Below are positions 1-48,382 of a DNA stretch of 48,382 nucleotides, piece by piece (positions within the stretch are counted from its first letter, which is position 1; every line of letters starts with the position of its first letter). Origin of the DNA: Candidatus Rokuibacteriota bacterium (GTDB taxonomy: Bacteria; Methylomirabilota; Methylomirabilia; Rokubacteriales; CSP1-6). Under the pieces are notes generated by a model. It ran no database searches, was not told the origin of the DNA, and saw only the letters and a program-made list of their open reading frames with translations. The stretch lies in NCBI GenBank assembly GCA_016209635.1, contig JACQWC010000110.1, forward strand, positions 1 through 48,382, in the 5' to 3' direction. A program made the position numbers and the translations under genes.

Positions 1-1
1 G

Positions 2-211
2 ATCTGGAAGGCGGCCGAGGCGGAGATGGACCCGGTCAAGCGCGCCGCGCTCTTCGTCAAGATGAACGACCTCGTCATCCAGAACGTCGTCGTCATCCCC
101 GTCGTCTGGCGGCCGCGCGTCGCCGCCATCTCGTTCCGACTCAGGTCGTCGGAGCTGTGCGGCTGGGACTCCGACTTCTGGAACCTCCACAACTGGCACC
201 GCGAGGGGTAG
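2..211 (+). CDS. Peptide-type ABC transporter substrate-binding protein, C-terminal end (partial)
   Basis: The frame is open from base 2 and stops at 209-211, giving the last 69 residues of a protein that begins outside the window. The tail reads like the end of a family 5 extracellular solute-binding protein: a helix rich in charged residues, a short VIPVVWRP strand, then a closing segment ending DFWNLHNWHREG, as is common in oligopeptide-binding proteins. The two permease genes that follow at 258 and 1217 are of the Dpp/Opp type, which supports the call. The full protein would be a periplasmic or lipid-anchored receptor delivering peptides or similar solutes to the permease. The substrate cannot be read from this fragment. 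Confidence 0.72.
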   Translation: MWKAAEAEMDPVKRAALFVKMNDLVIQNVVVIPVVWRPRVAAISFRLRSSELCGWDSDFWNLHNWHREG

Positions 212-257
212 GCGCGGCGCCATGGGGCCGGGCCTCCGGGCCCGGCCCCAGGATCCG

Positions 258-1217
258 ATGTCCAGGTACCTCGTCCGCCGCCTCCTCATCACGATCCCCG
301 TCCTGGCCGGGATCAGCCTCGTCCTCTTCACGATTCTCGCCCTCGCCCCCGGCGACCCGTTCGAGGAGCTGGCCACCAACCCAAACGTGCCGGCCGACGT
401 CCGGGCGAACCTCCGTGCCAAGTTCGGTCTCGACGATCCGGTGCCGGTGCGGTACGCGCGCTGGTTCACCTCGATGATGCGGGGCGACTGGGGCTTCTCC
501 TTCGTCAGCCGGATCAACGTGGAGACGCTCATCCTCCAGAGGCTCCCCACCACGCTGTTCGTCCTCGGCTCGGCCCAGCTCCTCGCGATCCTGATCGCGC
601 TGCCGATCGGGACCTACTCGGCCATCCGCCCCTACTCGGTGTTCGACCAGGTCGCCACCACCCTCGCGTTCATCGGGTTCTCGCTGCCGACGTTCTTCAC
701 CGGACTGCTCTTCATCCTGCTCTTCTCGATCTCCCTGGACTGGCTGCCGTTCATCTACCGCGCGGACATCGCCGCCACCGGCTGGCGCTGGTACTGGGAG
801 CACCTCCGCCAGGCGATCATGCCGATCAGCGTGCTCGGCCTGTTCCAGGGCGCCGCCCTCACCCGCTTCGTGCGCTCGGCGGTGCTGGACGTGATCCGCC
901 TCGACTACATCAACGCCGCCCGAGCCAAGGGCCTCTCCGAGCGGACCACGGTCGTCAAGCACGCCGTCCGCAACGCGCTCATCCCGGTGGTGACGCTGGT
1001 GGCGCTGCAGATCCCGACGATCTTCACCGGCGCCGTCATCACCGAGCAGATCTTCCGGGTGCCCGGGATCGGCTCGCTGCTGATCTCCGCGATCCTGGCC
1101 AACGACACGCCGGTCATCATGGCCATCACGTTCGTGTTCTCGTGCCTGGTGGTGCTGTTCAACCTCGTGGCCGACCTGCTCTACGGCTGGCTCGATCCGC
1201 GGATCACCTACCGCTGA
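258..1217 (+). CDS. ABC transporter permease, DppB/OppB type
   Basis: This is a 319-residue inner-membrane permease of the binding-protein-dependent peptide/nickel family, about the usual length. It starts with a short basic stretch and a first membrane helix (MSRYLVRRLLITIPVLAG). A long periplasmic loop and several further membrane helices follow. The cytoplasmic EAA loop that contacts the ATPase is visible as DYINAARAKGLS followed by HAVRNALIPV. The ATG at 258 is preferred over an in-frame ATG at 222, because the extra twelve residues are arginine- and proline-rich and unlike the family. Its stop overlaps the start of the next permease (TGATG), so the two are probably translated together as a heterodimer. 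Confidence 0.93.
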   Translation: MSRYLVRRLLITIPVLAGISLVLFTILALAPGDPFEELATNPNVPADVRANLRAKFGLDDPVPVRYARWFTSMMRGDWGFSFVSRINVETLILQRLPTTLFVLGSAQLLAILIALPIGTYSAIRPYSVFDQVATTLAFIGFSLPTFFTGLLFILLFSISLDWLPFIYRADIAATGWRWYWEHLRQAIMPISVLGLFQGAALTRFVRSAVLDVIRLDYINAARAKGLSERTTVVKHAVRNALIPVVTLVALQIPTIFTGAVITEQIFRVPGIGSLLISAILANDTPVIMAITFVFSCLVVLFNLVADLLYGWLDPRITYR

Positions 1218-2161
1218 TGGCCAACGGCCTGCCCTCCGAGGCCCTGACCCGCGCGCTGCCGATCGCCCTGCCCCGGGCGGCCGGCTCGCTGTGGGGGGAG
1301 ACGTTCCGGCGCTTCCGGCGCCACCGCCTCGCCACCTTCGGGGCCCTCGTCCTCGTCGCGATGGTGGTGGCGGTGCTGGTCGGCCCGTTCGTCTACCGGG
1401 TGCCGATCGACGAGATCGACTTCAAGGCGAAGCTCAGGGGCCCCGCGTGGGCGCACCCGCTCGGCACCGACGACCTTGGCCAGGACCTGCTGGCGCGCAT
1501 GCTCTACGGCGGACGCATCTCGCTGGCGGTGGGGATCGCGGCCATGCTGATCGCCATCACCATCGGGGTGGCGGTGGGCGCCGCCGCCGGGCAGCTCGGC
1601 GGCGCGGTGGACCACACGCTGATGCGGGTGACCGACCTCTTCCTCTCCCTGCCGCAGCTGCCGCTGCTGCTCCTGATCGTCTACCTCTTCCGCGACGTTC
1701 TGAAGAAGGCGCTCGGCCCGGAGGCGGGGGTGTTCGTGCTGATCGTGGCCGTGATCGGCGGGCTCCGCTGGATGCCGGTGGCGCGGCTCGTGCGCGCGCA
1801 GTTCCTGTCGCTGCGCGAGAAGGAGTTCGTGGAGGCGGCGCGCGGGCTGGGGGCGGCGCCGTTCCGTCAGGTCGTCCGCCACATCCTGCCCAATGCCATG
1901 GGCCCGGTCATCGTGGCCGGTACCATCGACGTGGCGGCCGCCATCATCGCGGAGTCGTCGCTTTCCTTCCTCGGCCTGGGCTTCCCGTCCGACATCCCGA
2001 CCTGGGGGCGGATCCTCTTCGACGCCAAGGACAACCTCGACTTCGCCCCCCACTGGGCCATCTTCCCGGGGACGGCGATCTTCCTCACCGTCCTCTCCAT
2101 CAACTACATCGGCGACGGGCTCCGCGACGCGCTCGACCCGAGAAAGGTGCTCGCGCATTGA
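1217..2161 (+). CDS. ABC transporter permease, DppC/OppC type
   Basis: This 314-residue partner permease completes the membrane channel with the preceding gene. An N-terminal cytoplasmic segment leads into the first helix (LATFGALVLVAMVVAVLV). The family's conserved GTDDLGQD stretch follows, then five more helices and the EAA loop (EFVEAARGLGAAPFRQVV, then HILPNAMGP). The ATG at 1217 shares bases with the upstream stop, and the TGA at 2159-2161 overlaps the start of the amidase, so three genes are translationally coupled. No ATPase genes (DppD/DppF) follow; they must lie upstream of the window or elsewhere. The coupling suggests that imported molecules carry amide bonds, but this is an inference. 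Confidence 0.93.
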   Translation: MANGLPSEALTRALPIALPRAAGSLWGETFRRFRRHRLATFGALVLVAMVVAVLVGPFVYRVPIDEIDFKAKLRGPAWAHPLGTDDLGQDLLARMLYGGRISLAVGIAAMLIAITIGVAVGAAAGQLGGAVDHTLMRVTDLFLSLPQLPLLLLIVYLFRDVLKKALGPEAGVFVLIVAVIGGLRWMPVARLVRAQFLSLREKEFVEAARGLGAAPFRQVVRHILPNAMGPVIVAGTIDVAAAIIAESSLSFLGLGFPSDIPTWGRILFDAKDNLDFAPHWAIFPGTAIFLTVLSINYIGDGLRDALDPRKVLAH

Positions 2162-3582
2162 CGCCGGACGACCTGTGCTTCACGCCGGCCACGGACCTCC
2201 ACCGGCTGTACCGGGCGCGGTCGGTCTCGCCCCTCGAGGTGACGCGCGCCGTGCTGGCGCGCATCGAGCGGTTCAACCCGGCGCTCAACGCGTACTGCAC
2301 CGTCGCGGCAGCCGAGGCGCTGAGGGCCGCGCGCTCTGCGACCGCTGCGCTCCACCGCCGCGCGCCCCTGCCGCCGCTCTTCGGCGTGCCGGTCTCCATC
2401 AAGGACCTGACGCCGACCCGCGGGATCCGCACGACCTGGGGCTCGAAGATCTACGAGCACCACGTGCCCGACCACGACGCGCTGATCGTCGAGCGGCTCA
2501 AGGCCGCCGGCGCGATCGTCGTCGGCAAGACCAACACGCCCGAGTTCGGCGCCGGCGCCAACACCTTCAACGCCGTCTTCGGCGCGACCCGCAACCCCTG
2601 GAACCGGGCCTTGACCTCGGGGGGCTCGACCGGTGGTGGCGCCGTCGCCCTCGCGACCGGCATGGGCCCGCTCGCCCAGGGCTCGGACCTCGGCGGGTCG
2701 CTGCGCCTGCCGGCCGCGTTCTGTGGGGTGGTCGGGCTCCGCCCGTCTCCGGGCCTCGTCCCCGTCTACCCGACCTCCCTCGGCTGGGACACCTACGCTG
2801 TCCAGGGCCCCATGGCGCGGACCGTGGCCGATCTCGCGCTGATGCTGTCCGTGATTGCCGGACCCGACCCCCGCGCCCCCATCTCCTACCCGGTCGACAC
2901 CCGCGCGTTCCCCGCGGCCGTGCGACGGCCGAGCGTGCGCCGCCTCCGTGTGGCCTGGAGCCCGGACCTCGGCGTGACAGCGGTCGACGACGAGGTCAGG
3001 AGCATCGCCGAGGCGGCCACGAGAGTCTTCAGGCGACTCGGAGCGCGGGTCGACCACACCCACCCTGACTTCTCCGGGCTCCTGGAGATCGTCCTGGTCA
3101 GCCGGGGACTCAGGATGGTCGGGATGCATGCCGAAAAACTCCTGCATTGGAAGGATGTTATGCAGGAGAACCTCGTGAAGAACATCGAGTACGGCCTCCG
3201 GCTCACGCCTTCCGAGATCGGCCGGGCTGAGCGTCTTCGAACCGACCTCTGGCATCGGGTCCGCGAATTCCTCGGTCGCTACGACCTGATCCTCACGCCC
3301 ACGGCGCCGGTGCCGCCCTTCCCCGTGGAGCTCACCTATCCCACGGAGATCAACGGAACGCCCGTCACGAACTACATCGAGTGGGTGCTCCTCACCTACG
3401 CCTTCACGGTGATCGGCGTGCCGGCGATCTCCATCCCCTGCGGCTTCACACGGGACGGCCTGCCCGTCGGGCTTCAGATCGCGGGACGCTGGCGCGAGGA
3501 GGCGACTGTTCTACGAGCGGCAGCCGCGTTCGAGCGGGCGGCGCCGTGGGCCCGCCTCCGCCCGCCCGAGGTCTCCGCGTAG
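2158..3582 (+). CDS. Amidase signature family hydrolase
   Basis: A 474-residue enzyme of the amidase-signature family, which hydrolyses amides to acid plus ammonia or amine using a Ser-cisSer-Lys triad. All three residues are visible: Lys82 in PVSIKDL, the cis-Ser157 in GGSTGG and the nucleophile Ser181 in GGSLRLPAAFCG. Threonine replaces the second serine of the usual GGSSGG, which is tolerated. The start is a TTG at 2158 that overlaps the permease stop (TTGA); it gives the expected N-terminal helix, and no better codon lies nearby. The length and the C-terminal GLPVGLQIAG block are typical. The context points to hydrolysis of an imported peptide or amide; the true substrate is unknown. Confidence 0.9.
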   Translation: MTPDDLCFTPATDLHRLYRARSVSPLEVTRAVLARIERFNPALNAYCTVAAAEALRAARSATAALHRRAPLPPLFGVPVSIKDLTPTRGIRTTWGSKIYEHHVPDHDALIVERLKAAGAIVVGKTNTPEFGAGANTFNAVFGATRNPWNRALTSGGSTGGGAVALATGMGPLAQGSDLGGSLRLPAAFCGVVGLRPSPGLVPVYPTSLGWDTYAVQGPMARTVADLALMLSVIAGPDPRAPISYPVDTRAFPAAVRRPSVRRLRVAWSPDLGVTAVDDEVRSIAEAATRVFRRLGARVDHTHPDFSGLLEIVLVSRGLRMVGMHAEKLLHWKDVMQENLVKNIEYGLRLTPSEIGRAERLRTDLWHRVREFLGRYDLILTPTAPVPPFPVELTYPTEINGTPVTNYIEWVLLTYAFTVIGVPAISIPCGFTRDGLPVGLQIAGRWREEATVLRAAAAFERAAPWARLRPPEVSA

Positions 3583-3680
3583 GCGATTGAGCTCGTGCGA
3601 GGTTACGCCACCTGTCGGATATCGGTGGCCGCGTACAGGGTCTCGGGCGCTATATCGGCGCCATGGGCCCGCGGAGCCCG

Positions 3681-3713
3681 GGTTGAAAGTCAACCGGCTC
3701 CTATTGATGGAGC
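3681..3713. terminator. Two tandem inverted repeats between convergent genes
   Basis: Between the amidase stop (3582) and the anti-sigma stop (3717) lie two perfect small hairpins. One is GGTTGA-AAG-TCAACC at 3681-3695 and the other is GCTCC-TATTGAT-GGAGC at 3697-3713. Neither is followed by a clear T-run on either strand, so factor-independent termination is only a possibility. Their position between convergent transcripts is what suggests the role. Confidence 0.3.
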
Positions 3714-3716
3714 TAA

Positions 3717-3962
3717 TCAGGAAGGTCCCTCGCCTTTCGCGAGGGTGTCGAGGAGGAACTGGCGGAGGCGGCGCCGCATCTCCTCCGGCATCTCGACGCG
3801 CCCCACCTGCTCGGTCAGTTCGCGCGTGCGCTTGTAGGTGGCGAGGTACGCCCGGCACGGCGCGCAGTCCGCGAGGTGGCGCTCGAGATCGGCGAGCATC
3901 TCGGGACCGCACTCACCCTCGAGGTAATCGGCGAGGATCGCGATCGTCTCCTGGCAGGTCAT
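3717..3962 (-). CDS. Anti-sigma factor, zinc-finger (ZAS/HC2) type
   Basis: An 81-residue soluble protein with the zinc-binding anti-sigma signature His-x3-Cys-x2-Cys (H29, C33, C36 in RHLADCAPC) and an early cysteine at position 3. No membrane segment is present, so it would be a cytoplasmic anti-sigma factor. In such proteins the helical zinc domain clamps the sigma factor, and release often follows thiol oxidation or another signal. The ATG overlaps the TGA of the sigma gene (ATGA), giving the classic sigma/anti-sigma pair with 1:1 synthesis. The signal it senses cannot be deduced from the sequence. Confidence 0.85.
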   Translation of the reverse strand: MTCQETIAILADYLEGECGPEMLADLERHLADCAPCRAYLATYKRTRELTEQVGRVEMPEEMRRRLRQFLLDTLAKGEGPS

Positions 3963-4585
3963 GACGCGGCCCGTGCCTCCCTGCCCCGGCCGGGACCGAG
4001 ATGACGGGTGAGCCGCTCGCGCAACGCCATCCGCGCCCGGTGGAGCCGGGACTTCACGGACGCGACCGATTCCCCCAGCGCAGCGGCGGCCTCCTCGTTC
4101 GACAGCCCCTCGACGTCACGGAGCACCAGCACGACCCGGTGGCGGTCCGGCATTTCGTCGATCGCGCGGACGAGAAGCGCGCGGGTCTCCCGGGAGAGGA
4201 GCTGGGTCTCCGGCGTCTCCGACCAGTCGGCGAGCAGCAGCGACCGATCGCCCACGCGGTGGCCGTCAGGCTCGAAGGCCGGCAGGTACTCCTCGAGCGA
4301 GGTCTCGACCTCCGAGCGCTTGCCGCGGCGCTTGTTGAGCGCCGCGTTCGTCGCGATCCGGTATATCCAGCTCCCGAGGGCGGACCGGCCCTCGAAGGTG
4401 TCGCCCTTCCGGACGAGCGTCAGGAAGACGTCCTGCGCCACTTCCTCGGCGTCTGACTCGTTGCGGGTGATCCCGTAGGCGAGCCGGTAGATCCGGCTCC
4501 CGAAGTGCGCCATCAGCGCCTCGAGGGCCGCCGGGTCGCCACCCCGCAGCTGCTCGAGCAGCTTCCCCTCGGTGTCGCCGTCCAC
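3959..4585 (-). CDS. ECF-type RNA polymerase sigma factor
   Basis: A 208-residue sigma-70 family protein of extracytoplasmic-function type. Region 2 is clear (FGSRIYRLAYGITRNESD then AEEVAQDVFL, followed by GSWIYRIATNAALN). Region 4 has the helix-turn-helix DVEGLSNEEAAAALGES followed by VASVKSRLHRAR. A GTG at 4585 is chosen because it leaves a normal acidic N-terminus (DGDTEGKLLEQLRGGD) just before region 2. A longer reading to 4732 would add arginine-rich, unconserved sequence. With this start the gene overlaps the end of the upstream methyltransferase by 73 bases. It is paired with the anti-sigma gene directly downstream and probably controls its own operon plus unknown targets. Confidence 0.9.
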   Translation of the reverse strand: MDGDTEGKLLEQLRGGDPAALEALMAHFGSRIYRLAYGITRNESDAEEVAQDVFLTLVRKGDTFEGRSALGSWIYRIATNAALNKRRGKRSEVETSLEEYLPAFEPDGHRVGDRSLLLADWSETPETQLLSRETRALLVRAIDEMPDRHRVVLVLRDVEGLSNEEAAAALGESVASVKSRLHRARMALRERLTRHLGPGRGREARAAS

Positions 4586-5211
4586 GCTGTCCCCCCGCGC
4601 GAGTCTAGGACTCCCGCGGGACGCTTGTCCAAGACAAACAGCAGCGGATGATGGACGAGCCGCTCCCACCAGGCGCCGGGCCAGCGCGTCTCGACGACGC
4701 GAAGCCCGCGCGACTCGAAGAGGGCCTGCCATTCGTCGGCGGTCCTGAAGCGTTCCGCGACCCCCATCCGACCGCAGTGCCTGAGGCCGTTCAGCCGCCC
4801 GTCGAGGAGCTCGAGCCAGAAGCGCTCCATGCGGCTCCGGTAGACCGACTCCATGACGATCAGCCGCCGCCGCGTCACACGCAGGGCTTCGCCGAGCACG
4901 GCCTCGGGCGCCGAGCAGTGGTGCAGGGTCAGGAGGATGAGCGTCGAGTCGAAGCCCCCGTCGGAGAAGGGCAGGCGCCAGCCGTCATAGGCGACGTACG
5001 GTCCAGGCGTCCGCGCGAAGACTCCCACGTCGGCGGAGCAGATGGACGCCGGGCGCAGCTCGCGCAGCGCCTCGGCCACGTACGCCTCGCCCGCGCCGAG
5101 ATCGAGGACCCGCGGACCCAGGACGAACGGGGCCACGGCCCGCGCCTCGCGGCGCGCGTACCGGCGGAGGAAGACCTGGAGGAGGCGTGCGCCCGCCGAC
5201 TCCCGTCTCAT
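4513..5211 (-). CDS. Class I SAM-dependent methyltransferase
   Basis: A 232-residue protein with the Rossmann-type SAM-binding motif I (RVLDLGAGEAYVAEAL, around residues 30-45). An acidic motif II (CSADVG) and a motif in the region of post-motif helices (LTLHHCSAPEAVLGEAL) follow, as in type 11 methyltransferases. The substrate is unknown. The ATG overlaps the glucokinase stop (ATGA). The last 30 or so residues are low-complexity and read through the start of the sigma factor gene, so the natural C-terminus may be close to LLFVLDKRP and the tail non-conserved. It sits between glucokinase and a sigma factor, so its context does not reveal the target. Confidence 0.8.
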   Translation of the reverse strand: MRRESAGARLLQVFLRRYARREARAVAPFVLGPRVLDLGAGEAYVAEALRELRPASICSADVGVFARTPGPYVAYDGWRLPFSDGGFDSTLILLTLHHCSAPEAVLGEALRVTRRRLIVMESVYRSRMERFWLELLDGRLNGLRHCGRMGVAERFRTADEWQALFESRGLRVVETRWPGAWWERLVHHPLLFVLDKRPAGVLDSRGGTAWTATPRGSCSSSCGVATRRPSRR

Positions 5212-6197
5212 CGCCCGGCGGCGAGGTCGCGCGCCACCCCGGCAGCGCCGAGGAGCGGCGCTGCCGGATCGAGCGCCACGTGCACGGGAATGCGGGACAT
5301 CAGCGTGGCGAACCGCCCCTTGTCGCGAAACGCCCGGACGAAGGTCTCCCCAGCGAGCTTCGCGCGGATCTTCGGCGCGATCCCGCCGGCCAGGATGACA
5401 CCGCCGACCGCCAGCGCCTTCAGCGCGAGGTTCCCCGCCTCGGCGCCGTAAAGGGACACGAAGAGGTCGAGCGCCCCGGCGCAGAGGGGATCGCCGCCCG
5501 CAAGCCCGACTTCCGTGATGACGACGCCCGGGTCGCCGGCCGCGAGCCGCTCCCTGAGCCACGGCGGCTCGGCTGCCCGTCCGGTGTCCCGGAGAAAGCG
5601 GTAGACGTTGTGGAGGCCAGGCCCGGAGAGCACCCGTTCCCAACTCACGTGGCCCAGCTCGGCGGCGAGGAAGCGCAACAGCTCGATCTCGAGGTCCCCC
5701 CGCGGCGCGAAGTCCGCGTGGCCGCCCTCGGACGCGATGACGGCGTAGCGGACGCCGTCCCAGACGCAGATCGCCTCGCCGAGCCCCGTCCCCGCGGCGA
5801 TCACCACCTTGTTCCCCGCGCGGGCCGGGCCTCGCTGGATCGTCTCGAGGTCGCTCGCCGGGAGGCCGAGGACCCCGAGGGCCCCCGCCTCGAGATCGTT
5901 CACGAGCTTGACCCGCCGGGCGGGAATCGCCTTCGCGAGGTGCCCCTCGTCCAGCTCCCACGGGAGATTGGTCGTGACGCAGCGGCCGTCCACGACCGGG
6001 CCGGCGACGCCGAAGCAGGCGGCTCCCACCTCGCCCGGGGCCTCGTCGTCGAGAAAGCGCCTGATCGCGGCCTCGAGGCTCCCGAACTCCCGGCTCGGCA
6101 GCGTGGCCCCTCTCAGGAGCCGCGGGCCCGCGGGCTCGTCCGCGAAGAGGCCGAGCGCCGTCTTGGTCCCGCCGACGTCGCCGGCGAGGATCATCAT
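5208..6197 (-). CDS. glk: Glucokinase (Glk family)
   Basis: A 329-residue ATP-dependent glucokinase converting glucose to glucose 6-phosphate in the cytoplasm. It shows the phosphate-1 motif ILAGDVGGTKTALGLF at the N-terminus, the sugar-site segment KLVNDLEAGALG, the second phosphate motif IAAGTGLGEA and the block ASEGGHADFAP typical of the Escherichia coli Glk type rather than ROK kinases. Two adjacent ATG codons (6197 and 6194) could start it. It lies 26 bases after the class I aldolase gene and overlaps the methyltransferase. With the glucosidase, debranching enzyme and 6-phosphogluconate dehydrogenase it forms a glucose-processing block: glucan hydrolysis gives free glucose, which this enzyme phosphorylates. 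Confidence 0.93.
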   Translation of the reverse strand: MMILAGDVGGTKTALGLFADEPAGPRLLRGATLPSREFGSLEAAIRRFLDDEAPGEVGAACFGVAGPVVDGRCVTTNLPWELDEGHLAKAIPARRVKLVNDLEAGALGVLGLPASDLETIQRGPARAGNKVVIAAGTGLGEAICVWDGVRYAVIASEGGHADFAPRGDLEIELLRFLAAELGHVSWERVLSGPGLHNVYRFLRDTGRAAEPPWLRERLAAGDPGVVITEVGLAGGDPLCAGALDLFVSLYGAEAGNLALKALAVGGVILAGGIAPKIRAKLAGETFVRAFRDKGRFATLMSRIPVHVALDPAAPLLGAAGVARDLAAGR

Positions 6198-6223
6198 TAC
6201 CACGGGACAGCCGGGTGACCCGG

Positions 6224-7147
6224 CTACTTGACGGTGCCGGCGTAGATGCCGATCACCGTCCGGAGGAACTTGAGGGCGTCGGGTTTCTTCCGCTGGAACG
6301 AGTTCCGGCCGATGATCGAGCCGAAACCGCCGCCGTCCCGGATCGCCCGGACCTCGTCGAACACGACCTCGTCGCGCTCGGCGGGGCCGCCGGAGAAGAT
6401 CACGAGCCGCCGCCCGCTGAAGGTGGCCTGGACCACGTGGCGGACCCGCTCCGCCGGCGTCCCGATCGGGACTTGCTCCTTCTCGTACACCTTCCGCGCG
6501 GCCTCCTGCTCGATGTGCGCCGAGGGGAGCTTCACCTTGACGACGTGCGCGCCGAGCTGCGCGGCGATGTGCGCGGCGTAGGCCGTGACGTCGACCGCGG
6601 TCTCGCCGGCCTTCGAGAGCCCGGAGCCCCGGGGGTACGACCATACGACCACGATGAGGCCGAGTTGCTTCGCCTCCTCCGCGAGCGCGCGGAGCTGGCC
6701 GTACATGTCGAGCCGGTGCATCGAGCCCGGGTAGATCGTGAAGCCGACCCCGATGCAGCCCAGGCGCACGGCGTCCCGGACGCTGCCGGTCAGCGCCTGC
6801 GAGGGATCGCGCTCCTCGAGGAGCACGTCGTGGTCGTTCAGCTTGAGGATGAGCGGCACCGCTCCCGCGAACTCCCGCGCGCCCGCCTCGAGGAAGCCGA
6901 GCGGCGCCGCGTAGGCGCTGCATCCCGCCTCGATCGCGAGCTGGAAGTGGTAGTGCGGGTCGTACGCGGCGGGGTTCGGCGCGAAGCTCCGGGCCGGGCC
7001 GTGCTCGAATCCCTGATCGACCGGTAGGATGACGAGGCGCCCGGTCCCCGCGAGCACCCCGTGGCCGAGGAGGCGCGCCAGATTCGTCAGTGTCCCCGGG
7101 TTGTCGCTCCCGTACCAGCTCAGGATCTCTCTCGTCCGTTCCGTCAT
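6224..7147 (-). CDS. fbaB: Class I fructose-bisphosphate aldolase (DhnA/FbaB family)
   Basis: A 307-residue TIM-barrel aldolase of the archaeal/FbaB type, which splits fructose 1,6-bisphosphate through a Schiff base without metal. Recognisable blocks are ILPVDQGFEHGP at residues 40-51, LKLNDHD at about 102-108 and SYPRGSGLSKAG at 170-181. Next comes the strand with the Schiff-base lysine, HVVKVKLPS (K204 or K206), and the phosphate-binding IFSGGPAERDE. The length is typical for the family. It lies between gnd and glk with gaps of 54 and 26 bases, consistent with one transcript. A related DhnA-type aldolase with another substrate is possible, but the neighbours favour glycolysis or gluconeogenesis. 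Confidence 0.9.
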   Translation of the reverse strand: MTERTREILSWYGSDNPGTLTNLARLLGHGVLAGTGRLVILPVDQGFEHGPARSFAPNPAAYDPHYHFQLAIEAGCSAYAAPLGFLEAGAREFAGAVPLILKLNDHDVLLEERDPSQALTGSVRDAVRLGCIGVGFTIYPGSMHRLDMYGQLRALAEEAKQLGLIVVVWSYPRGSGLSKAGETAVDVTAYAAHIAAQLGAHVVKVKLPSAHIEQEAARKVYEKEQVPIGTPAERVRHVVQATFSGRRLVIFSGGPAERDEVVFDEVRAIRDGGGFGSIIGRNSFQRKKPDALKFLRTVIGIYAGTVK

Positions 7148-7201
7148 CGAAACCCTCCCGCGTCGGTCAGCGACGCCCGGCGATCGGCACCGCCGCCGGC
7201 G

Positions 7202-8107
7202 TCATCCCGACCGCGTGCGCTGGACCGCGTGCCCACCGAACGCGTTGCGGAGCGCCGCCAGGAGCTTGTCCGCGTAGCTCTCCGCCTGACGCGACCGGAA
7301 GCGGGTGAAGAGGGACGCGGTGATCGTCGGCGCGGGCACGTCCTTTTCGATCGCGTCGAGGATCGTCCAGCGCCCCTCGCCCGAGTCCTCGACGTACCCC
7401 TTGATGTCGGCGAGCTCCGGGTCCTTGTCGAGCGCGAGCTCCGTCAGCTCGAGGAGCCAGGAGCGGACGACGCTGCCCTGGTTCCAGAGGTGTGCGATCA
7501 CCCGGAGGTCGAGACCGAAGTCGCTCTTGTGGAGCAGCTCGAAGCCCTCGGCGTAGGCCTGCATCATGCCGTACTCGATCCCGTTGTGGATCATCTTCAC
7601 GTAGTGGCCGGCGCCGTGCCGGCCCATGTAGCCGTAGCCGTCGGCGGGCCCGAGCGTCTGGAAGACCGGGAGGAGCCGCTCGTAGATCCGCTTCTCCCCG
7701 CCCACCATGAGACAGTACCCGACCTTGAGGCCCCAGATGCCACCGCTCGTGCCGACGTCGAGGTAGTGGATGGACCGGGCCCCGAGCTCGGCGGCGCGGC
7801 GCGCGTCGTCCTTGTAGTACGAGTTCCCCCCATCGATGATCACGTCGTCCGGCTCGAGCAGCTCCGCCAGGACCTTGATGGTCCCGTCGGTCGGGGGCCC
7901 CGCCGGGACCATGACCCAGACGGCGCGCGGCCGCCCGAGCCGCTTGACCAGATCCTCGAGCGAGGCGGCGCCGACGGCGCCCCGGCCCTCGGACTCCTTC
8001 ACCGCCTCCGCCGCGCGATCCCAGGTGACCACGCGATGGCGGTCGCGCTGGAGCCGGGCCACCATATTCATCCCCATCCGCCCGAGGCCGACGAACCCGA
8101 GCTCCAT
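7202..8107 (-). CDS. gnd: 6-phosphogluconate dehydrogenase, decarboxylating (short form)
   Basis: A 301-residue enzyme that oxidises and decarboxylates 6-phosphogluconate to ribulose 5-phosphate. The N-terminal dinucleotide fold starts GFVGLGRMGMNM. The substrate site shows DVGTSGG (119-123) and the catalytic lysine in HYVKMIHNGIEYG (K171, with H174 and N175). The length of about 300 residues, rather than 470, places it in the short GndA/YqeC-like group, which commonly uses NAD. The ATG at 8107 follows a GGGAGG ribosome site. With glucokinase, and the nearby SDR that may be a glucose dehydrogenase, it suggests an oxidative pentose-phosphate branch, although no glucose-6-phosphate dehydrogenase is seen here. 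Confidence 0.92.
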   Translation of the reverse strand: MELGFVGLGRMGMNMVARLQRDRHRVVTWDRAAEAVKESEGRGAVGAASLEDLVKRLGRPRAVWVMVPAGPPTDGTIKVLAELLEPDDVIIDGGNSYYKDDARRAAELGARSIHYLDVGTSGGIWGLKVGYCLMVGGEKRIYERLLPVFQTLGPADGYGYMGRHGAGHYVKMIHNGIEYGMMQAYAEGFELLHKSDFGLDLRVIAHLWNQGSVVRSWLLELTELALDKDPELADIKGYVEDSGEGRWTILDAIEKDVPAPTITASLFTRFRSRQAESYADKLLAALRNAFGGHAVQRTRSG

Positions 8108-8154
8108 GGCCAGTCCTCCCTGGGGGCGCGCGGCCGGGGCCCGCGGCCCCGGCG

Positions 8155-10797
8155 TCACTCGCCGCTCTGCTGCAGGAGCTTCGCGACGAGGCCGGTCCAG
8201 CCCGTCTGGTGGCTGGCGCCGATCCCCGCGCCGTTGTCGCCGTGGAAGTACTCGTAGAACGGGATCAGGTCCCGCCAGTAGGGGTCGGTCTGGAACTTCT
8301 CGGCGCCCCCGTAGACGGGCCGGCGGCCGGCGCCGTCGCGCAGGAAGATCCGTGTCAGCCGTCGCGAGAGGTCGGCGCTCACCGCCCAGAGGTTCATCAG
8401 CCGGTCCGATCCCGCCGGGCACGGGACCTTCATGCTGTCGCCGTAGAAGTGGTGGAACTTCTGGAGCGACTCGATGAGCAGGTAGTTCACCGGGAACCAG
8501 ACGGGCCCGCGCCAGTTGGAGTTCCCGCCGAAGAGGCCGCTCGAGGACTCGGCGGGCTCGTAGTCGACCCGGTGCTCCGTGCCATTGCTCGACAGCGCGT
8601 AGGGATGCGCGCGGTGGAACTGGGAGATCCCGCGGATCCCGTACGGCGAGAGGAACTCCGTCTCGTCGAGCATGAAGCGGAGCACGCGTGGCAGCTGGTC
8701 GCGGGTGGCGATCGAGAGGAGGCGTCGCATCCCGCCCTTCGGCTTCTCGATCATCGCGACGTGCTCGCGGAACTCCGGCCGGTTGTCGATGAACCACTGC
8801 ATGCGCCGCTTGAACCCGGGCAGCAAGTCGACCAGCTCGGGCTCGAGCGTCTCGACCGCGAAGAGCGGGATCAGCCCGACCATCGAGCGCACCTTGAGCC
8901 GGCAGCGCGCGTCGTTCGGCAGGTGGAGCACGTCGTAGTAGAAGCCGTCCTCGTCGTCCCAGAGGTTGATGCCCTCGCCGCCGAGGTCGTGCATCGCGTG
9001 CGCGATGTACACGAAGTGCTCGAAGAACTTGCTGGCCAGGTCCTCGTACGCCTGGTTGTGGCGCGCCAGCTCCAGCGCGATGGCCAGCATGTTGAGACAG
9101 TACATGCCCATCCAGGAGGTCCCGTCCGACTGCTCGATGTAGCCGCCGGTCGGCAGGGGCGCCGAGCGGTCGAAGACACCGATGTTGTCGAGCCCGAGGA
9201 AGCCGCCCTGGAAGACGTTCTTGCCCTCCGTATCCTTCCGGTTCACCCACCAGGTGAAGTTCAGCAGGAGCTTCTGGAAGACGCGCTCCAGGAACTCGTG
9301 ATCCGCCTTGCCCCGGATGCGCTTCTCGATCTTGTAGACGCGCAGCGCGGCCCAGGCGTGGACCGGCGGGTTCACGTCCCCGAAGGCCCACTCGTAGGCC
9401 GGGAGCTGGCCGTTCGGATGCATGTACCACTCGCGGAGGAACAGGATGAGCTGCGCTTTCGCGAAGTCCGGATCGACGAGGGCGAGCGGGATCGTGTGGA
9501 AGGCGAGGTCCCAGGCGGCGAACCAGGGATACTCCCACTTGTCGGGCATCGAGATGACGTCCTCGTTGTAGAGGTGCGTCCACTCGCGGTTCCGCCCGCG
9601 GAGACGGTCGGCGGGAGGCGGCGGCTGCGTCCCGTCCCCCTGGAGCCACCGCTTGACGTCGTAGTGGTAGAACTGCTTGCTCCAGAGGAGCCCGGCCAGC
9701 GCCTGGCGCATCACCCGCTTGCCGTCGTCCGACAGCGTCTTCGGCGTGACCGTCGCGTAGAACTCGTCCGCCTCCTGGACGCGCTGGGCGAGGATCCGGT
9801 GGAACTCCTTGCCGAACGGGTCGCCGGCCGGCCGGGTGTCCGTGAGCCGGAGGTGCAGGGTGACCGATTCCCCCGCGCCCAGCGTGAGCCGGCGATGCGC
9901 GGCCACCTTCGTTCCCACCCGGGCCGGGTTGACCGCCTCCGATCGGCCGTGGACGACGCAGTCGTGGATGCCGTCCTTCACGAAGGGCGTCGGGTTCGGC
10001 ACGCCGTAGAGCCGCAGCGTGTTGGTCTCGTTCTCCGTGAACAGGAGGTCGGGCGACCCCTCGCAGACGAGCCAGCGGCGCCCGAGCGACGCCTCCTCCG
10101 CCGCCACCACCGAGTAGCTGCCGACCGAGCCGGAGGCGGCGAGCCGCGGCCGCGCCCGTCCCTGGTCCCTGGCCCAGGTGTTTCGGAACCAGAGCGTGGG
10201 CAGGAGGTGCAGCTCGGCCGGCTCGGGACCCCGGTTCGTCGCGGTGATGAGGATCAGGATGTCGTCCGTCGTCGCCTTGGCGTACTCGACGAGCACCTCG
10301 AAGTACCGGTCCCCGTCGAAGACCCCCGTGTCGATCAGCTCGTACTCGGGCGCGTGCCGGCCCCGGCGGCGATTCTCCTCGAGCAGCTCGGCGTAGGGAA
10401 AGGCGGCCTGCGGGTACTTGTAGAGGTACCGCATGTAGGAGTGGGTGGGGGTCGAGTCGAGGTAGAAGTAGTACTCCTTCACGTCCTCGCCGTGGTTCCC
10501 CTCGCTCCCGGTGAGGCCGAAGGGCCGCTCCTTCAGGATCGGATCGCGCCCGTTCCACAGGGCCAGGGCGAAGCAGAGTCGCTGGTGGTTGTCGGAGATC
10601 CCTCCGAGGCCGTCCTCCCCCCACCGGTACGCCCTGGACCTCGCATGGTCGTGCGGGAAGTAGTCCCACGCGGTGCCCCCGGGGCTGTAGTCCTCGCGGA
10701 CGGTGCCCCACTGCCGCTCCGAGAGATAGGGCCCCCAGCGCCGCCAGTGGGCGGCGCGCTCGCGCGCCTCGCTGAGCCTCAGCTCCTCGTGTGTCAT
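8155..10797 (-). CDS. Glucosidase, GH63/MGH1-like
   Basis: An 880-residue protein of the bacterial glucosidase group related to GH63 mannosyl-oligosaccharide glucosidases and MGH1-like hydrolases. The N-terminal hallmark is [20 protein letters not shown], followed by the segment around [20 protein letters not shown]. The C-terminal half is an (alpha/alpha)6 barrel with conserved [39 protein letters not shown] and [16 protein letters not shown]. No signal peptide is visible, so it is probably cytoplasmic and acts on alpha-glucosides or glycogen-derived oligosaccharides. It is the first gene after a 101-base gap with two hairpins and is followed by gnd, fbaB and glk. The exact substrate is not determinable. 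Confidence 0.88.
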
Positions 10798-10826
10798 CGC
10801 CTGTCGATCCCCCCTCCCCTAGGACA

Positions 10827-10876
10827 CCGCCCGTTCCGAGGGCGGTTCGGCGCCTGGCCCGGGGGACATCGCCCCC
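10827..10876. terminator. Pair of GC-rich hairpins between glycosyltransferase and glucosidase genes
   Basis: The 101-base gap 10798-10898 contains two perfect hairpins: CCGCCC-GTTCCGA-GGGCGG at 10827-10845 and GGGGG-ACATCG-CCCCC at 10861-10876. They lie downstream of the glycosyltransferase (minus strand) and upstream of the glucosidase start. They could terminate or attenuate transcription, or protect the mRNA. There is no T-run, so the role is uncertain. Confidence 0.35.
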
Positions 10877-10898
10877 GAGTGTCGCGCGTTCGCCCGGA

Positions 10899-11672
10899 TT
10901 AGGGAAGGGCCGAGCGCCGCCCCGACGGCCACGGGCTCCCCGGCCACCGGTCTGCGGGTCCGCGCCAGCGCTCGGCGTAACGCTGCGTGTCGAGCCCGAG
11001 CGTGTAGAGCGCGAGCAGCCAGACGATGAAGAAGAACGTGCGCCAGGGGCCACGGGCGAGGAACCGCCGACCGGAGGTGAGGAGCGGGACGCGGATCAGC
11101 ACCGTCCGTCCCCGTCGTCGGAGCCGCTGGCTCAGGTCGAGGTCCTCGAGGATCGCGAGATCACGGTACCCGCCGAGCTCCCGGAAGACCGCGGCGCGGA
11201 CGAAGAGGCCCTGATCGCCGTAGTAGTTCCGGGTGAGCCGGTACCGGATCCGGTTGATCCAGGTGATCGCGCGGAGGCTCCAGCCCGGCTCGGCGAAGAG
11301 GTGCTCGAAGGCGCCGCCCACGACCCGCGCATCCCGGAGCGCCTCCTCGATGCGCCGCACGGCGTCGACGGGCGGGAGCGAGTCGGCGTGGACGAAGAAG
11401 AACGTCGCGCCCGTCGCGGCCGCGGCGCCCGCGTTCATGAGGGCGGCGCGGGTGGCGCCGGGGGGCCAGAGGAGGCGGGCGCGGCCAGCCACGGCGCGCT
11501 CGGTGCCCTCCCGGTCTCCCGAGGCCGCGACGATCAGCTCGACGGCCTCCCCTCCCGGGAGCCCGCGCAGGCGGTCGAGCGTGAGCCCGAGGGCCGCGGC
11601 GTCGTTCCGCGCGGGAACGATGACCGACAGCGGAGCCGTCAGCGCGCGCTCACTCGGGCTCGCAGACCTCAT
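10899..11672 (-). CDS. Family 2 glycosyltransferase, TIGR04283-like
   Basis: A 257-residue GT-A fold glycosyltransferase. After a short N-terminus it shows LSVIVPARNDAAALGLTLD and then the nucleotide-sugar region with the acidic triplet context FFFVHADSLPP. The later block NYYGDQGLFVRAAVFRELGG, followed by LEDLDLSQRLRRRGR, is typical of TIGR04283, the family first named rSAM/selenodomain-associated transferase 2 and later linked to arsenosugar synthesis. A hydrophobic segment near the C-terminus (TFFFIVWLLALYTLG) may anchor it to the membrane. The ATG at 11672 overlaps the end of the selenium-containing reductase gene by 23 bases. The alternative CTG at about 11642 would remove the overlap. 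The acceptor is unknown. Confidence 0.8.
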   Translation of the reverse strand: MRSASPSERALTAPLSVIVPARNDAAALGLTLDRLRGLPGGEAVELIVAASGDREGTERAVAGRARLLWPPGATRAALMNAGAAAATGATFFFVHADSLPPVDAVRRIEEALRDARVVGGAFEHLFAEPGWSLRAITWINRIRYRLTRNYYGDQGLFVRAAVFRELGGYRDLAILEDLDLSQRLRRRGRTVLIRVPLLTSGRRFLARGPWRTFFFIVWLLALYTLGLDTQRYAERWRGPADRWPGSPWPSGRRSALP

Positions 11673-13020
11673 GGTGGTCGTGGCCGAAGATCTTGAGCAA
11701 CCGCTCGCCGTGGCTCGGGTGGATCGAGAGCTGGCTCGCCAGGAGATCGGCGGCGGCGCCGGTGCGGATCGCCAGCGCCGCGAGCTGGATGAGCTCAGCG
11801 GCCGCGTACGAGACCATCTGGACGCCGAGCACCTTCTCCGACGCCCCGTCGAAGACCAGCTTGAGATAGCCCGCGTCCTCGCCCGTGGCCCGCCCGTTCG
11901 ACGCGCCGCGCATGTCGTGGGTGGCGACGTGGCACCTGACCCCGCGACGAACCGCCTCCCGGTGGGCCAGGCCGACGCGCCCGACCTCGGGGGTCGTGAA
12001 GATCGTCTGGGGGACGACACTGTAATCCGCCGCCTCGACGTCGCCGAGGAGCGCGTTCCGCGCGGCGAGCTTCCCCTCGTACGCGGCGGTCGGCGTGAGC
12101 TGCTGGTTGCCGGCCGCGTCGCCCGCCGCGTAGATGTGGGGGATCGAGGTCTTGAGATGCGCGTCGACCCTGAGGCCGAGCCTCCCCATCGCGAGCGGGA
12201 GGACGTCCGCGTGGAGACGCCGCGCGTCGAAGCGCCGCCCGACCGCGACACAGACCTGGTCGGCCGTGACTGCCATCGGCTTCCCGTCCGCCGCCAGATG
12301 GGTGGTGACGCGCCCCGGCCCTCCGGAGAACCGCTCGACCCTGGCACCCAGGAGGAACGTGACGCCCCGGGACTCGAGGATCCGCCGAAGATAGGCGGCG
12401 ACGTCGGCGTCGAGCGCGGGGAGGATCTCCGGCTCGCGTCCGACGACGGTCACGCGGGCGCCGAGGTCGGCGAAGGCGCCCGCCATCTCGAGGCCGATGA
12501 CCCCCGCGCCAACCAGCGTCAGGCTCTCGGGGAAGCGCGGGAGGAAGAGGACCTCGTCCGAGGTGATCGTCAGCTCGCGTCCGGACACCTCCGGCACGAC
12601 GGGCTCGGAGCCCGCGGCGACCACGATCCGCTCGCCCTCGATCCGCTCCCCGCCGGCCGCGAGCGTGTGGGCGTCGACGAAGCGGGCCTCGGCGAGATAG
12701 ACCCTGGCGCCGCTCGCGTCGAACGCGTGCGGGGAAGGCTGGAGCTGACGGACGATCGCGTGCTGGCGCGCGACCACCGCGTCCCAGTCGAGCGTGACCG
12801 GGCCCGTCCGCGTGCCGAACGCGGGGGCGCCCTTCACGAGCTGGTGGATCCGCGCAGACCTTACCAAGGTCTTCTTCGGTATTCACCCCCGGTGGATGCA
12901 GGCGCCGCCGAGCGGGCCGGGGTCGACGAGCGCGACGCTCGCCCCGAGCTTCGTCCCTTGCTTGAGCGCGTTGATCCCCGCCGCGCCCCCGCCGATCACG
13001 AGCAGGTCGTACCGGGCCAT
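11650..13020 (-). CDS. Flavin disulfide reductase (mercuric reductase/lipoamide dehydrogenase-like) with in-frame UGA read as selenocysteine at residue 46
   Basis: A 456-residue pyridine nucleotide-disulfide oxidoreductase. It has the N-terminal FAD motif LLVIGGGAAGINAL (7-20), the NAD(P)H motif LVGAGVIGLEMAGAF, the second FAD motif IPHIYAAGDAAG and the C-terminal dimerisation domain ending SIHPSHGERLLKIFGHDHHE. The redox site reads GGACIHRG-UGA-IPKKT: the first cysteine is Cys41, and the codon for the second, 12885-12883, is TGA. The frame is open on both sides for 45 and 410 codons, so this is one gene, with CxxxxU replacing CxxxxC. A perfect hairpin with a GG-containing loop begins 11 bases after the UGA. 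The ATG at 13020 follows GTGAGG at good distance; an ATG at 13029 lies too close to it. The true substrate is unknown. Confidence 0.88.
12850..12885 (-). promoter_or_regulatory. Predicted bacterial SECIS element (UGA plus hairpin) of the flavin reductase gene
   Basis: Downstream of the UGA (12885-12883) the transcript can form AGACCT-TGGTA-AGGTCT: a perfect six-base stem at 12872-12867 and 12861-12856 with a five-base loop containing GG. A lower stem CCG/CGG (12879-12877 with 12852-12850) is separated by a small internal loop. The apical loop lies 17-21 bases after the UGA, inside the range seen for bacterial SECIS elements recognised by SelB. Confidence 0.78.
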
Positions 13021-13031
13021 GTGGGGCATCC

Positions 13032-13544
13032 TCACGTGAGCCGCAGCAGGAGGTCGCCGAGCCGGGTCCGCGCGCTGCCGGCGCCCGAGAGCCGGCCGGC
13101 GAGGAGCTGATCGATCCCGAGCACCCGTCCCGAGCGGCTCTGCGCGAAGACGAGCTGGGGCGCGATCAGGAGGGGCCAGATCCAGTACCACTCGCCGGGC
13201 ACCGAGTAGGCGCCGAGGGCGATGTTCACCTGCCAGAGCGCCCCGCCGAGGCCGCCCGCCACGGTGAAGAGCCCGAGCAGGAGGGAGAGCCCGAGCGCCA
13301 GCTCGGTGAGGAACGTCAGGTAGCCGAAGAGGTCGAAGTTGGGGATGACGACCTGCTCGAGGAAGGCCCCGTAGAGGCCGAAGGTCGGATGCTTCACCTC
13401 CTGCCCGAGCCACCCGTAGAGCCAGCCGAACCGGTGACCCTCGTGGACGATCCAGGGAGCCTTCTGGAGCGCCATGTCGAGATAGAGCAGGCCGAACATC
13501 ATCCGGAACAGTGCCAGGCCGAGTCCAGGGACTTGCCGGCTCAT
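13032..13544 (-). CDS. DoxX/TQO-small-subunit-like membrane protein
   Basis: A 170-residue integral membrane protein with about four hydrophobic helices: around LGLALFRMMFGLLYLDMAL, FGYLTFLTELALGLSLLLG, an alanine/glycine-rich helix, and WYWIWPLLIAPQLVF. This pattern fits DoxX-like or thiosulfate:quinone oxidoreductase small-subunit-like proteins, which often accompany redox flavoproteins. It sits directly upstream of the selenocysteine-containing reductase (12-base gap), so the two may form a membrane-linked redox pair; that is an inference. Its ATG overlaps the stop of the debranching enzyme gene (ATGA). The exact function is unknown. Confidence 0.68.
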   Translation of the reverse strand: MSRQVPGLGLALFRMMFGLLYLDMALQKAPWIVHEGHRFGWLYGWLGQEVKHPTFGLYGAFLEQVVIPNFDLFGYLTFLTELALGLSLLLGLFTVAGGLGGALWQVNIALGAYSVPGEWYWIWPLLIAPQLVFAQSRSGRVLGIDQLLAGRLSGAGSARTRLGDLLLRLT

Positions 13545-15553
13545 CGTGCCCTCCCGCGCTTTGCGCGCCCGCGGGCGCCGGTGATCTCGTGCCAGGCGTG
13601 GAGCGTCTCGGCGACGCTCCACGCCTGCGCGATGCACCCGCGCGGCGTGAACGGAGGATCCCCGTCGAAGATCTCGGCGATGCTGCCGAGCCCGTAGTCG
13701 CCGAGGTGGTGCGCCATCGGCTCGAGGAGCGCCCGCGCCGCGTCGCGGTCGCGGTGGACGCGCAGGTGGGCCCGCGCGAGGGGGCCGAGGAGCCATCCCC
13801 ACACCGTCCCCCGATGATACGCGCCGTCACGCTCCCAGGGTCCGCCCTCGTAGCGTCCCCGGTACTCGGGGTGCCCGGGCGCCAGGCTCCGGAGCCCGAA
13901 CGAGGTCAGGAGATGGAGCGCGCACGCGTCGACCACCCGTCGCTGGCGCTCCTCGGAGAGCGGGCTCTCGGGAAGCGCCACGGCGAAGACCTGGTTCGGA
14001 CGGAGCGCCGGGTCGGCGCCCTCGGGACCGTCGAGCACGTCGTAGCAGTAGCCCGCGGCCTCGTTCCAGAACCGCGCGAACCCGCCGCGCGCCCCGGCCG
14101 CCAGCTCCTCCCACGGCCCGGCCGGCCTTCCGAGGCGCCGGGAGAACGCGGCCAGCGCGCGGAGGGCGTGATACCAGAGGGCGTTGATCTCGACCGGCTT
14201 CCCCGTCCGCGGCGTGACCACCCAGTCCCCGACCTTGGCGTCCATCCACGTGAGCTGGACGCCCGGCTCGCCCGCGCGGAGCAGGCCGTCCCTCGGGTCC
14301 ACGACGATGCCGTAGCGCGTCCCCTTGCGGTACCAGGCGACGATCTACTCGAGCACCGGGTGGAGAGACCGGAGCAGCGCATCGTCACCCGTCGCCGCAT
14401 GGTACGCACGGACCGCCTCGAAATACCAGAGCGCCGCGTCCACCGTATTGTACTCGGGCGCCTCCCCCGCGTCGGGAAACCGGTTGGGCAGCATCCCCCG
14501 GTCGACGAAGCGCGCGAACGTGGTGAGCACCCGGCGCGCGACGTCGGCGCGCCCGGTGGAGAGCAGGAGGCCCGGGAGGCCGATCATCGTGTCGCGCCCC
14601 CAGTCCCCGAACCAATGGTAGCCCGCGATGACCGACATCCCGTCGGGCTCACCCTCGATCGCGCGCCGCACCACGAACTGGTCCGCGGCGAGCACGAGCC
14701 GGGCGATCCATGGCGGCGCCTGGCGCGTCTCCGGGCGGGCCCGCCGCCAGGCCGCGAGGACGCGCGCCTCGTGCCGGCGGCGATCGGCGAGGGCCTGCTC
14801 GCCGTCGAGCCCGGGCGCGTCCTCCGTCGACGCGACGAGCGTCAGCGCCTCGCCAGGCGCGAGGCGCGCCCGGAAGGCCCCGGCGCGCAGGTGATCCTCC
14901 CGGGCGTCGAGCCCACGCTCGACCTCGCGGCTCAGGAGGAAGCCCGCGTACCAGGTGTGGCCCGCCTCGACCTCGGCCCCGGGCGCCTTGAGGACGCACG
15001 GCCGGGCGCCCTCGAAGGCGACGACGCGGAGCCCTCCGGGGACCGCCGTGACCTCCATCGCCCAGCCCTCGCCTCGCGTGCTGCCGTGATAGTCGCGATA
15101 GTTGACGAGCGGGTGGACCTCGAGCGCGAGCGGTCGGGCGCCGCGGACGAGCCGGTACTGGACGTAGGTCGTGTTGGCGCCCTGCGCCATCCAGACGCGC
15201 TTCTCGAGGAGCGCGTCCGCGATCGCGTACGTCCACACCGGAGTCGTCCCCTCGAGCCGGAACCGCTCGATCTCCCGGTAGCCGTGGGGATCCACGGTGC
15301 CGTCCGCCCAGCGGTTGGTCGAGAGCAGATACCGCCGGCCGGCGTACTCCACGCTCTCCTCGAGCTTCGCGAGGACGAGCGTGCGGCCGAGCGGCGGCTT
15401 GAGCGCGGCGACCAGGAGACCGTGGTAGCGGCGCGTGAGGAGGCCCGCGACGGTGCCCGACGCGTACCCGCCGATCCCGTTGGTGCAGAGCCACTCGCGG
15501 GACTCGGCGGTCGGGAGGTCGCCCGCGACCTCGCGGCCGACGTCCAGGCTCAC
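13541..15553 (-). pseudogene. Glycogen debranching enzyme (amylo-alpha-1,6-glucosidase type) interrupted by an in-frame TAG
   Basis: The frame from 15553 to 13541 encodes a 670-residue protein of the archaeal/bacterial GDE family if one amber codon at 14347-14345 is read through. The N-terminal domain shows REWLCTNGIGGYASGT and LLTRRYHGLLVAAL. The (alpha/alpha)6 barrel shows WFGDWGRDTMIGLPGLLL before the stop and QLTWMDAKVGDWVVTPR, NALWYHAL and GTVWGWLLGPL after it. The TAG is codon 403, between HPVLE and IVAWYRKGTRYG. The 267 codons beyond it stay fully conserved, so the interruption is a recent nonsense change, a sequencing error, or a recoded codon. The product would remove alpha-1,6 branches from glycogen, which fits the neighbouring glucosidase. 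Confidence 0.82.
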
Positions 15554-15562
15554 GGCCGCAGC

Positions 15563-16369
15563 CTAGCCTCCACGCGCGAACTCGGGATAGAGGGTCATGC
15601 CGCCGTCGACGAAGAGGGTGTGGCCATGGACGTAGTCGGAGTCGTCCGAGGCGAGCCACACGGCGGCCTTCCCGACGTCCTCGGGCAGCCCGATCCGCCC
15701 GTAGGGGATGAGCCCGAGGAGGCTCACGAGCGCCTCGGGCGTCTCCCACGCCGCGCGGTTGATCGGCGTCTGGATGGCCCCCGGCGCGATCGAGTTGACC
15801 CGGATGCGGTGCGGCGCCAGCTCCTGGGCCAGGGACTGCATGAAGAGCCTCACGCCGCCCTTCGACGCCGCGTAGTTGACGTGACCCGCCCACGGGATCA
15901 GCTCGTGGACCGACGACATGCAGATGATCTTGCCCGCGGCGTGCGAGACTTCGGGGCGGATGCCCCGGCGGATCATCTCGCGGGCCGCCTCGCGGGCGCA
16001 GAGGAACATCCCGGTCAGGTTCACCCGGAGCACCAGATCCCAGTCCGCGAGCGTCATCGTCGTGAGCGGCGCGTCCCGCTGGAGGCCGGCGTTACAGACG
16101 AGGATGTCGATGGTCCCCCAGGCGGAGAGCATCTTCTCGAACATCGCCCGCACCTCGTCCTCCCGGCCGACGTCGGCGCGGAGCGCCATCGCCGCGACGC
16201 GCGAGGCCTCGAGATCCCGGACGACCCGCGCCGCGGCGTCGGGCGCGCTCACGTAGTTGACCACGACGTCCGCGCCCGCGGCCGCGAGCGCCCGGGCCAC
16301 GCCCTCGCCAATTCCGGAATTCGCGCCCGTGACCAGCGCCTTCTGCCCCGTCAAGGGTCGATGATCCAT
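15563..16369 (-). CDS. SDR family oxidoreductase, glucose 1-dehydrogenase-like
   Basis: A 268-residue short-chain dehydrogenase. The cofactor motif is LVTGANSGIGEGVARAL, followed by NAG in LVCNAGLQRD. The active site has serine in MSSVHE and the YxxxK pair in NYAASKGG. VNYVSA after strand 2 suggests NADP or dual use. The IAPGAIQTPIN and VDGGMTL blocks resemble glucose 1-dehydrogenases and related polyol dehydrogenases. The ATG at 16369 is chosen because a strong AGGAGG lies just upstream; an in-frame ATG at 16414 adds fifteen variable residues. Placed nine bases before the debranching enzyme gene, it may oxidise a sugar released from glucan. The real substrate is uncertain. Confidence 0.85.
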   Translation of the reverse strand: MDHRPLTGQKALVTGANSGIGEGVARALAAAGADVVVNYVSAPDAAARVVRDLEASRVAAMALRADVGREDEVRAMFEKMLSAWGTIDILVCNAGLQRDAPLTTMTLADWDLVLRVNLTGMFLCAREAAREMIRRGIRPEVSHAAGKIICMSSVHELIPWAGHVNYAASKGGVRLFMQSLAQELAPHRIRVNSIAPGAIQTPINRAAWETPEALVSLLGLIPYGRIGLPEDVGKAAVWLASDDSDYVHGHTLFVDGGMTLYPEFARGG

Positions 16370-16442
16370 GTCCTCGCTCCTCCTACCTGGCGGAAGCTCC
16401 GGCTCCTTGGACACCGCAGGGGGACTCGACGGTTCGTCGGGG

Positions 16443-16472
16443 ATGCTAGAGCCGGGTCCGGAGGACGGTCAC
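16443..16472 (-). promoter_or_regulatory. Possible sigma-70-type promoter before the SDR/debranching block
   Basis: On the minus strand GTGACC (16472-16467) and TAGCAT (16448-16443) are separated by 18 bases. The -35 overlaps the stop codon of the upstream glycosyltransferase. The transcript leader would be about 70 bases. This would make the carbohydrate block independent of the upstream cluster. Only the match to consensus supports it. Confidence 0.35.
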
Positions 16473-17146
16473 GAGACGTCCCGCGCGGCCCGCAGCGCGG
16501 TGGCGAGGAACGCGTAGCCTGCGCGGACACTGCCCCCGAGGGTACCCGACACCTTCGAGCGGCCCCCCTGGCGCGGCGCGTGCGACACCGGGACCTCGAC
16601 GATCCGCGCGCCGAGCGCCGCAGCCTTCACGACCATCTCCACCGGCCAGCCGAAGGCGCGGTCGCGCATGCGGAGCCGCCGCAGCAGGTCGACGCGGATC
16701 GCGCGGAAGGGACCGATGTCGGCGAGACGCACCCCGTAGCGCCGCGAGACCAGGGCGGCCACGAGCCAGGTCCCGAGCGAGGCGTGGAGCGGGTGGTCGC
16801 CGGCGAACTGGCGCGCGCCCAGCACCAGGTCCGCCTCGCCTCTCCGGAGCGGCTCGAGCACGCGGGGGAGCTCCTCGGGGTGCTGGCTCCCGTCGCCGTC
16901 GAGAAAGGCGGCGACGTCGACATCGGGCGCGAGCGCCCTGACCCCGGCCCAGCAGGCCGCGCCGTAGCCCCGGCGGCGCTCGCTGACGACGCGGGCGCCA
17001 CGACCCGCGGCGACCGCGGCCGTCGCGTCGGTCGAGCCGTTGTCCGCGACGATCACCTCGGAGACGGCGTCCCGCGGCACGCGGCCGAGGAGCCCGCCGA
17101 TCACCTCGGCCTCGTCCAGCGCGGGAATGATGAGGGTGACCTTCAC
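16469..17146 (-). CDS. Family 2 glycosyltransferase, DPM1-like
   Basis: A 225-residue GT-A glycosyltransferase beginning at a GTG (17146) with VTLIIPALDEAEVIGGLLG. It has the nucleotide-sugar motif VIVADNGSTDATAAVA, the DxD region FLDGDGSQHPEEL and LVLGARQFAG. The C-terminal MVVKAAALGARIVEVPVSH is followed by RQGGRSKVSGTLGGS. This arrangement is that of polyprenol-phosphate glucose or mannose synthases without a membrane domain. A GT87-like integral membrane glycosyltransferase, which would use a polyprenol-linked sugar, lies 37 bases upstream. The pair therefore probably makes and then uses a lipid-linked sugar. Which sugar is transferred is not readable. Confidence 0.85.
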   Translation of the reverse strand: MKVTLIIPALDEAEVIGGLLGRVPRDAVSEVIVADNGSTDATAAVAAGRGARVVSERRRGYGAACWAGVRALAPDVDVAAFLDGDGSQHPEELPRVLEPLRRGEADLVLGARQFAGDHPLHASLGTWLVAALVSRRYGVRLADIGPFRAIRVDLLRRLRMRDRAFGWPVEMVVKAAALGARIVEVPVSHAPRQGGRSKVSGTLGGSVRAGYAFLATALRAARDVS

Positions 17147-17183
17147 CGCCCGGCTCGTGCCTCGAGGAGCGCCATCGGCCTTC

Positions 17184-18458
17184 TCACGCCTGGGACACGG
17201 GATCGACGCGCCGCGGTTCCGGCTGGCGGATGAGATCGAGCCGCCGGAGGAGCGCCCAGGCGGCGCCGAGTGCCAGCGGGGCGAACTCGAGGGCCCGCGC
17301 CCAGAGGGGAAGGGACCACGGCTCGCTCAGGTAAAAGGTGTAGGCGAGAGCGACCGTGCCGGTGAAGGCGATCCACGGAAGTGACGGGTACATGGCGAGG
17401 AACGGCACCAGCCACAGACCATACCACGGGAAGATGTTCGGGCTCAGGATCACGAATCCTGCGATCACGCAGAAGGCGCGCCGCTCGACGGGCGCCTGCC
17501 GCCACCGCCACGTCGCCCAGCCGACCCAGAGGAGGACGGCCGCGAGCGTGAGCGCGGGCTCGCCGAGGAGCGCGCGGGCGAGACCGGGGTTGAACCACTC
17601 CTCGGAGAGGTACCGCGGCAGCGACCCGAGGGCGTCCACGCCGAGCGCCCCGACCGGCGCGTAGCCGGCGAGGACGACGAGTGCCCAGACGAGGGCGGCC
17701 CGGAGGCTCCTGCGACCGAGGAGCAGCGGGAGGAGGACCGCCGGGTAGAGCTTCACGAGCGTCCCGACCCCAAGGAGGGCCGCGGCAAGGACACGCCGCC
17801 GGGATGCCTCGGCCAGGAGGGCGCCCACCACGGCGAGGGCCGCGAGCCCGTCGAGGTGGCCGCTCCCCCACACCTCGACGAGCACCAGCGGGTTCCAGGC
17901 GTAGACGGTGGCCCGCGTCGCGGGCACGCCCATCCGGCGGAGCAGCACGAGGAGCGCCGCGAGCGTCAGGAGCTCGGCCGCCCCGACGGCCGCCTTCATC
18001 GCCAGCACGCTGTCGGGGACGAGGGCGTACACGGCCCGGAAGAACGCCTGGGCGCCCGGGGGATAGATGGTGCGCCACGTCGGATGGTTGAGCCGGGCAT
18101 AGATCGTCGCGTCCCGCAGCCCCTCGAGCTCGGGCGCCGACGGCGGATACGCGTAGACGCTCACCCCCGCGCTCGCGACCCGCGCGTCCCACACGTACCG
18201 GTAGGCGTCCGTCGAGAGGGTCGGCGACGCCGGGAGGAGGACCCCGCGGGCGGTCGCCGCGACCAGGAGCACCACGGGCAGGGCTCGCCGCGCCGGGACG
18301 CGCGCGACGGCCGCGAGCCCGGCCCCGTAGCAGGCGAAGGCGAGGGAGAAGAGGGCGAGGAAGGTGCCCGACTCCCACACGAGGTTCGGAAGGCGCGCGA
18401 GGAGCGCGCAGGCGCCGACGATGCCGGCGCCCGCGGCGAGCAGGACGACCAGAGGCAT
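17184..18458 (-). CDS. Integral membrane glycosyltransferase, GT87/mannosyltransferase-like
   Basis: A 424-residue polytopic membrane protein with around ten hydrophobic helices, starting at the ATG at 18458. The first periplasmic loop has the acidic STDAYRYVWDARV motif characteristic of GT-C fold polyprenol-phosphate-sugar-dependent transferases (GT87/DUF2029). Later come NHPTWRTIYPPGAQAFF, GVGTLVKLYPAVLLPLLLG and LSPNIFPWYGLWLVPFL, all typical of this family. It sits two bases after the TPR gene and before the DPM1-like transferase. It probably moves a sugar from a lipid carrier to an envelope glycan; the acceptor is unknown. Confidence 0.8.
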   Translation of the reverse strand: MPLVVLLAAGAGIVGACALLARLPNLVWESGTFLALFSLAFACYGAGLAAVARVPARRALPVVLLVAATARGVLLPASPTLSTDAYRYVWDARVASAGVSVYAYPPSAPELEGLRDATIYARLNHPTWRTIYPPGAQAFFRAVYALVPDSVLAMKAAVGAAELLTLAALLVLLRRMGVPATRATVYAWNPLVLVEVWGSGHLDGLAALAVVGALLAEASRRRVLAAALLGVGTLVKLYPAVLLPLLLGRRSLRAALVWALVVLAGYAPVGALGVDALGSLPRYLSEEWFNPGLARALLGEPALTLAAVLLWVGWATWRWRQAPVERRAFCVIAGFVILSPNIFPWYGLWLVPFLAMYPSLPWIAFTGTVALAYTFYLSEPWSLPLWARALEFAPLALGAAWALLRRLDLIRQPEPRRVDPVSQA

Positions 18459-18460
18459 CT

Positions 18461-19765
18461 TCAGGGTGTGCGGCCGCCCCCGCTCGCGGCGCTCCCGGCC
18501 CGCGTCACCCAGTAGTGATCGGGGCGGCGCGCGACGCGCTCCGCCAGGAGCCGCTCGGCCCGCTCGACGTCGCCGGCCCGGAAGCACGCCTCGAGGAGCG
18601 TGTCGTGGAACACGTCGCGCTGGGCACGGCTGCCGCCGAGCTCCTTGACACGGGCGCGCAGCGGCGCGATCCGCTGGATCGTCCGGCGGTAATCGCGCTG
18701 GGCAAAGGCGTGGATCCCCTCGACCAGCGGCACCAGCACCTCGCCGGTGAGGCCCGTCCGGTCCTTCGGGCTCCGCTCGCGGAGCATCCCGAGCTGCTTG
18801 TCCGCCGTGGCCCAGTCCCCGCCGGCGGCGAGGGCCATCGCGAGGTGGGCGGCGTGGAAGAGGAGGCCCTGGCGATCGAGCCGCTCGGCGGCGATCGCCA
18901 TGAACGGGCGCCAGCGGTCGGTCACGTCCCGGCCGTAGAGCTCGAGCCGCCAGAGAAGCGAGATCGAGTCGTGCAGGTCCCCCGCGACCGACGAGGGCGC
19001 GCGCTCGAAGACGGTGCGGCCGAGGTGGGACGCGCGCTCGTAGTCCCCGCGCCCCAGATGCATCAGGATCAGGTGCCAGAGGAGGTGGTTCCTGAACCAG
19101 CCGAGGTTCGTGCACGGATGGATCGCGGGCGGAAGCCGCGTGATGCCCGTCTCGAACGCCGCCATCTCGTAGAGGGCGTGGGCGAGCGCGTGGATGGCCC
19201 AGGCGTCGAGCGGATTCCTGACGATCGCCGCCTGGGCGATCCTCACCGCCTCGTCGCAGCGGCCCGCCTGCTCGAGCGCGAAGGCGTGGAGACCCAGCAT
19301 GAAGGAGCTGCCCGGATGGTGCCGGCTCAGCGCGCGGGAGAGGTCGAGCATCTCGGGGAACTTGCCCTGCCAGAACCAGATGAAGTAGAGCCGCTGGAAG
19401 ACGACGAGGTCGCGGGGGAAGTCGGCGAGGTGCCGCGTCATCGCCGGCTCGGCGTCGCGCGTCTTGCCCTCGACGAGGAGCGCCAGCGCCTCGACGTGGC
19501 GGCGCTCGCGCTCGGTCTGCGCGGCGACGGCGGCGCGCGCCACGCTCGCCGCCTCGCGCGCCTCGGCGAAGCGCTCGTCGAGGAAGAGACAGACGGCGGC
19601 GCCCGCGTGAGCCAGCGCGAGCCCCGGGTCCGCCGCGGCGGCGGCGCGGAAGCGATCGAGGGCGCGCGCGTCCCAGCCGAGGAGGCCTTCGACCGCCTGG
19701 TCGTACCCCGCGAGGGCGTCCGGCGACGCCGTGGTGACCGGCAGGCCGTAGGCGTCGAGCGGCAT
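18461..19765 (-). CDS. TPR protein, TTC38-like
   Basis: A 434-residue soluble protein made of tetratricopeptide-like helical pairs and resembling the tetratricopeptide repeat protein 38 family. The start MPLDAYGLPVTTAS and the central NPLDAWAIHALAHALYEMA and WFRNHLLWHLILMHLGRGDY are family hallmarks. There is no signal peptide or catalytic motif; it is probably a scaffold or binding protein of unknown partner. It is packed between the YheT-like hydrolase (10-base gap) and the GT87-like gene (2-base gap), so it belongs to the same transcript. No function can be assigned beyond the family. Confidence 0.75.
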   Translation of the reverse strand: MPLDAYGLPVTTASPDALAGYDQAVEGLLGWDARALDRFRAAAAADPGLALAHAGAAVCLFLDERFAEAREAASVARAAVAAQTERERRHVEALALLVEGKTRDAEPAMTRHLADFPRDLVVFQRLYFIWFWQGKFPEMLDLSRALSRHHPGSSFMLGLHAFALEQAGRCDEAVRIAQAAIVRNPLDAWAIHALAHALYEMAAFETGITRLPPAIHPCTNLGWFRNHLLWHLILMHLGRGDYERASHLGRTVFERAPSSVAGDLHDSISLLWRLELYGRDVTDRWRPFMAIAAERLDRQGLLFHAAHLAMALAAGGDWATADKQLGMLRERSPKDRTGLTGEVLVPLVEGIHAFAQRDYRRTIQRIAPLRARVKELGGSRAQRDVFHDTLLEACFRAGDVERAERLLAERVARRPDHYWVTRAGSAASGGGRTP

Positions 19766-19775
19766 CGCCGGAATG

Positions 19776-20750
19776 CTAGCAGACCCCGCCCGGGTCGGCG
19801 AGAAGCGCGCGGAGAAACTCGAGGGCGCGCCGCTCGGCCCACGACCTCGAGCGCCACGGCCAGCGCCCTTCGAGGAACCCCGCGTGGCCGCCGTGGGCCG
19901 GGAACTCTGCCCGCACGCCGGAGGGCAGCCGGCCAGGGTCCGGCAGCGTCTCCGGCGGCACGAACGGATCGTCGAGCGCGTTCAGGAGGAGCGTGGGCCG
20001 CCGGATCCGGGCGACGTAGGGACCGCTGCTCGCCCGCCTCCAGTAATCGGCCTCGTCGGCGAAGCCGTGGAGCGGGGCGGTGACAGCGCGGTCGTACTCG
20101 GCGAAGGTCCGCGCGCGCGCCGCCGCGCGCAGGTCGACGAACGCGCCGTGACTCCGCGCCTTGGCGCGCACCTTCCGCCGGAGCGTCCGCATGAAGTTCG
20201 CGGTGTAGAGCGCGCGGCGGAGGCCACGGTCGAGCGCCCGTGCGCAGGCGGCGAGGTCGAACGGCGTGGAGATCGCCACGGCGCCCCGGAGCTGCCCGGG
20301 CACGTCGAGGTGGCGCTCGCCGAGCCACTTGAGCAGCACGTTGCCGCCGAGCGAGACCCCGACCGCGCCGAGCCGCAGATCGGGCTCGCGCCCCGCGAGG
20401 AGCTGGACGATCGCGTCGAGGTCGCCGGTGTCCCCCGAGTGGTAGAAGCGCGGCAGCCGGTTCAGCTCGCCGCTGCACGAGCGGAAGTTCAGGACGACCC
20501 CGCGCCAGCCGTCGGCCCGCGCCTCGCGGAGGAGACCCCTGACGTAGTGGGAGCCCGACGAGCCCTCGAGCCCGTGGAGGACCAGGAGGAGGGGCGCGCC
20601 CGTCGGGCCGGGGGCCCAGTCGAGGTCGACGAAGTCGCCGTCGCCCGTCGGCACGCGCTCGCGCCGGAGGGCCACGGGGTGCCGGCGAACGAGCGGGCCC
20701 CAGATCGTCTGGAGGTGCCCGTTCCTGCCCCACCAGGGGGGCGCGAACAC
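19776..20750 (-). CDS. Alpha/beta hydrolase, YheT-like
   Basis: A 324-residue alpha/beta hydrolase of the YheT/ABHD1-3 group. The family N-terminus is plain (GRNGHLQTIWG), followed by the oxyanion segment LLVLHGLEGSSGSHY. The nucleophile is the serine of GVSLGGN, the acid is in LNALDDPFVPPE and the histidine in HGGHAGFLEG. The start is a GTG at 20750, which gives the expected first residues. Family members are esterases or lipases of poorly known substrate. It lies 15 bases after the small UGSC selenoprotein gene, so it is co-transcribed with that cluster; whether it takes part in the same pathway is unknown. Confidence 0.86.
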   Translation of the reverse strand: MFAPPWWGRNGHLQTIWGPLVRRHPVALRRERVPTGDGDFVDLDWAPGPTGAPLLLVLHGLEGSSGSHYVRGLLREARADGWRGVVLNFRSCSGELNRLPRFYHSGDTGDLDAIVQLLAGREPDLRLGAVGVSLGGNVLLKWLGERHLDVPGQLRGAVAISTPFDLAACARALDRGLRRALYTANFMRTLRRKVRAKARSHGAFVDLRAAARARTFAEYDRAVTAPLHGFADEADYWRRASSGPYVARIRRPTLLLNALDDPFVPPETLPDPGRLPSGVRAEFPAHGGHAGFLEGRWPWRSRSWAERRALEFLRALLADPGGVC

Positions 20751-20765
20751 CGGGGGCAGGGGGCG

Positions 20766-21296
20766 CTAGTCCTGCCCCTGGAGGATCAGCTTCACGACCT
20801 CCGGCGCGATCTCACGGGCGCGCTGATCCAGCTCCGCCTCGGTGAGGTTCGCGATCGGGTGCGCCGCGAGGAGAAACTTGTAGTACGGCAGGCCCCACTG
20901 CTCCGCCATGGCGCGGCCGGTCACCTCGAAGACGTCCGTCACGATGGACGCGGAGGGCACGCCCGCCTTCTCCAGCAGGATTCCGTCGAGCACACTGCCC
21001 GACGAGCAGGACCCTCAGTCTCCGATTCCCGCGACCATGACGTCCGAGGTCGCGCGCACCTCCTCGATGATCTCCCGGTGCGCCGGCACGCTCGAGTTGT
21101 GCTTCCGCCACATCCGCGTCTCGCGGGCGCCGTACTCGGCGACGAGGAGGTCGCCGATCTTCTGAAGCAGCCGGTCAGAGTTGAACTTCGTGTTCTCGAT
21201 CAGCGCGACCCGCTTGCCTTCGAGCGAGGCCGGGCGAGGAACCCACGCGACGGTCCGCGTGGTCGCCTCCGTGGTGGGATCGAGCAGCTCGGTCAT
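20766..21296 (-). CDS. UGSC-motif selenoprotein, in-frame UGA read as selenocysteine at residue 94
   Basis: A 176-residue protein with a UGA codon at 21017-21015, inside the motif GIGD-U-GSCSSGS, which defines the UGSC (seleno)protein family. The N-terminal part has an ALIENTKFNSDRLLQKIGDL strand-helix, then RMWRKHNSSVPAHREII and ATSDVMVAG leading into the UGSC turn. The C-terminal part continues PSASIVTDVFEVTGRAMAEQ and ends at 20766. The frame is continuous on both sides, and a stable hairpin follows the UGA. UxxC is a thioredoxin-like redox pattern; the biochemical role of the family is not established. The ATG at 21296 overlaps the stop of the partner gene (ATGA), so the two proteins are made together and probably form a complex. 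Confidence 0.9.
20984..21017 (-). promoter_or_regulatory. Predicted bacterial SECIS element of the small UGSC gene
   Basis: After the UGA (21017-21015) the transcript can form CGTCGGGC-AGTGT-GCTCGACG: eight pairs including one G-U, at 21004-20997 and 20991-20984. The five-base loop lies 19-23 bases after the UGA. The position and size match the hairpin in the second UGSC gene exactly, although the stem bases differ, which suggests that the structure is maintained. Confidence 0.75.
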
Positions 21297-22384
21297 CGCT
21301 TGACCTCCTTCGACCCGTTGAAGGGTCGGCTCGGCGATCGGATCGCCTCACCTCCGATGGCCACGGTCACGGCCTGGGACGCCCGCTTGCTGCCCCAGCC
21401 GGGCACGTACGCGGAGAATGCTCCCGCGCGGCCCCCGGCCGCCACGACGAGGATATCATCGGACGACGCAACGAGTGGCCGCATGAGCGCCTCGTCGCCC
21501 GGCCGCAGCTCGCCGGCCATCCGCTGGGTCCGCTTGAGATGCGCGTGGGAGTTGTGCGTGTGCTCGAAGACGAAGCGCCGGACGTCGGCCTTCGTCCACC
21601 CGTCGCGGGCAATCGTCCGCATGTGCTCGCCCGCGATGATGAGCAGGTACTGCGTCTGCCCCATGACGTTCCCGGAAATGCGCATGTCGTCGGCGAGCGT
21701 CGTGAGGACCCCCTCCGCCGTGTTCGAGAGCTGGTTGTAGAACTGGTGCGGCGCCTCCGCCGCCATCACGGTGACCGCGCTCTCCGCGGGACGGAAGCCG
21801 CGCTCGACGTGGAGCGGCGGCCACGGGCTCTCCGCCTCGTTCTCGGCGATCACGTAGGAGAGCTTTCCGGGGTGCCCGAGCGTGCCGCGGTCGAGGGTGC
21901 CCGGCCGCGAGCCACAGACGTTCCGCATGACCAGGCGCACGGCGCGGCCGATGGTCGCGTTGGCCCGCCACCCGGGGCCGAAGAGGTTGTCGCCCGCGTT
22001 CACGTCCAGCTCCCGGGCGATCGGGCCGTTCACGACGATGAGGACGCCCGCGCCCGCGGTGGACGTGCCCGGTCCGTGGTAGCTCCAGCGGGGGTCGCCG
22101 ATCGCCTCGATCGCCGCGACGACGACGGGCATGTACTCGGGCCGGCAGCCGGCCATCACGGCGTTGATCGCGACCTTCTCGGCCGTGATCGAGACGGCGC
22201 GGTGCTCGATGTACGCGACTTCCCTCGCCGGATCGAGACCCGCCCCGTCCAGCATCGCCCGCACCCGCGCCTCGGTGGGCGGGATCACCGGCAGGCCGTC
22301 GGTCCACCCCTTCTCGAAGCAGACCTCCATGGCCTCCGCGATGTCCTCGACCCCGTGCCGCACGGACGTGAGCGTCTCCGCCAT
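21293..22384 (-). CDS. UGSC-associated protein (partner of the selenoprotein), unknown function
   Basis: A 363-residue cytoplasmic protein starting at the ATG at 22384, which follows a strong GAGGAGG. It is clearly paralogous to the C-terminal 380 residues of the next gene. Shared blocks include GWTDGLPVIPPTEARV, IVVNGPIAREL, GPGWRANATIGRAVRL, DRGTLGHPGK, SPWPPLHVERGF, TAEG and DDILVVAAGGRAG. I recognise no cofactor or metal motif, although several conserved histidines, glutamates and one CGSRPG cysteine could be catalytic. Coupling by ATGA to the UGSC selenoprotein, and fusion of its paralogue to a UGSC domain, show that the two parts work together. The function is unknown. Confidence 0.8.
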   Translation of the reverse strand: MAETLTSVRHGVEDIAEAMEVCFEKGWTDGLPVIPPTEARVRAMLDGAGLDPAREVAYIEHRAVSITAEKVAINAVMAGCRPEYMPVVVAAIEAIGDPRWSYHGPGTSTAGAGVLIVVNGPIARELDVNAGDNLFGPGWRANATIGRAVRLVMRNVCGSRPGTLDRGTLGHPGKLSYVIAENEAESPWPPLHVERGFRPAESAVTVMAAEAPHQFYNQLSNTAEGVLTTLADDMRISGNVMGQTQYLLIIAGEHMRTIARDGWTKADVRRFVFEHTHNSHAHLKRTQRMAGELRPGDEALMRPLVASSDDILVVAAGGRAGAFSAYVPGWGSKRASQAVTVAIGGEAIRSPSRPFNGSKEVKR

Positions 22385-22443
22385 GAGAACCTCCTCGGGT
22401 ACGGCGGTCACGCTACCACCGCCCGCCGGCGCGGCGCAAGCGG

Positions 22444-24024
22444 TCAGCTCTCGACGGGCACGGTGACCGAGCGGGTCGAGCCGAAGGTCGGGACGAAGGC
22501 GGAGTGCTTGCCGGGGCCGCCGGCGACGACCACCATCACGTCGTCGGGGCTCGCGGCCAGGGCGATCCGCTCGTCGGGCGGCCGGTCGCGGAAGCGCGCC
22601 GGGTCGATCGTCGCGAAGCGCGCCAGGTTCTCCGCGCCGAAGGCCGCGGCCGGCACGCGCGCCCGCTCCCAGAAGGCCCGCCGCAGATCGTCCTTCGACC
22701 AGCCGGACGCCGCGATGGTCTGCGCGTGCTCGGGGCCGAGCAGGAGGAGGGGCTCGCCCCCGAGGTAGACGTTGTTGTTGCCGGGCGTCGCCGCGGTTCC
22801 GGCCAGCGCCGCGAGGAGCCCCTCGGCGGTGGTCGAGCCGTGATCGTTCACGTTGTGCGGCGCCTCCGACGCGCACACGGTCACGCAGCTCACGCCCGCC
22901 GCGAATCCCCGGTCCACGTGGAGGGGCGGCCACGGCGACGCCTCCTCGTTCTCGCCGAGGCAGTAGGTGAACTTCCCGGGATAGCCGAGGGTCGCGCGGT
23001 CGAGGTGCCCGGCGCGCGCCCCGCCCACGTTCTGGAGGGTGAGCCTCACGCTCCGGCCGATCACCGCGTTGGCGCGGTACCCCGGTCCGAGCGCGCCGGC
23101 CCCCGCGCCGATCCCGAGCCGTGCCCGGATGGGCCCGTTCACGACGACGAGGGGCGTGCAGGGATGCGTGGTCGTCTGCACGGCCTCGAGGTTGAAGCGC
23201 GGCTCGGCCAGGGCCCGGAGCGCGGCCAGGATCACGGGCAGGTGCTCGGGACCAGCGCCCGCGAGCGCCGCGTTGACCACGATCACCTCGAGCGTCGCGC
23301 GCCCGAACCGCGGCGCCAGGGTCGCGACGACCTCGCCGGGCAGCCCGGGAGTCCCCGCGAGGAGCCGGACGACGCGCTCCGGCGTGGGCGGGAGGACGGG
23401 AAGCCCGTCGCCCCACCCCTCGGCCATCGCGAACGCCTGGAACTCGTCGAGGTCGTCGGGGGCGGCGAGCGTCGCCGCGGAGGCCGGCCGGGGAGAGGGC
23501 GGGGGCGCGGGATCACTCGTCAGCGCCCGGATCACCGCGTCGGCGACCGACTCAGCCTTGGCGCGCACCACGGCGGGGTCGAGGCCGCCGATCGGGTGGG
23601 GCACCGTGACGCGCGCCAGGTGCGGCACCCCGAGCGCCGCGGCCGCCTCGTCGGCGAGCGACCGGAAGGCGTCGGTGCCGAGGACGACCACCGGCACGCC
23701 CCGCCCCTCGAGCGCCGCCGCGTCGTGGATACTCCACGACGTGCAGGACCCTCAGTCGGCCGAGCCGGTCAGGACCACGTCCGACGCGCGCGCCACCTCG
23801 TCGATCACGGACGCGGGGCGCGAGGAGCCCGGCTTCCGCCACCACCGGACGGCGCCGGCGCCCGCGCGCTCGGCCAGGATTTCGGCCGTCCGACCGAGGA
23901 GCGCGTCGGCGTTGGGCTTGGAATTATCGAGTATCCCGATCGTGAGCCCGCGGAGGCTCGACCGCCGTCGCGCGAGCGGCCTGACCTCTCGGGGCGCCAG
24001 GCCGAGGGGGCTCAGGACGTTCAT
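22444..24024 (-). CDS. Fused UGSC selenoprotein and UGSC-associated domain, in-frame UGA at residue 91
   Basis: A 526-residue protein in one frame, interrupted only by the UGA at 23754-23752. Residues 1 to about 145 form the UGSC domain (GLTIGILDNSKPNADALLG, RWWRKPGSSRPASVI, SDVVLTGSAD-U-GSCTSWS). After a proline-rich linker near residues 170-180 comes a domain paralogous to the downstream gene (GWGDGLPVLPPTPERV, VVVNGPIRARLG, GPGYRANAVIGRSVRL, DRATLGYPGK, SPWPPLHVDRGF, DDVMVVVAGGPGKHSAF). The ATG at 24024 overlaps the acetyltransferase stop. A nine-base perfect hairpin follows the UGA. The fusion mirrors the separate two-gene version next door, so this is probably a second enzyme of the same type acting on a related substrate. 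Confidence 0.9.
23721..23754 (-). promoter_or_regulatory. Predicted bacterial SECIS element of the fused UGSC gene
   Basis: After the UGA (23754-23752) the transcript forms CGTCGTGGA-GTA-TCCACGACG, a perfect nine-base stem (23741-23733 and 23729-23721). The loop is three bases, or five bases (AGTAU in RNA) if the top pair opens. The loop is centred 21 bases after the UGA, as in the other UGSC gene. The hairpin lies wholly in coding sequence, as expected for bacterial SECIS elements. Confidence 0.8.
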
Positions 24025-24557
24025 GGCTTCCACTCCTCCCGGAGGATTCCCATCGTGATCGCGTCCCAGTAGCGTCCCTCCTGGTACCGGTCCTGACGCA
24101 GCACCCCCTCGCGCTTGAAGCCCACCTTCTCGTACACGTGGATCGCGCGCGGGTTGTTCTCGTAGACGTGGAGCCACACCCGGTTCAAGTTCAGGGTCCC
24201 GAAGGCGTAGCCCACCAGGAGGCCCGTCGCCTCGGTGCCGTAGCCCTTGTTCCACTCGTTCTTGTCGCCGATGACGATGCCGAAGGCGGCATGGTGGTTC
24301 CGGAAGTCGATCCGGTGGAGGCCGGTCGCCCCGATCAGCCGGTCGGTCTGCCGGGCGACGATGCCCAGCGCGAGGTCGTGCTCGCTCTTGACGAGGGACT
24401 GGATGAACTCCTCCTCGGCCTCGAGCGTCATGGGCCGGTAGCGGTTCAGCGTCCGGTTGACCTCGGCGTCGTTGATCCACGGGACGAAGAGCGCGGCGTC
24501 CTCGCGCTCGAGGGGACGCAGGTAGATCTTCGTCCCGATCAGAAATGGGTTCCGCAT
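24021..24557 (-). CDS. GNAT acetyltransferase, RimJ/RimL-like
   Basis: A 178-residue N-acetyltransferase of the type 3 GNAT group. The start GTKIYLRPLEREDAALFVPW is typical of RimJ/RimL/SpeG-like proteins. The acetyl-CoA-binding region appears as GIVIGDKNEWNKGYGTEATG, and the C-terminal block NRVWLHVYENNPRAIHVYEK is also characteristic. The acceptor could be a ribosomal protein, an amino acid or a small amine. Its stop overlaps the start of the fused UGSC gene (ATGA), so it is co-translated with the selenoprotein cluster. A direct role in that pathway is possible but unproven. Confidence 0.86.
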   Translation of the reverse strand: MRNPFLIGTKIYLRPLEREDAALFVPWINDAEVNRTLNRYRPMTLEAEEEFIQSLVKSEHDLALGIVARQTDRLIGATGLHRIDFRNHHAAFGIVIGDKNEWNKGYGTEATGLLVGYAFGTLNLNRVWLHVYENNPRAIHVYEKVGFKREGVLRQDRYQEGRYWDAITMGILREEWKP

Positions 24558-24576
24558 GACCCTCTCCCCCGGCGGC

Positions 24577-25767
24577 TCACCCTGCCCCGTATGCCGTGCC
24601 GGTCTCGCGGGTGAAGACCCCGAAGCCGAACGCGAGCGCCTGGACCCCGGCCGCGACCAGAAACGCGGCGCTGAAGCTGCCCGTCACGTCCAGCACGCGC
24701 CCGAGCACGATCGGCAGGACCATCCCGCCCACGAAGCACGAGGTGTTGGTCACGCCGGAAGCGGTTCCGGCCAGCTCCCGCGGGAACATCTCCACGATCA
24801 TGACGAACGGGAGGATCATCCCGCCGACGAGCAGCCCCGTGCCGAGCGCCGCAACGACCGCGCCCGCCGCGCCCAGCCCCGGCACGACCACGGCGAACGC
24901 CACGCACCCGGCGACGCTCATGGCCTGGCTCCCGAGATAGAGGGCCTTCCGGCGGCCCAGCCGATCGCTCAGGAGCCCGGCGAGCGGCCACGACACGATC
25001 GTGCCCGCGGTGATGAGGCTCGTCACGAACCCGGCGTACGGCTGGGAGAGGCCGAGTTGCGTCACGAGGAACGCCGGGAGGAAGGTGATGAAGCTGAAGT
25101 AGCCGCCGTACGCGAAGAGCACGCTCAGGTTGAAGGGCCAGAGGGCGCGCGTCGACAGAACCCGGCGGAGGCTGCCACGCCCCGCGCCCTCCGGCGGCGC
25201 CTCCCGCGGCCCAGGGCGCAGACCCAGTACCACGATGATCAGGGTGAAGAGCGCGGCGACGGCGGTCGAGCCGTACGCCCACCGCCAGCCCCAGAGCGCG
25301 GCGAGCCACGGGACGAGCACGAGCCCGAGGGTCCCGCCGAGGCCGCCGCCCGACGAGAGGAGGCCGGTGGCCCGGCCGCGCTCCTCGCGCGGGAACCACT
25401 CGCTCACGAGGCGCATGCTCGGGACCCAGACCGCGGCCGCACCGAGCCCGACCAGCATCCGGGCCGCGATCGACTCGCCGTAGGTCTGGCTCCGCGCGAA
25501 CGCGAGCGCGCCGAGCCCGAGGAGCGCCATGCACACCGCCATCACCCGCCGCTCGCCCCACCGGTCGGCGACCACCCCGACCGGCACCTGGACCGCCGTG
25601 TAGGTCCAGAAGTAGGCGGTCTGGATCGTCCCCGCCGCGGCGTAGCTGAGGCCCAGGTCGGCGACGAAGGTGGGGATGAGCGGCGCGAAGGCCATCCGGT
25701 GGAGATGGGTCTGCATGAAGGCGACGAGGCCGACCGCGAGAATCACCCACCGATAGCGGGGGGCCAC
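24577..25767 (-). CDS. Major facilitator superfamily transporter
   Basis: A 396-residue secondary transporter with about twelve membrane helices. The loop between helices 2 and 3 carries the MFS motif as VGVVADRWGERRVMAV, repeated in the second half as AGLLSDRLGRRKALYLG. The start is a GTG at 25767, placed just after the stop of the isochorismatase fusion. The first helix (WVILAVGLVAFMQTHLHRM) resembles anion/organic acid carriers such as the NNP or ACS groups. It lies within the cluster that includes AtuA, DUF4387 and the dihydropyrimidinase, so it may import or export a carboxylate or ureide used by them. The substrate is unknown. Confidence 0.87.
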   Translation of the reverse strand: MAPRYRWVILAVGLVAFMQTHLHRMAFAPLIPTFVADLGLSYAAAGTIQTAYFWTYTAVQVPVGVVADRWGERRVMAVCMALLGLGALAFARSQTYGESIAARMLVGLGAAAVWVPSMRLVSEWFPREERGRATGLLSSGGGLGGTLGLVLVPWLAALWGWRWAYGSTAVAALFTLIIVVLGLRPGPREAPPEGAGRGSLRRVLSTRALWPFNLSVLFAYGGYFSFITFLPAFLVTQLGLSQPYAGFVTSLITAGTIVSWPLAGLLSDRLGRRKALYLGSQAMSVAGCVAFAVVVPGLGAAGAVVAALGTGLLVGGMILPFVMIVEMFPRELAGTASGVTNTSCFVGGMVLPIVLGRVLDVTGSFSAAFLVAAGVQALAFGFGVFTRETGTAYGAG

Positions 25768-25769
25768 GA

Positions 25770-26795
25770 TCAGCGGGCGACCCGCTCCATCATGACCGAC
25801 TCGATCTCCCGGATGAGGCTCTCGGCGGTGGCGACGCGCCCGAGCAGCCGCTGGAAGTTCTCGCAGGTCGCGTCGTGCAGCCGCTGGCTCGCGGCGGCGC
25901 AGCCGTCTTCGACGAGCACGCAGCGGTACCCGCGGTCGGCGGCGTCCCGCGCGGTCCCCTCGACGCACGAATTGGTCGACACGCCCACGAGCGCGAGCTG
26001 CTCCACGCCCCACGCGCGGAGCAGCCGCTCGAAGCCCGACGAGTGGAACGCGCTCATGGTGGTCTTGTTGATCACGGGCTCGCCGGGCACCGGCGCCAGG
26101 GCCTCGAGGATCTCGTGCTCCCGCCGCCCCCGCGTGTTCCCGACCGCGCGGGCCAGACCCCGCATGTGCGGCAGGAGGTCGGAGAAGTCCGGCAGCTCGG
26201 AGCCGACCGTCAGGTAGACACGGCGGAGGCCGTGGGCGCGGAAGACGTCGAGGAGCCGTCGGATCGTCGGGACGATGATCCGCTCGATCCGGTCGAAGCG
26301 GTACGCGCCAAGCGTCGTCTGGCCGCGCTCCCGGAGGAACCGCCCGAGCCCCTCGTCGCGGGAGGCGCTCGCGTACTGCATGTCCACCACGACGAGGGCG
26401 AGACGCTCCGGGTCGAGGGCGAAGGCCGGATTGAACGCGGCCGCGTAGTCCGCCTGAAGCGCGGGGCCCCCGTCCTCCCAGGGCAGCTCGATCCCGAGGA
26501 GCGGCGCGTGCTGCTGGGCCCCGTAGGTGTCCCGCTCGCCCACGCTCCCCTGCGCCGTCTGGCGCGCGACCGTCAGCTTCAGCGCGAGGGCCGGATCGTA
26601 GAAGACCACTTCGTAGACCTGGTCCGGCGGGATCCGGTAGAGCGCCGCGACGCGCTCGCGGGTGAAGTATCCGGTGCGCTTAACCGCGTCGTACGTCGCG
26701 CGGTCAGGGAAGATCAGGTCGAGCGTGATCTCGAACGGGCCGGCGTTCTTCGACCGGATCACGCGGGCCAGCTCGGCGAGCCTCCGCGTGGCCAC
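25770..26795 (-). CDS. Fusion of a DUF4387 domain with an isochorismatase-like cysteine hydrolase
   Basis: A 341-residue protein with two domains in one frame. Residues 1 to about 110 are a DUF4387 domain (RRLAELARVIRSKNAGPFEI, DPALALKLTVARQ, DTYGAQQHAPLLG). The rest is an isochorismatase-fold hydrolase with its triad: aspartate in LALVVVDMQYA, lysine in VINKTTMSAF and the nucleophile Cys277 in GVSTNSCVEGTARDA. The start is a GTG at 26795, overlapping nothing and two bases after the AtuA stop. DUF4387 proteins usually accompany AtuA as separate small proteins; here the partner is joined to an amide or ureide hydrolase. The whole probably acts in one pathway with AtuA and the dihydropyrimidinase. 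Confidence 0.83.
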   Translation of the reverse strand: MATRRLAELARVIRSKNAGPFEITLDLIFPDRATYDAVKRTGYFTRERVAALYRIPPDQVYEVVFYDPALALKLTVARQTAQGSVGERDTYGAQQHAPLLGIELPWEDGGPALQADYAAAFNPAFALDPERLALVVVDMQYASASRDEGLGRFLRERGQTTLGAYRFDRIERIIVPTIRRLLDVFRAHGLRRVYLTVGSELPDFSDLLPHMRGLARAVGNTRGRREHEILEALAPVPGEPVINKTTMSAFHSSGFERLLRAWGVEQLALVGVSTNSCVEGTARDAADRGYRCVLVEDGCAAASQRLHDATCENFQRLLGRVATAESLIREIESVMMERVAR

Positions 26796-26797
26796 GC

Positions 26798-28159
26798 TCA
26801 GTACTCGACGAGCTCGACGGGGAAGGGCGCCGCGGGGTCCTCGACGGCGAGCAAGTGATAGACGTTGAAGCGGTAGACGGGTCCGAGCCTGACGTCGCTC
26901 GGGGCGAATGGAAAGGCGAGATTGCCCGCCGTCGCCTTGCGTCCGGGGTAGGCGTAGTGGATCAGCGTGGCGCGGACGAAGGCGCAGATCGCGTCCGCCA
27001 GCTCCTGCGTCGCCGCCACCACCTCGATCACGAGGCCGACCTCGTGGGGCCCGGCCCCGGCCCGGAGCGGCTCGCTCGCCCCCATCACGCCGTCGATGCC
27101 GTAGTGGTGGAAGAGGATCCGGTAGTCGCCCCGCGGCACCCGGTCGAAGTAGTCGCGGGTGAGGTCGACCACCGCCTCCTCCGAAGCGTGGAGCTCCGCG
27201 AGCATCAGGGGGTCGCGGATTCCGGCGAGGACGACCGTCCGGTACGCGCAGAGCTCCGCGCCCTCGAGTTTCACCGTGTAGGGCGTCGACGGGTGGAAGG
27301 CGCTCCCCCGAACCTCGACCGCGCGATCTCCGATCTGCCGGAAGGTGCAGCCGGAGAGATCCGTGAGGCCGCCGGGCCCCGGCAGGAGGTAGGGGTGCGA
27401 CTTCTCGTAGAGCGTGTGGGCCGCGACCGAGGTCTCCGTGCAGCGGCGCGCCGGATTCAGCGGCTCGACGACGAAGCCGTCGGAGCGGAGGACGCCGAGC
27501 ATCGCGTCGCCCGGCGAGCCGGGGTCGGCTGCGAGCGCGCCGCACTCGAGGATCTTCCCGAGGTGCCACGCGGGCCCCTCGGCGAATCCCTTCCACAGCG
27601 GCCAGGCCGCGAAGCACGCCGGGTCGTACGCCCGGCCGGCGATGATCACCTGGGCCCCTGTCTCGAGCGCCCGGATCAGCGGCTCCGCCCCCATCTGGGC
27701 GACGATGCGGGTGGCACTGTCGATCGCCTTGTCGGTGAGCGACGGCACCCCCCGGAGCGGCGTGATCCGCCCGGCGGCCAGCTCGGATTTCAGGAATTCC
27801 TTGTCCAGCTCGGCGTGAACGTAGGCGACGCGGAGGCGCCGCCCGTCCTCTCGGATCAGCTCCTCGAGGATCTCGCGGGTCCACGCGAGGTGGACCTCCG
27901 CACCCGAGCCGCCGGCGGAGCCGACGATGACCGGCACGCCGAGGTCGAGACCGCCGCGGAGCATCGCACCGAGGTCCTTCTTCGTCGCGGCGCGGCTCAC
28001 GATGCCGACGCCCGCCCCGAGCTTGTGCGGCCCGCCGTCGGTCGAGCCGGCGTCGGCCGCGATCACGTGGGGCCGCCGGAGCAGGCCCGCCTCGAACGAC
28101 GCCAGCGGGAAGCCGTAGCCGAGCATGCCCAGCGGCGCCAGGATCCGACACTCGTCCAT
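26798..28159 (-). CDS. AtuA family (acyclic terpene utilisation-like) protein
   Basis: A 453-residue protein of the AtuA family. The N-terminus shows RILAPLGMLGYGFP and the block AADAGSTDGGPHKLG, followed by GSAGGSGAEVHL. Later segments include GRAYDPACFAAWPLWKGF, KILECGALAA and SAFHPSTPYTVKLEGA. AtuA is named after Pseudomonas genes for citronellol and geraniol breakdown, but many members lie in other catabolic clusters and their reaction is not settled. It is packed between a dihydropyrimidinase (8-base gap) and the DUF4387 fusion (2-base gap). The pairing with DUF4387 is a recurrent association known from other genomes. The substrate is unknown. Confidence 0.83.
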   Translation of the reverse strand: MDECRILAPLGMLGYGFPLASFEAGLLRRPHVIAADAGSTDGGPHKLGAGVGIVSRAATKKDLGAMLRGGLDLGVPVIVGSAGGSGAEVHLAWTREILEELIREDGRRLRVAYVHAELDKEFLKSELAAGRITPLRGVPSLTDKAIDSATRIVAQMGAEPLIRALETGAQVIIAGRAYDPACFAAWPLWKGFAEGPAWHLGKILECGALAADPGSPGDAMLGVLRSDGFVVEPLNPARRCTETSVAAHTLYEKSHPYLLPGPGGLTDLSGCTFRQIGDRAVEVRGSAFHPSTPYTVKLEGAELCAYRTVVLAGIRDPLMLAELHASEEAVVDLTRDYFDRVPRGDYRILFHHYGIDGVMGASEPLRAGAGPHEVGLVIEVVAATQELADAICAFVRATLIHYAYPGRKATAGNLAFPFAPSDVRLGPVYRFNVYHLLAVEDPAAPFPVELVEY

Positions 28160-28167
28160 GGCCGGCC

Positions 28168-29598
28168 TCAGCACGCGGGACGGCGGAGGATCACGGGATC
28201 GATCTTGCGCTGGAGCAGGCGGCCGTCGCTCGGGCTCCCGACGAGCGCGCCGCCATCGGCGATCACCCGGCCGCGCAGGATCGTCGTCACGGGCCACCCG
28301 GACACGCTCCACCCCTCCCACGGGCTGTAGTCGGTCACGTGGAAGTCCTCCCGCGTGAGGGTCTTCTTGATCCCGGGGTCGATCAGCGCCAGGTCGGCGT
28401 CGCTCCCCGGGGCGATGACGCCCTTACGGGGGTAGAGGCCGAAGATCCGCGCGGCGTTCGTGGCGGTGATCTCGGCGAAGCGCTCGAGCGACATCCCGCG
28501 CTTCACCACGCCCTCGCTGAACGCGATCCCCATCCGGGCCTCGGCGCCGACGTTCCCACCGGTCACGTCCTCGATGGTCTTGCCGCGGAGCTTGACGGCG
28601 AGGGTCGTCGGGTACTCGTCGGTCGCGAGGGTCGAGAGATCGTCCCCCACGAGCCCGCCCCAGAGCGCCTGCTGGTCCTCGGGCAGCTTCAGCGACGGGT
28701 ACGTGTGCGAGCAGAAGCCGCGCGGCGTCTTGTAGTAGTCGGCGTTGAAGCAGGTGTACTGGTGGAGCGTCTCGCCGTACACGGGCAGCCCGAGCGAGCG
28801 GGCCTCCGCGACCGCCTCGACCCCCTCGCGGGCGGAGGTGTGGACGAAGTAGACGGCCGCGCCCGTCGCCCGAGCGAGCGCGATCGTCCGCCGGAACGCG
28901 AGCAGCTCGGAGAGCTTCGTGTGGACGAGGTGCAGGTTCGTGCCGTCCATCCGCCCCTCGGCGCGGAACTTCTCGTACATGAACTGGACGAGGTCCTCGT
29001 CCTCGCCGTGGACCGCGATCAGGCCGCCGTGGGCGGCGATCTTCTCCATCGCGTGCTGGATCCGGCCGAAGTCGAGGCGGTTCCCGGCGCGCTTGGGATG
29101 CGGGGGCAGCACGTTGGTCGTGAAGACCTTGAAGCTCGGGAACCCCTCCTGGATCGCCTCGGGGATCTGCTCGAAGACGCGGAGCGCCAGCGGCCCGCAG
29201 AGCGTCACGTGGAAGGCGTAGTCGACGTACGAGTTGCCCTTCCACCGGGCGCGCCGCTGCTCGATCACCTCGGGAATCTCCATCCCCGGCCGCACGTAGC
29301 AGAAGTCGATGTGCGTCGTGGTCCCGCCGAAGGCCATCCCTCGGGTGTCCTCCTCCGGCCCCATCGTGAGCCCGGGCTCGTCGGGATGGCTCATGATCGC
29401 GTGCGCCAGATGCGTGTGCGGATCGATCCCGCCGGGGACGACGATCTTGCCCGACGCGTCGAGGACGCGGGCCGAGCCGGTCGCCAGCGTTCCCGGCTGA
29501 CCGAGGACGGCGATGCGCTCGCCCTCGATACCCACGTCCCACGCCCCGACACCCTGGGGCGTGACGACCTGCCCATGACGGATCACGAGGTCGAGCAC
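28168..29598 (-). CDS. Dihydropyrimidinase/hydantoinase-like cyclic amidohydrolase
   Basis: A 476-residue metal-dependent amidohydrolase. All binuclear-site ligands are present: H61 and H63 (DPHTHLAH), the carboxylated lysine K157 (SFKVFTTN), H197 (VHGEDED), H253 (FVHTSAREG) and an aspartate in LATDEYPTT. This enzyme class opens cyclic amides such as dihydropyrimidines, hydantoins or allantoin-like rings. The GTG at 29598 gives the normal start LDLVIRHGQVVTPQG; anything longer is unlike the family. A promoter -10 lies only a few bases before it, so the mRNA may be leaderless. It is the first gene of the minus-strand cluster that runs through AtuA, DUF4387, MFS and the UGSC genes. Confidence 0.9.
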   Translation of the reverse strand: MLDLVIRHGQVVTPQGVGAWDVGIEGERIAVLGQPGTLATGSARVLDASGKIVVPGGIDPHTHLAHAIMSHPDEPGLTMGPEEDTRGMAFGGTTTHIDFCYVRPGMEIPEVIEQRRARWKGNSYVDYAFHVTLCGPLALRVFEQIPEAIQEGFPSFKVFTTNVLPPHPKRAGNRLDFGRIQHAMEKIAAHGGLIAVHGEDEDLVQFMYEKFRAEGRMDGTNLHLVHTKLSELLAFRRTIALARATGAAVYFVHTSAREGVEAVAEARSLGLPVYGETLHQYTCFNADYYKTPRGFCSHTYPSLKLPEDQQALWGGLVGDDLSTLATDEYPTTLAVKLRGKTIEDVTGGNVGAEARMGIAFSEGVVKRGMSLERFAEITATNAARIFGLYPRKGVIAPGSDADLALIDPGIKKTLTREDFHVTDYSPWEGWSVSGWPVTTILRGRVIADGGALVGSPSDGRLLQRKIDPVILRRPAC

Positions 29599-30040
29599 GG
29601 GCTGAGCGTAGCCCACGCCGCGTGAGCGGTCAACGACGAAGGCGGGACGGAGCGAGGGCGCATCCGGTTCTGTGACAGCTTGCCACGTCCCGATGCCCGA
29701 GGACCTCCTGGCCTGGGCAGCCGGCCGATCGGATGTTCGCGTCGTGAGACGCCCCGCAGCGTTTGCGGGTCGATGCGCCAAGATACGCTGCACACCCTTG
29801 CGGCCTATCCAGGCTTGGCCGCGTTGTCTTGGTCGATCGCAAGATGTTGAAACGATGGCGCCAGATGCGAACAAGACACGTCGCGTCGCTATCTGAATAG
29901 GCCGACCAGCCCTGCAGCGTTTGCCAGAATACGCAGATCAGCCTATCCTGCTGCCGAATTCTAGTTCGCCGCATAGGCGGACGGGCCACGGTAATCGCCA
30001 TCGAGTTCGGTTATCCTGAAGATGCTGCGTGAGGGCGCCG
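29599..30040. other. Gene-free, lower-GC stretch at the left edge of the island
   Basis: I find no convincing gene, tRNA or mobile-element end here. The first 35 bases hold the promoter described above. Beyond about 29640 the base composition drops, and short AT-richer patches appear that are absent elsewhere. An 11-base direct repeat, GCAGCGTTTGC, occurs at 29756-29766 and 29914-29924, 158 bases apart. The stretch looks like degraded sequence at the border of the acquired region and must contain the promoter of the antitoxin gene, which I could not place confidently. Confidence 0.5.
29605..29633 (-). promoter_or_regulatory. Promoter of the dihydropyrimidinase-UGSC cluster, probably leaderless
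   Basis: On the minus strand TTGACC (29633-29628) and TACGCT (29610-29605) are exactly 17 bases apart. Initiation six to seven bases after the -10 would fall on or next to the GTG start at 29598. No ribosome-binding site precedes that codon. Confidence 0.6.
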
Positions 30041-30223
30041 ATGTCGAACGGCAGCGCGAAACAGAAAGTCCTTGAGGTGATCGAGAAGCTCCCAGCGGAT
30101 GCAACGCTGGAGGACGCGATCGAGCGCCTGGTGCTCTTGGCGAAGACGGAGCGCGGGTTGGCCGAGCTGGATGCTGGGCAGGGGGTCGACCATGCCGAGG
30201 CGAAGCGTCGACTTTTGCGGTGA
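30041..30223 (+). CDS. Antitoxin-like protein of a ParE/RelE toxin-antitoxin pair
   Basis: A 60-residue, highly charged, mostly helical protein (KQKVLEVIEKLPADATLEDA, IERLVLLAKTERGLAELDAG, VDHAEAKRRLL). It matches the short antitoxin-like proteins that precede ParE/RelE toxins. It lacks an obvious N-terminal DNA-binding ribbon, so it may be a toxin-binding antitoxin with weak autoregulation. The ATG at 30041 is chosen over an in-frame ATG at 30029 because it starts a regular protein. Its stop overlaps the ATG of the toxin reading frame at 30220, the standard coupling. The GC content is below that of the surrounding genome. Confidence 0.68.
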   Translation: MSNGSAKQKVLEVIEKLPADATLEDAIERLVLLAKTERGLAELDAGQGVDHAEAKRRLLR

Positions 30224-30508
30224 CCCAGGTCATCTGGGCACCTCAGGCCATCCAAGACGTCGAGGCCATACGCGCGCATGTCGCCAGCGACTCCGCTCAC
30301 TACGCCGCCCTTGTTGTTGAACGGATCGTTGCCGCCGTGGAACGACTCAAGGACCACCCCCGCTGCGGACGTGTCGTGCCTGAGCTTGGCGACGAAGTCG
30401 ATCCGCGAGGTCATCCACGGCAACTACCGAATCGTCTACCGTCTGAGACATGACGTCGTCGATATTGCGACGGTCTTCCATGGTGCCCGCCTATTCCGAC
30501 TCGACTGA
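30220..30508 (+). pseudogene. ParE/RelE-type toxin, frameshifted
   Basis: Two overlapping frames together make a complete ParE-like toxin of about 95 residues. The first, from 30220, gives VIWAPQAIQDVEAIRAHVA and RLKDHPRCGRVVPELGDE. The second gives SIREVIHGNYRIVYRLR, ending in VVDIATVFHGARLFRLD at 30508. The switch falls near 30394-30400, where one extra base (about 30397) breaks the frame. The first frame alone runs to 30453 with an unrelated tail that loses the core strands. The gene is therefore probably inactive, unless the extra base is a sequencing error. The antitoxin upstream is intact, as expected when a toxin decays first. Confidence 0.78.
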
Positions 30509-30526
30509 AAGCGATGACATCCGCGC

Positions 30527-30598
30527 GTCGAACTGCCCGATGAACCCGCCGGCGGCTCCGCGGTGCTCAGCCGCCGCGGGTTATCGGGGGCGTTATAC
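30527..30598. repeat. Long imperfect palindrome, attC-like, after the toxin gene
   Basis: A 20-pair stem can form from CCCGAT (30536-30541), AACCCG (30543-30548) and CGGCGGCT (30550-30557). These pair with AGCCGCCG (30569-30576), CGGGTT (30577-30582) and ATCGGG (30583-30588). The two unpaired bases, G30542 and C30549, are both on the left arm. Outside it, GTCGAAC (30527) and GTTATAC (30592) loosely mirror integron R boxes but do not fit GTTRRRY. It could be a degenerate attC site of a toxin-antitoxin cassette, or simply a strong terminator. Confidence 0.5.
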
Positions 30599-30671
30599 GC
30601 ACTAAGGGGCGATGACGAGATTATTGAGCTTTGCAGAACTAATGCATAGATGCCGACGGGCGCACGCTCGC

Positions 30672-30701
30672 TTGACCACGCTGATCGTCGCGTCCTACCA
30701 T
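30672..30701 (+). promoter_or_regulatory. Promoter of the orphan ABC binding-protein gene
   Basis: TTGACC (30672-30677) and TACCAT (30696-30701) are 18 bases apart. Initiation near 30708 would give a leader of about 23 bases containing GGGAGG before the ATG at 30731. Confidence 0.5.
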
Positions 30702-30730
30702 CAGGTCCACGCGCTGATGGGAGGCACCCC

Positions 30731-31711
30731 ATGAAGCGGCGCGCCGGCCTGCTCGTCCTCGTGTCGGTTGCCGCCGTCCTCGCCGTGCCGCCCGCCGTCG
30801 AGGCGCAGCAGACGCAGCGGGTGTACCGGATTGGTCTGTTCCATGTGGGTCTCGATCACGTCCCACCGTCATTGGAGAATCTTAAGAAAACCCTACGGGC
30901 GTTCGGGTACGAGGAGGGGCAGAACCTTCGTCTAGACTGGCGCAATCTGCCCGATGAGCCCGCCGCGCATAAGACCGCTGCCGACTTCGTGCGAGACGGG
31001 GTCGACCTGATCGTCGCGTTCGAGAACCACACGGTGCGTGCAGCTAAGGCCGCGACGTCGAGCATTCCGATCGTCATGCTTCACGTCACTGACCCAGTGC
31101 AAGACGGCTTCGTAAGAAGCCTTGCGCATCCCGGTGGCAACGTTACAGGCTTCGCCGGGCTACCGGATTACCCCGCCAAGCAACTCCAGATTTTTACCGA
31201 AATCCTTCCAGGGCTCCGTCGAGTCCTTCTTCTCATTGATCCTAGGGACCCTGTGACGCCACGGCAGCTCGCGGAGGTTCGGCAGGCGGCGACGACCCTC
31301 CGGCTGGAGCGGGTGGAGCGACACGCGACCGATGAGGCGGACGTTCGTCGCGTGTTCACCTCGCTTCAACCCCGAGACGCCGATGGAGTATTCGTCGTCT
31401 CGCCAAATCTTTATCTGCGCTTTACGTCCCTCATCATGAAATCTGCCCTGACAAAGCGCCTTCCTGTGGCCTGGCACCAGCGGCACGGCGCGGAAGAAGG
31501 CGCGCTGTTTTCCTATGGCAGCGATCTCGCGGCCATCGGAGTCGATGCTGCCCGCTACATCGATCGGATCCTGAAGGGTACGCATCCAGGAGAGCTCCCG
31601 GTCCAGCAGTTCGCACGATTCGAGCTGGTCATCAACCTCAAGACTGCCAAGGCGCTCAGTCTGACGGTCCCGCCGTTGCTGCTGCTGCGGGCGGACCAGG
31701 TCATCGAGTAG
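30731..31711 (+). CDS. ABC transporter substrate-binding protein (ABC_sub_bind, TrpX-like), orphan
   Basis: A 326-residue exported binding protein. Residues 1-27 form a signal peptide ([20 protein letters not shown] then an AVEAQQ cleavage region). The mature protein begins [14 protein letters not shown] and shows the family blocks [49 protein letters not shown] and the C-terminal [19 protein letters not shown]. This matches the PF04392 type. No permease or ATPase gene accompanies it, which is common for this group. Its GC content is lower than that of the flanking operons. The ATG at 30731 is preceded by GGGAGG and begins the signal peptide; an upstream extension is not protein-like. The ligand is unknown. 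Confidence 0.87.
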
Positions 31712-31718
31712 TCTCATC

Positions 31719-31958
31719 ATGCCCTGGCTGTGTTGGCGGCATTTCCATTACCTACCCAAGACTCAATCGGATCACGTCGAGCTGTACAGGCGGACGGCGG
31801 TATACGTAGATCGGATACTTAAAGGCGCGAAGCCCGGCGACCTCCCGATCGAGCAACCCACGAAATTCGAGTTGGCGATCAATCTCAAGACGGCGAAAGC
31901 CCTAGGCCTCACGATCCCGCCGTCGCTGCTCGTGCAGGCAGATCGCGTTGTTGAATGA
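31719..31958 (+). pseudogene. C-terminal fragment of a second ABC_sub_bind protein
   Basis: From about 31779 the frame reads [20 protein letters not shown], then [20 protein letters not shown], then [19 protein letters not shown]. This is the last 60 residues of the same family as the preceding gene. The first 20 residues after the ATG at 31719 are unrelated. Everything N-terminal, including the signal peptide, is missing. It differs at many positions from the intact neighbour, so it is a remnant of another member rather than a recent duplication. Confidence 0.82.
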
Positions 31959-31982
31959 TGGCGACCAGTGCTGCTTGGAGCT

Positions 31983-32054
31983 GCCCAACACATCGCGCTC
32001 CACCGGTCCGGGGCTCGCGTTGCTCGCTCCGGCTGGTGACCGCGGGCGTTCGCC
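31983..32054. repeat. Degenerate attC-like recombination site
   Basis: The stretch begins GCCCAAC (fits RYYYAAC) and continues ACATCGCGCTCCACCGG. It has a central CCGG...CCGG and CACC...GGTG symmetry and ends GGTGACCGCGGGCGTTCGCC, which resembles the 3' half of many attC sites except that GTTCGCC departs from GTTRRRY. It is 72 bases long, starts 25 bases after a gene end and precedes the YciI gene, as a cassette boundary would. No integrase is in the window. Confidence 0.4.
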
Positions 32055-32118
32055 GGACTGGCGGCCTCTCTGGTGAGGGGCGGGTCACGCTGGTCATGCT
32101 GTGGGTGGGGGAGACAGT

Positions 32119-32415
32119 ATGCGATGGGTGGCGATCTTCGACGACAACGAGGGACACGAGTCGGTCCGGAAGGAGCACTCGGGAGCCCACTTCGAGTATC
32201 TGGCTGCGCATCGCGACAAGATCGTGATCGCGGGAGGTCTGCGGCCGGCGCCCGGCGAGTGGTACTGCGGCGGACTCTGGGTCATGGAGGTCGACTCGAG
32301 AGACGAAGCCGCGAGGCTGGTCGAGGGCGATCCGTATCTTCGGCTCGGCCTTCGCAAAAGCTATCGTCTGCTTGTCTGGGGCAAGGCCCCCTGCTATGAG
32401 ACGGTGAACCTGTAG
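32119..32415 (+). CDS. YciI-like protein
   Basis: A 98-residue protein of the YciI/YCII-related ferredoxin-like fold. It has MRWVAIFDDNEGHESVRKEH at the start, the AAHRDKIVIAGGLRP segment and GGLWVMEVDSRDEAARLVEG, which are typical. The ATG at 32119 follows GGGGGAG; a longer reading from 32101 adds six residues. Most YciI proteins have no known function; some act in dechlorination or as small dehydrogenase-like enzymes. It closes the lower-GC island and converges with the metallo-beta-lactamase gene, 25 bases away. Confidence 0.78.
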   Translation: MRWVAIFDDNEGHESVRKEHSGAHFEYLAAHRDKIVIAGGLRPAPGEWYCGGLWVMEVDSRDEAARLVEGDPYLRLGLRKSYRLLVWGKAPCYETVNL

Positions 32416-32440
32416 GAAGTTGGGTGGGCTCCGTCGATAC

Positions 32441-33796
32441 TCAGGGGGAGCCGGCCGACTCCCGCAGAGTCCTCAAGAGCCAGGTGTGGACGCGCGAGCG
32501 GATGTGCGTCGGCTTGAACGGCTTCGTGACGAAATCGGTCGCCCCCGCGGCGAAGCCCGCCACGGTGGCGGAAGAGTCCGTGGACGCGGTGATCAGCACC
32601 ACCGGGACCTCGCGGAGCCGCGGGTCCGGATCCCCCCTGAGCGCGCGGCAGACTCCGAGGCCGTCGAGCCTCGGCATGTTCAGGTCGAGGAGGATCAGGT
32701 CGGGGCGCTGGGCGCGGGCGATCCGGAGCGCCTCCTCCCCATCACACGCGGTGAGGAGCGCGAACCCTTCGGGCTGGAGCGTCGAGACGAGGAGATCGAC
32801 GATGTCCCGGTCATCGTCGACCAGGAGGATGGTCGCCGCCGCCTCCGCGGCTCCCCTGCCGCCGGCCGCGGGCGCTTCCGACGGGCCCGTGACGCGCGGC
32901 GCCGCGCCGCCGGGCCCCACGTCCATCACCATGCCCTCGGCAGCGCCGAACACATCGAGCGTCCCGCCGCCGCGCCGCCGGCAGGTCTCGACGAGCCGGT
33001 CCATCGCGTCGTCGTCCCGGAGGGGATCGTGGTGGAAGAGCGCGAGCCGCCTGGCGCCCGCGGCGCGGGCGAAGTCCACCGCCAGCTCGGCCGGCGTGTG
33101 GCCCCAGGACATCTTCGCGGGGTACTCGGCGAGCGTGTACTGCGCGTCGTGGATGACGAGGTCCGCCCCCGCCAGGAACTCGACGTGCCGCTGGTCCTCG
33201 GCGTGGACCGAGACTGGCTGAGCGGCGCGCCCCCCGGTGCCCCCGGTCTCGCCGTGATGCCGTGAGTGGGGCTCGTGGTCGGTCGCGTAGACGACCGTCG
33301 CGCCCCCGGCCTCGAGGCGATAGCCGAGGGTGAGCCCCGGATGGTTCAGGTACCGCGTCGTGACGCGGACCTGGCCGAGGCCGAACACGCCTTCGACGAG
33401 GCCGTGGTAGCGGATCGTCGCGACGAGCTGGCCGAGCGTCACGGGGAAGTAGGAGTACTCCATCTGCCCGGCGAGAGTCGCCTCCAGGCGCTGGCCCACG
33501 CCCTCCGGCGCGTACACGTCCCAGACGTTCCCAGAGGCGAAGAGCGGCGCGAAGAAGGGAAAGCCCTGGATATGATCCCAGTGCGTGTGGGTGATGAGGA
33601 GGTGGCCGCTCCGCGAATGGCCGCCCGGCGCCTGGAGGCTCTGGCCGAGATCGTGGGCGCCGGTGCCGCAGTCGAGCACGATCAGGGTGGAGTCCGCCCC
33701 CCGCACCTCGACGCAGGATGTGTTGCCGCCGTAGCGGACGGTGGCTGGCCCTGGCTTGGCCAGCGAGCCACGCGTCCCCCAGAAACGAATGCGCAC
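32441..33796 (-). CDS. Metallo-beta-lactamase-fold hydrolase fused to a C-terminal response-regulator receiver domain
   Basis: A 451-residue two-domain protein. Residues 1 to about 280 form an MBL-fold phosphodiesterase-like hydrolase beginning IRFWGTRGSLAKPGP, with the metal motif H70-T-H72-W-D74-H75 and a later DHEPHS and LFHHDP. After a glycine/alanine-rich linker, residues 322-451 are a receiver domain with acidic pocket DDD, phosphoacceptor Asp371 (LILLDLNMPRLDG) and Lys425 (FVTKPF). The GTG at 33796 follows GGAGGGG; a GTG at 33829 is possible. Phosphorylation of the receiver probably switches the hydrolase, whose substrate may be a cyclic nucleotide or phosphodiester. No histidine kinase is adjacent, so it is an orphan regulator. 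Confidence 0.85.
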   Translation of the reverse strand: MRIRFWGTRGSLAKPGPATVRYGGNTSCVEVRGADSTLIVLDCGTGAHDLGQSLQAPGGHSRSGHLLITHTHWDHIQGFPFFAPLFASGNVWDVYAPEGVGQRLEATLAGQMEYSYFPVTLGQLVATIRYHGLVEGVFGLGQVRVTTRYLNHPGLTLGYRLEAGGATVVYATDHEPHSRHHGETGGTGGRAAQPVSVHAEDQRHVEFLAGADLVIHDAQYTLAEYPAKMSWGHTPAELAVDFARAAGARRLALFHHDPLRDDDAMDRLVETCRRRGGGTLDVFGAAEGMVMDVGPGGAAPRVTGPSEAPAAGGRGAAEAAATILLVDDDRDIVDLLVSTLQPEGFALLTACDGEEALRIARAQRPDLILLDLNMPRLDGLGVCRALRGDPDPRLREVPVVLITASTDSSATVAGFAAGATDFVTKPFKPTHIRSRVHTWLLRTLRESAGSP

Positions 33797-33819
33797 GCAC
33801 CCCTCCGTCGGCTGGGGAA

Positions 33820-33849
33820 GTTGTAGCACGCCACCGGGGGGCGAGTCGA
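33820..33849 (-). promoter_or_regulatory. Promoter of the metallo-beta-lactamase/receiver gene
   Basis: On the minus strand TCGACT (33849-33844) and TACAAC (33825-33820) are 18 bases apart. TGC before the -10 resembles an extended -10. The same TGCTACAAC is present in the promoter at 47748-47753. The leader would be about 17 bases and holds the ribosome site. Confidence 0.45.
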
Positions 33850-33876
33850 TTCCGTGCGAGCAACGGTCGAGATTCA

Positions 33877-33894
33877 GGCTCGCTTCTGCGAGCC
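33877..33894. terminator. Hairpin after the liv-amidase operon
   Basis: GGCTCGC-TTCT-GCGAGCC is a perfect seven-base stem with a four-base loop. It lies about 100 bases downstream of the amidase stop on the minus strand. No T-run follows, so it is a possible terminator or 3'-end-stabilising structure. Confidence 0.35.
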
Positions 33895-33993
33895 CGAGCG
33901 TCGAGGGCGGTTATCTCCCGAGTCATTTCCAGGTTACTTCATGAATAGATAAGCTCTGTCTCATGACACGAATGGTGAAGGACGGCGGCGGCG

Positions 33994-35397
33994 TCAGTCC
34001 AGCGGGGGACGGCGCCGGTGCCACCCGGCCGCCTGCTCGTAGGCGTGGCCGAGCCGCAACACCGTCGCCTCGTCGAAGGGGCGGCCGACGATCTGGAACG
34101 CCAGCGGCCGGCCGTCGCTCGAGAAGCCGCAGGGCACGGCGAGGGCCGGGAGACCCAGGCCGTTCAGCGGCCGCGTGAGCCGGGAGAACCGCCCCATCCT
34201 CCTGATGACGTCGTCGACGCTCCCCGCCTTCGCGTCGACGAGGGCCGGCGCCGGCTCGGGGATCGCCGGCACCACCAGCGCGTCGACCTCGGCGAAGACC
34301 TCCGCGATGAACTCCCGCGTGAGGCGCGAGCGGAGGCGCAGCGCCTGGAGGTAGTCGTGGGCGGAGATGTGGAAGCCGACCTCGAGGCGCGCTCGGACCG
34401 CGGGCCCGAGCTCGTGCGGCCGTTCCCGCACCACCCGGGCGTGGACCGTCGAGCTCTCGGCGCGCGCGATGATGTTGCACACCCCCACCATGCTCTCGGG
34501 GTCGGGGACGCGGATCTCGCCGACGCGCGCGCCGAGCCCGGCGATCAGCTCGACGGCCGCTCTGGCACCCGCCTCCATCTCCGGATGGAGGTCATGGAAG
34601 TAGTAGTTCTCGATGACCCCGACGCGCAGCCCCGCGACGCCTCCGTCGAGCGTGGCGATGTAGTCAGGGACGGATCGACGGCTCGACGTCGCGTCGCGCG
34701 GGTCGTGGCCCGCGATCGCGCCGAGGAGCAACGCCGCGTCGCGAACGGTTCGCGTCATCGGCCCCAGGTGGTCGAGCGACCAGGAGAGCGCCATCACCCC
34801 GGCCCGGCTCACGCGCCCGTAGGTGGGCTTGAGCCCGACGATCCCGCAGCACGCCGCCGGCAGCCGGATTGAGCCCCCCGTGTCGCTCCCGAGCGCGCCG
34901 AGCGCCAGCCCCGCCGCCACCGCGGCGCCGGCGCCGCTGCTCGAGCCGCCCGCGCTGTGACCGGGCCGCCACGGGTTCTGGACGTCACCGTGGTGGGGGT
35001 TGTCGCCGAAGGGGCCGAGCGCCAGCTCGGTCATGTTGAGCTTGCCGAGCGTGATCGCGCCCATTCGCCGGAGCCGGCGCACGGCGGTGCACTCGTGATC
35101 CGCGCGGAAGTACTCGGCGGTCTTGGTCCCGCAGGAGGTCGGGAGCCCCCGCACGTGGCAGAGGTCCTTCCACGCCATCGGCACGCCGTGGAGAAGACCC
35201 CGGACGCGACCAGCGACCGCTTCGGCCTCGAGCGTCCGGGCGGCGCGGAGCGCCCCCTCGGCGTCCACGGTGATGAAGCTCCGCAGCCGGCCCTCCAGGC
35301 GCTCGATGCGCTCGAGGCACGTACGGGTCGCCTCGACGGGCGAGACCTCCCGCGCCCGGATCGCCTCGGCGAGCGTCGCGATCGTCCAGTCACTCAC
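33994..35397 (-). CDS. Amidase signature family hydrolase, GatA-like
   Basis: A 467-residue amidase with an intact triad: Lys77 ([10 protein letters not shown]), cis-Ser152 (GGSSSG) and nucleophile Ser176 ([16 protein letters not shown]). The N-terminus ([18 protein letters not shown]) and C-terminal [19 protein letters not shown] are those of free-standing AtzF/GatA-like amidases. The start is a GTG at 35397 that overlaps the end of a tiny upstream gene by eight bases. It is the last gene of the livKHMGF operon, so it probably hydrolyses the amide taken up by that importer. It differs clearly from the amidase at 2158, with only the catalytic core shared. Confidence 0.9.
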
Positions 35398-35545
35398 TAC
35401 CGTCGTCCCCCTGGCCGCCGTTCCCCTCGAGCGCCGCGACGAATCCGGAGGGCTCCTCGACGAGTGCCAGATCCGCCGCGACGCGCTCGATCGTCGCGGC
35501 GAGGTCCGCCACGTCCGCCCTCACCTGCCTCGCGGTGTCCCCCAT
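35390..35545 (-). CDS. Small protein coupled to the amidase, possibly an AtzG/GatC-like accessory subunit
   Basis: A 51-residue protein (MGDTARQVRADVADLAATIE, then RVAADLALVEEPSGFVAALE). It is a single amphipathic helical stretch followed by a short acidic tail. It starts at the ATG at 35545, 14 bases after livF, and its stop overlaps the amidase GTG. Small helical partners of this kind (AtzG, GatC, DUF4089) wrap around amidases and stabilise them. The resemblance in position and size is good, but the sequence is too short for me to assign a family firmly. Confidence 0.62.
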   Translation of the reverse strand: MGDTARQVRADVADLAATIERVAADLALVEEPSGFVAALEGNGGQGDDGSE

Positions 35546-35559
35546 GGCCCCCCCTTCCG

Positions 35560-36267
35560 TCAGATGCCCAGGTACGCGCGCTTGACGTGCTCGTTGTCGA
35601 GCAGCTCGGCGCCCGTCCCGACGAGCACGATACACCCGTTCTCCAGCACGTAGCCGCGCCGGGAGAGGCCGAGCGCCTGGCGCGTATTCTGCTCGACGAG
35701 CATGATCGTCGTGCCGTCGCGGCTGATCTCGCCGACGATCCGGAAGATCTCCCGCACGACCAGCGGCGCCAGGCCGAGCGACGGCTCGTCGAGCATCAGG
35801 AGGCGCGGGAGGGCCATGAGCGCGCGCCCGATCGCGAGCATCTGCTGCTCGCCGCCCGAGAGCGTCCCCGCGCGCTGCTGGGCGCGCTCGCGGAGGATCG
35901 GGAAGAGGGTGAAGACGCGCTCCAGGCTGTCCCACCGCCGCCGCCGCGCCTTCCGCGTGTAAGAGCCCAGCTCGAGGTTCTCGCGGACGCTGAGGGTCGG
36001 GAAGATCTTGCGCCCCTCCGGCACCTGGACGACGCCTCGCTCGACGATCGCGTGGCAGGCCATCCGGTCGAGCCGCTCGCCGGCGAAGACGACGGCGCCC
36101 GCGCGCGGGCGCAAGAGGCCCGAGATCGTCCTGAGGAGCGTCGTCTTGCCCGCGCCGTTGGCGCCGACGACCGAGACGATCTCGCCGTCCTCGACGGCGA
36201 GGGAGACCGACCGCAGCGCCGGCAGGTCGCCGTATGCGACGTCGACGCCCGAGATCTCGAGCAGCAT
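35560..36267 (-). CDS. livF: Branched-chain amino acid-type ABC transporter ATPase LivF
   Basis: A 235-residue ATPase with Walker A GANGAGKTTLLR, the LivF-specific VQVPEGRKIFPTLSVRENLE, signature TLSGGEQQMLAIGRALM, Walker B LLMLDEPSLGLAP and the switch histidine position occupied in LVEQNTRQAL. The ATG at 36267 starts LLEISGVDVAYGDLPAL. It lies 31 bases after livG and completes the ATPase dimer. In Liv systems it powers import of hydrophobic amino acids, but the downstream amidase suggests an amide, urea or ureide ligand here. Confidence 0.94.
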   Translation of the reverse strand: MLLEISGVDVAYGDLPALRSVSLAVEDGEIVSVVGANGAGKTTLLRTISGLLRPRAGAVVFAGERLDRMACHAIVERGVVQVPEGRKIFPTLSVRENLELGSYTRKARRRRWDSLERVFTLFPILRERAQQRAGTLSGGEQQMLAIGRALMALPRLLMLDEPSLGLAPLVVREIFRIVGEISRDGTTIMLVEQNTRQALGLSRRGYVLENGCIVLVGTGAELLDNEHVKRAYLGI

Positions 36268-36298
36268 CAACGGGCGATCGTCCCCGAGACGCGCGGGC

Positions 36299-37015
36299 TC
36301 ACGCGCCCTCCCCGAGGTACGCCTCGATCACGCGCCGGTCGCGCGCGACCTCCGCCGGCGGCCCCTCCCCGATCTTCTCCCCGTGGTGGAGGACGATCAG
36401 CCGGTGCGACAGCGCCATGATCGCCTGCATCACGTGCTCGATGACCAGGAGGCTCACGCCGCGAGCGTGGATCTCCTGGATCAGCCCGATGATCTCGTCG
36501 ACCTCCACCGGGTTGAGCCCGGCCATGACCTCGTCGAGCAGCAGCAGCTCGGGCGAGGTCGCGAGGCCGCGCGCCATCTCCAGCCGCTTCCGGTCCGCGA
36601 GCGTCAGGCTCCGCGCTGCCGCGTCGCGCCGGTGGCCGAGGCCGACCAGGTCGAGGATCTCGCCGGCGTGTCGCCGCGCCGCGGCGACTTCCCCCACGCG
36701 GTTGAAGGCCCCGACCATCACGTTCTCGAGCGCGGAGAGTCCGGCGAACGGCTGCACGATCTGGAAGGTCCGCGCGAGCCCGCGGCGGCAGATCGCGTGG
36801 GGTCGGAGGCCCAGGAGGGAGTCGCCCTTGAAGCTGATCGCCCCCCGGGTCGGCGGGTAGAACCCCGAGATCACGTTGAACACGGTGGTCTTGCCGGCGC
36901 CGTTCGGCCCGATGAGGCCGACGATCTCCCCCGCTTCCACGGTCAGGTCGAACCGGCTCACCGCGGTGAGGCCCCCGAAGCGCTTCGAGAGGTCACGGAC
37001 CTCGAGCAGGCTCAC
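36299..37015 (-). CDS. livG: Branched-chain amino acid-type ABC transporter ATPase LivG
   Basis: A 238-residue ATPase with LLEVRDLSKRFGGLTAVSRF, Walker A LIGPNGAGKTTVFNVISG, the LivG block GLARTFQIVQPFAGLSALEN and Walker B LLLLDEVMAGLNPVEV, followed by LLVIEHVMQAIM. The ABC signature is unusual: LTLADRKRLEMARGLA in place of the commoner LPYGxQRRLEIARAL, which may weaken the canonical contact. The GTG at 37015 overlaps the livM stop (GTGA), so the two are co-translated. It pairs with LivF in the nucleotide-binding dimer. Confidence 0.94.
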   Translation of the reverse strand: MSLLEVRDLSKRFGGLTAVSRFDLTVEAGEIVGLIGPNGAGKTTVFNVISGFYPPTRGAISFKGDSLLGLRPHAICRRGLARTFQIVQPFAGLSALENVMVGAFNRVGEVAAARRHAGEILDLVGLGHRRDAAARSLTLADRKRLEMARGLATSPELLLLDEVMAGLNPVEVDEIIGLIQEIHARGVSLLVIEHVMQAIMALSHRLIVLHHGEKIGEGPPAEVARDRRVIEAYLGEGA

Positions 37016-37956
37016 CGACGTGCGCCGCGGAGGAGGCCCATGAGCCCCTGGGGGAGAAACGAGATGACGAGGATCAGGATGAGGCCGTAGACCATGATGT
37101 CGACCCCCGCCCGGCCGCGGATCGCCGCGCGGGTCAGCTCGGAGATCGGCGTCAGCACGAACGACCCGAGCAGCGGCCCGAGGACGGTCCCCGCGCCCCC
37201 GACGATCGCGCGGAGCAGCCCCTCGATCGAGACGGACACGCCGAAGGTGAGGCTCGGATCGATGTAGGCGAAGTACTGCGCGTAGAAGGTGCCGCCGAGC
37301 GCGGTGAGGAACGAGGAGATCGCCATCGCCCGGAGCTTCATCCCAAGCGTGTCGACGCCCGCGGCCTCCGCCGCGTCCTCGTTCTCGCGGATGGCCACGA
37401 GCGCGTACCCGAGCCTCGAGCGCTCGACGCGCCGCGTGACCCAGAGCGCCAAGAGCGCCATCAGGAGGATGACGTAGTAATAGGCAAGCTTCCCCGCGAA
37501 GAGGAAGAGGTGGGGCGCCGACCCGCGGCTCGGGATCACGAGCCCGAGGGAGGAGCCGACCGCCTTCCAGTTCACCGCGATCACCCGGAGCATCTCCGCG
37601 AACGCGAGCGTCACCAGGGCGAAGTAGGGACCCCGGAGCCCGTACCGGAACGAGAGGTACCCCGCGAGGAGGCCGAAGGCCGTCGCGAGACAGCCCCCCG
37701 CCAGCATCCCGAGCCACGGGCTCACCCCCCAGTGGAGCAGGAGGAGGGTCGAGGTGTAGGCGCCGATCCCGAAGAAGGCCGCGTGGCCGAACGAGAACTG
37801 GCCGGCGTAGCCGCCGAGGATGTTCCAGCTCGAGCCGAGGTAGGCGAAGAAGAGGATGCTGATGAGGACCTGGAGGAAATAGGCGGGCAGGAGCGGCGGG
37901 ACGGCCAGGAGCAGGCCGAGCCCGAGAACGCCGAGCGCGCTACCGGCCACGGCCAC
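37012..37956 (-). CDS. livM: Branched-chain amino acid-type ABC transporter permease LivM
   Basis: A 314-residue inner-membrane permease with eight to ten helices. Family blocks are SSWNILGGYAGQFSFGHAAF, LSFRYGLRGPYFALVTLAFA, and the coupling region RRVERSRLGYALVAIRENED followed by AAEAAGVDTLGMKLRA. The GTG at 37956 gives the normal short N-terminus and overlaps livH by 17 bases; a second GTG at 37950 is possible. It forms the channel with LivH. Confidence 0.93.
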   Translation of the reverse strand: MAVAGSALGVLGLGLLLAVPPLLPAYFLQVLISILFFAYLGSSWNILGGYAGQFSFGHAAFFGIGAYTSTLLLLHWGVSPWLGMLAGGCLATAFGLLAGYLSFRYGLRGPYFALVTLAFAEMLRVIAVNWKAVGSSLGLVIPSRGSAPHLFLFAGKLAYYYVILLMALLALWVTRRVERSRLGYALVAIRENEDAAEAAGVDTLGMKLRAMAISSFLTALGGTFYAQYFAYIDPSLTFGVSVSIEGLLRAIVGGAGTVLGPLLGSFVLTPISELTRAAIRGRAGVDIMVYGLILILVISFLPQGLMGLLRGARR

Positions 37957-38815
37957 CGCCGAAGAGCCCCGTGGGCCTCGTGAGGAGGACGAGGGCGAAG
38001 ATCAGGAAGACCACGAGCTGCTTGAGGGAGCCCGGCAGGAGGGCCGCCCCCAGCGACTCCGCAAGGCCGACGATGAAGCCCCCCACGAGCGCGCCCAGGA
38101 AGTTTCCCATCCCGCCCAGGACCACGACGACGAACGCCATCAGGTTGAAGGTCTCGCCCACGTCGGGCGCCACGTAGAAGAACGGCGTGACCAGCGACCC
38201 GGCGACGGCGACGCACCCCGACCCGATGCCGAAGGCGACCGCCCGGATGCGGCTCACGTTGATCCCCATGAGCATCGCCCCCTCGGGCTCCTCGGCGAGC
38301 GCCCGGATGGCCTTGCCGACGTCGGTGAGCCGGAGGAACGCGAAGAGCCCGAGGGCCATGACGACCGCGCCCGCGCAGGCGACGAGCCGCGGGACCTGGA
38401 CGAGCGCCTCGCCCACGACGAACGACGCGCCGGCGTAGCCGACGCGCAGCGTCCGGTAGTCCGCCTGCCACAGGACGAGCGCCATGTTCTCGAAGAAGAG
38501 GGCGAGCCCGAGGGTCAGGAGGAGCTGGTTGTGCTCCGCCGCCTCGCGGTTCGGCTCGATGACGAGCGTTTGGATCAGGACGCCCAGGAGGAAGAAGAGC
38601 GGCCCCGTCACGACCACCGACAGGTACGGATCGACGCCGCCCAGGGTGAAGAGCCAGTACGAGGCGTACATCCCCAGCATCATCAGGGCGCCGTGGGCGA
38701 AGTTGATGATGCGAAGCACGCCGAAGATCAGCGTGAGGCCGCTGGCGACGAGACCGTAGATGCCCCCGAGCAAGACGCCGCTCAGGACGGCCTGAAGCAG
38801 GAGGCCCCAGGTCAC
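37940..38815 (-). CDS. livH: Branched-chain amino acid-type ABC transporter permease LivH
   Basis: A 291-residue inner-membrane permease beginning at a GTG (38815) with LLLQAVLSGVLLGGIYGLVA. The conserved LTLIFGVLRIINFAHGALMM, TDVGKAIRALAEEPEGAMLM and VVLGGMGNFLGALVGGFIVG are present. It lies seven bases after livK and overlaps livM. Nothing is missing compared with the family length. Confidence 0.93.
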   Translation of the reverse strand: MTWGLLLQAVLSGVLLGGIYGLVASGLTLIFGVLRIINFAHGALMMLGMYASYWLFTLGGVDPYLSVVVTGPLFFLLGVLIQTLVIEPNREAAEHNQLLLTLGLALFFENMALVLWQADYRTLRVGYAGASFVVGEALVQVPRLVACAGAVVMALGLFAFLRLTDVGKAIRALAEEPEGAMLMGINVSRIRAVAFGIGSGCVAVAGSLVTPFFYVAPDVGETFNLMAFVVVVLGGMGNFLGALVGGFIVGLAESLGAALLPGSLKQLVVFLIFALVLLTRPTGLFGGGRGR

Positions 38816-38822
38816 CTCCCGC

Positions 38823-40055
38823 CTAGGCGCGCCACTTCGGGACGGGGAAGACCGGCTTGGCCTCCGCGTAGCGGGCGGGCCCGACGGCGAGGGGTCGCCC
38901 GCCCTGCACCTGGAGGAGCGCCGGGCTCGCGTTGGCGTTCTCGCCGCTGTCGTCGAACCGGATCGCGTCCTGGGGCAGGATGTGGTCCGCCAGGCTGGTC
39001 CTGGCGATCGCCTCCCGGACCTTCTCGCGGTCGGTCGACGCCGCGCGCTCGAGGGCGTCCCGGAGGACGTGCACGACGGCGTACGCCTGGACGCCGTGCG
39101 AGGTGAGCGTCGAGTTGAACCGCTTCTGGTAGGCCTCGAAGACCGCCTTCGCCCGCGCCGACTGTGGATTGTGCCAGTAGTTGCCGTCGAAGAGGTGCTC
39201 GGTCAGCTCGCGGTTGTCCGCGATGAAGCGCGGGTTCGAGTAGGCGGCGTTGGCGAGCCCGACGAGGGCGTGGATCCCCATCCTGAGCTTTCCCGCGGTC
39301 TCGGCGATGAGCTTTGCGTCGCCGAAATAGCCGCTGATCACGAGGATGTCCGGCCGCGCCGCCTTGACCTTCGACAGCTCCGCGGTGAAGTCCGGGCTCC
39401 GGAGGTTGTACGGGATGCGCTGCACCAGCTCGTACCCGAGCTTCGACGCGAACGCCTCGACGTGGTTGCCCATCGTCGTCCCGAAGTTCCCGTCCTCGTG
39501 CATGATCGCGACCCGCTTCACGCTGACGCCGGCCCCTCTCGCCATGTCCAGGATGTGGGTCATCGTGAGCGTCGACATCGATTTGCCGTTCGGCTGGACG
39601 CGGAAGATGTAGCGGAGGCCGCCTTCGCAGAGGTTGTCGGCGACCGCGCCGAGCAGCATGAACGGGGTCCTGTTCTTCTCGGTGACCTGGCGCACGGAGT
39701 AGGCGACGAGGCTCGAGTAGGGACCGATCAGCGCGACGATCCCCTGGTCGATGAGCCGCGCGGCCTCGGAGTTCCCCAGCTCCACCTTCGCCTGGGTGTC
39801 GCCGGGCAGGAGCGTGATCCGCGCGCCGCCGAGCGACTTGATGCCGCCCGCGGCGTTGATCTCCTCCACCGCGAGGAGGAGGCCGTTCAGGTTGAGCTGG
39901 GCGTCGAACGCGAGCGGCCCGGTGACCGGCAGGATGTAGCCGATCTTCACCTCCCGTGCCTGCCCCCGCGCGATGCGCGGGACGCCGCCGATCGTGACCG
40001 CTGCCCCTGCCGCCCCCATCGCCGTGAGAAAGCCGCGCCGGGTCACCATGCTCAT
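38823..40055 (-). CDS. livK: Branched-chain amino acid-type ABC transporter substrate-binding protein LivK, Tat signal
   Basis: A 410-residue exported binding protein. The N-terminus MSMVTRRGFLTAMGAAGAA is a twin-arginine signal, so it is exported folded, with cleavage near ARGQA. The mature part begins VKIGYILPVTGPLAFDAQLN and has the type I periplasmic-binding blocks NGLLLAVEEINAAGGI, LIGPYSSLVAYSVRQVTEKN, AIMHEDGNFGTTMGNHVEAF and RPDILVISGYFGDAKLI. It is the first gene of livKHMGF-small protein-amidase and has a good promoter upstream. The ligand is probably an amide- or ureide-containing molecule, judging from the amidase at the operon end. Confidence 0.93.
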   Translation of the reverse strand: MSMVTRRGFLTAMGAAGAAVTIGGVPRIARGQAREVKIGYILPVTGPLAFDAQLNLNGLLLAVEEINAAGGIKSLGGARITLLPGDTQAKVELGNSEAARLIDQGIVALIGPYSSLVAYSVRQVTEKNRTPFMLLGAVADNLCEGGLRYIFRVQPNGKSMSTLTMTHILDMARGAGVSVKRVAIMHEDGNFGTTMGNHVEAFASKLGYELVQRIPYNLRSPDFTAELSKVKAARPDILVISGYFGDAKLIAETAGKLRMGIHALVGLANAAYSNPRFIADNRELTEHLFDGNYWHNPQSARAKAVFEAYQKRFNSTLTSHGVQAYAVVHVLRDALERAASTDREKVREAIARTSLADHILPQDAIRFDDSGENANASPALLQVQGGRPLAVGPARYAEAKPVFPVPKWRA

Positions 40056-40101
40056 CGCGTGCCTCCGCTTCGCTCGGGTAAGTGCGCGTTCGAACGGCGG
40101 C

Positions 40102-40131
40102 AGGCTAGCACCCGCGAAAGCAGCCTGTCAA
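40102..40131 (-). promoter_or_regulatory. Promoter of the livKHMGF-amidase operon
   Basis: On the minus strand a perfect TTGACA (40131-40126) and TAGCCT (40107-40102) are separated by 18 bases, with TGC just before the -10. The -35 overlaps the stop of the upstream acetyltransferase gene. The leader would be about 40 bases and carries GGAGG before the livK ATG. Confidence 0.65.
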
Positions 40132-40625
40132 CGCGCAGGACTGCGGGCGAGACGCCGGAGCGCGGCGCCGGTGAGGCGCGTGAGGATCCAGTCTCTCCTG
40201 AGCTGCGCGCCGAGCCCCTCGTAGAAGCGGCTCGCGGGGGCGTTCCAGTCGAGCACCGTCCACTCCATCCGGCCGCAGCGCGTGCGGACGGCGATCCGTG
40301 CGAGCCGCACCAGGAGCGCCTTCCCCGCGCCCTGGCCGCGCTCGTCAGGCAGCACGAAGAGGTCCTCGAGGTAGAGGGTGGGGCGCGCGAGGAAGGTGGA
40401 GTAGGCGAAGAAGTAGAGGGCGAAGCCGATCGCCCGGCGGCCGCGATAGCAGAGGAGCGTCTCGAAGTACCGCCGGCGGCCGAAGCCGTGGCCCCGGATC
40501 CGGTCGGCCGTCGCCTCCAGCTCGTGGGACAGCCGCTCGTACTCGGCGAGCCCCCGGATCAGGCCGACGATCGTCGTCACGTCGCGCCGGGTTGCGCGCC
40601 GGATCCTGAGCCTGGGGCGGGCCAC
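40128..40625 (-). CDS. GNAT acetyltransferase, diamine acetyltransferase-like
   Basis: A 165-residue GNAT protein. The order is LRIRRATRRDVTTIVGLIRG, LAEYERLSHELEATADRI, the strand GFALYFFAYSTFLARPTLYL, EDLFVLPDERGQGAGKALL (acetyl-CoA loop RGQGAGK) and MEWTVLDWNAPASRFYEGLG. This order and the FAYSTF..PTLYLEDLFV block are those of spermidine/diamine and thialysine acetyltransferases. The start is a GTG at 40625, two bases after the M20 peptidase stop, so the two are co-transcribed. Substrate specificity is not certain. Confidence 0.87.
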   Translation of the reverse strand: MARPRLRIRRATRRDVTTIVGLIRGLAEYERLSHELEATADRIRGHGFGRRRYFETLLCYRGRRAIGFALYFFAYSTFLARPTLYLEDLFVLPDERGQGAGKALLVRLARIAVRTRCGRMEWTVLDWNAPASRFYEGLGAQLRRDWILTRLTGAALRRLARSPAR

Positions 40626-40627
40626 CG

Positions 40628-41953
40628 CTACGCCCCGGCGACGGCCAGCAGCATTTCCGTGTAGGCGCGGACGCCCGCGCACAGGTTCTCGAGCGAGACG
40701 CGCTCGTCGTTCCCGTGCACCCGCCGCCACTCCTCCTCGGCGAGGACGAACGGGCTGAACCCGTAGGCGTGGAGACCCGAGCCACGGAACACCCAGTTGT
40801 CGGTGAAGGCGACCGAGATCTGCGGCGCCACCACGACGCCCGGCGCCCGGCGGCCGAGCGCGTCCGCGAGCGCCTTGTAGAGCTCCGTGTCCGGCGGCGA
40901 GAGGTTGGCGCGCTTGAGCGGCGTCGTGACCTCGACCTCCACCCGGTCGTCGTCGATCGCGCGCCTCACCCACGCCACGACCTCCTCCGGGTCGTCTCCG
41001 GGCAGCATGCGGCAGTCGACCTCCGCCGTCGCCTCGGGGGGGATCACGTTACTCTTCTCGCTCCCCTTGAGCCGGGTGACGGCGAAGGTCGTGCGGACCA
41101 TCGCCGCATAGTGCGGGGTGGCGAAGAAGCGCGCGCGAAAGCCGGGGTCCTCGAGCGACCGCGCGAGGTCCTCGTAACCCCGGCCCTCGCCGCCCGCGAG
41201 GGCGCCGCCGAGGCGGGCGAAGAGCTCCTGCGTCTCGGGGAGCAGGCGGAGCTTGCGCTCCGCGGCGAGGAGCCGGCCGAGGGCGCGGATCAGGCGGTGC
41301 GGCGCCGTGTCGGGCCACGGCATCGACCCGTGGCCCGGCGCGCTCCGGGCCGTCAGGCGCAGCGGGAGCGGGACCTTCTCCGAGACTTCGATGAGGCCGA
41401 GCGGGACCCGGTACCGGGGCCCGGTGTCGACGAGGCCGAACTCCGACAGCGCGTACTCCGCTCCGGCCAGCCACTCGCGGCGCTCGGCGGCGACCCACTG
41501 GGCGCCGAACCGGCTCCCCGCCTCCTCGTCCGCGGTGGCGAGGAAGATCAGGTCCCGCTTGAGCGGGACCCGAGCGCGCTTGAGCGCCAGGAGCGCGACG
41601 AGCTGGAGCACCCCGATCGACTTCATGTCGAGCGCGCCGCGTCCGTAGAGGTACCCGTCACGGATGACGGCGCCGAACGGGTCCACGCTCCAGTACCGGC
41701 GATCCGCGTAGACCACGTCGATGTGGTGATGGAGGACGACGCCACCGAGCGACCCGTCGCCCAGGAGGCGCGCGACGAGGTTCCCGCGGCCCGGCCCCGA
41801 CTCCGCCGTCTCGCTCGCGATCCCCTCGCGCTCGAGGATCGCCGCGAGAAATCGGACGCCCTCGCGCTCGTTCCCCGGCGGGTTGGTCGTGTCCACCCCG
41901 AGGTAGCTCCGGAGGATCTCGATCGTCTCCTCGCCGAGCCCATCCCAGTCCAT
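40628..41953 (-). CDS. M20 family peptidase/deacylase
   Basis: A 441-residue zinc-dependent hydrolase of the M20 family (ArgE/DapE/carboxypeptidase). The metal site shows LHHHIDVVYAD and the family GRGALDMKS, with the catalytic glutamate pair in LATADEEAGSRFG. The dimerisation-domain loop is SAPGHGSMP, and the last ligand lies near VHGNDERVSLENL. The ATG at 41953 follows GGAGGAGG; a GTG one codon upstream is less likely. The N-terminal TNPPGNE is typical. Members remove acyl or aminoacyl groups from amino-acid derivatives; the exact substrate is not readable. It is transcribed divergently from the small TM protein gene at 42014. Confidence 0.91.
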   Translation of the reverse strand: MDWDGLGEETIEILRSYLGVDTTNPPGNEREGVRFLAAILEREGIASETAESGPGRGNLVARLLGDGSLGGVVLHHHIDVVYADRRYWSVDPFGAVIRDGYLYGRGALDMKSIGVLQLVALLALKRARVPLKRDLIFLATADEEAGSRFGAQWVAAERREWLAGAEYALSEFGLVDTGPRYRVPLGLIEVSEKVPLPLRLTARSAPGHGSMPWPDTAPHRLIRALGRLLAAERKLRLLPETQELFARLGGALAGGEGRGYEDLARSLEDPGFRARFFATPHYAAMVRTTFAVTRLKGSEKSNVIPPEATAEVDCRMLPGDDPEEVVAWVRRAIDDDRVEVEVTTPLKRANLSPPDTELYKALADALGRRAPGVVVAPQISVAFTDNWVFRGSGLHAYGFSPFVLAEEEWRRVHGNDERVSLENLCAGVRAYTEMLLAVAGA

Positions 41954-41975
41954 CACGCCTCCTCCGCCCCGTCGG

Positions 41976-42004
41976 TTGCCCCGTCGGCCACCCTACGCTA
42001 TAAG
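41976..42004 (+). promoter_or_regulatory. Promoter of the gene at 42014, near-leaderless
   Basis: TTGCCC (41976-41981) and TATAAG (41999-42004) are 17 bases apart. Initiation near 42011 leaves about three bases before the GTG at 42014. Confidence 0.45.
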
Positions 42005-42013
42005 GGAATAGTC

Positions 42014-42463
42014 GTGTGGAACACGTCGCTCTCGCGGCTTCAGACGATCATCGGCCTCACGACCGGGCTTCTCACGATCGCGGGCGCCGTGTACTCGGGC
42101 GTGCAGTACCTCCGGCCGGTCCCCAGCTTGGGCGAAGTCGTGGCGATTGTCCACGATGCCAAATCGGGGGTGCCCGTGCCCGACGCGACCATCGAGATCC
42201 TCACGCCCCAGAACGCCCTCGTCACCACCCTCACCTCGAAGGAGCCGGGCCGGGCGCGGGGGAGCCTGAAGGAAGGCCAGTATCGGCTCCGCGTGAGCCA
42301 TCCGAGGTTCGGCGCCGAGGTTCGCCAGATCCAGGTGGTGGCCGGGCAGACCGCCGAGGTGCGGGTGCGGCTCGCGCAGCGCGCGGGCGGCTCCTCGCCG
42401 CTCGGCGAGGCCGAGCGCACCATCAACGAGGGCGTGAGCGCGGTCAAGCGGTTGTTCCAGTAG
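42014..42463 (+). CDS. Membrane-anchored protein with a carboxypeptidase-regulatory-like domain
   Basis: A 149-residue protein of unknown specific function. Residues 9 to about 28 (LQTIIGLTTGLLTIAGAVYS) are one membrane helix. From residue 40 a beta-sandwich of the carboxypeptidase regulatory/PEGA type follows (AIVHDAKSGVPVPDATIEIL, then GRARGSLKEGQYRLRVSHPR, then VVAGQTAEVRVRLAQ), and a short helical tail. The domain should lie outside the cytoplasm. The start is a GTG at 42014, which leaves the helix at the N-terminus. It converges with the amidohydrolase gene only eight bases away. No partner can be inferred. Confidence 0.72.
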   Translation: MWNTSLSRLQTIIGLTTGLLTIAGAVYSGVQYLRPVPSLGEVVAIVHDAKSGVPVPDATIEILTPQNALVTTLTSKEPGRARGSLKEGQYRLRVSHPRFGAEVRQIQVVAGQTAEVRVRLAQRAGGSSPLGEAERTINEGVSAVKRLFQ

Positions 42464-42471
42464 CCCGCCGC

Positions 42472-43914
42472 CTAGGGGAGCGGCGGGACGGGCCGCTTGA
42501 GGTACTGGCCGGAGGGCGGACCCTGGACGGCGCCGTGCGCGAAGACGACGCGGCCACGGAGGAGCGTGTGGGTCGGCCATCCCTTCACCCGCATGCCGGC
42601 GAAGGGCGTGAAGTCCTGCGCCGACTGGAGGACCTCGGGCGTGACGGTCTGCTGGGACTCGGGATCGAGCACGACGAGGTCGGCGTCGCTGCCCGGGGCG
42701 AGCGTGCCCTTGCGCGGGTAGAGCCCGAACGCCCGGGCGGGGTTGGCGCTCGCCAGCTCGACGATCCGGGCGAGACCGAGGCCGCGCCTGCCGCCTTCGG
42801 AGAAGAGATAGGGGTAGAGGAGGGCCGTGCCGCCGAAGCCCGGGAGGGCCTTCCAGAGGTCCTGCCCCTTGTCCTCCTCGGCGCAGCACGCGTGGTCGCT
42901 GACGACGGTGTCGATGCGGCCATCGATCACTGCCTGCCAGAGCGCCTCGCGATCCCCCTCGGTGCGAATGGGGGGGTTCACCTTGCCGACGATGCCGCCC
43001 GCCGTCTCGCACGTGAGGGCCAGGTGATGGAGCGTCGTCTCGAGACGGATGTCGAGATGGGGCAGGTCGCGGCGTCCCCGGGCACCGCTCGCCACCGCCT
43101 CGGCGCTCGAGAGGTGCAGGAGGTTGACCGGACAGCCCGTCGCGTCGGCCAGCACGAGCGCCTCGGCGATCGCCAACCGCTCGGTGAGCGGCGGCCGCGA
43201 CCGATGGTACCCCTCGAGGCCGCCCGGCCCCCGGTACTTCACCTGCTCGATGAACACCCGGATCAGCTCCGCCTGCTCGCAGTGGAGGCTCAGCGACACG
43301 CGCCCCCGCGCGCCCTGCGTCCGCGAGGCCGCCGCCACCTCCTGCATCAGCAGGTAGAGGTGCCCGAGGTCGTAGGTGTCCGACATCGTGTAGGCGCTGC
43401 CGCGCGTCGAGTCCGCGGTGAGGTTGAGCCCCTTGTAGAACATGTAGTACTTGAACGACGCGACGCCGTGCTCGCCGACGAGCCAGTCCACCTCGTCGAG
43501 CTGCTCGGCCGTCATGATGCCGATGTGATACCCGTAGTCGGTGTGCGCGCGGCCCGCGGTCGCCGCCACCACCTCCGGGAAGATCGTCCGGTAGGGGCCG
43601 GTCTTCCCGAGGTAGTGGCTGCCGGTCCGGAAGTAGCTGAGGACGGTCGTCACGCCGCCCGCGAGCGCGGACGCGGTCTCGCTCTCCGCGTCGCGCGCCA
43701 GGTCGCGGTAGATCCCGAGGTGGAAGTGGGAGTCGATCGCCCCGGGCAGGACGAGCCGATTGCGCGCATCGAGAACCTCATCGGCCTCGCCGGGAGGGAG
43801 CGCGTCGGCGAGGGCCGCGACGCGGCCGTCGCGGATCCCCACGTCGAGGCGGCGCGCGCCCACGTAGGGGATCACCACCGTGCCGTTGGCGACGAGCGTG
43901 TCGTAGCGGGCCAT
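42472..43914 (-). CDS. Cyclic amidohydrolase, dihydropyrimidinase/dihydroorotase-like
   Basis: A 480-residue binuclear metal amidohydrolase. Ligands visible are H63 and H65 (DSHFHLG), carboxylated Lys155 (SFKYYMF), a histidine in LSLHCEQAE, one in LLHLSSAEA and the aspartate in VVSDHACCAEEDKG. It is the second such enzyme in the window but is only distantly related to the one at 28168. The C-terminal FTPFAGMRVKGWP and LLRGRVVFAHG are typical. The ATG at 43914 lies about six bases after the likely transcription start. A divergent isochorismatase-like gene begins 59 bases away, so the two may share regulation. The ring substrate is unknown. Confidence 0.89.
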   Translation of the reverse strand: MARYDTLVANGTVVIPYVGARRLDVGIRDGRVAALADALPPGEADEVLDARNRLVLPGAIDSHFHLGIYRDLARDAESETASALAGGVTTVLSYFRTGSHYLGKTGPYRTIFPEVVAATAGRAHTDYGYHIGIMTAEQLDEVDWLVGEHGVASFKYYMFYKGLNLTADSTRGSAYTMSDTYDLGHLYLLMQEVAAASRTQGARGRVSLSLHCEQAELIRVFIEQVKYRGPGGLEGYHRSRPPLTERLAIAEALVLADATGCPVNLLHLSSAEAVASGARGRRDLPHLDIRLETTLHHLALTCETAGGIVGKVNPPIRTEGDREALWQAVIDGRIDTVVSDHACCAEEDKGQDLWKALPGFGGTALLYPYLFSEGGRRGLGLARIVELASANPARAFGLYPRKGTLAPGSDADLVVLDPESQQTVTPEVLQSAQDFTPFAGMRVKGWPTHTLLRGRVVFAHGAVQGPPSGQYLKRPVPPLP

Positions 43915-43926
43915 CGGGCCGCGGAC

Positions 43927-43932
43927 ACTATA
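43927..43932 (-). promoter_or_regulatory. Extended -10 element of the cyclic amidohydrolase gene
   Basis: TATAGT on the minus strand (43932-43927) is preceded by TGA, giving an extended -10, and lies 12 bases before the ATG. No good -35 is seen. A near-palindrome, CCCGGTACCTGGG, at about 43951-43963 in the same 59-base divergent gap could be an operator. Confidence 0.35.
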
Positions 43933-43973
43933 TCAGACGCCAGCATCCCACCCGGTACCTGGGGGACGCGGCG

Positions 43974-44573
43974 ATGATCAGCCGGGGCTCGACCGCGCTC
44001 CTGCTTCTCGACCTCCAGCGCGACTTCATGGACGAGGGCGGCGTCTACGCCCGTCACGGCCTCCCGGTCGGAGACCTGAGACGGATCGTCCCCACAGTGG
44101 CGCGTGTCGCCCAGGCGAGTCGCGCGGCGCACGTCCCGGTCTTCGCCTCGAAGTTCACCATCTTCACCTCGCCGAGCGGGGCGCCGCTCGGGCTCGACCA
44201 CATCGTGCGGGCGCGCCCGTTCCTCCTGGATGAGGGCTTCCGGCTCGGCGAGCCCGGCCGCGAGCTGATCGCCGAGCTGCCCCGTGCCGACTTCGAGATC
44301 GACAAGCCTCGCTTCTCCGCCTTCCACGGGACGTCGCTCGAGGTGCTGCTCCGCTCGCTCCACGTCGATACAGTGGTCCTCACCGGCATCGTCACCTACG
44401 GCGGTGTCGAGGCGACGGCCCGGGACGCGATGATCCGCGACTTCTCCGTGGTGATCCTCGAGGACTGCGTGGCCGCGTTCGACGAGGAGCTGCACCTCGC
44501 CTCCCTCCGCAGCATGGGGCTCTATCTCTCCGTCATCGACTCCGCGGCCTATCTCCGCGCCCTCGCGGCGTAG
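43974..44573 (+). CDS. Isochorismatase-fold protein with glycine in place of the catalytic cysteine
   Basis: A 199-residue protein of the isochorismatase/cysteine hydrolase fold. Asp13 (ALLLLDLQRDF) and Lys111 (FEIDKPRFSAF) of the usual triad are present. The third position, normally cysteine in TNxCVEATARDA, is Gly144 in VTYGGVEATARDA (codon GGT). It therefore cannot act as a cysteine amidohydrolase. True isochorismatases such as PhzD also lack the cysteine and use acid catalysis, so a different reaction, or a structural role, is likely. The start ATG follows GGGGGA. It is divergent from the cyclic amidohydrolase and overlaps the MFS gene tail-to-tail by 41 bases. Confidence 0.82.
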   Translation: MISRGSTALLLLDLQRDFMDEGGVYARHGLPVGDLRRIVPTVARVAQASRAAHVPVFASKFTIFTSPSGAPLGLDHIVRARPFLLDEGFRLGEPGRELIAELPRADFEIDKPRFSAFHGTSLEVLLRSLHVDTVVLTGIVTYGGVEATARDAMIRDFSVVILEDCVAAFDEELHLASLRSMGLYLSVIDSAAYLRALAA

Positions 44574-45711
44574 CGGCGGCCAGGGCCGCGGCGGCGCCGA
44601 CCGCGAGGGCCGCGATGAGGAACGCCTCGGCGAAGGCCGTGTCGAAGCCCGCGGCGCCCCGCCGGACGGCGAACACCTGCGCGAGCGCGGCGACCCCGGC
44701 CACGACGCCGAGCGTCCGCGCGAGGAACGCGAGCCCGCCCGCGGCGCCCTGCTGCCACGCCGGGAACGCCGCCATCACCACCGCCATGTTGGGGACCTGG
44801 AACACGCCGAGGCCGAGGCCGGCGGCAAAGAGCGCCCCGGCGACGAGGAGCGGCGGCGTGCTCCCGCCGACCCGGCTCATGAGGAAGAGCCCAGCGCACT
44901 CGAGCGCGAGCCCGGCCGCCATCGGGAGGCGCGGCCCGACGCGGTCGGCGACCCGCCCGGCGAACGGCGCCGCCACGGCCGTGCCGAGCGGGGTCAGCAT
45001 GAAGAGCGCTCCGCCCGCCCGGGTATCGAGCCCGAGCCGCTCGACGAGATAGAACGGGGCCAGGAGCCACACGGCGAAGATCCCCGCGTGGGCGACGAAG
45101 CTGAGGCCGCTCGCGTGCATGACTGAGACGCGGGCGATGTCACGAACGGCGACGAGGCGGGGCGCCGCGGGCGCCCGCGCGGGCGGGAGCGACGCGAGCG
45201 CCCACGCGAGCACCGCGAGCGCCAGCGGCACCCGCACGTGGAAGACCGCCCGCCAGCCGAGCCATTCGATCAGGACACCCGCGAGCAGCGGTCCCAGCGT
45301 GAACGCCAGGCCGATCGCCCCGCCCAGGACGCCGAGCGCCCGGCCGCGCTGCGCGGGCGGGACCGCGAGCGTGGTCAGCCCCGGCGCGGTTCCGTAGACG
45401 AGCCCGGCCGCAAACCCCTGCACCACCCGGCCGGCGAGGAACCAGCCGAACGCCGGCGCGGTCCCCGCCAGGAGGAACCCGAGCGCGCTCCCGAGGGCGC
45501 CCAGGGCGAAGACCCGAGTGTGGCCGACCCGATCGGCGACCGCGCCGCCGGTGAAGGACATCACGGCGTAGGTGAGGACGTAGCAGATGATCACCCATCG
45601 CATCGCCTCCGGCGGGACGTGGAAGGTCGCCGCGATCGACGGGAACGCGATGTTCACCGTCGAGTCCAGCGACACGACGAACGCGCCGGCTGCGGCGATC
45701 CACCGTGTCAT
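44533..45711 (-). CDS. Major facilitator superfamily transporter, drug/proton antiporter-like
   Basis: A 392-residue carrier with about twelve membrane helices. The first (AAAGAFVVSLDSTVNIAFPS) carries the LDxTVVNVALP-like motif of drug:proton antiporters. The loop 2-3 motif is GGAVADRVGHTRVFALG, and motif C shows in GLAFTLGPLLAGVLIEWLGW. The second-half loop is AGRVADRVGPRLPMAAG. The ATG at 45711 is used. It converges with the preceding gene, overlapping it by 41 bases. It is separated by 101 bases from the divergent thioesterase operon. Its substrate is unknown; efflux of an organic compound is most likely. Confidence 0.86.
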   Translation of the reverse strand: MTRWIAAAGAFVVSLDSTVNIAFPSIAATFHVPPEAMRWVIICYVLTYAVMSFTGGAVADRVGHTRVFALGALGSALGFLLAGTAPAFGWFLAGRVVQGFAAGLVYGTAPGLTTLAVPPAQRGRALGVLGGAIGLAFTLGPLLAGVLIEWLGWRAVFHVRVPLALAVLAWALASLPPARAPAAPRLVAVRDIARVSVMHASGLSFVAHAGIFAVWLLAPFYLVERLGLDTRAGGALFMLTPLGTAVAAPFAGRVADRVGPRLPMAAGLALECAGLFLMSRVGGSTPPLLVAGALFAAGLGLGVFQVPNMAVVMAAFPAWQQGAAGGLAFLARTLGVVAGVAALAQVFAVRRGAAGFDTAFAEAFLIAALAVGAAAALAAATPRGRGDRPRSR

Positions 45712-45774
45712 GCGCGGTATGATGACACGAGACGCCCGATCCTCCGGGCTCCCTCGACCCCCCGATCGTCGTGC

Positions 45775-45804
45775 TTGCAGTCCCTCCTCGTTCCGGGGTA
45801 AAAA
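45775..45804 (+). promoter_or_regulatory. Promoter of the thioesterase-dehydratase operon, leaderless
   Basis: TTGCAG (45775-45780) and TAAAAA (45799-45804) are 18 bases apart. The -10 ends eight bases before the ATG at 45813, and no ribosome-binding site is present. Transcription would therefore start on or next to the start codon. Confidence 0.4.
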
Positions 45805-45812
45805 CCAACCCC

Positions 45813-46208
45813 ATGAACATCCAGCCGGGCGCCACCGCGGAAGTCAGCACGACCGTCACCGCCGACCGCACCGCCGACGCCATGGGGAACGTGGGCGTCC
45901 GCGTGCTCGCGACCCCCTTCGTGATCGGGCTCCTCGAGGACGCGGCCGGGGCGATCCTGAAGCCGCACCTCGCCCCCGGGGCCGGCACCGTGGGCACGAT
46001 GGTGGAGATGAAGCACCTCGCGGCGACGCCCGTCGGCATGAAGGTGCGCGCCACGGCGACGCTGCTCGAGACCGACGGCAAGCGCTACCTCTTCGCCGTG
46101 GAGGCGTGGGACGAGAAGGAGAAGATCGCGGAGGGCCGCCACGAGCGGTTCGTCGTCCCGGACCTCCAGAAGTTCCTGGCGCGCGCGATGAAGAAGGGGG
46201 AGGCGTGA
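45813..46208 (+). CDS. Hotdog-fold thioesterase, fluoroacetyl-CoA thioesterase (FlK)-like
   Basis: A 131-residue single hotdog domain. The FlK-type catalytic triad is visible as threonine in VLATPFVIG, glutamate in LLEDAAGAI and histidine in MKHLAATPVG. The glycine-rich turn GAGTVGTMVEMKH is also characteristic. Most FlK-like proteins are general acyl-CoA thioesterases; resistance to fluoroacetate is specific to the founding member. The ATG at 45813 is used. Its stop overlaps the GTG of the next gene (GTGA), so it is co-translated with a split dehydratase, suggesting a shared fatty-acyl or hydroxyacyl substrate. Confidence 0.84.
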   Translation: MNIQPGATAEVSTTVTADRTADAMGNVGVRVLATPFVIGLLEDAAGAILKPHLAPGAGTVGTMVEMKHLAATPVGMKVRATATLLETDGKRYLFAVEAWDEKEKIAEGRHERFVVPDLQKFLARAMKKGEA

Positions 46209-46663
46209 CGCCGCCCGGGATCCGGAAGGACGTCGTCGGCAAGGAGTACCCGCCGTACGCGGTCACCGTCGAGCGGGGCAAGATCAAGGAGTTCGCGCGC
46301 GCGATCGGCGACGCGAACCCGTTCTACCTCGACGACGCGGTCGGCCGCGCGTCCGAGTGGGGCGACATCGTCGCGCCGCCGACCTTCGCCGTCACCTTTC
46401 GCGACGAGACCGCCGACACCGGGGCGCTGCTCCGGGACCTCGGGACCGACATCTCCCGCCTCCTCCACGGCGAGCAGGAGTTCGAGCTCCACCGCCAGAT
46501 CAGGCCGGGCGAGACCTTCGTGTGCCGGACGAAGATCCTCGACGTCTACGAGAAGACCGGCAAGAGCGGCCCCATGGCCTTCGTCGTACGCGAGACGGCG
46601 GTCACCGACAGGACCAACGAGATCGTGGCGACCATGCGCCACATCACGGTGGTTCGCCTGTGA
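46205..46663 (+). CDS. MaoC-like N-terminal dehydratase subunit (FAS1-type, HadA-like)
   Basis: A 152-residue hotdog protein of the MaoC N-terminal dehydratase group, beginning at a GTG inside the preceding stop. It shows PPYAVTVERGKIKEFARAIG, NPFYLDDAVGRASEWGD and VAPPTFAVTF, then RLLHGEQEFELHRQIRPGET. It lacks the D-x4-H catalytic motif, which lies in the next gene. In mycobacterial HadAB/HadBC and related pairs, such a subunit binds the acyl chain while its partner supplies catalysis. Its stop overlaps the GTG of the partner by four bases. Confidence 0.87.
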   Translation: MTPPGIRKDVVGKEYPPYAVTVERGKIKEFARAIGDANPFYLDDAVGRASEWGDIVAPPTFAVTFRDETADTGALLRDLGTDISRLLHGEQEFELHRQIRPGETFVCRTKILDVYEKTGKSGPMAFVVRETAVTDRTNEIVATMRHITVVRL

Positions 46664-47094
46664 AATACGGCAAGGTCTACTTCGAGGAGGTCCAGGTCGG
46701 GGACGAGATCCCGCGTCTCGCCAAGGGCCCGATCCAGCAGATCCAGCTCACGCGGTACGCCGGCGCCTCCGGCGACTTCAACCCGATCCACCAGGACGAC
46801 GAGTTCGCCCGGGTCGCGGGGATGGGCGGCGTCTTCGCCCACGGCATGCTCTCGATGGGCTTCGTCGCCCAGGCGCTCACCGACTGGGCGGGCGCCGGGA
46901 CGGTGCGGAAGCTCGGCGTCCGGTTCACCGGCCTCGTGAGGCTCAAGGACGTGATCACGTGCCGGGGCCGCGTCCTCGCGAAGTCCTCGAAGGACGACGT
47001 TCACCTCGTCGACCTCGAGGTGTGGGCGGAGAACCAGCGCGGCGACAAGGTCGTCACCGGCAAGGCCACGGTGACCCTCCCCGCGCGCGAGTAG
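46660..47094 (+). CDS. MaoC family dehydratase, catalytic subunit (HadB-like)
   Basis: A 144-residue hotdog protein with the R-specific hydratase motif GDFNPIHQDDEFA (Asp and His catalytic), followed by GGVFAHGMLSMGF and RFTGLVRLKDVITCRGRV. It starts at a GTG overlapping the upstream stop. Together with the preceding subunit it should hydrate or dehydrate (3R)-hydroxyacyl thioesters. The operon thioesterase-HadA-HadB may release or recycle an acyl-CoA. It converges with the NUDIX gene 34 bases away. Confidence 0.89.
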   Translation: MKYGKVYFEEVQVGDEIPRLAKGPIQQIQLTRYAGASGDFNPIHQDDEFARVAGMGGVFAHGMLSMGFVAQALTDWAGAGTVRKLGVRFTGLVRLKDVITCRGRVLAKSSKDDVHLVDLEVWAENQRGDKVVTGKATVTLPARE

Positions 47095-47128
47095 GCGATG
47101 CGCGCTTCGACCGCGACGCGGCGACCGG

Positions 47129-47674
47129 CTAGCCCCCGGGCATCAGGCCGCGCGCGGCGACCCACTCCCTGAGCGCCTCCCGCGTCGACGGGAAGGCGAG
47201 CGTGTCCCACGGGATCTCCCGCGGTGTGAGCCATTCCACGGCGTCGTTCTCGGCGCAGGCGGTCAGCGTCCCCGACACGACGCGCGCCGTGTAGACGATG
47301 ATCACCGGCGCGCCCGGGTACGAGTAGACGTTCAGGAGCCCCGTCAGCTCGACCTCGAGGCCCGTCTCCTCGAAGGTCTCGCGGAGCGCCGCGTCGGTCA
47401 CCGTCTCGCCGAAGTCGACGAAGCCGCCCGGGAAGGTCCACAGTCCCCGCCCGGGACTGATCGAGCGCCGCGTGAGGACGATCCGCCCTTCCCGCTCGGG
47501 GATGGTCGCGGCGACCACCTTCGGATTCAGGTAGAAGATGAAGCGGCAGCGGGAGCAGACGGCCTGCTCGCGCTGATCGGGAGGGACCGCCTCCTGGACC
47601 AGCGGGCCGCCGCAGAGGGGACAGAACCGGGCCGTCGACGGCGCCAGGAGCCGGTGCGCGTGATCGTCGCTCAC
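47129..47674 (-). CDS. NUDIX hydrolase with an N-terminal zinc ribbon
   Basis: A 181-residue enzyme. Residues 18-43 form a four-cysteine zinc ribbon (C18PLC21 ... C40SRC43). The NUDIX box runs from Gly84 (GGFVDFGETVTDAALRETFE, then ETGLEVEL), with all required glutamates. This layout is that of NudC-like or ADP-ribose/NADH pyrophosphatase relatives. A GTG at 47674 is used; longer readings are arginine-rich and unconserved. It is divergent from a Liv-type binding-protein gene and has its own upstream region of 134 bases. The substrate (NADH, ADP-sugar or other nucleoside diphosphate) is not certain. Confidence 0.88.
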   Translation of the reverse strand: MSDDHAHRLLAPSTARFCPLCGGPLVQEAVPPDQREQAVCSRCRFIFYLNPKVVAATIPEREGRIVLTRRSISPGRGLWTFPGGFVDFGETVTDAALRETFEETGLEVELTGLLNVYSYPGAPVIIVYTARVVSGTLTACAENDAVEWLTPREIPWDTLAFPSTREALREWVAARGLMPGG

Positions 47675-47724
47675 GCGTCGAGTGTAAACCACCGCCCGCG
47701 ATTCTCGAAGGGCGCCGCCGCGCC

Positions 47725-47753
47725 TTGACACCCATCCGAGGCGATGCTACAAC
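47725..47753 (+). promoter_or_regulatory. Promoter of the binding-protein gene at 47809
   Basis: A perfect TTGACA (47725-47730) and TACAAC (47748-47753) are separated by 17 bases, with TGC before the -10. The leader of about 49 bases ends in GAGGAGG before the ATG. This is the best sigma-70-type match in the window. Confidence 0.7.
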
Positions 47754-47808
47754 CCCGGCAACGTCATCACCGTCGCGGCGAAGCGCCCTCGAACCGAGGA
47801 GGTCCATC

Positions 47809-48382
47809 ATGCCTTGCCGATTGCTCGCCGTCCTTGCCGCCCTCCTTCTCACGCTCGGCGCGCTCCTCGACGTCGCCCGCGCCCAGACCCTCTCCGGCGA
47901 GTACAAGATCGGCGTGCTCGAGCCGCTCACCGGTCCGCTCGCCGGGGAGGGCAAGCGGCACCTGGAGGGCTACGAGATCGTGCGCGACATGATCAACGCG
48001 CGCGGCGGCGTCATGGGCAAGAAGCTCGTGTTCGTCGTCGGCGACGCCCCCGACCCCACGGCGGCGGCGAGCGAGGCGAACCGGCTGATCACCCGGGAAG
48101 GCGTCAAGATCATCACGGGCAGCTTCTCCTCGCGGCTCTGCGGCGCGGCGAGCGAGGCGGCGGCGCGGCACAACGTCATCTACTGGGAGACCTCCTGCGT
48201 CGATCCCCGCTTCAACAAGCGCGGCCTCATGACCGTCTTCCGCACCGAGATCGACGCGACCGGGTTCGGCTGGTACAACGTCGAGTTCATCGCCAAGCAC
48301 CTGGCCCCCCGCTTCAACCTGAAGCCGAACCAGCTCAAGATCGCGTTCCTCTCCGAGGACTCCTCGTACGGCCAGGGCGTGA
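47809..48382 (+). CDS. Branched-chain amino acid-type ABC transporter substrate-binding protein, N-terminal part (partial)
   Basis: The frame from the ATG at 47809 is open to the window end and gives 191 residues. Residues 1-25 are a Sec signal peptide (LLAVLAALLLTLGALL then DVARAQ). The mature protein begins YKIGVLEPLTGPLAGEGKRH and shows EGYEIVRDMINARGG, GDAPDPTAAASEANRLI, ITGSFSSRLCGAASEAAARH and WETSCVDPRFNKRGLMTVFR. These fit the type I periplasmic binding fold of the LivK/amide-binding group. A GAGGAGG lies just upstream, with a strong promoter. The rest of its transport operon presumably follows outside the window. Unlike the LivK at 38823 it uses a Sec rather than a Tat signal. Confidence 0.9.
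   Translation, partial: MPCRLLAVLAALLLTLGALLDVARAQTLSGEYKIGVLEPLTGPLAGEGKRHLEGYEIVRDMINARGGVMGKKLVFVVGDAPDPTAAASEANRLITREGVKIITGSFSSRLCGAASEAAARHNVIYWETSCVDPRFNKRGLMTVFRTEIDATGFGWYNVEFIAKHLAPRFNLKPNQLKIAFLSEDSSYGQGV

Follow-up and report, generated by a model that had tools for sequence, protein, structure and literature searches.

A probable selenocysteine-containing flavoprotein disulfide reductase of Rokubacteria with selenocysteine in its N-terminal redox pair

A gene on the minus strand of the analysed 48,382-nucleotide stretch of Candidatus Rokuibacteriota DNA (hereafter the window) very probably encodes a selenoprotein, namely an FAD- and NAD(P)H-dependent disulfide reductase of the two-cysteine class, with selenocysteine (Sec) as the second member of its CxxxxC redox motif (C41…U46). 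This assignment, derived from sequence analysis, was made because the UGA codon and a SECIS hairpin following it are conserved, and because selA, selB, selC and a Sec-type selD are present. The location of Sec on the flavin side, instead of at the substrate-facing cysteine, is the chemically odd feature of the enzyme.

Reading frame, domains and redox site

The gene (13020–11650, minus strand) comprises a frame of 456 residues, which runs from the ATG at 13020 to the TGA at 11652–11650 and contains the TGA at 12885–12883 as its sole internal stop. A previous sequence-only reading of the window had described the frame as open but for this codon, which it placed at the expected second redox cysteine, and both statements were borne out. 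The readthrough product harbours U46 within the segment GGACIHRGUIPKK, and alignment with the solved structures of MerA (5x1y) and glutathione amide reductase (2r9z) assigned U46 to the column of the second cysteine of their GGTCVNxGCVPxK motif. The domains found were Pyr_redox_2 (PF07992; 1.5e-57) and Pyr_redox_dim (PF02852; 4.1e-25), which together span nearly the full length. The protein thus displays FAD and NAD Rossmann domains, the four-residue redox spacing, a dimerisation domain and the HPxxxE motif, which are the defining features of two-cysteine disulfide reductases.

The redox pair is completed by Cys41, the substrate-facing partner, whose TGC codon (12898–12900, minus strand) is invariant in alignment A1 except for locus L076, where it is TGA. 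Near the C-terminus, the acid–base motif HPSHGE (11704–11721, minus strand) includes His434, Pro435 and Glu439, all of which are invariant in alignment A2, and the pattern HPS[HQ]xE was found in 18/18 Sec-type genes of the window group (group I) with a complete 3′ end. The chain ends in the tail GHDHHEVCEPE (11653–11685, minus strand), whose cysteine is conserved in 17 of these 18 genes; it is missing in L058, and also in L069, an orthologue with cysteine in place of Sec.

Within this superfamily, the N-terminal cysteine attacks the substrate, and the second cysteine faces the flavin and forms a thiolate–flavin charge-transfer complex. On this basis, a flavin-facing selenolate is predicted for Sec46. 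By analogy with the superfamily, NAD(P)H, with the choice of coenzyme likewise presumed, would reduce FAD, which in turn would reduce the Cys41–Sec46 selenylsulfide. Sec46 would then remain as a selenolate stacked on the flavin in the charge-transfer position, with Cys41 attacking the substrate and His434–Glu439 from the partner subunit putatively serving as the acid–base pair. The conserved C-terminal cysteine may relay electrons or a metal.

The UGA codon, its hairpin and the selenocysteine machinery

A search of 95 Methylomirabilota genomes yielded 21 orthologues (54–100% identity) from 20 genomes, 19 of which (18 genomes, as G066 has two) contain exactly one stop, a TGA at codon 46 (12883–12885, minus strand, in the window). 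These TGA-bearing sequences extend down to about 61% identity, and neither TAA nor TAG was ever found at this codon. The two remaining orthologues are L069 (G070), which has TGC at codon 46, and L068 (G063:C125), in which the TGA is still present but the hairpin has been lost together with ~41 codons downstream of it, a deletion that also breaks the frame; this locus may be a pseudogene or reflect faulty assembly. Given that L069 is an orthologue with cysteine in a Sec-using genome, the fold does not require Sec. The L068 locus (also L092) adjoins an oligopeptide ABC transporter.

A scan of 84,980 species genomes with one protein query, which reaches close relatives only, returned 39 loci. Orthologues were found solely in Rokubacteria (nine long matches and two short fragments), and the nine long loci are also among the 21 phylum orthologues, so that the two sets are not independent. 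The other 28 loci, including a 208-residue fragment, all encode cysteine enzymes at 28–38% identity. Accordingly, codon 46 was found to be TGA (19 genes), TGC (one gene) or, in the 28 distant homologues, a cysteine codon, in agreement with the expectation of the sequence-only reading. The Sec-type sequences are all presumed to stem from metagenome assemblies, as is the case for the named ones. A search of viral contigs for the DNA pattern of C-U-IPKK produced seven stretches, all attributable to chance and none resembling the enzyme, and the plasmid search gave at least 5000 records, with all those among the matches listed below 60% identity. Of 12 pairs, 11 had a dN/dS ratio of at most 0.36 both before and after the TGA, the exception being L062–L063, for which dS is merely 0.03.

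The UGA is followed by the hairpin AGACCTT/GGT/AAGGTCT (12872–12856, minus strand), which the sequence-only reading had reported as AGACCT-TGGTA-AGGTCT at SECIS distance. It has a stem of 7 bp and a GGU loop, is separated from the UGA by 17 nt, with the loop starting at the 18th nucleotide after it, and has a folding energy of −12.3 kcal/mol over 41 nt, which was equalled by 4/200 dinucleotide shuffles. According to PMC13188914, the bacterial SECIS model requires a loop of 3–9 nt with a G in its first two positions, a stem of 4–16 bp, a distance of 16–37 nt from the UGA and a minimum free energy of at most −7.5, and the window hairpin satisfies these values. When the window peptide was recoded synonymously 20,000 times, a 7-bp stem never arose at this place; for weaker stems, the corresponding fraction was 0.0136 (L017), ~0.034 (L064 and L066) and ~0.05 (a second subfamily, described below). 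The hairpin codons TTG, GTA, AGG and TCT account for 3.0, 0.8, 7.4 and 0.7%, respectively, of their synonyms elsewhere in the orthologues.

All 22 Sec-type loci (19 of group I and three of the second subfamily) share a perfect stem of 5–7 bp with a GGU or GGUN loop at this position, and none of 29 cysteine homologues (28 distant ones plus L069) has a stem of at least 5 bp there. Across 66 pairs from 12 closely related genes, codons +4 to +10 showed zero synonymous differences compared with 35.5% overall, and the five-codon windows in this segment are the lowest of the gene for synonymous difference. Among five distinct stems, two-sided compensatory changes were observed in four of six stem pairs, a count that depends on dropping the fourth loop base, as the stem register shifts by one between 3-nt and 4-nt loops. 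The covariation score was reached by 2/500 shuffles, and sliding the partner by one column lowered the pairing from 97% to 40–64%. Folding z-scores are modest at some loci (L063, −0.51; L064, −0.48; L066, −0.55), and the 30-nt fold of L063, at −6.5 kcal/mol, falls short of the published −7.5 limit. The Rfam search gave a single chance match and otherwise nothing.

The genome itself encodes tRNA-Sec (69.7 bits; also detected by ARAGORN), SelA (506.6 bits) and SelB (379.5 bits), the latter two on contig C168, as well as SelD (351.7 bits), which has an in-frame TGA of its own in the segment CAG*ASK. SelD with TGA is a known selenoprotein and hence serves as a positive control. Throughout the phylum, SelA and SelB each scored above the cut-off in 84/95 genomes, and both did so in 15/18 group I and 3/3 second-subfamily genomes with Sec-type genes. 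The three group I genomes in which this was not the case (G077, G078 and G087) have SelD with TGA, so that the absent SelA and SelB are most simply explained as assembly gaps. The Sec machinery sought in the source genome was thus found, and conservation, covariation and synonymous-site constraint likewise support the earlier proposal of Sec at the second redox position with a SECIS element.

Two other explanations of the TGA were considered. It might have arisen by nonsense mutation or misassembly, with the gene being a pseudogene or its halves being separate genes. Such events do occur in this assembly, in which a neighbouring glycogen debranching gene carries an in-frame TAG and has intact relatives, and the L068 orthologue is broken. 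However, codon 46 is TGA across 18 genomes, its position coincides with that of the catalytic cysteine codon, purifying selection acts on both sides of it and the hairpin stem covaries, all of which makes this explanation hardly tenable. The coincidence of a chance TGA with such a hairpin, which the sequence-only reading had deemed improbable, is indeed so in view of the recodings, the rare hairpin codons and the 19 orthologues with TGA. Alternatively, the UGA might be read through as cysteine or tryptophan, or as part of a general recoding. DNA alone is compatible with such a non-Sec reading, but the genome has the full Sec pathway, including the Sec-type SelD, the hairpin fits the published bacterial SECIS model and many likely genes of the window use TGA as an ordinary stop, so that we regard it as very improbable. 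Decoding as Sec is thus strongly preferred.

Enzyme class, possible substrate and a second subfamily

The selenoenzyme shares the fold, the redox spacing and HPxxxE with lipoamide dehydrogenase (Lpd), glutathione reductase (GR) and MerA, all of which combine PF07992 and PF02852, but differs from them in having Sec for the second cysteine and a cysteine-containing C-terminal tail, and it passes no family cut-off. Its NCBIfam scores were 322.9 bits for Lpd (TIGR01350; cut-off 408.8), 318.2 bits for MerA (TIGR02053; cut-off 454; three relatives, 321–341 bits) and 309.3 bits for GR (cut-off 480). The AF2 model had a pLDDT of 88.3 and TMq values of 0.89–0.93 to the listed Lpd, MerA and GR structures; Lpd heads the list of structural matches, and MerA appears at rank 20. 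The His434–Glu439 pair and the tail are not placed by this model, as residues 431–456 have pLDDT values below 50.

A role as E3 of keto-acid dehydrogenases was rejected because separate Lpd genes exist. The source genome has four dimerisation-domain genes, of which two score as true Lpd (534.5 and 458.5) and one is unclassified, and G073 and G079 have one Lpd and the Sec enzyme, with no further dimerisation-domain gene. Five of six Sec-type genomes, including that of the window, yielded no glutathione synthetase (PF02955), and the sixth, G087, gave a borderline match. This makes home-made glutathione disulfide an unlikely substrate, and the enzyme is probably not a glutathione reductase for it; imported glutathione is compatible with these data. 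Our best guess is a general disulfide reductase acting on a non-glutathione small thiol or an imported disulfide compound.

The sequence-only reading had termed the enzyme mercuric-reductase-like, which holds as regards superfamily likeness, but the MerA score is below the cut-off and level with those of Lpd and GR. Were the enzyme a genuine reductase of mercury or another metal, Sec would raise the affinity for Hg(II), and the cysteine tail would hand the metal to the active site. MerA is indeed among the best-scoring models, and for L017 it ranks first (340.6 bits, below the cut-off); moreover, the conserved C-terminal cysteine and histidine residues recall the C-terminal cysteines of MerA. 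Known MerA enzymes have a C-terminal cysteine pair and are encoded in mer operons. Against this function, all four members tested are below the MerA cut-off, the tail has one cysteine instead of two, the protein retains HPxxxE, a disulfide reductase motif, Pfam revealed no N-terminal metal-binding domain and no mer genes were recognised among the neighbours scanned or compared. We therefore consider metal reduction unlikely, and favour disulfide reduction.

CoA-disulfide reductases constitute a single-cysteine class without CxxxxC, in which the single cysteine is flavin-proximal. The redox-site alignment with two such enzymes (L113 and L114) is not clean by sequence, and their cysteine is presumably at the same place as Sec46. 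Assignment to the CoA-disulfide reductase selenoproteins was rejected, as the match to TIGR03385 is partial (residues 165–432) and, at 74.4 bits, far under the cut-off of 578.8. Mammalian-type thioredoxin reductases combine an N-terminal CxxxxC pair with Sec in a C-terminal GCUG tail. Like the present enzyme, they belong to this superfamily, use selenium and carry a redox residue in the tail, but the places of Sec and cysteine differ: thioredoxin reductase has Sec in the tail, whereas here Sec would be in the N-terminal pair and cysteine in the tail.

Table 1 of a 2026 inventory, which covers 119 families and subfamilies of prokaryotic selenoproteins (PMC13188914), includes a CoA-disulfide reductase/FAD-dependent oxidoreductase selenoprotein (TIGR03385) with the motif UGxP, which likewise belongs to the wider flavin disulfide reductase superfamily and contains Sec. 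It further includes a type III sulfide:quinone reductase (NF049943, motif HxxU; credited to the deep-Sep paper, PMC12013277), which is also a flavoprotein selenoprotein but of another family and with another motif. A CxxxxU two-cysteine enzyme is absent from that table, and among the matches listed in a literature search none described a disulfide reductase with CxxxxU. The sequence-only reading had called Sec in the N-terminal pair unusual; CxxxxU does not feature in this inventory, but the UGxP enzyme indicates that Sec in flavin disulfide reductases is not wholly new. According to the same source, a groundwater study of metagenome-assembled genomes (MAGs; Deng et al. 2026) predicted 63 selenoprotein genes in a Methylomirabilota MAG. 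Several relatives of the present genome are also groundwater MAGs, and the gene may therefore already be in a candidate list.

The source is an uncultured soil and groundwater bacterium, and the replacement by Sec is common to related species. The enzyme would add a selenoprotein family in a phylum with a very large reported selenoproteome. As the two-cysteine family is a textbook case in which each cysteine has its own job, Sec at the flavin side would make the effect of selenium testable with regard to selenolate charge transfer, redox potential and resistance to over-oxidation, and the cysteine orthologue, perhaps along with a relative carrying two Sec residues, would serve as a naturally occurring reference. 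Annotation pipelines likely call such genes truncated or split, so more of them may be hidden.

The second subfamily (subfamily II; 37% identity), which was searched within Methylomirabilota, has TGA at the second redox codon in 3/3 genomes, belonging to other families of the same order. G092 and G093 have CxxxxU, with the G093 gene recovered in two search pieces and the segment between them missing. L076 (G094:C110; 6149–7447 of L095) has TGA at both redox cysteine codons (UxxxxU), and its close relative L074 has TGC followed by TGA. The two UGA codons of L076 are 15 nt apart, and a single hairpin is ~17 and ~32 nt away from them, each distance within the accepted range. Subfamily II has YVFPTL in place of HPS[HQ]xE and thus lacks the histidine, so that it probably acts on another substrate.

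A midpoint-rooted tree, from which L068 and L101 were left out and which included L065 as a partial sequence, carried a long-branch warning. Group I formed one clade, with the cysteine form L069 somewhere at its base, and subfamily II joined cysteine enzymes of the class. This topology suggests that Sec was gained twice in these enzymes, which is suggested rather than established on account of the long branches and the midpoint root. We tentatively propose, with a confidence just short of even, the broader scenario of a Rokubacteria lineage in which flavin-proximal Sec was gained twice and which includes a UxxxxU diselenide flavoprotein (L076 of G094), with one SECIS element serving both UGA codons.

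Genomic neighbourhood

The end of the reductase gene overlaps the start of a gene (10902–11672, minus strand) matching TIGR04283, ‘arsenosugar biosynthesis glycosyltransferase’ (187 bits; cut-off 182). A TIGR04283 gene also adjoins the subfamily II gene in L094 (5417–6121) but is not beside other orthologues, so the association may be due to chance. Upstream lies a gene for a DoxD-like small membrane protein (13032–13502, minus strand; PF04173, 1.5e-05 on the longer frame 13035–13802), which is not conserved at the other loci compared.

Loci of the clade close to the window have the gene among sugar genes, including those for a glycoside hydrolase, a class I aldolase, glucokinase and 6-phosphogluconate dehydrogenase. 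L089, L090 and L096 have an operon consisting of a branched-chain-type ABC transporter, a protein of 296–303 residues without Pfam match (two tested), an SDR-type or similar gene, the Sec reductase and an M24 peptidase, with an alanine racemase inserted in L096. The 296–303-residue protein and the SDR still adjoin the reductase in the cysteine form L093. As a guide to the substrate, the neighbourhood is only partly useful.

Of note, the glycogen debranching gene of the window (13541–15553, minus strand) has an in-frame TAG at 14345–14347, after residue 402, and the related genes in L083, L084 and L086 have no interruption; the TAG arose either by nonsense mutation or through faulty assembly.

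Follow-up and report, generated by a model that had tools for sequence, protein, structure and literature searches.

Which reaction could be expected of a selenoprotein whose family is annotated just as '(seleno)protein', and what might it do with the neighbour to which it is tightly coupled? The question is raised by a stretch of 48,382 nucleotides from a soil bacterium, a Candidatus Rokuibacteriota (contig JACQWC010000110.1), the whole of which is called the window below. In it, a first-pass annotation had picked out a 176-residue UGSC selenoprotein with its UGA at 21017-21015, a 363-residue partner overlapping it by ATGA, and a fused paralogue of both next door. All of these coordinates are correct and the fused gene is indeed present (24024-22444, 526 residues), which gives the following features.

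19776-20750, reverse strand: alpha/beta hydrolase gene, 15 nt downstream of the UGSC gene (Abhydrolase_1, 3.5e-16)
20766-21296, reverse strand: UGSC selenoprotein gene, ATG to TAG, 176 residues, selenocysteine (Sec) 94 in D-U-G-S-C (PF24696, 7e-58; NF041046, 4e-40)
20985-21003, reverse strand: bSECIS-like hairpin GTCGGGC-AGTGT-GCTCGAC, 3' of the stand-alone UGA (pairing and compensatory changes, 55 distinct sequences)
21015-21017, reverse strand: Sec codon UGA of the stand-alone UGSC gene (sequence; U in 125 of 126 distinct homologues)
21293-22384, reverse strand: partner protein gene, 363 residues, without a Pfam or NCBIfam family (profile searches; adjacency to UGSC)
22444-24024, reverse strand: fused UGSC-partner paralogue, 526 residues, Sec91 (PF24696, 1e-48; NF041046, 2e-39; AlphaFold2)
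23722-23740, reverse strand: bSECIS-like hairpin GTCGTGG-AGTAT-CCACGAC of the fused gene (alignment of pairing)
23752-23754, reverse strand: Sec codon UGA of the fused gene (sequence)

The TGA stop of the partner shares ATGA with the ATG start of UGSC (21296-21293), just 5' of which lies a Shine-Dalgarno sequence (AAGGAGGT), and the fused gene, in which the UGSC domain precedes the partner domain, is located upstream of the pair. In about 39 related loci an alpha/beta hydrolase gene likewise adjoins the module, its conservation there being confined to this bacterial family. Upstream, a run of reverse-strand genes (24021-29625) encodes an amidohydrolase of hydantoinase type, AtuA, DUF4387, an isochorismatase-type hydrolase, an MFS transporter and a GNAT protein, the last of which overlaps the fused gene by ATGA. 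In the other loci compared, none of these genes was found by the module except MFS genes and, in one locus, a partial amidohydrolase match, and the amidohydrolase, AtuA, DUF4387 and isochorismatase-type hydrolase genes were therefore rejected as a guide to the substrate.

Both UGSC proteins of the window are full members of their family, in which Sec is the usual residue. They score 196 and 165.7 bits against PF24696 (cut-off 25) and 137.3 and 134.9 bits against NF041046 (cut-off 125), and they carry the U/C-G-S-C motif with a UGA-encoded Sec and a SECIS. The first-pass annotation was right that this is a known selenoprotein family, but it missed both a fusion already in print and a recognisable relative (GrdB/PrdB). 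Zhang and Gladyshev (2008; PMC2398784) class UGSC with thioredoxin (Trx)-like redox proteins and list, in Fig. S1A, a fusion, with a reported conserved Cys, of a UGSC domain and a conserved but functionally uncharacterised domain, 'Unknown_1', which is likely to be the partner described here. A 2026 review again places UGSC as Trx-like (PMC13188914), the fold that is also supposed in the family annotation. With the family and its fusion both published by 2008, the UGSC-partner unit is just partly new. The papers found on UGSC record neither the partner as a constant neighbour nor a kinship with GrdB/PrdB; what is new is (i) this kinship, (ii) a near-obligate, nameless partner family and (iii) a thioredoxin link in culturable hosts.

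Reading of the UGA as Sec, which had been proposed from the start, is backed by a covarying hairpin, SelB and tRNA-Sec. Rfam at gathering thresholds gave no match in the window, and SECIS elements were therefore examined by hand. Across 55 distinct sequences, a hairpin 14-32 nt 3' of the UGA pairs in 90% of cells (22-56% in controls with one strand shifted by 1-4 nt), shows compensatory changes on both sides (CG/GC, TA/AT/GT, GC/AT) and has an AGU loop in nearly all cases. The genome, of 4.16 Mb (completeness 92.6%, contamination 7.9%), encodes SelB, above cut-off, and tRNA-Sec, both on contig C168, and has five UGSC genes with exactly one in-frame TGA in each. The Sec column is conserved as the first-pass annotation expected, since among 126 distinct UGSC proteins from genomes 125 have U, and haloarchaeal and some bacterial plasmid copies have Cys in its place. 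The resolving-Cys column reads C in 125/126 as well.

Do UGSC and its partner act together? That they form one functional unit, as was claimed at first sight, is supported by gene neighbourhood and by co-divergence. Far from being seldom adjacent, the partner lies within ~1.5 kb of UGSC in 51/55 UGSC genes that were found without using the partner, a search that avoids the bias of starting from the partner itself. By this measure the two are together in 5/5 cases in the genome itself, in 27/30 in its relatives and in 19/20 in six other genomes (a figure that is not wholly independent, these genomes having been reached via partner loci), and at least one UGSC gene with no nearby partner is cut by a contig end. 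Conversely, a search from the partner finds UGSC alongside in nearly all non-Poribacteria loci compared, in Rokubacteria, Betaproteobacteria, Binatota, Firmicutes, Chloroflexi and Entotheonella, and genomes with a stand-alone partner have UGSC elsewhere (8/8). Gene order varies (partner-UGSC, UGSC-partner or fused), which argues that the link is functional and not the mere inheritance of a single layout. Distances within UGSC and within the partner correlate (115 pairs, r = 0.91), with 0.22 as the highest value in 500 permutations; because permutations leave shared species history in, this supports physical pairing and does not prove it. AlphaFold2 models the fused paralogue with pLDDT 95.7 and pTM 0.94 over both domains. 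Two haloarchaeal plasmids (L209 7337-9963 and L212 5927-8575) have partner-UGSC-partner triplets, in which one Cys-type UGSC is flanked by two partner paralogues.

A clue to the chemistry comes from more distant relatives. When 67 UGSC proteins were scanned against all 18,950 NCBIfam models, the most recurrent non-self matches were five GrdB/PrdB/GrdF/GrdH models with 12-22 members each: glycine reductase selenoprotein B (22, best 2.4e-6), PrdB (17), GrdF (15), mixed selenoprotein B (13) and GrdH (12). The next model had 9 members at 0.02, and non-self matches in a Pfam scan look like chance. A UGSC profile aligned by hhalign with GrdB/PrdB proteins of related genomes (probability 95%, P 4.5e-8) aligns Sec with Sec and the terminal HP with its counterpart HP. 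By profile comparison UGSC is thus homologous, at superfamily level, to the C-terminal Sec domain of GrdB (TIGR01917/PF07355) and PrdB (TIGR04483), with which it shares a Sec after a core strand, a UxxC-type motif, G(I/V)P and a near-terminal HPxxN/G. UGSC nevertheless stands outside these families proper (13.6 bits against a TIGR01917 cut-off of 602; PF07355 not among the matches reported for the two proteins of the window). It has no counterpart of the N-terminal domain of GrdB, and its partner is unrelated to GrdE/PrdA. In this genome (92.6% complete) no match was found to PF09338 (GrdE/PrdA), which is positive in 8/40 genomes, or to the acceptor protein GrdA, which was matched in none of the control genomes either. 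In the predicted UGSC structure, beta strands and alpha helices alternate, and Sec follows strand 83-89 and precedes helix 92-107. The structural matches listed for it are of Rossmann/flavodoxin type; absence of a thioredoxin fold from that list does not exclude one, but the thioredoxin-like nature guessed at in the literature is not obvious. Having the GrdB/PrdB Sec domain as a recognisable relative makes the reaction class predictable, and it suggests that this widespread selenoprotein acts on small organic acids by cleaving a bond of carbon to nitrogen, to halogen or of a similar kind.

Related selenoproteins also occur among relatives of the window genome. Some (loci L106-L111) encode short proteins that resemble PrdB, with Sec in UxxC motifs (for example VVLTPA-U-GLCNQ) and no GrdB N-terminal domain, which are another under-described Sec family. 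Others (L094-L100), presumably non-fermenting soil bacteria, encode full-length GrdB with Sec in U-G-T-S/G-T-R-C-G, in some cases near GrdE genes.

The partner, described at first as a protein of unknown function, has been harder to place. Neither alone nor over 60 homologues does it match a Pfam or NCBIfam family beyond chance. Its identification as a recognisable relative of GrdE/PrdA was rejected (hhalign probability 0.1%, no Pfam/NCBIfam match among 60 members), as was its being a part of GrdB (0.1-0.5%). Foldseek returned nothing from the PDB at E <= 0.001, the best matches being class I fumarases and cyclic amide hydrolases at an rmsd of 11-18 A, and the best Z of VIA-align (7.1) is under its significance guide. 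The partner has no recognisable solved relative, which does not in itself prove a new fold. Invariant or near-invariant are R147, R150, N142, N155, N74, E181, D29, D165 and H254. A pyruvoyl group derived from a conserved Ser or Cys was rejected, none being invariant (C80 62/69, C178 51/69, S324 65/69). Unrelated to GrdE/PrdA and with no invariant Ser/Cys, the partner must activate the substrate otherwise.

How would such a module be reduced, and on what would it act? In Cys-type plasmid modules, the gene order is trxB-trxA-partner-UGSC in Arthrobacter, partner-UGSC-trxB in Roseovarius, and trxB, a TTT binding protein gene and an SDR gene followed by partner-UGSC in Variovorax. This trx link, found in 3/8 annotated modules of this type, supports coupling to thioredoxin, and glycine reductase (grd) clusters include trxB too (PMC2897892). 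Near ~80 Sec-type genome loci no trx gene was found apart from one distant trxA. Other neighbours of the module include CoA transferases, CoA ester lyases, enzymes of isocitrate lyase/PEP mutase types and TRAP/TTT binding proteins, which point to small organic acids. Initial clustering of neighbouring ORFs was swamped by antisense ORFs in this GC-rich DNA; over 24 loci there is no recurrent third family, none being shared by more than 5/98 neighbour genes, and with no third gene constant enough the substrate cannot be named.

The UxxC pair and the trxB/trxA neighbours would equally suit a general thiol/selenol redox protein (a peroxidase or disulfide reductase) for which the partner provides specificity or docking. 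Such a role, assumed in the literature from the UxxC motif, would agree with the placement of UGSC among Trx-like redox proteins in PMC2398784 and with a peroxidase activity of GrdB, to judge from the title of Grobe et al. 2007 (cited in PMC3091704). We regard it as unlikely, since the predicted beta-alpha-beta-alpha fold matches Rossmann/flavodoxin-type structures, the sequence relatives are GrdB/PrdB, the partner is large with many invariant polar residues, and the up to 12 paralogues per genome, found in organic-acid gene neighbourhoods, suit substrate enzymes better than stress proteins.

Plasmids carry further versions. In Paracoccus ferrooxidans pFER4 (L208 8383-10053), a Sec-UGSC gene, mis-annotated as two short hypothetical proteins because of its UGA, is flanked, together with its partner, by selA and selB. 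Genes for cysteine desulfurase, TusA and DsrE are near, a setting that could be taken to mean that the unit is a selenium/thiol carrier or a cofactor-maturation system and not a catabolic enzyme. In P. versutus pTAV4 (L210 11414-12981) a Sec-UGSC and partner pair is ~6 kb from tRNA-Sec (19187-19280). Both plasmids look like mobile selenocysteine islands, and an island with its own machinery accounts for the P. ferrooxidans layout. Cys-form UGSC genes, on haloarchaeal plasmids and elsewhere, are moreover in catabolic clusters, and a carrier role seems very improbable. An Acidovorax IncP plasmid has Sec-UGSC near IS1071.

On balance, UGSC and partner, as a pair or in the fused copy, probably form a reductase of two components that is recharged by thioredoxin and splits a C-X bond of small organic acids, the cleavage and substrate class being what we infer from the relatives and neighbours above. 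The model is the D-proline reductase proposal (PMC3091704), in which the pyruvoyl of PrdA binds the substrate, the selenolate of PrdB attacks the alpha carbon to form a selenoether, and a PrdB Cys resolves this to a selenide-sulphide; like PrdB, UGSC keeps Sec and a resolving Cys. In our scheme, (i) UGSC would be a single alpha/beta domain in which a core strand leads straight to Sec at the N-terminus of a helix, the resolving Cys following three residues later (U-G-S-C), (ii) the partner, with its many invariant Arg, Asn, Glu, Asp and His, would hold the small organic acid in place of the pyruvoyl subunit GrdE/PrdA and activate it, perhaps via the nine residues listed above, (iii) the selenolate would attack the substrate carbon and displace X (N, O, S or halogen), (iv) the resolving Cys would attack the Se-C adduct, releasing the reduced product and leaving a selenylsulfide, and (v) thioredoxin or a similar dithiol would recharge the latter. 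Paralogues within one genome might act on different substrates. The breadth of leaving groups is suggested by selenoproteins related to GrdB/GrdE that have been implicated in splitting the C-F bond of fluoroacetate (farB/farE; PMC10838667). These set a precedent for leaving groups that vary and for numerous paralogues, but have a GrdE-type partner and anaerobic hosts.

This chemistry would be beyond some family members. In fused relatives on Vibrio europaeus pVEu (L204 8371-10056) and Sporomusa termitida pSPTER (L206 8323-10047), both close to an aconitase X gene pair (aconitase X, DUF126), M-G-T-S replaces U-G-S-C, and one relative in a betaproteobacterial genome reads G-G-T-A; without U-G-S-C, neither form can use the proposed mechanism. 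The M-G-T-S fusions, which keep the partner, may be a non-redox branch, and together with the weak resemblance of the partner to hydro-lyase and cyclic amide hydrolase folds they might indicate that the pair is in general a lyase, isomerase or transferase, with Sec just a nucleophile or one ligand among others. Conservation of both U and C in 125/126 distinct Sec-form sequences indicates a redox pair instead, and the trxB neighbours would be left unexplained, which makes a non-redox enzyme a decidedly poor prospect.

If UGSC and partner are a C-X-cleaving reductase, they could, tentatively, define a new class of thioredoxin-dependent, selenium-based enzymes for reductive cleavage on organic acids, with a pyruvoyl-free substrate domain, present in haloarchaea and in numerous bacteria of soil and water that are presumably aerobic, spread by plasmids and sometimes travelling with their own Sec machinery. 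Through the GrdB/PrdB link and the constant partner, what was an 'unknown redox protein' becomes an enzyme class open to testing, for which cultured Paracoccus, Arthrobacter, Roseovarius and Natrinema, with their plasmid copies, provide candidate hosts and which, if true, would mean that Sec-dependent reductive cleavage reaches beyond amino-acid-fermenting anaerobes.

Follow-up and report, generated by a model that had tools for sequence, protein, structure and literature searches.

Fusion of a UGSC selenoprotein with its partner domain in Rokubacteria: a candidate single-chain selenocysteine-dependent reductase

INTRODUCTION

What kind of protein results when a UGSC selenoprotein is joined in one chain to a second domain, and what does it mean that the same two parts are also encoded, as separate genes, immediately alongside? 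The question is raised by a locus from a soil bacterium of the Rokubacteria lineage (Candidatus Rokuibacteriota bacterium, assembly GCA_016209635.1, contig JACQWC010000110.1), lying within a stretch of 48,382 nucleotides that is referred to here as the window.

The 2008 GOS survey by Zhang and Gladyshev (PMC2398784) reports UGSC among the commonest selenoprotein families of that ocean survey, suggests a thioredoxin-like fold for it, and describes one fusion, UGSC/Unknown_1, in which a UGSC domain is joined to a conserved domain, its function uncharacterised. A recent review likewise places UGSC among the functionally uncharacterised selenoproteins (PMC13188914).

RESULTS

The fused gene and its neighbours

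Reading along the minus strand of the window—the strand being a detail absent from the original prediction, which was right in its coordinates—we see a single frame of 526 codons that runs from an ATG (24024-24022, preceded on its 5' side by GGGAGGAG) to a TGA stop (22446-22444; Table 1). That the frame specifies a UGSC selenoprotein and its partner in one fused chain, as originally proposed, is borne out by the frame itself, by the match of its N-terminal domain to the UGSC family (165.7 bits against PF24696, cut-off 25; 134.9 bits against NF041046, cut-off 125) and by a second domain that is 47% identical (E 1.3e-76) to the adjoining free-standing partner protein. The UGSC motif, an in-frame UGA and a downstream SECIS-like hairpin are all present; whereas members of this family are usually described as stand-alone proteins of uncharacterised function, here the domain is fused to a partner.

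Fused and split versions do indeed sit side by side, the split pair occupying 22384-20766 within the same minus-strand run of genes, and the GNAT acetyltransferase gene is likely to belong to the same operon as the fused gene. Further upstream (25770-29874, minus strand) are isochorismatase, DUF4387, AtuA and amidohydrolase domains, with an MFS gene also in the operon; a set that suggests catabolism of an organic substrate.

Table 1. Features of the fused gene, the split pair and adjacent genes (window coordinates)
Feature	Position	Strand	Remarks
GNAT acetyltransferase, directly upstream	24021..24557	minus	Pfam 1.3e-27; ATGA stop/start overlap with fused gene
Fused UGSC and partner gene	22444..24024	minus	526 aa including Sec91, then TGA stop; translated with TGA=U
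UGSC domain PF24696, residues 3-169	23518..24018	minus	Pfam 1.4e-48; AlphaFold2 secondary structure; Foldseek
UGA codon 91, read as selenocysteine, D-U-G-S-C	23752..23754	minus	Translation; U in 167/174 complete UGSC domains
Bacterial SECIS-like hairpin, 9 bp, GTA loop	23721..23741	minus	Loop starts 22 nt after U of UGA
Partner domain, residues about 190-524	22453..23457	minus	Without Pfam or NCBIfam family; Ala257 replaces conserved Cys
Split pair, free-standing partner protein, 363 aa	21293..22384	minus	
Split pair, free-standing UGSC selenoprotein, 176 aa	20766..21296	minus	ATGA overlap with partner gene
UGA (Sec94) of split UGSC gene	21015..21017	minus	Own hairpin follows
Alpha/beta hydrolase, downstream of split pair	19776..20750	minus	Pfam 3.5e-16
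TPR-repeat protein	18461..19765	minus	Related ORF in 14/19 fused-plus-split clusters compared

The in-frame UGA encodes selenocysteine

Both the UGA at residue 91 (23754-23752) and the perfect nine-base hairpin expected after it (23741-23721) are found, the arms CGTCGTGGA (23741-23733) and TCCACGACG (23729-23721) enclosing a GTA loop (23732-23730). As a comparison with Rfam gave no match for the SECIS, the element was assessed by alignment. Of 161 distinct UGA contexts compared, most place the start of the loop 22 nt past the U, 159 have its G and 153 have AGT as the loop codon, a codon used for only 4 of 75 serines in a count over five genes of the window; and the pairs of the stem covary (C-G to G-C, for example, with G-T/T-A/A-T at neighbouring positions). 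Complete UGSC domains (n = 174) carry Sec in 167 cases, Cys in five and another residue in two, whilst contig 168 of the same assembly encodes tRNA-Sec, selA (593.9 bits) and selB (379.8 bits) together. Given this predominance of Sec, the conserved and covarying hairpin, and the presence of tRNA-Sec, selA and selB in the genome, the UGA is a real selenocysteine codon.

Under the standard code UGA would terminate the frame, and the assembly is a MAG with 7.9% contamination; points that speak for a sequencing error or nonsense mutation, with the downstream domain forming a separate gene. We hold this to be very improbable: the UGA with its hairpin is seen again in the 161 contexts, other genomes of the family have orthologous fused frames—17 fetched loci of that bacterial family showing the fused gene next to a split pair—and the Sec machinery is present in the bin. 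The sequencing error that might have undone the original prediction is, in practice, excluded.

On a Sporomusa termitida plasmid (L138:9290-11044), a fused UGSC-partner homologue has GDMGTS at the Sec site, neither U nor Cys, and its redox function may, to judge from the sequence, be lost or altered. An Arthrobacter plasmid (L136:11021-11836) encodes a Cys-form UGSC protein whose C-terminal extension looks NifU-like by eye.

UGSC and its partner are nearly always found together

The genome of the window holds five UGSC domains and five partners, all of them paired, as two fusions and three split pairs. Among 60 relatives, 45 have both and 15 neither, such that presence and absence agree in 60 of 60, and copy numbers of the two are correlated (r=0.94). 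Fetched loci yielded 186 UGSC domains, 26 fused to a partner, 152 beside one (together 178/186) and eight for which no partner was found; a count in which some of the partnerless cases lie near contig ends and overlapping loci may have entered a few domains twice. The distance matrices of the two families are also correlated (Spearman 0.72), with none of 300 permutations reaching as high a value. The partnership of UGSC and partner is thus nearly obligate. A scan of viral contigs for relatives found none, and at five Poribacteria loci (L165, L166, L169, L171, L172) a partner gene is seen with no UGSC within the fetched flanks.

Fusion had been put forward as 'direct' evidence of physical association. 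The association itself stands, through co-occurrence, adjacency, fusion in both orders and correlated divergence; fusion as 'direct' evidence of contact does not. Mutual information between the domains (163 pairs, about 94 effective sequences, shared ancestry uncorrected) places T95 and W97, just after the Sec, among the top couplings, a result to which we attach no weight.

The UGSC domain resembles the Sec-bearing end of GrdB and PrdB

AlphaFold2 models the fused chain with a pLDDT of 96.2 and a pTM of 0.94 (plasmid-record rows having been left out of the alignment used for modelling); since the pTM is this high, the two domains are predicted to be placed rigidly with respect to one another. 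Within the UGSC domain, the model shows strands and helices in alternation, with Sec91 at the start of the helix that follows the third strand. Rossmann/flavodoxin-like folds are the best of the 50 Foldseek matches listed, and no thioredoxin occurs among those 50. The thioredoxin-like fold suggested in 2008, and with it a place among the thioredoxin-fold selenoproteins, thus gives way to a beta-alpha, Rossmann-like model.

Profile comparisons point in a particular direction. When NCBIfam models were run against 18 UGSC proteins, GrdB matched six, PrdB three and GrdF three, all weakly. We then see, with hhalign, that a UGSC profile aligns to one for GrdB (built from GrdB-like proteins of the phylum read through their own UGA) at 95% and E 1.9e-8, with the Sec residues in register, and that the match persists at 70% and E 4e-5 once the U-G-x-C motif is masked; the best of 40 column-shuffled controls reached 3.6% (E 0.012) and a GrdE control 4.1% (E 0.01), all E-values being those of a single pairwise comparison rather than calibrated against a database. 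Because the match survives masking and the controls fall far lower, we conclude that UGSC and the C-terminal, Sec-bearing part of GrdB/PrdB descend from a common ancestor, the alignment covering a homologous C-terminal Sec domain with U-x-x-C.

GrdB and PrdB (PF07355, TIGR01917, TIGR04483) are the Sec subunits of glycine, sarcosine, betaine and D-proline reductase. Likeness to UGSC lies in this C-terminal part, which aligns through U-G-x-C and the E-x-x-G-I-P that follows, and in being encoded beside a partner subunit; the differences are of size (about 170 aa for UGSC versus about 430 aa) and of partner, that of UGSC not being the pyruvoyl GrdE/PrdA. The fused protein scores 13.6 bits against TIGR01917 (GrdB), far from the cut-off of 602.2, and PDB sequence searches with it and with both profiles returned nothing credible. 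On profile and model evidence, UGSC is best described as a predicted Rossmann-type module, related by homology to the Sec-bearing end of GrdB/PrdB though not a member of that family.

U-x-x-C is a widespread redox motif, and trxA/trxB flank some of the plasmid copies, as would suit a generic thioredoxin-type thiol/peroxide redox selenoprotein with the partner as its client or regulator. We think this unlikely: the model has repeated beta-alpha units and no thioredoxin among its 50 listed Foldseek matches, profile similarity leads to GrdB/PrdB, and a general redox protein has no need of a one-to-one partner across many phyla. Thioredoxin reductase was also considered as a general neighbour and set aside, with one labelled match in 160 metagenome-derived loci.

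Several genomes of the Rokubacteria family (L223-L241, L253-L262) carry full GrdB-like genes with an in-frame UGA beside PF09338 (GrdE-like) genes, a Sec pair that runs parallel to UGSC and partner within the window's lineage. The genome from which the window comes also gives three short matches (contigs C20, C194 and C72) to PF07355 in its C-terminal part, possibly PrdB-like short selenoproteins.

The partner domain has no recognised family

The partner region matches no family in Pfam or NCBIfam. Descent from GrdE/PrdA was ruled out (0.1% against the GrdE profile), as was, by comparison with the GrdB profile, the idea that the partner is a part of GrdB; PF09338, the pyruvoyl GrdE/PrdA family, has no match in the genome of the window. 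Modelled as a free-standing protein (pLDDT 93.6, pTM 0.91), the partner finds its best PDB matches by Foldseek in class I fumarase and cyanuric acid hydrolase, at a TM of 0.30 or less over its length. Judged from this model, the fold may be new, or may merely be absent from the structure library.

Fused and split copies are old paralogues

Besides the window's bacterial family, other bacterial phyla and an Acidovorax plasmid also carry fusions. Mapped onto a 69-row tree of the partner, the fused state requires six changes, at least three of them on well-supported branches; the database search for further fusions that the original prediction had called for thus shows them recurring on the tree, and in both orders. 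One Chloroflexi contig has both, partner-UGSC and UGSC-partner (L192:5857-7611 and 9544-11244). Genomes of the window's bacterial family have as many as 12 UGSC copies.

The fused copy of the window falls within a fully supported clade of fused proteins from its own bacterial family, and its split neighbour elsewhere, among Burkholderiales relatives. Because they belong to different clades, the tree identifies the two as old paralogues from separate subfamilies, and the fused gene as a recent duplicate of its neighbour is not supported.

The subfamilies also differ at one position. A cysteine in an MAGC motif of the partner is present in 76 of 77 split partners of the phylum, chosen without use of that pattern, and in 37 of 37 split rows of an alignment whose genome_contigs loci were chosen by it. 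Alanine takes its place in 18 of the phylum's 19 fused copies, the window's included (Ala257), and these keep Sec and its resolving cysteine. With the cysteine lost in this way and the subfamilies old and separate, the comparison supports the earlier suggestion of two distinct activities for the fused and split copies; the fused gene and the split pair probably act on different substrates.

The same position bears on whether the partner is itself the enzyme, a lyase or hydrolase for example, and UGSC serves only to keep its cysteine in the right redox state. The partner's many invariant polar residues, that near-invariant cysteine, and the faint resemblance of its fold, by Foldseek, to class I fumarase and cyanuric acid hydrolase would all fit. 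We nevertheless doubt it, given that fused copies lacking the cysteine retain Sec and the resolving Cys, and that the fold similarity lies below a TM of 0.31.

DISCUSSION

Taking together what was computed—the fused reading frame, its Sec coding, the near-obligate pairing, GrdB homology and a fold other than that of thioredoxin—we lean towards the fused chain being a single-chain Sec-dependent reductase, in which UGSC is the GrdB-like component and a previously unrecognised partner replaces the pyruvoyl subunit. The wider proposition, that UGSC and partner form a widespread and hitherto unrecognised two-component class of Sec reductases, a minimal cousin of GrdB/PrdB, of which the fused copy represents one specialised subfamily, is more tentative, and we put it at a little short of an even chance.

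Glycine and proline reductase break a C-N bond with the help of a dithiol, through the joint action of a Sec selenolate and a subunit that bears a carbonyl (PMC10298544). By analogy, the C-terminal partner of the fused chain would bind and activate the substrate, the job done by GrdE/PrdA in the known reductases; the selenolate of Sec91, at its helix start after the third strand, would attack the activated carbon or heteroatom, the bond being cleaved reductively; an Se-S bond would then form with Cys94, the putative resolving residue of U-x-x-C, and a dithiol donor such as thioredoxin would reset the site. That the partner binds the substrate is inferred, as are the chemistry, the identity of the electron donor and that of the substrate; for the partner the argument is by analogy only, because comparisons reveal no relation to either GrdE or GrdB and its fold finds no convincing match. 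Among eight plasmid loci read, trxB flanks the pair in four: Arthrobacter (with trxA as well), Variovorax, Roseovarius and Paracoccus. Plasmid pFER4 of Paracoccus ferrooxidans (L141:1-16143) carries a Sec-coding UGSC-partner pair together with selA, selB, trxB, a cysteine desulfurase and TusA/DsrE-like genes.

A UGSC fusion as such was already on record, UGSC/Unknown_1 (PMC2398784) probably being of the same kind; for that protein, the accessible part of the paper does not describe a fold, a kinship with GrdB or a split pair alongside. A search of literature outside subscription found no paper linking UGSC to GrdB, and both the GrdB/PrdB homology and the Rossmann-type fold appear to be new. 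Together with a near-obligate partner, the link to GrdB/PrdB recasts the orphan UGSC family as a two-part enzyme open to testing, for which the fused copy offers a single chain for expression and crystallisation.
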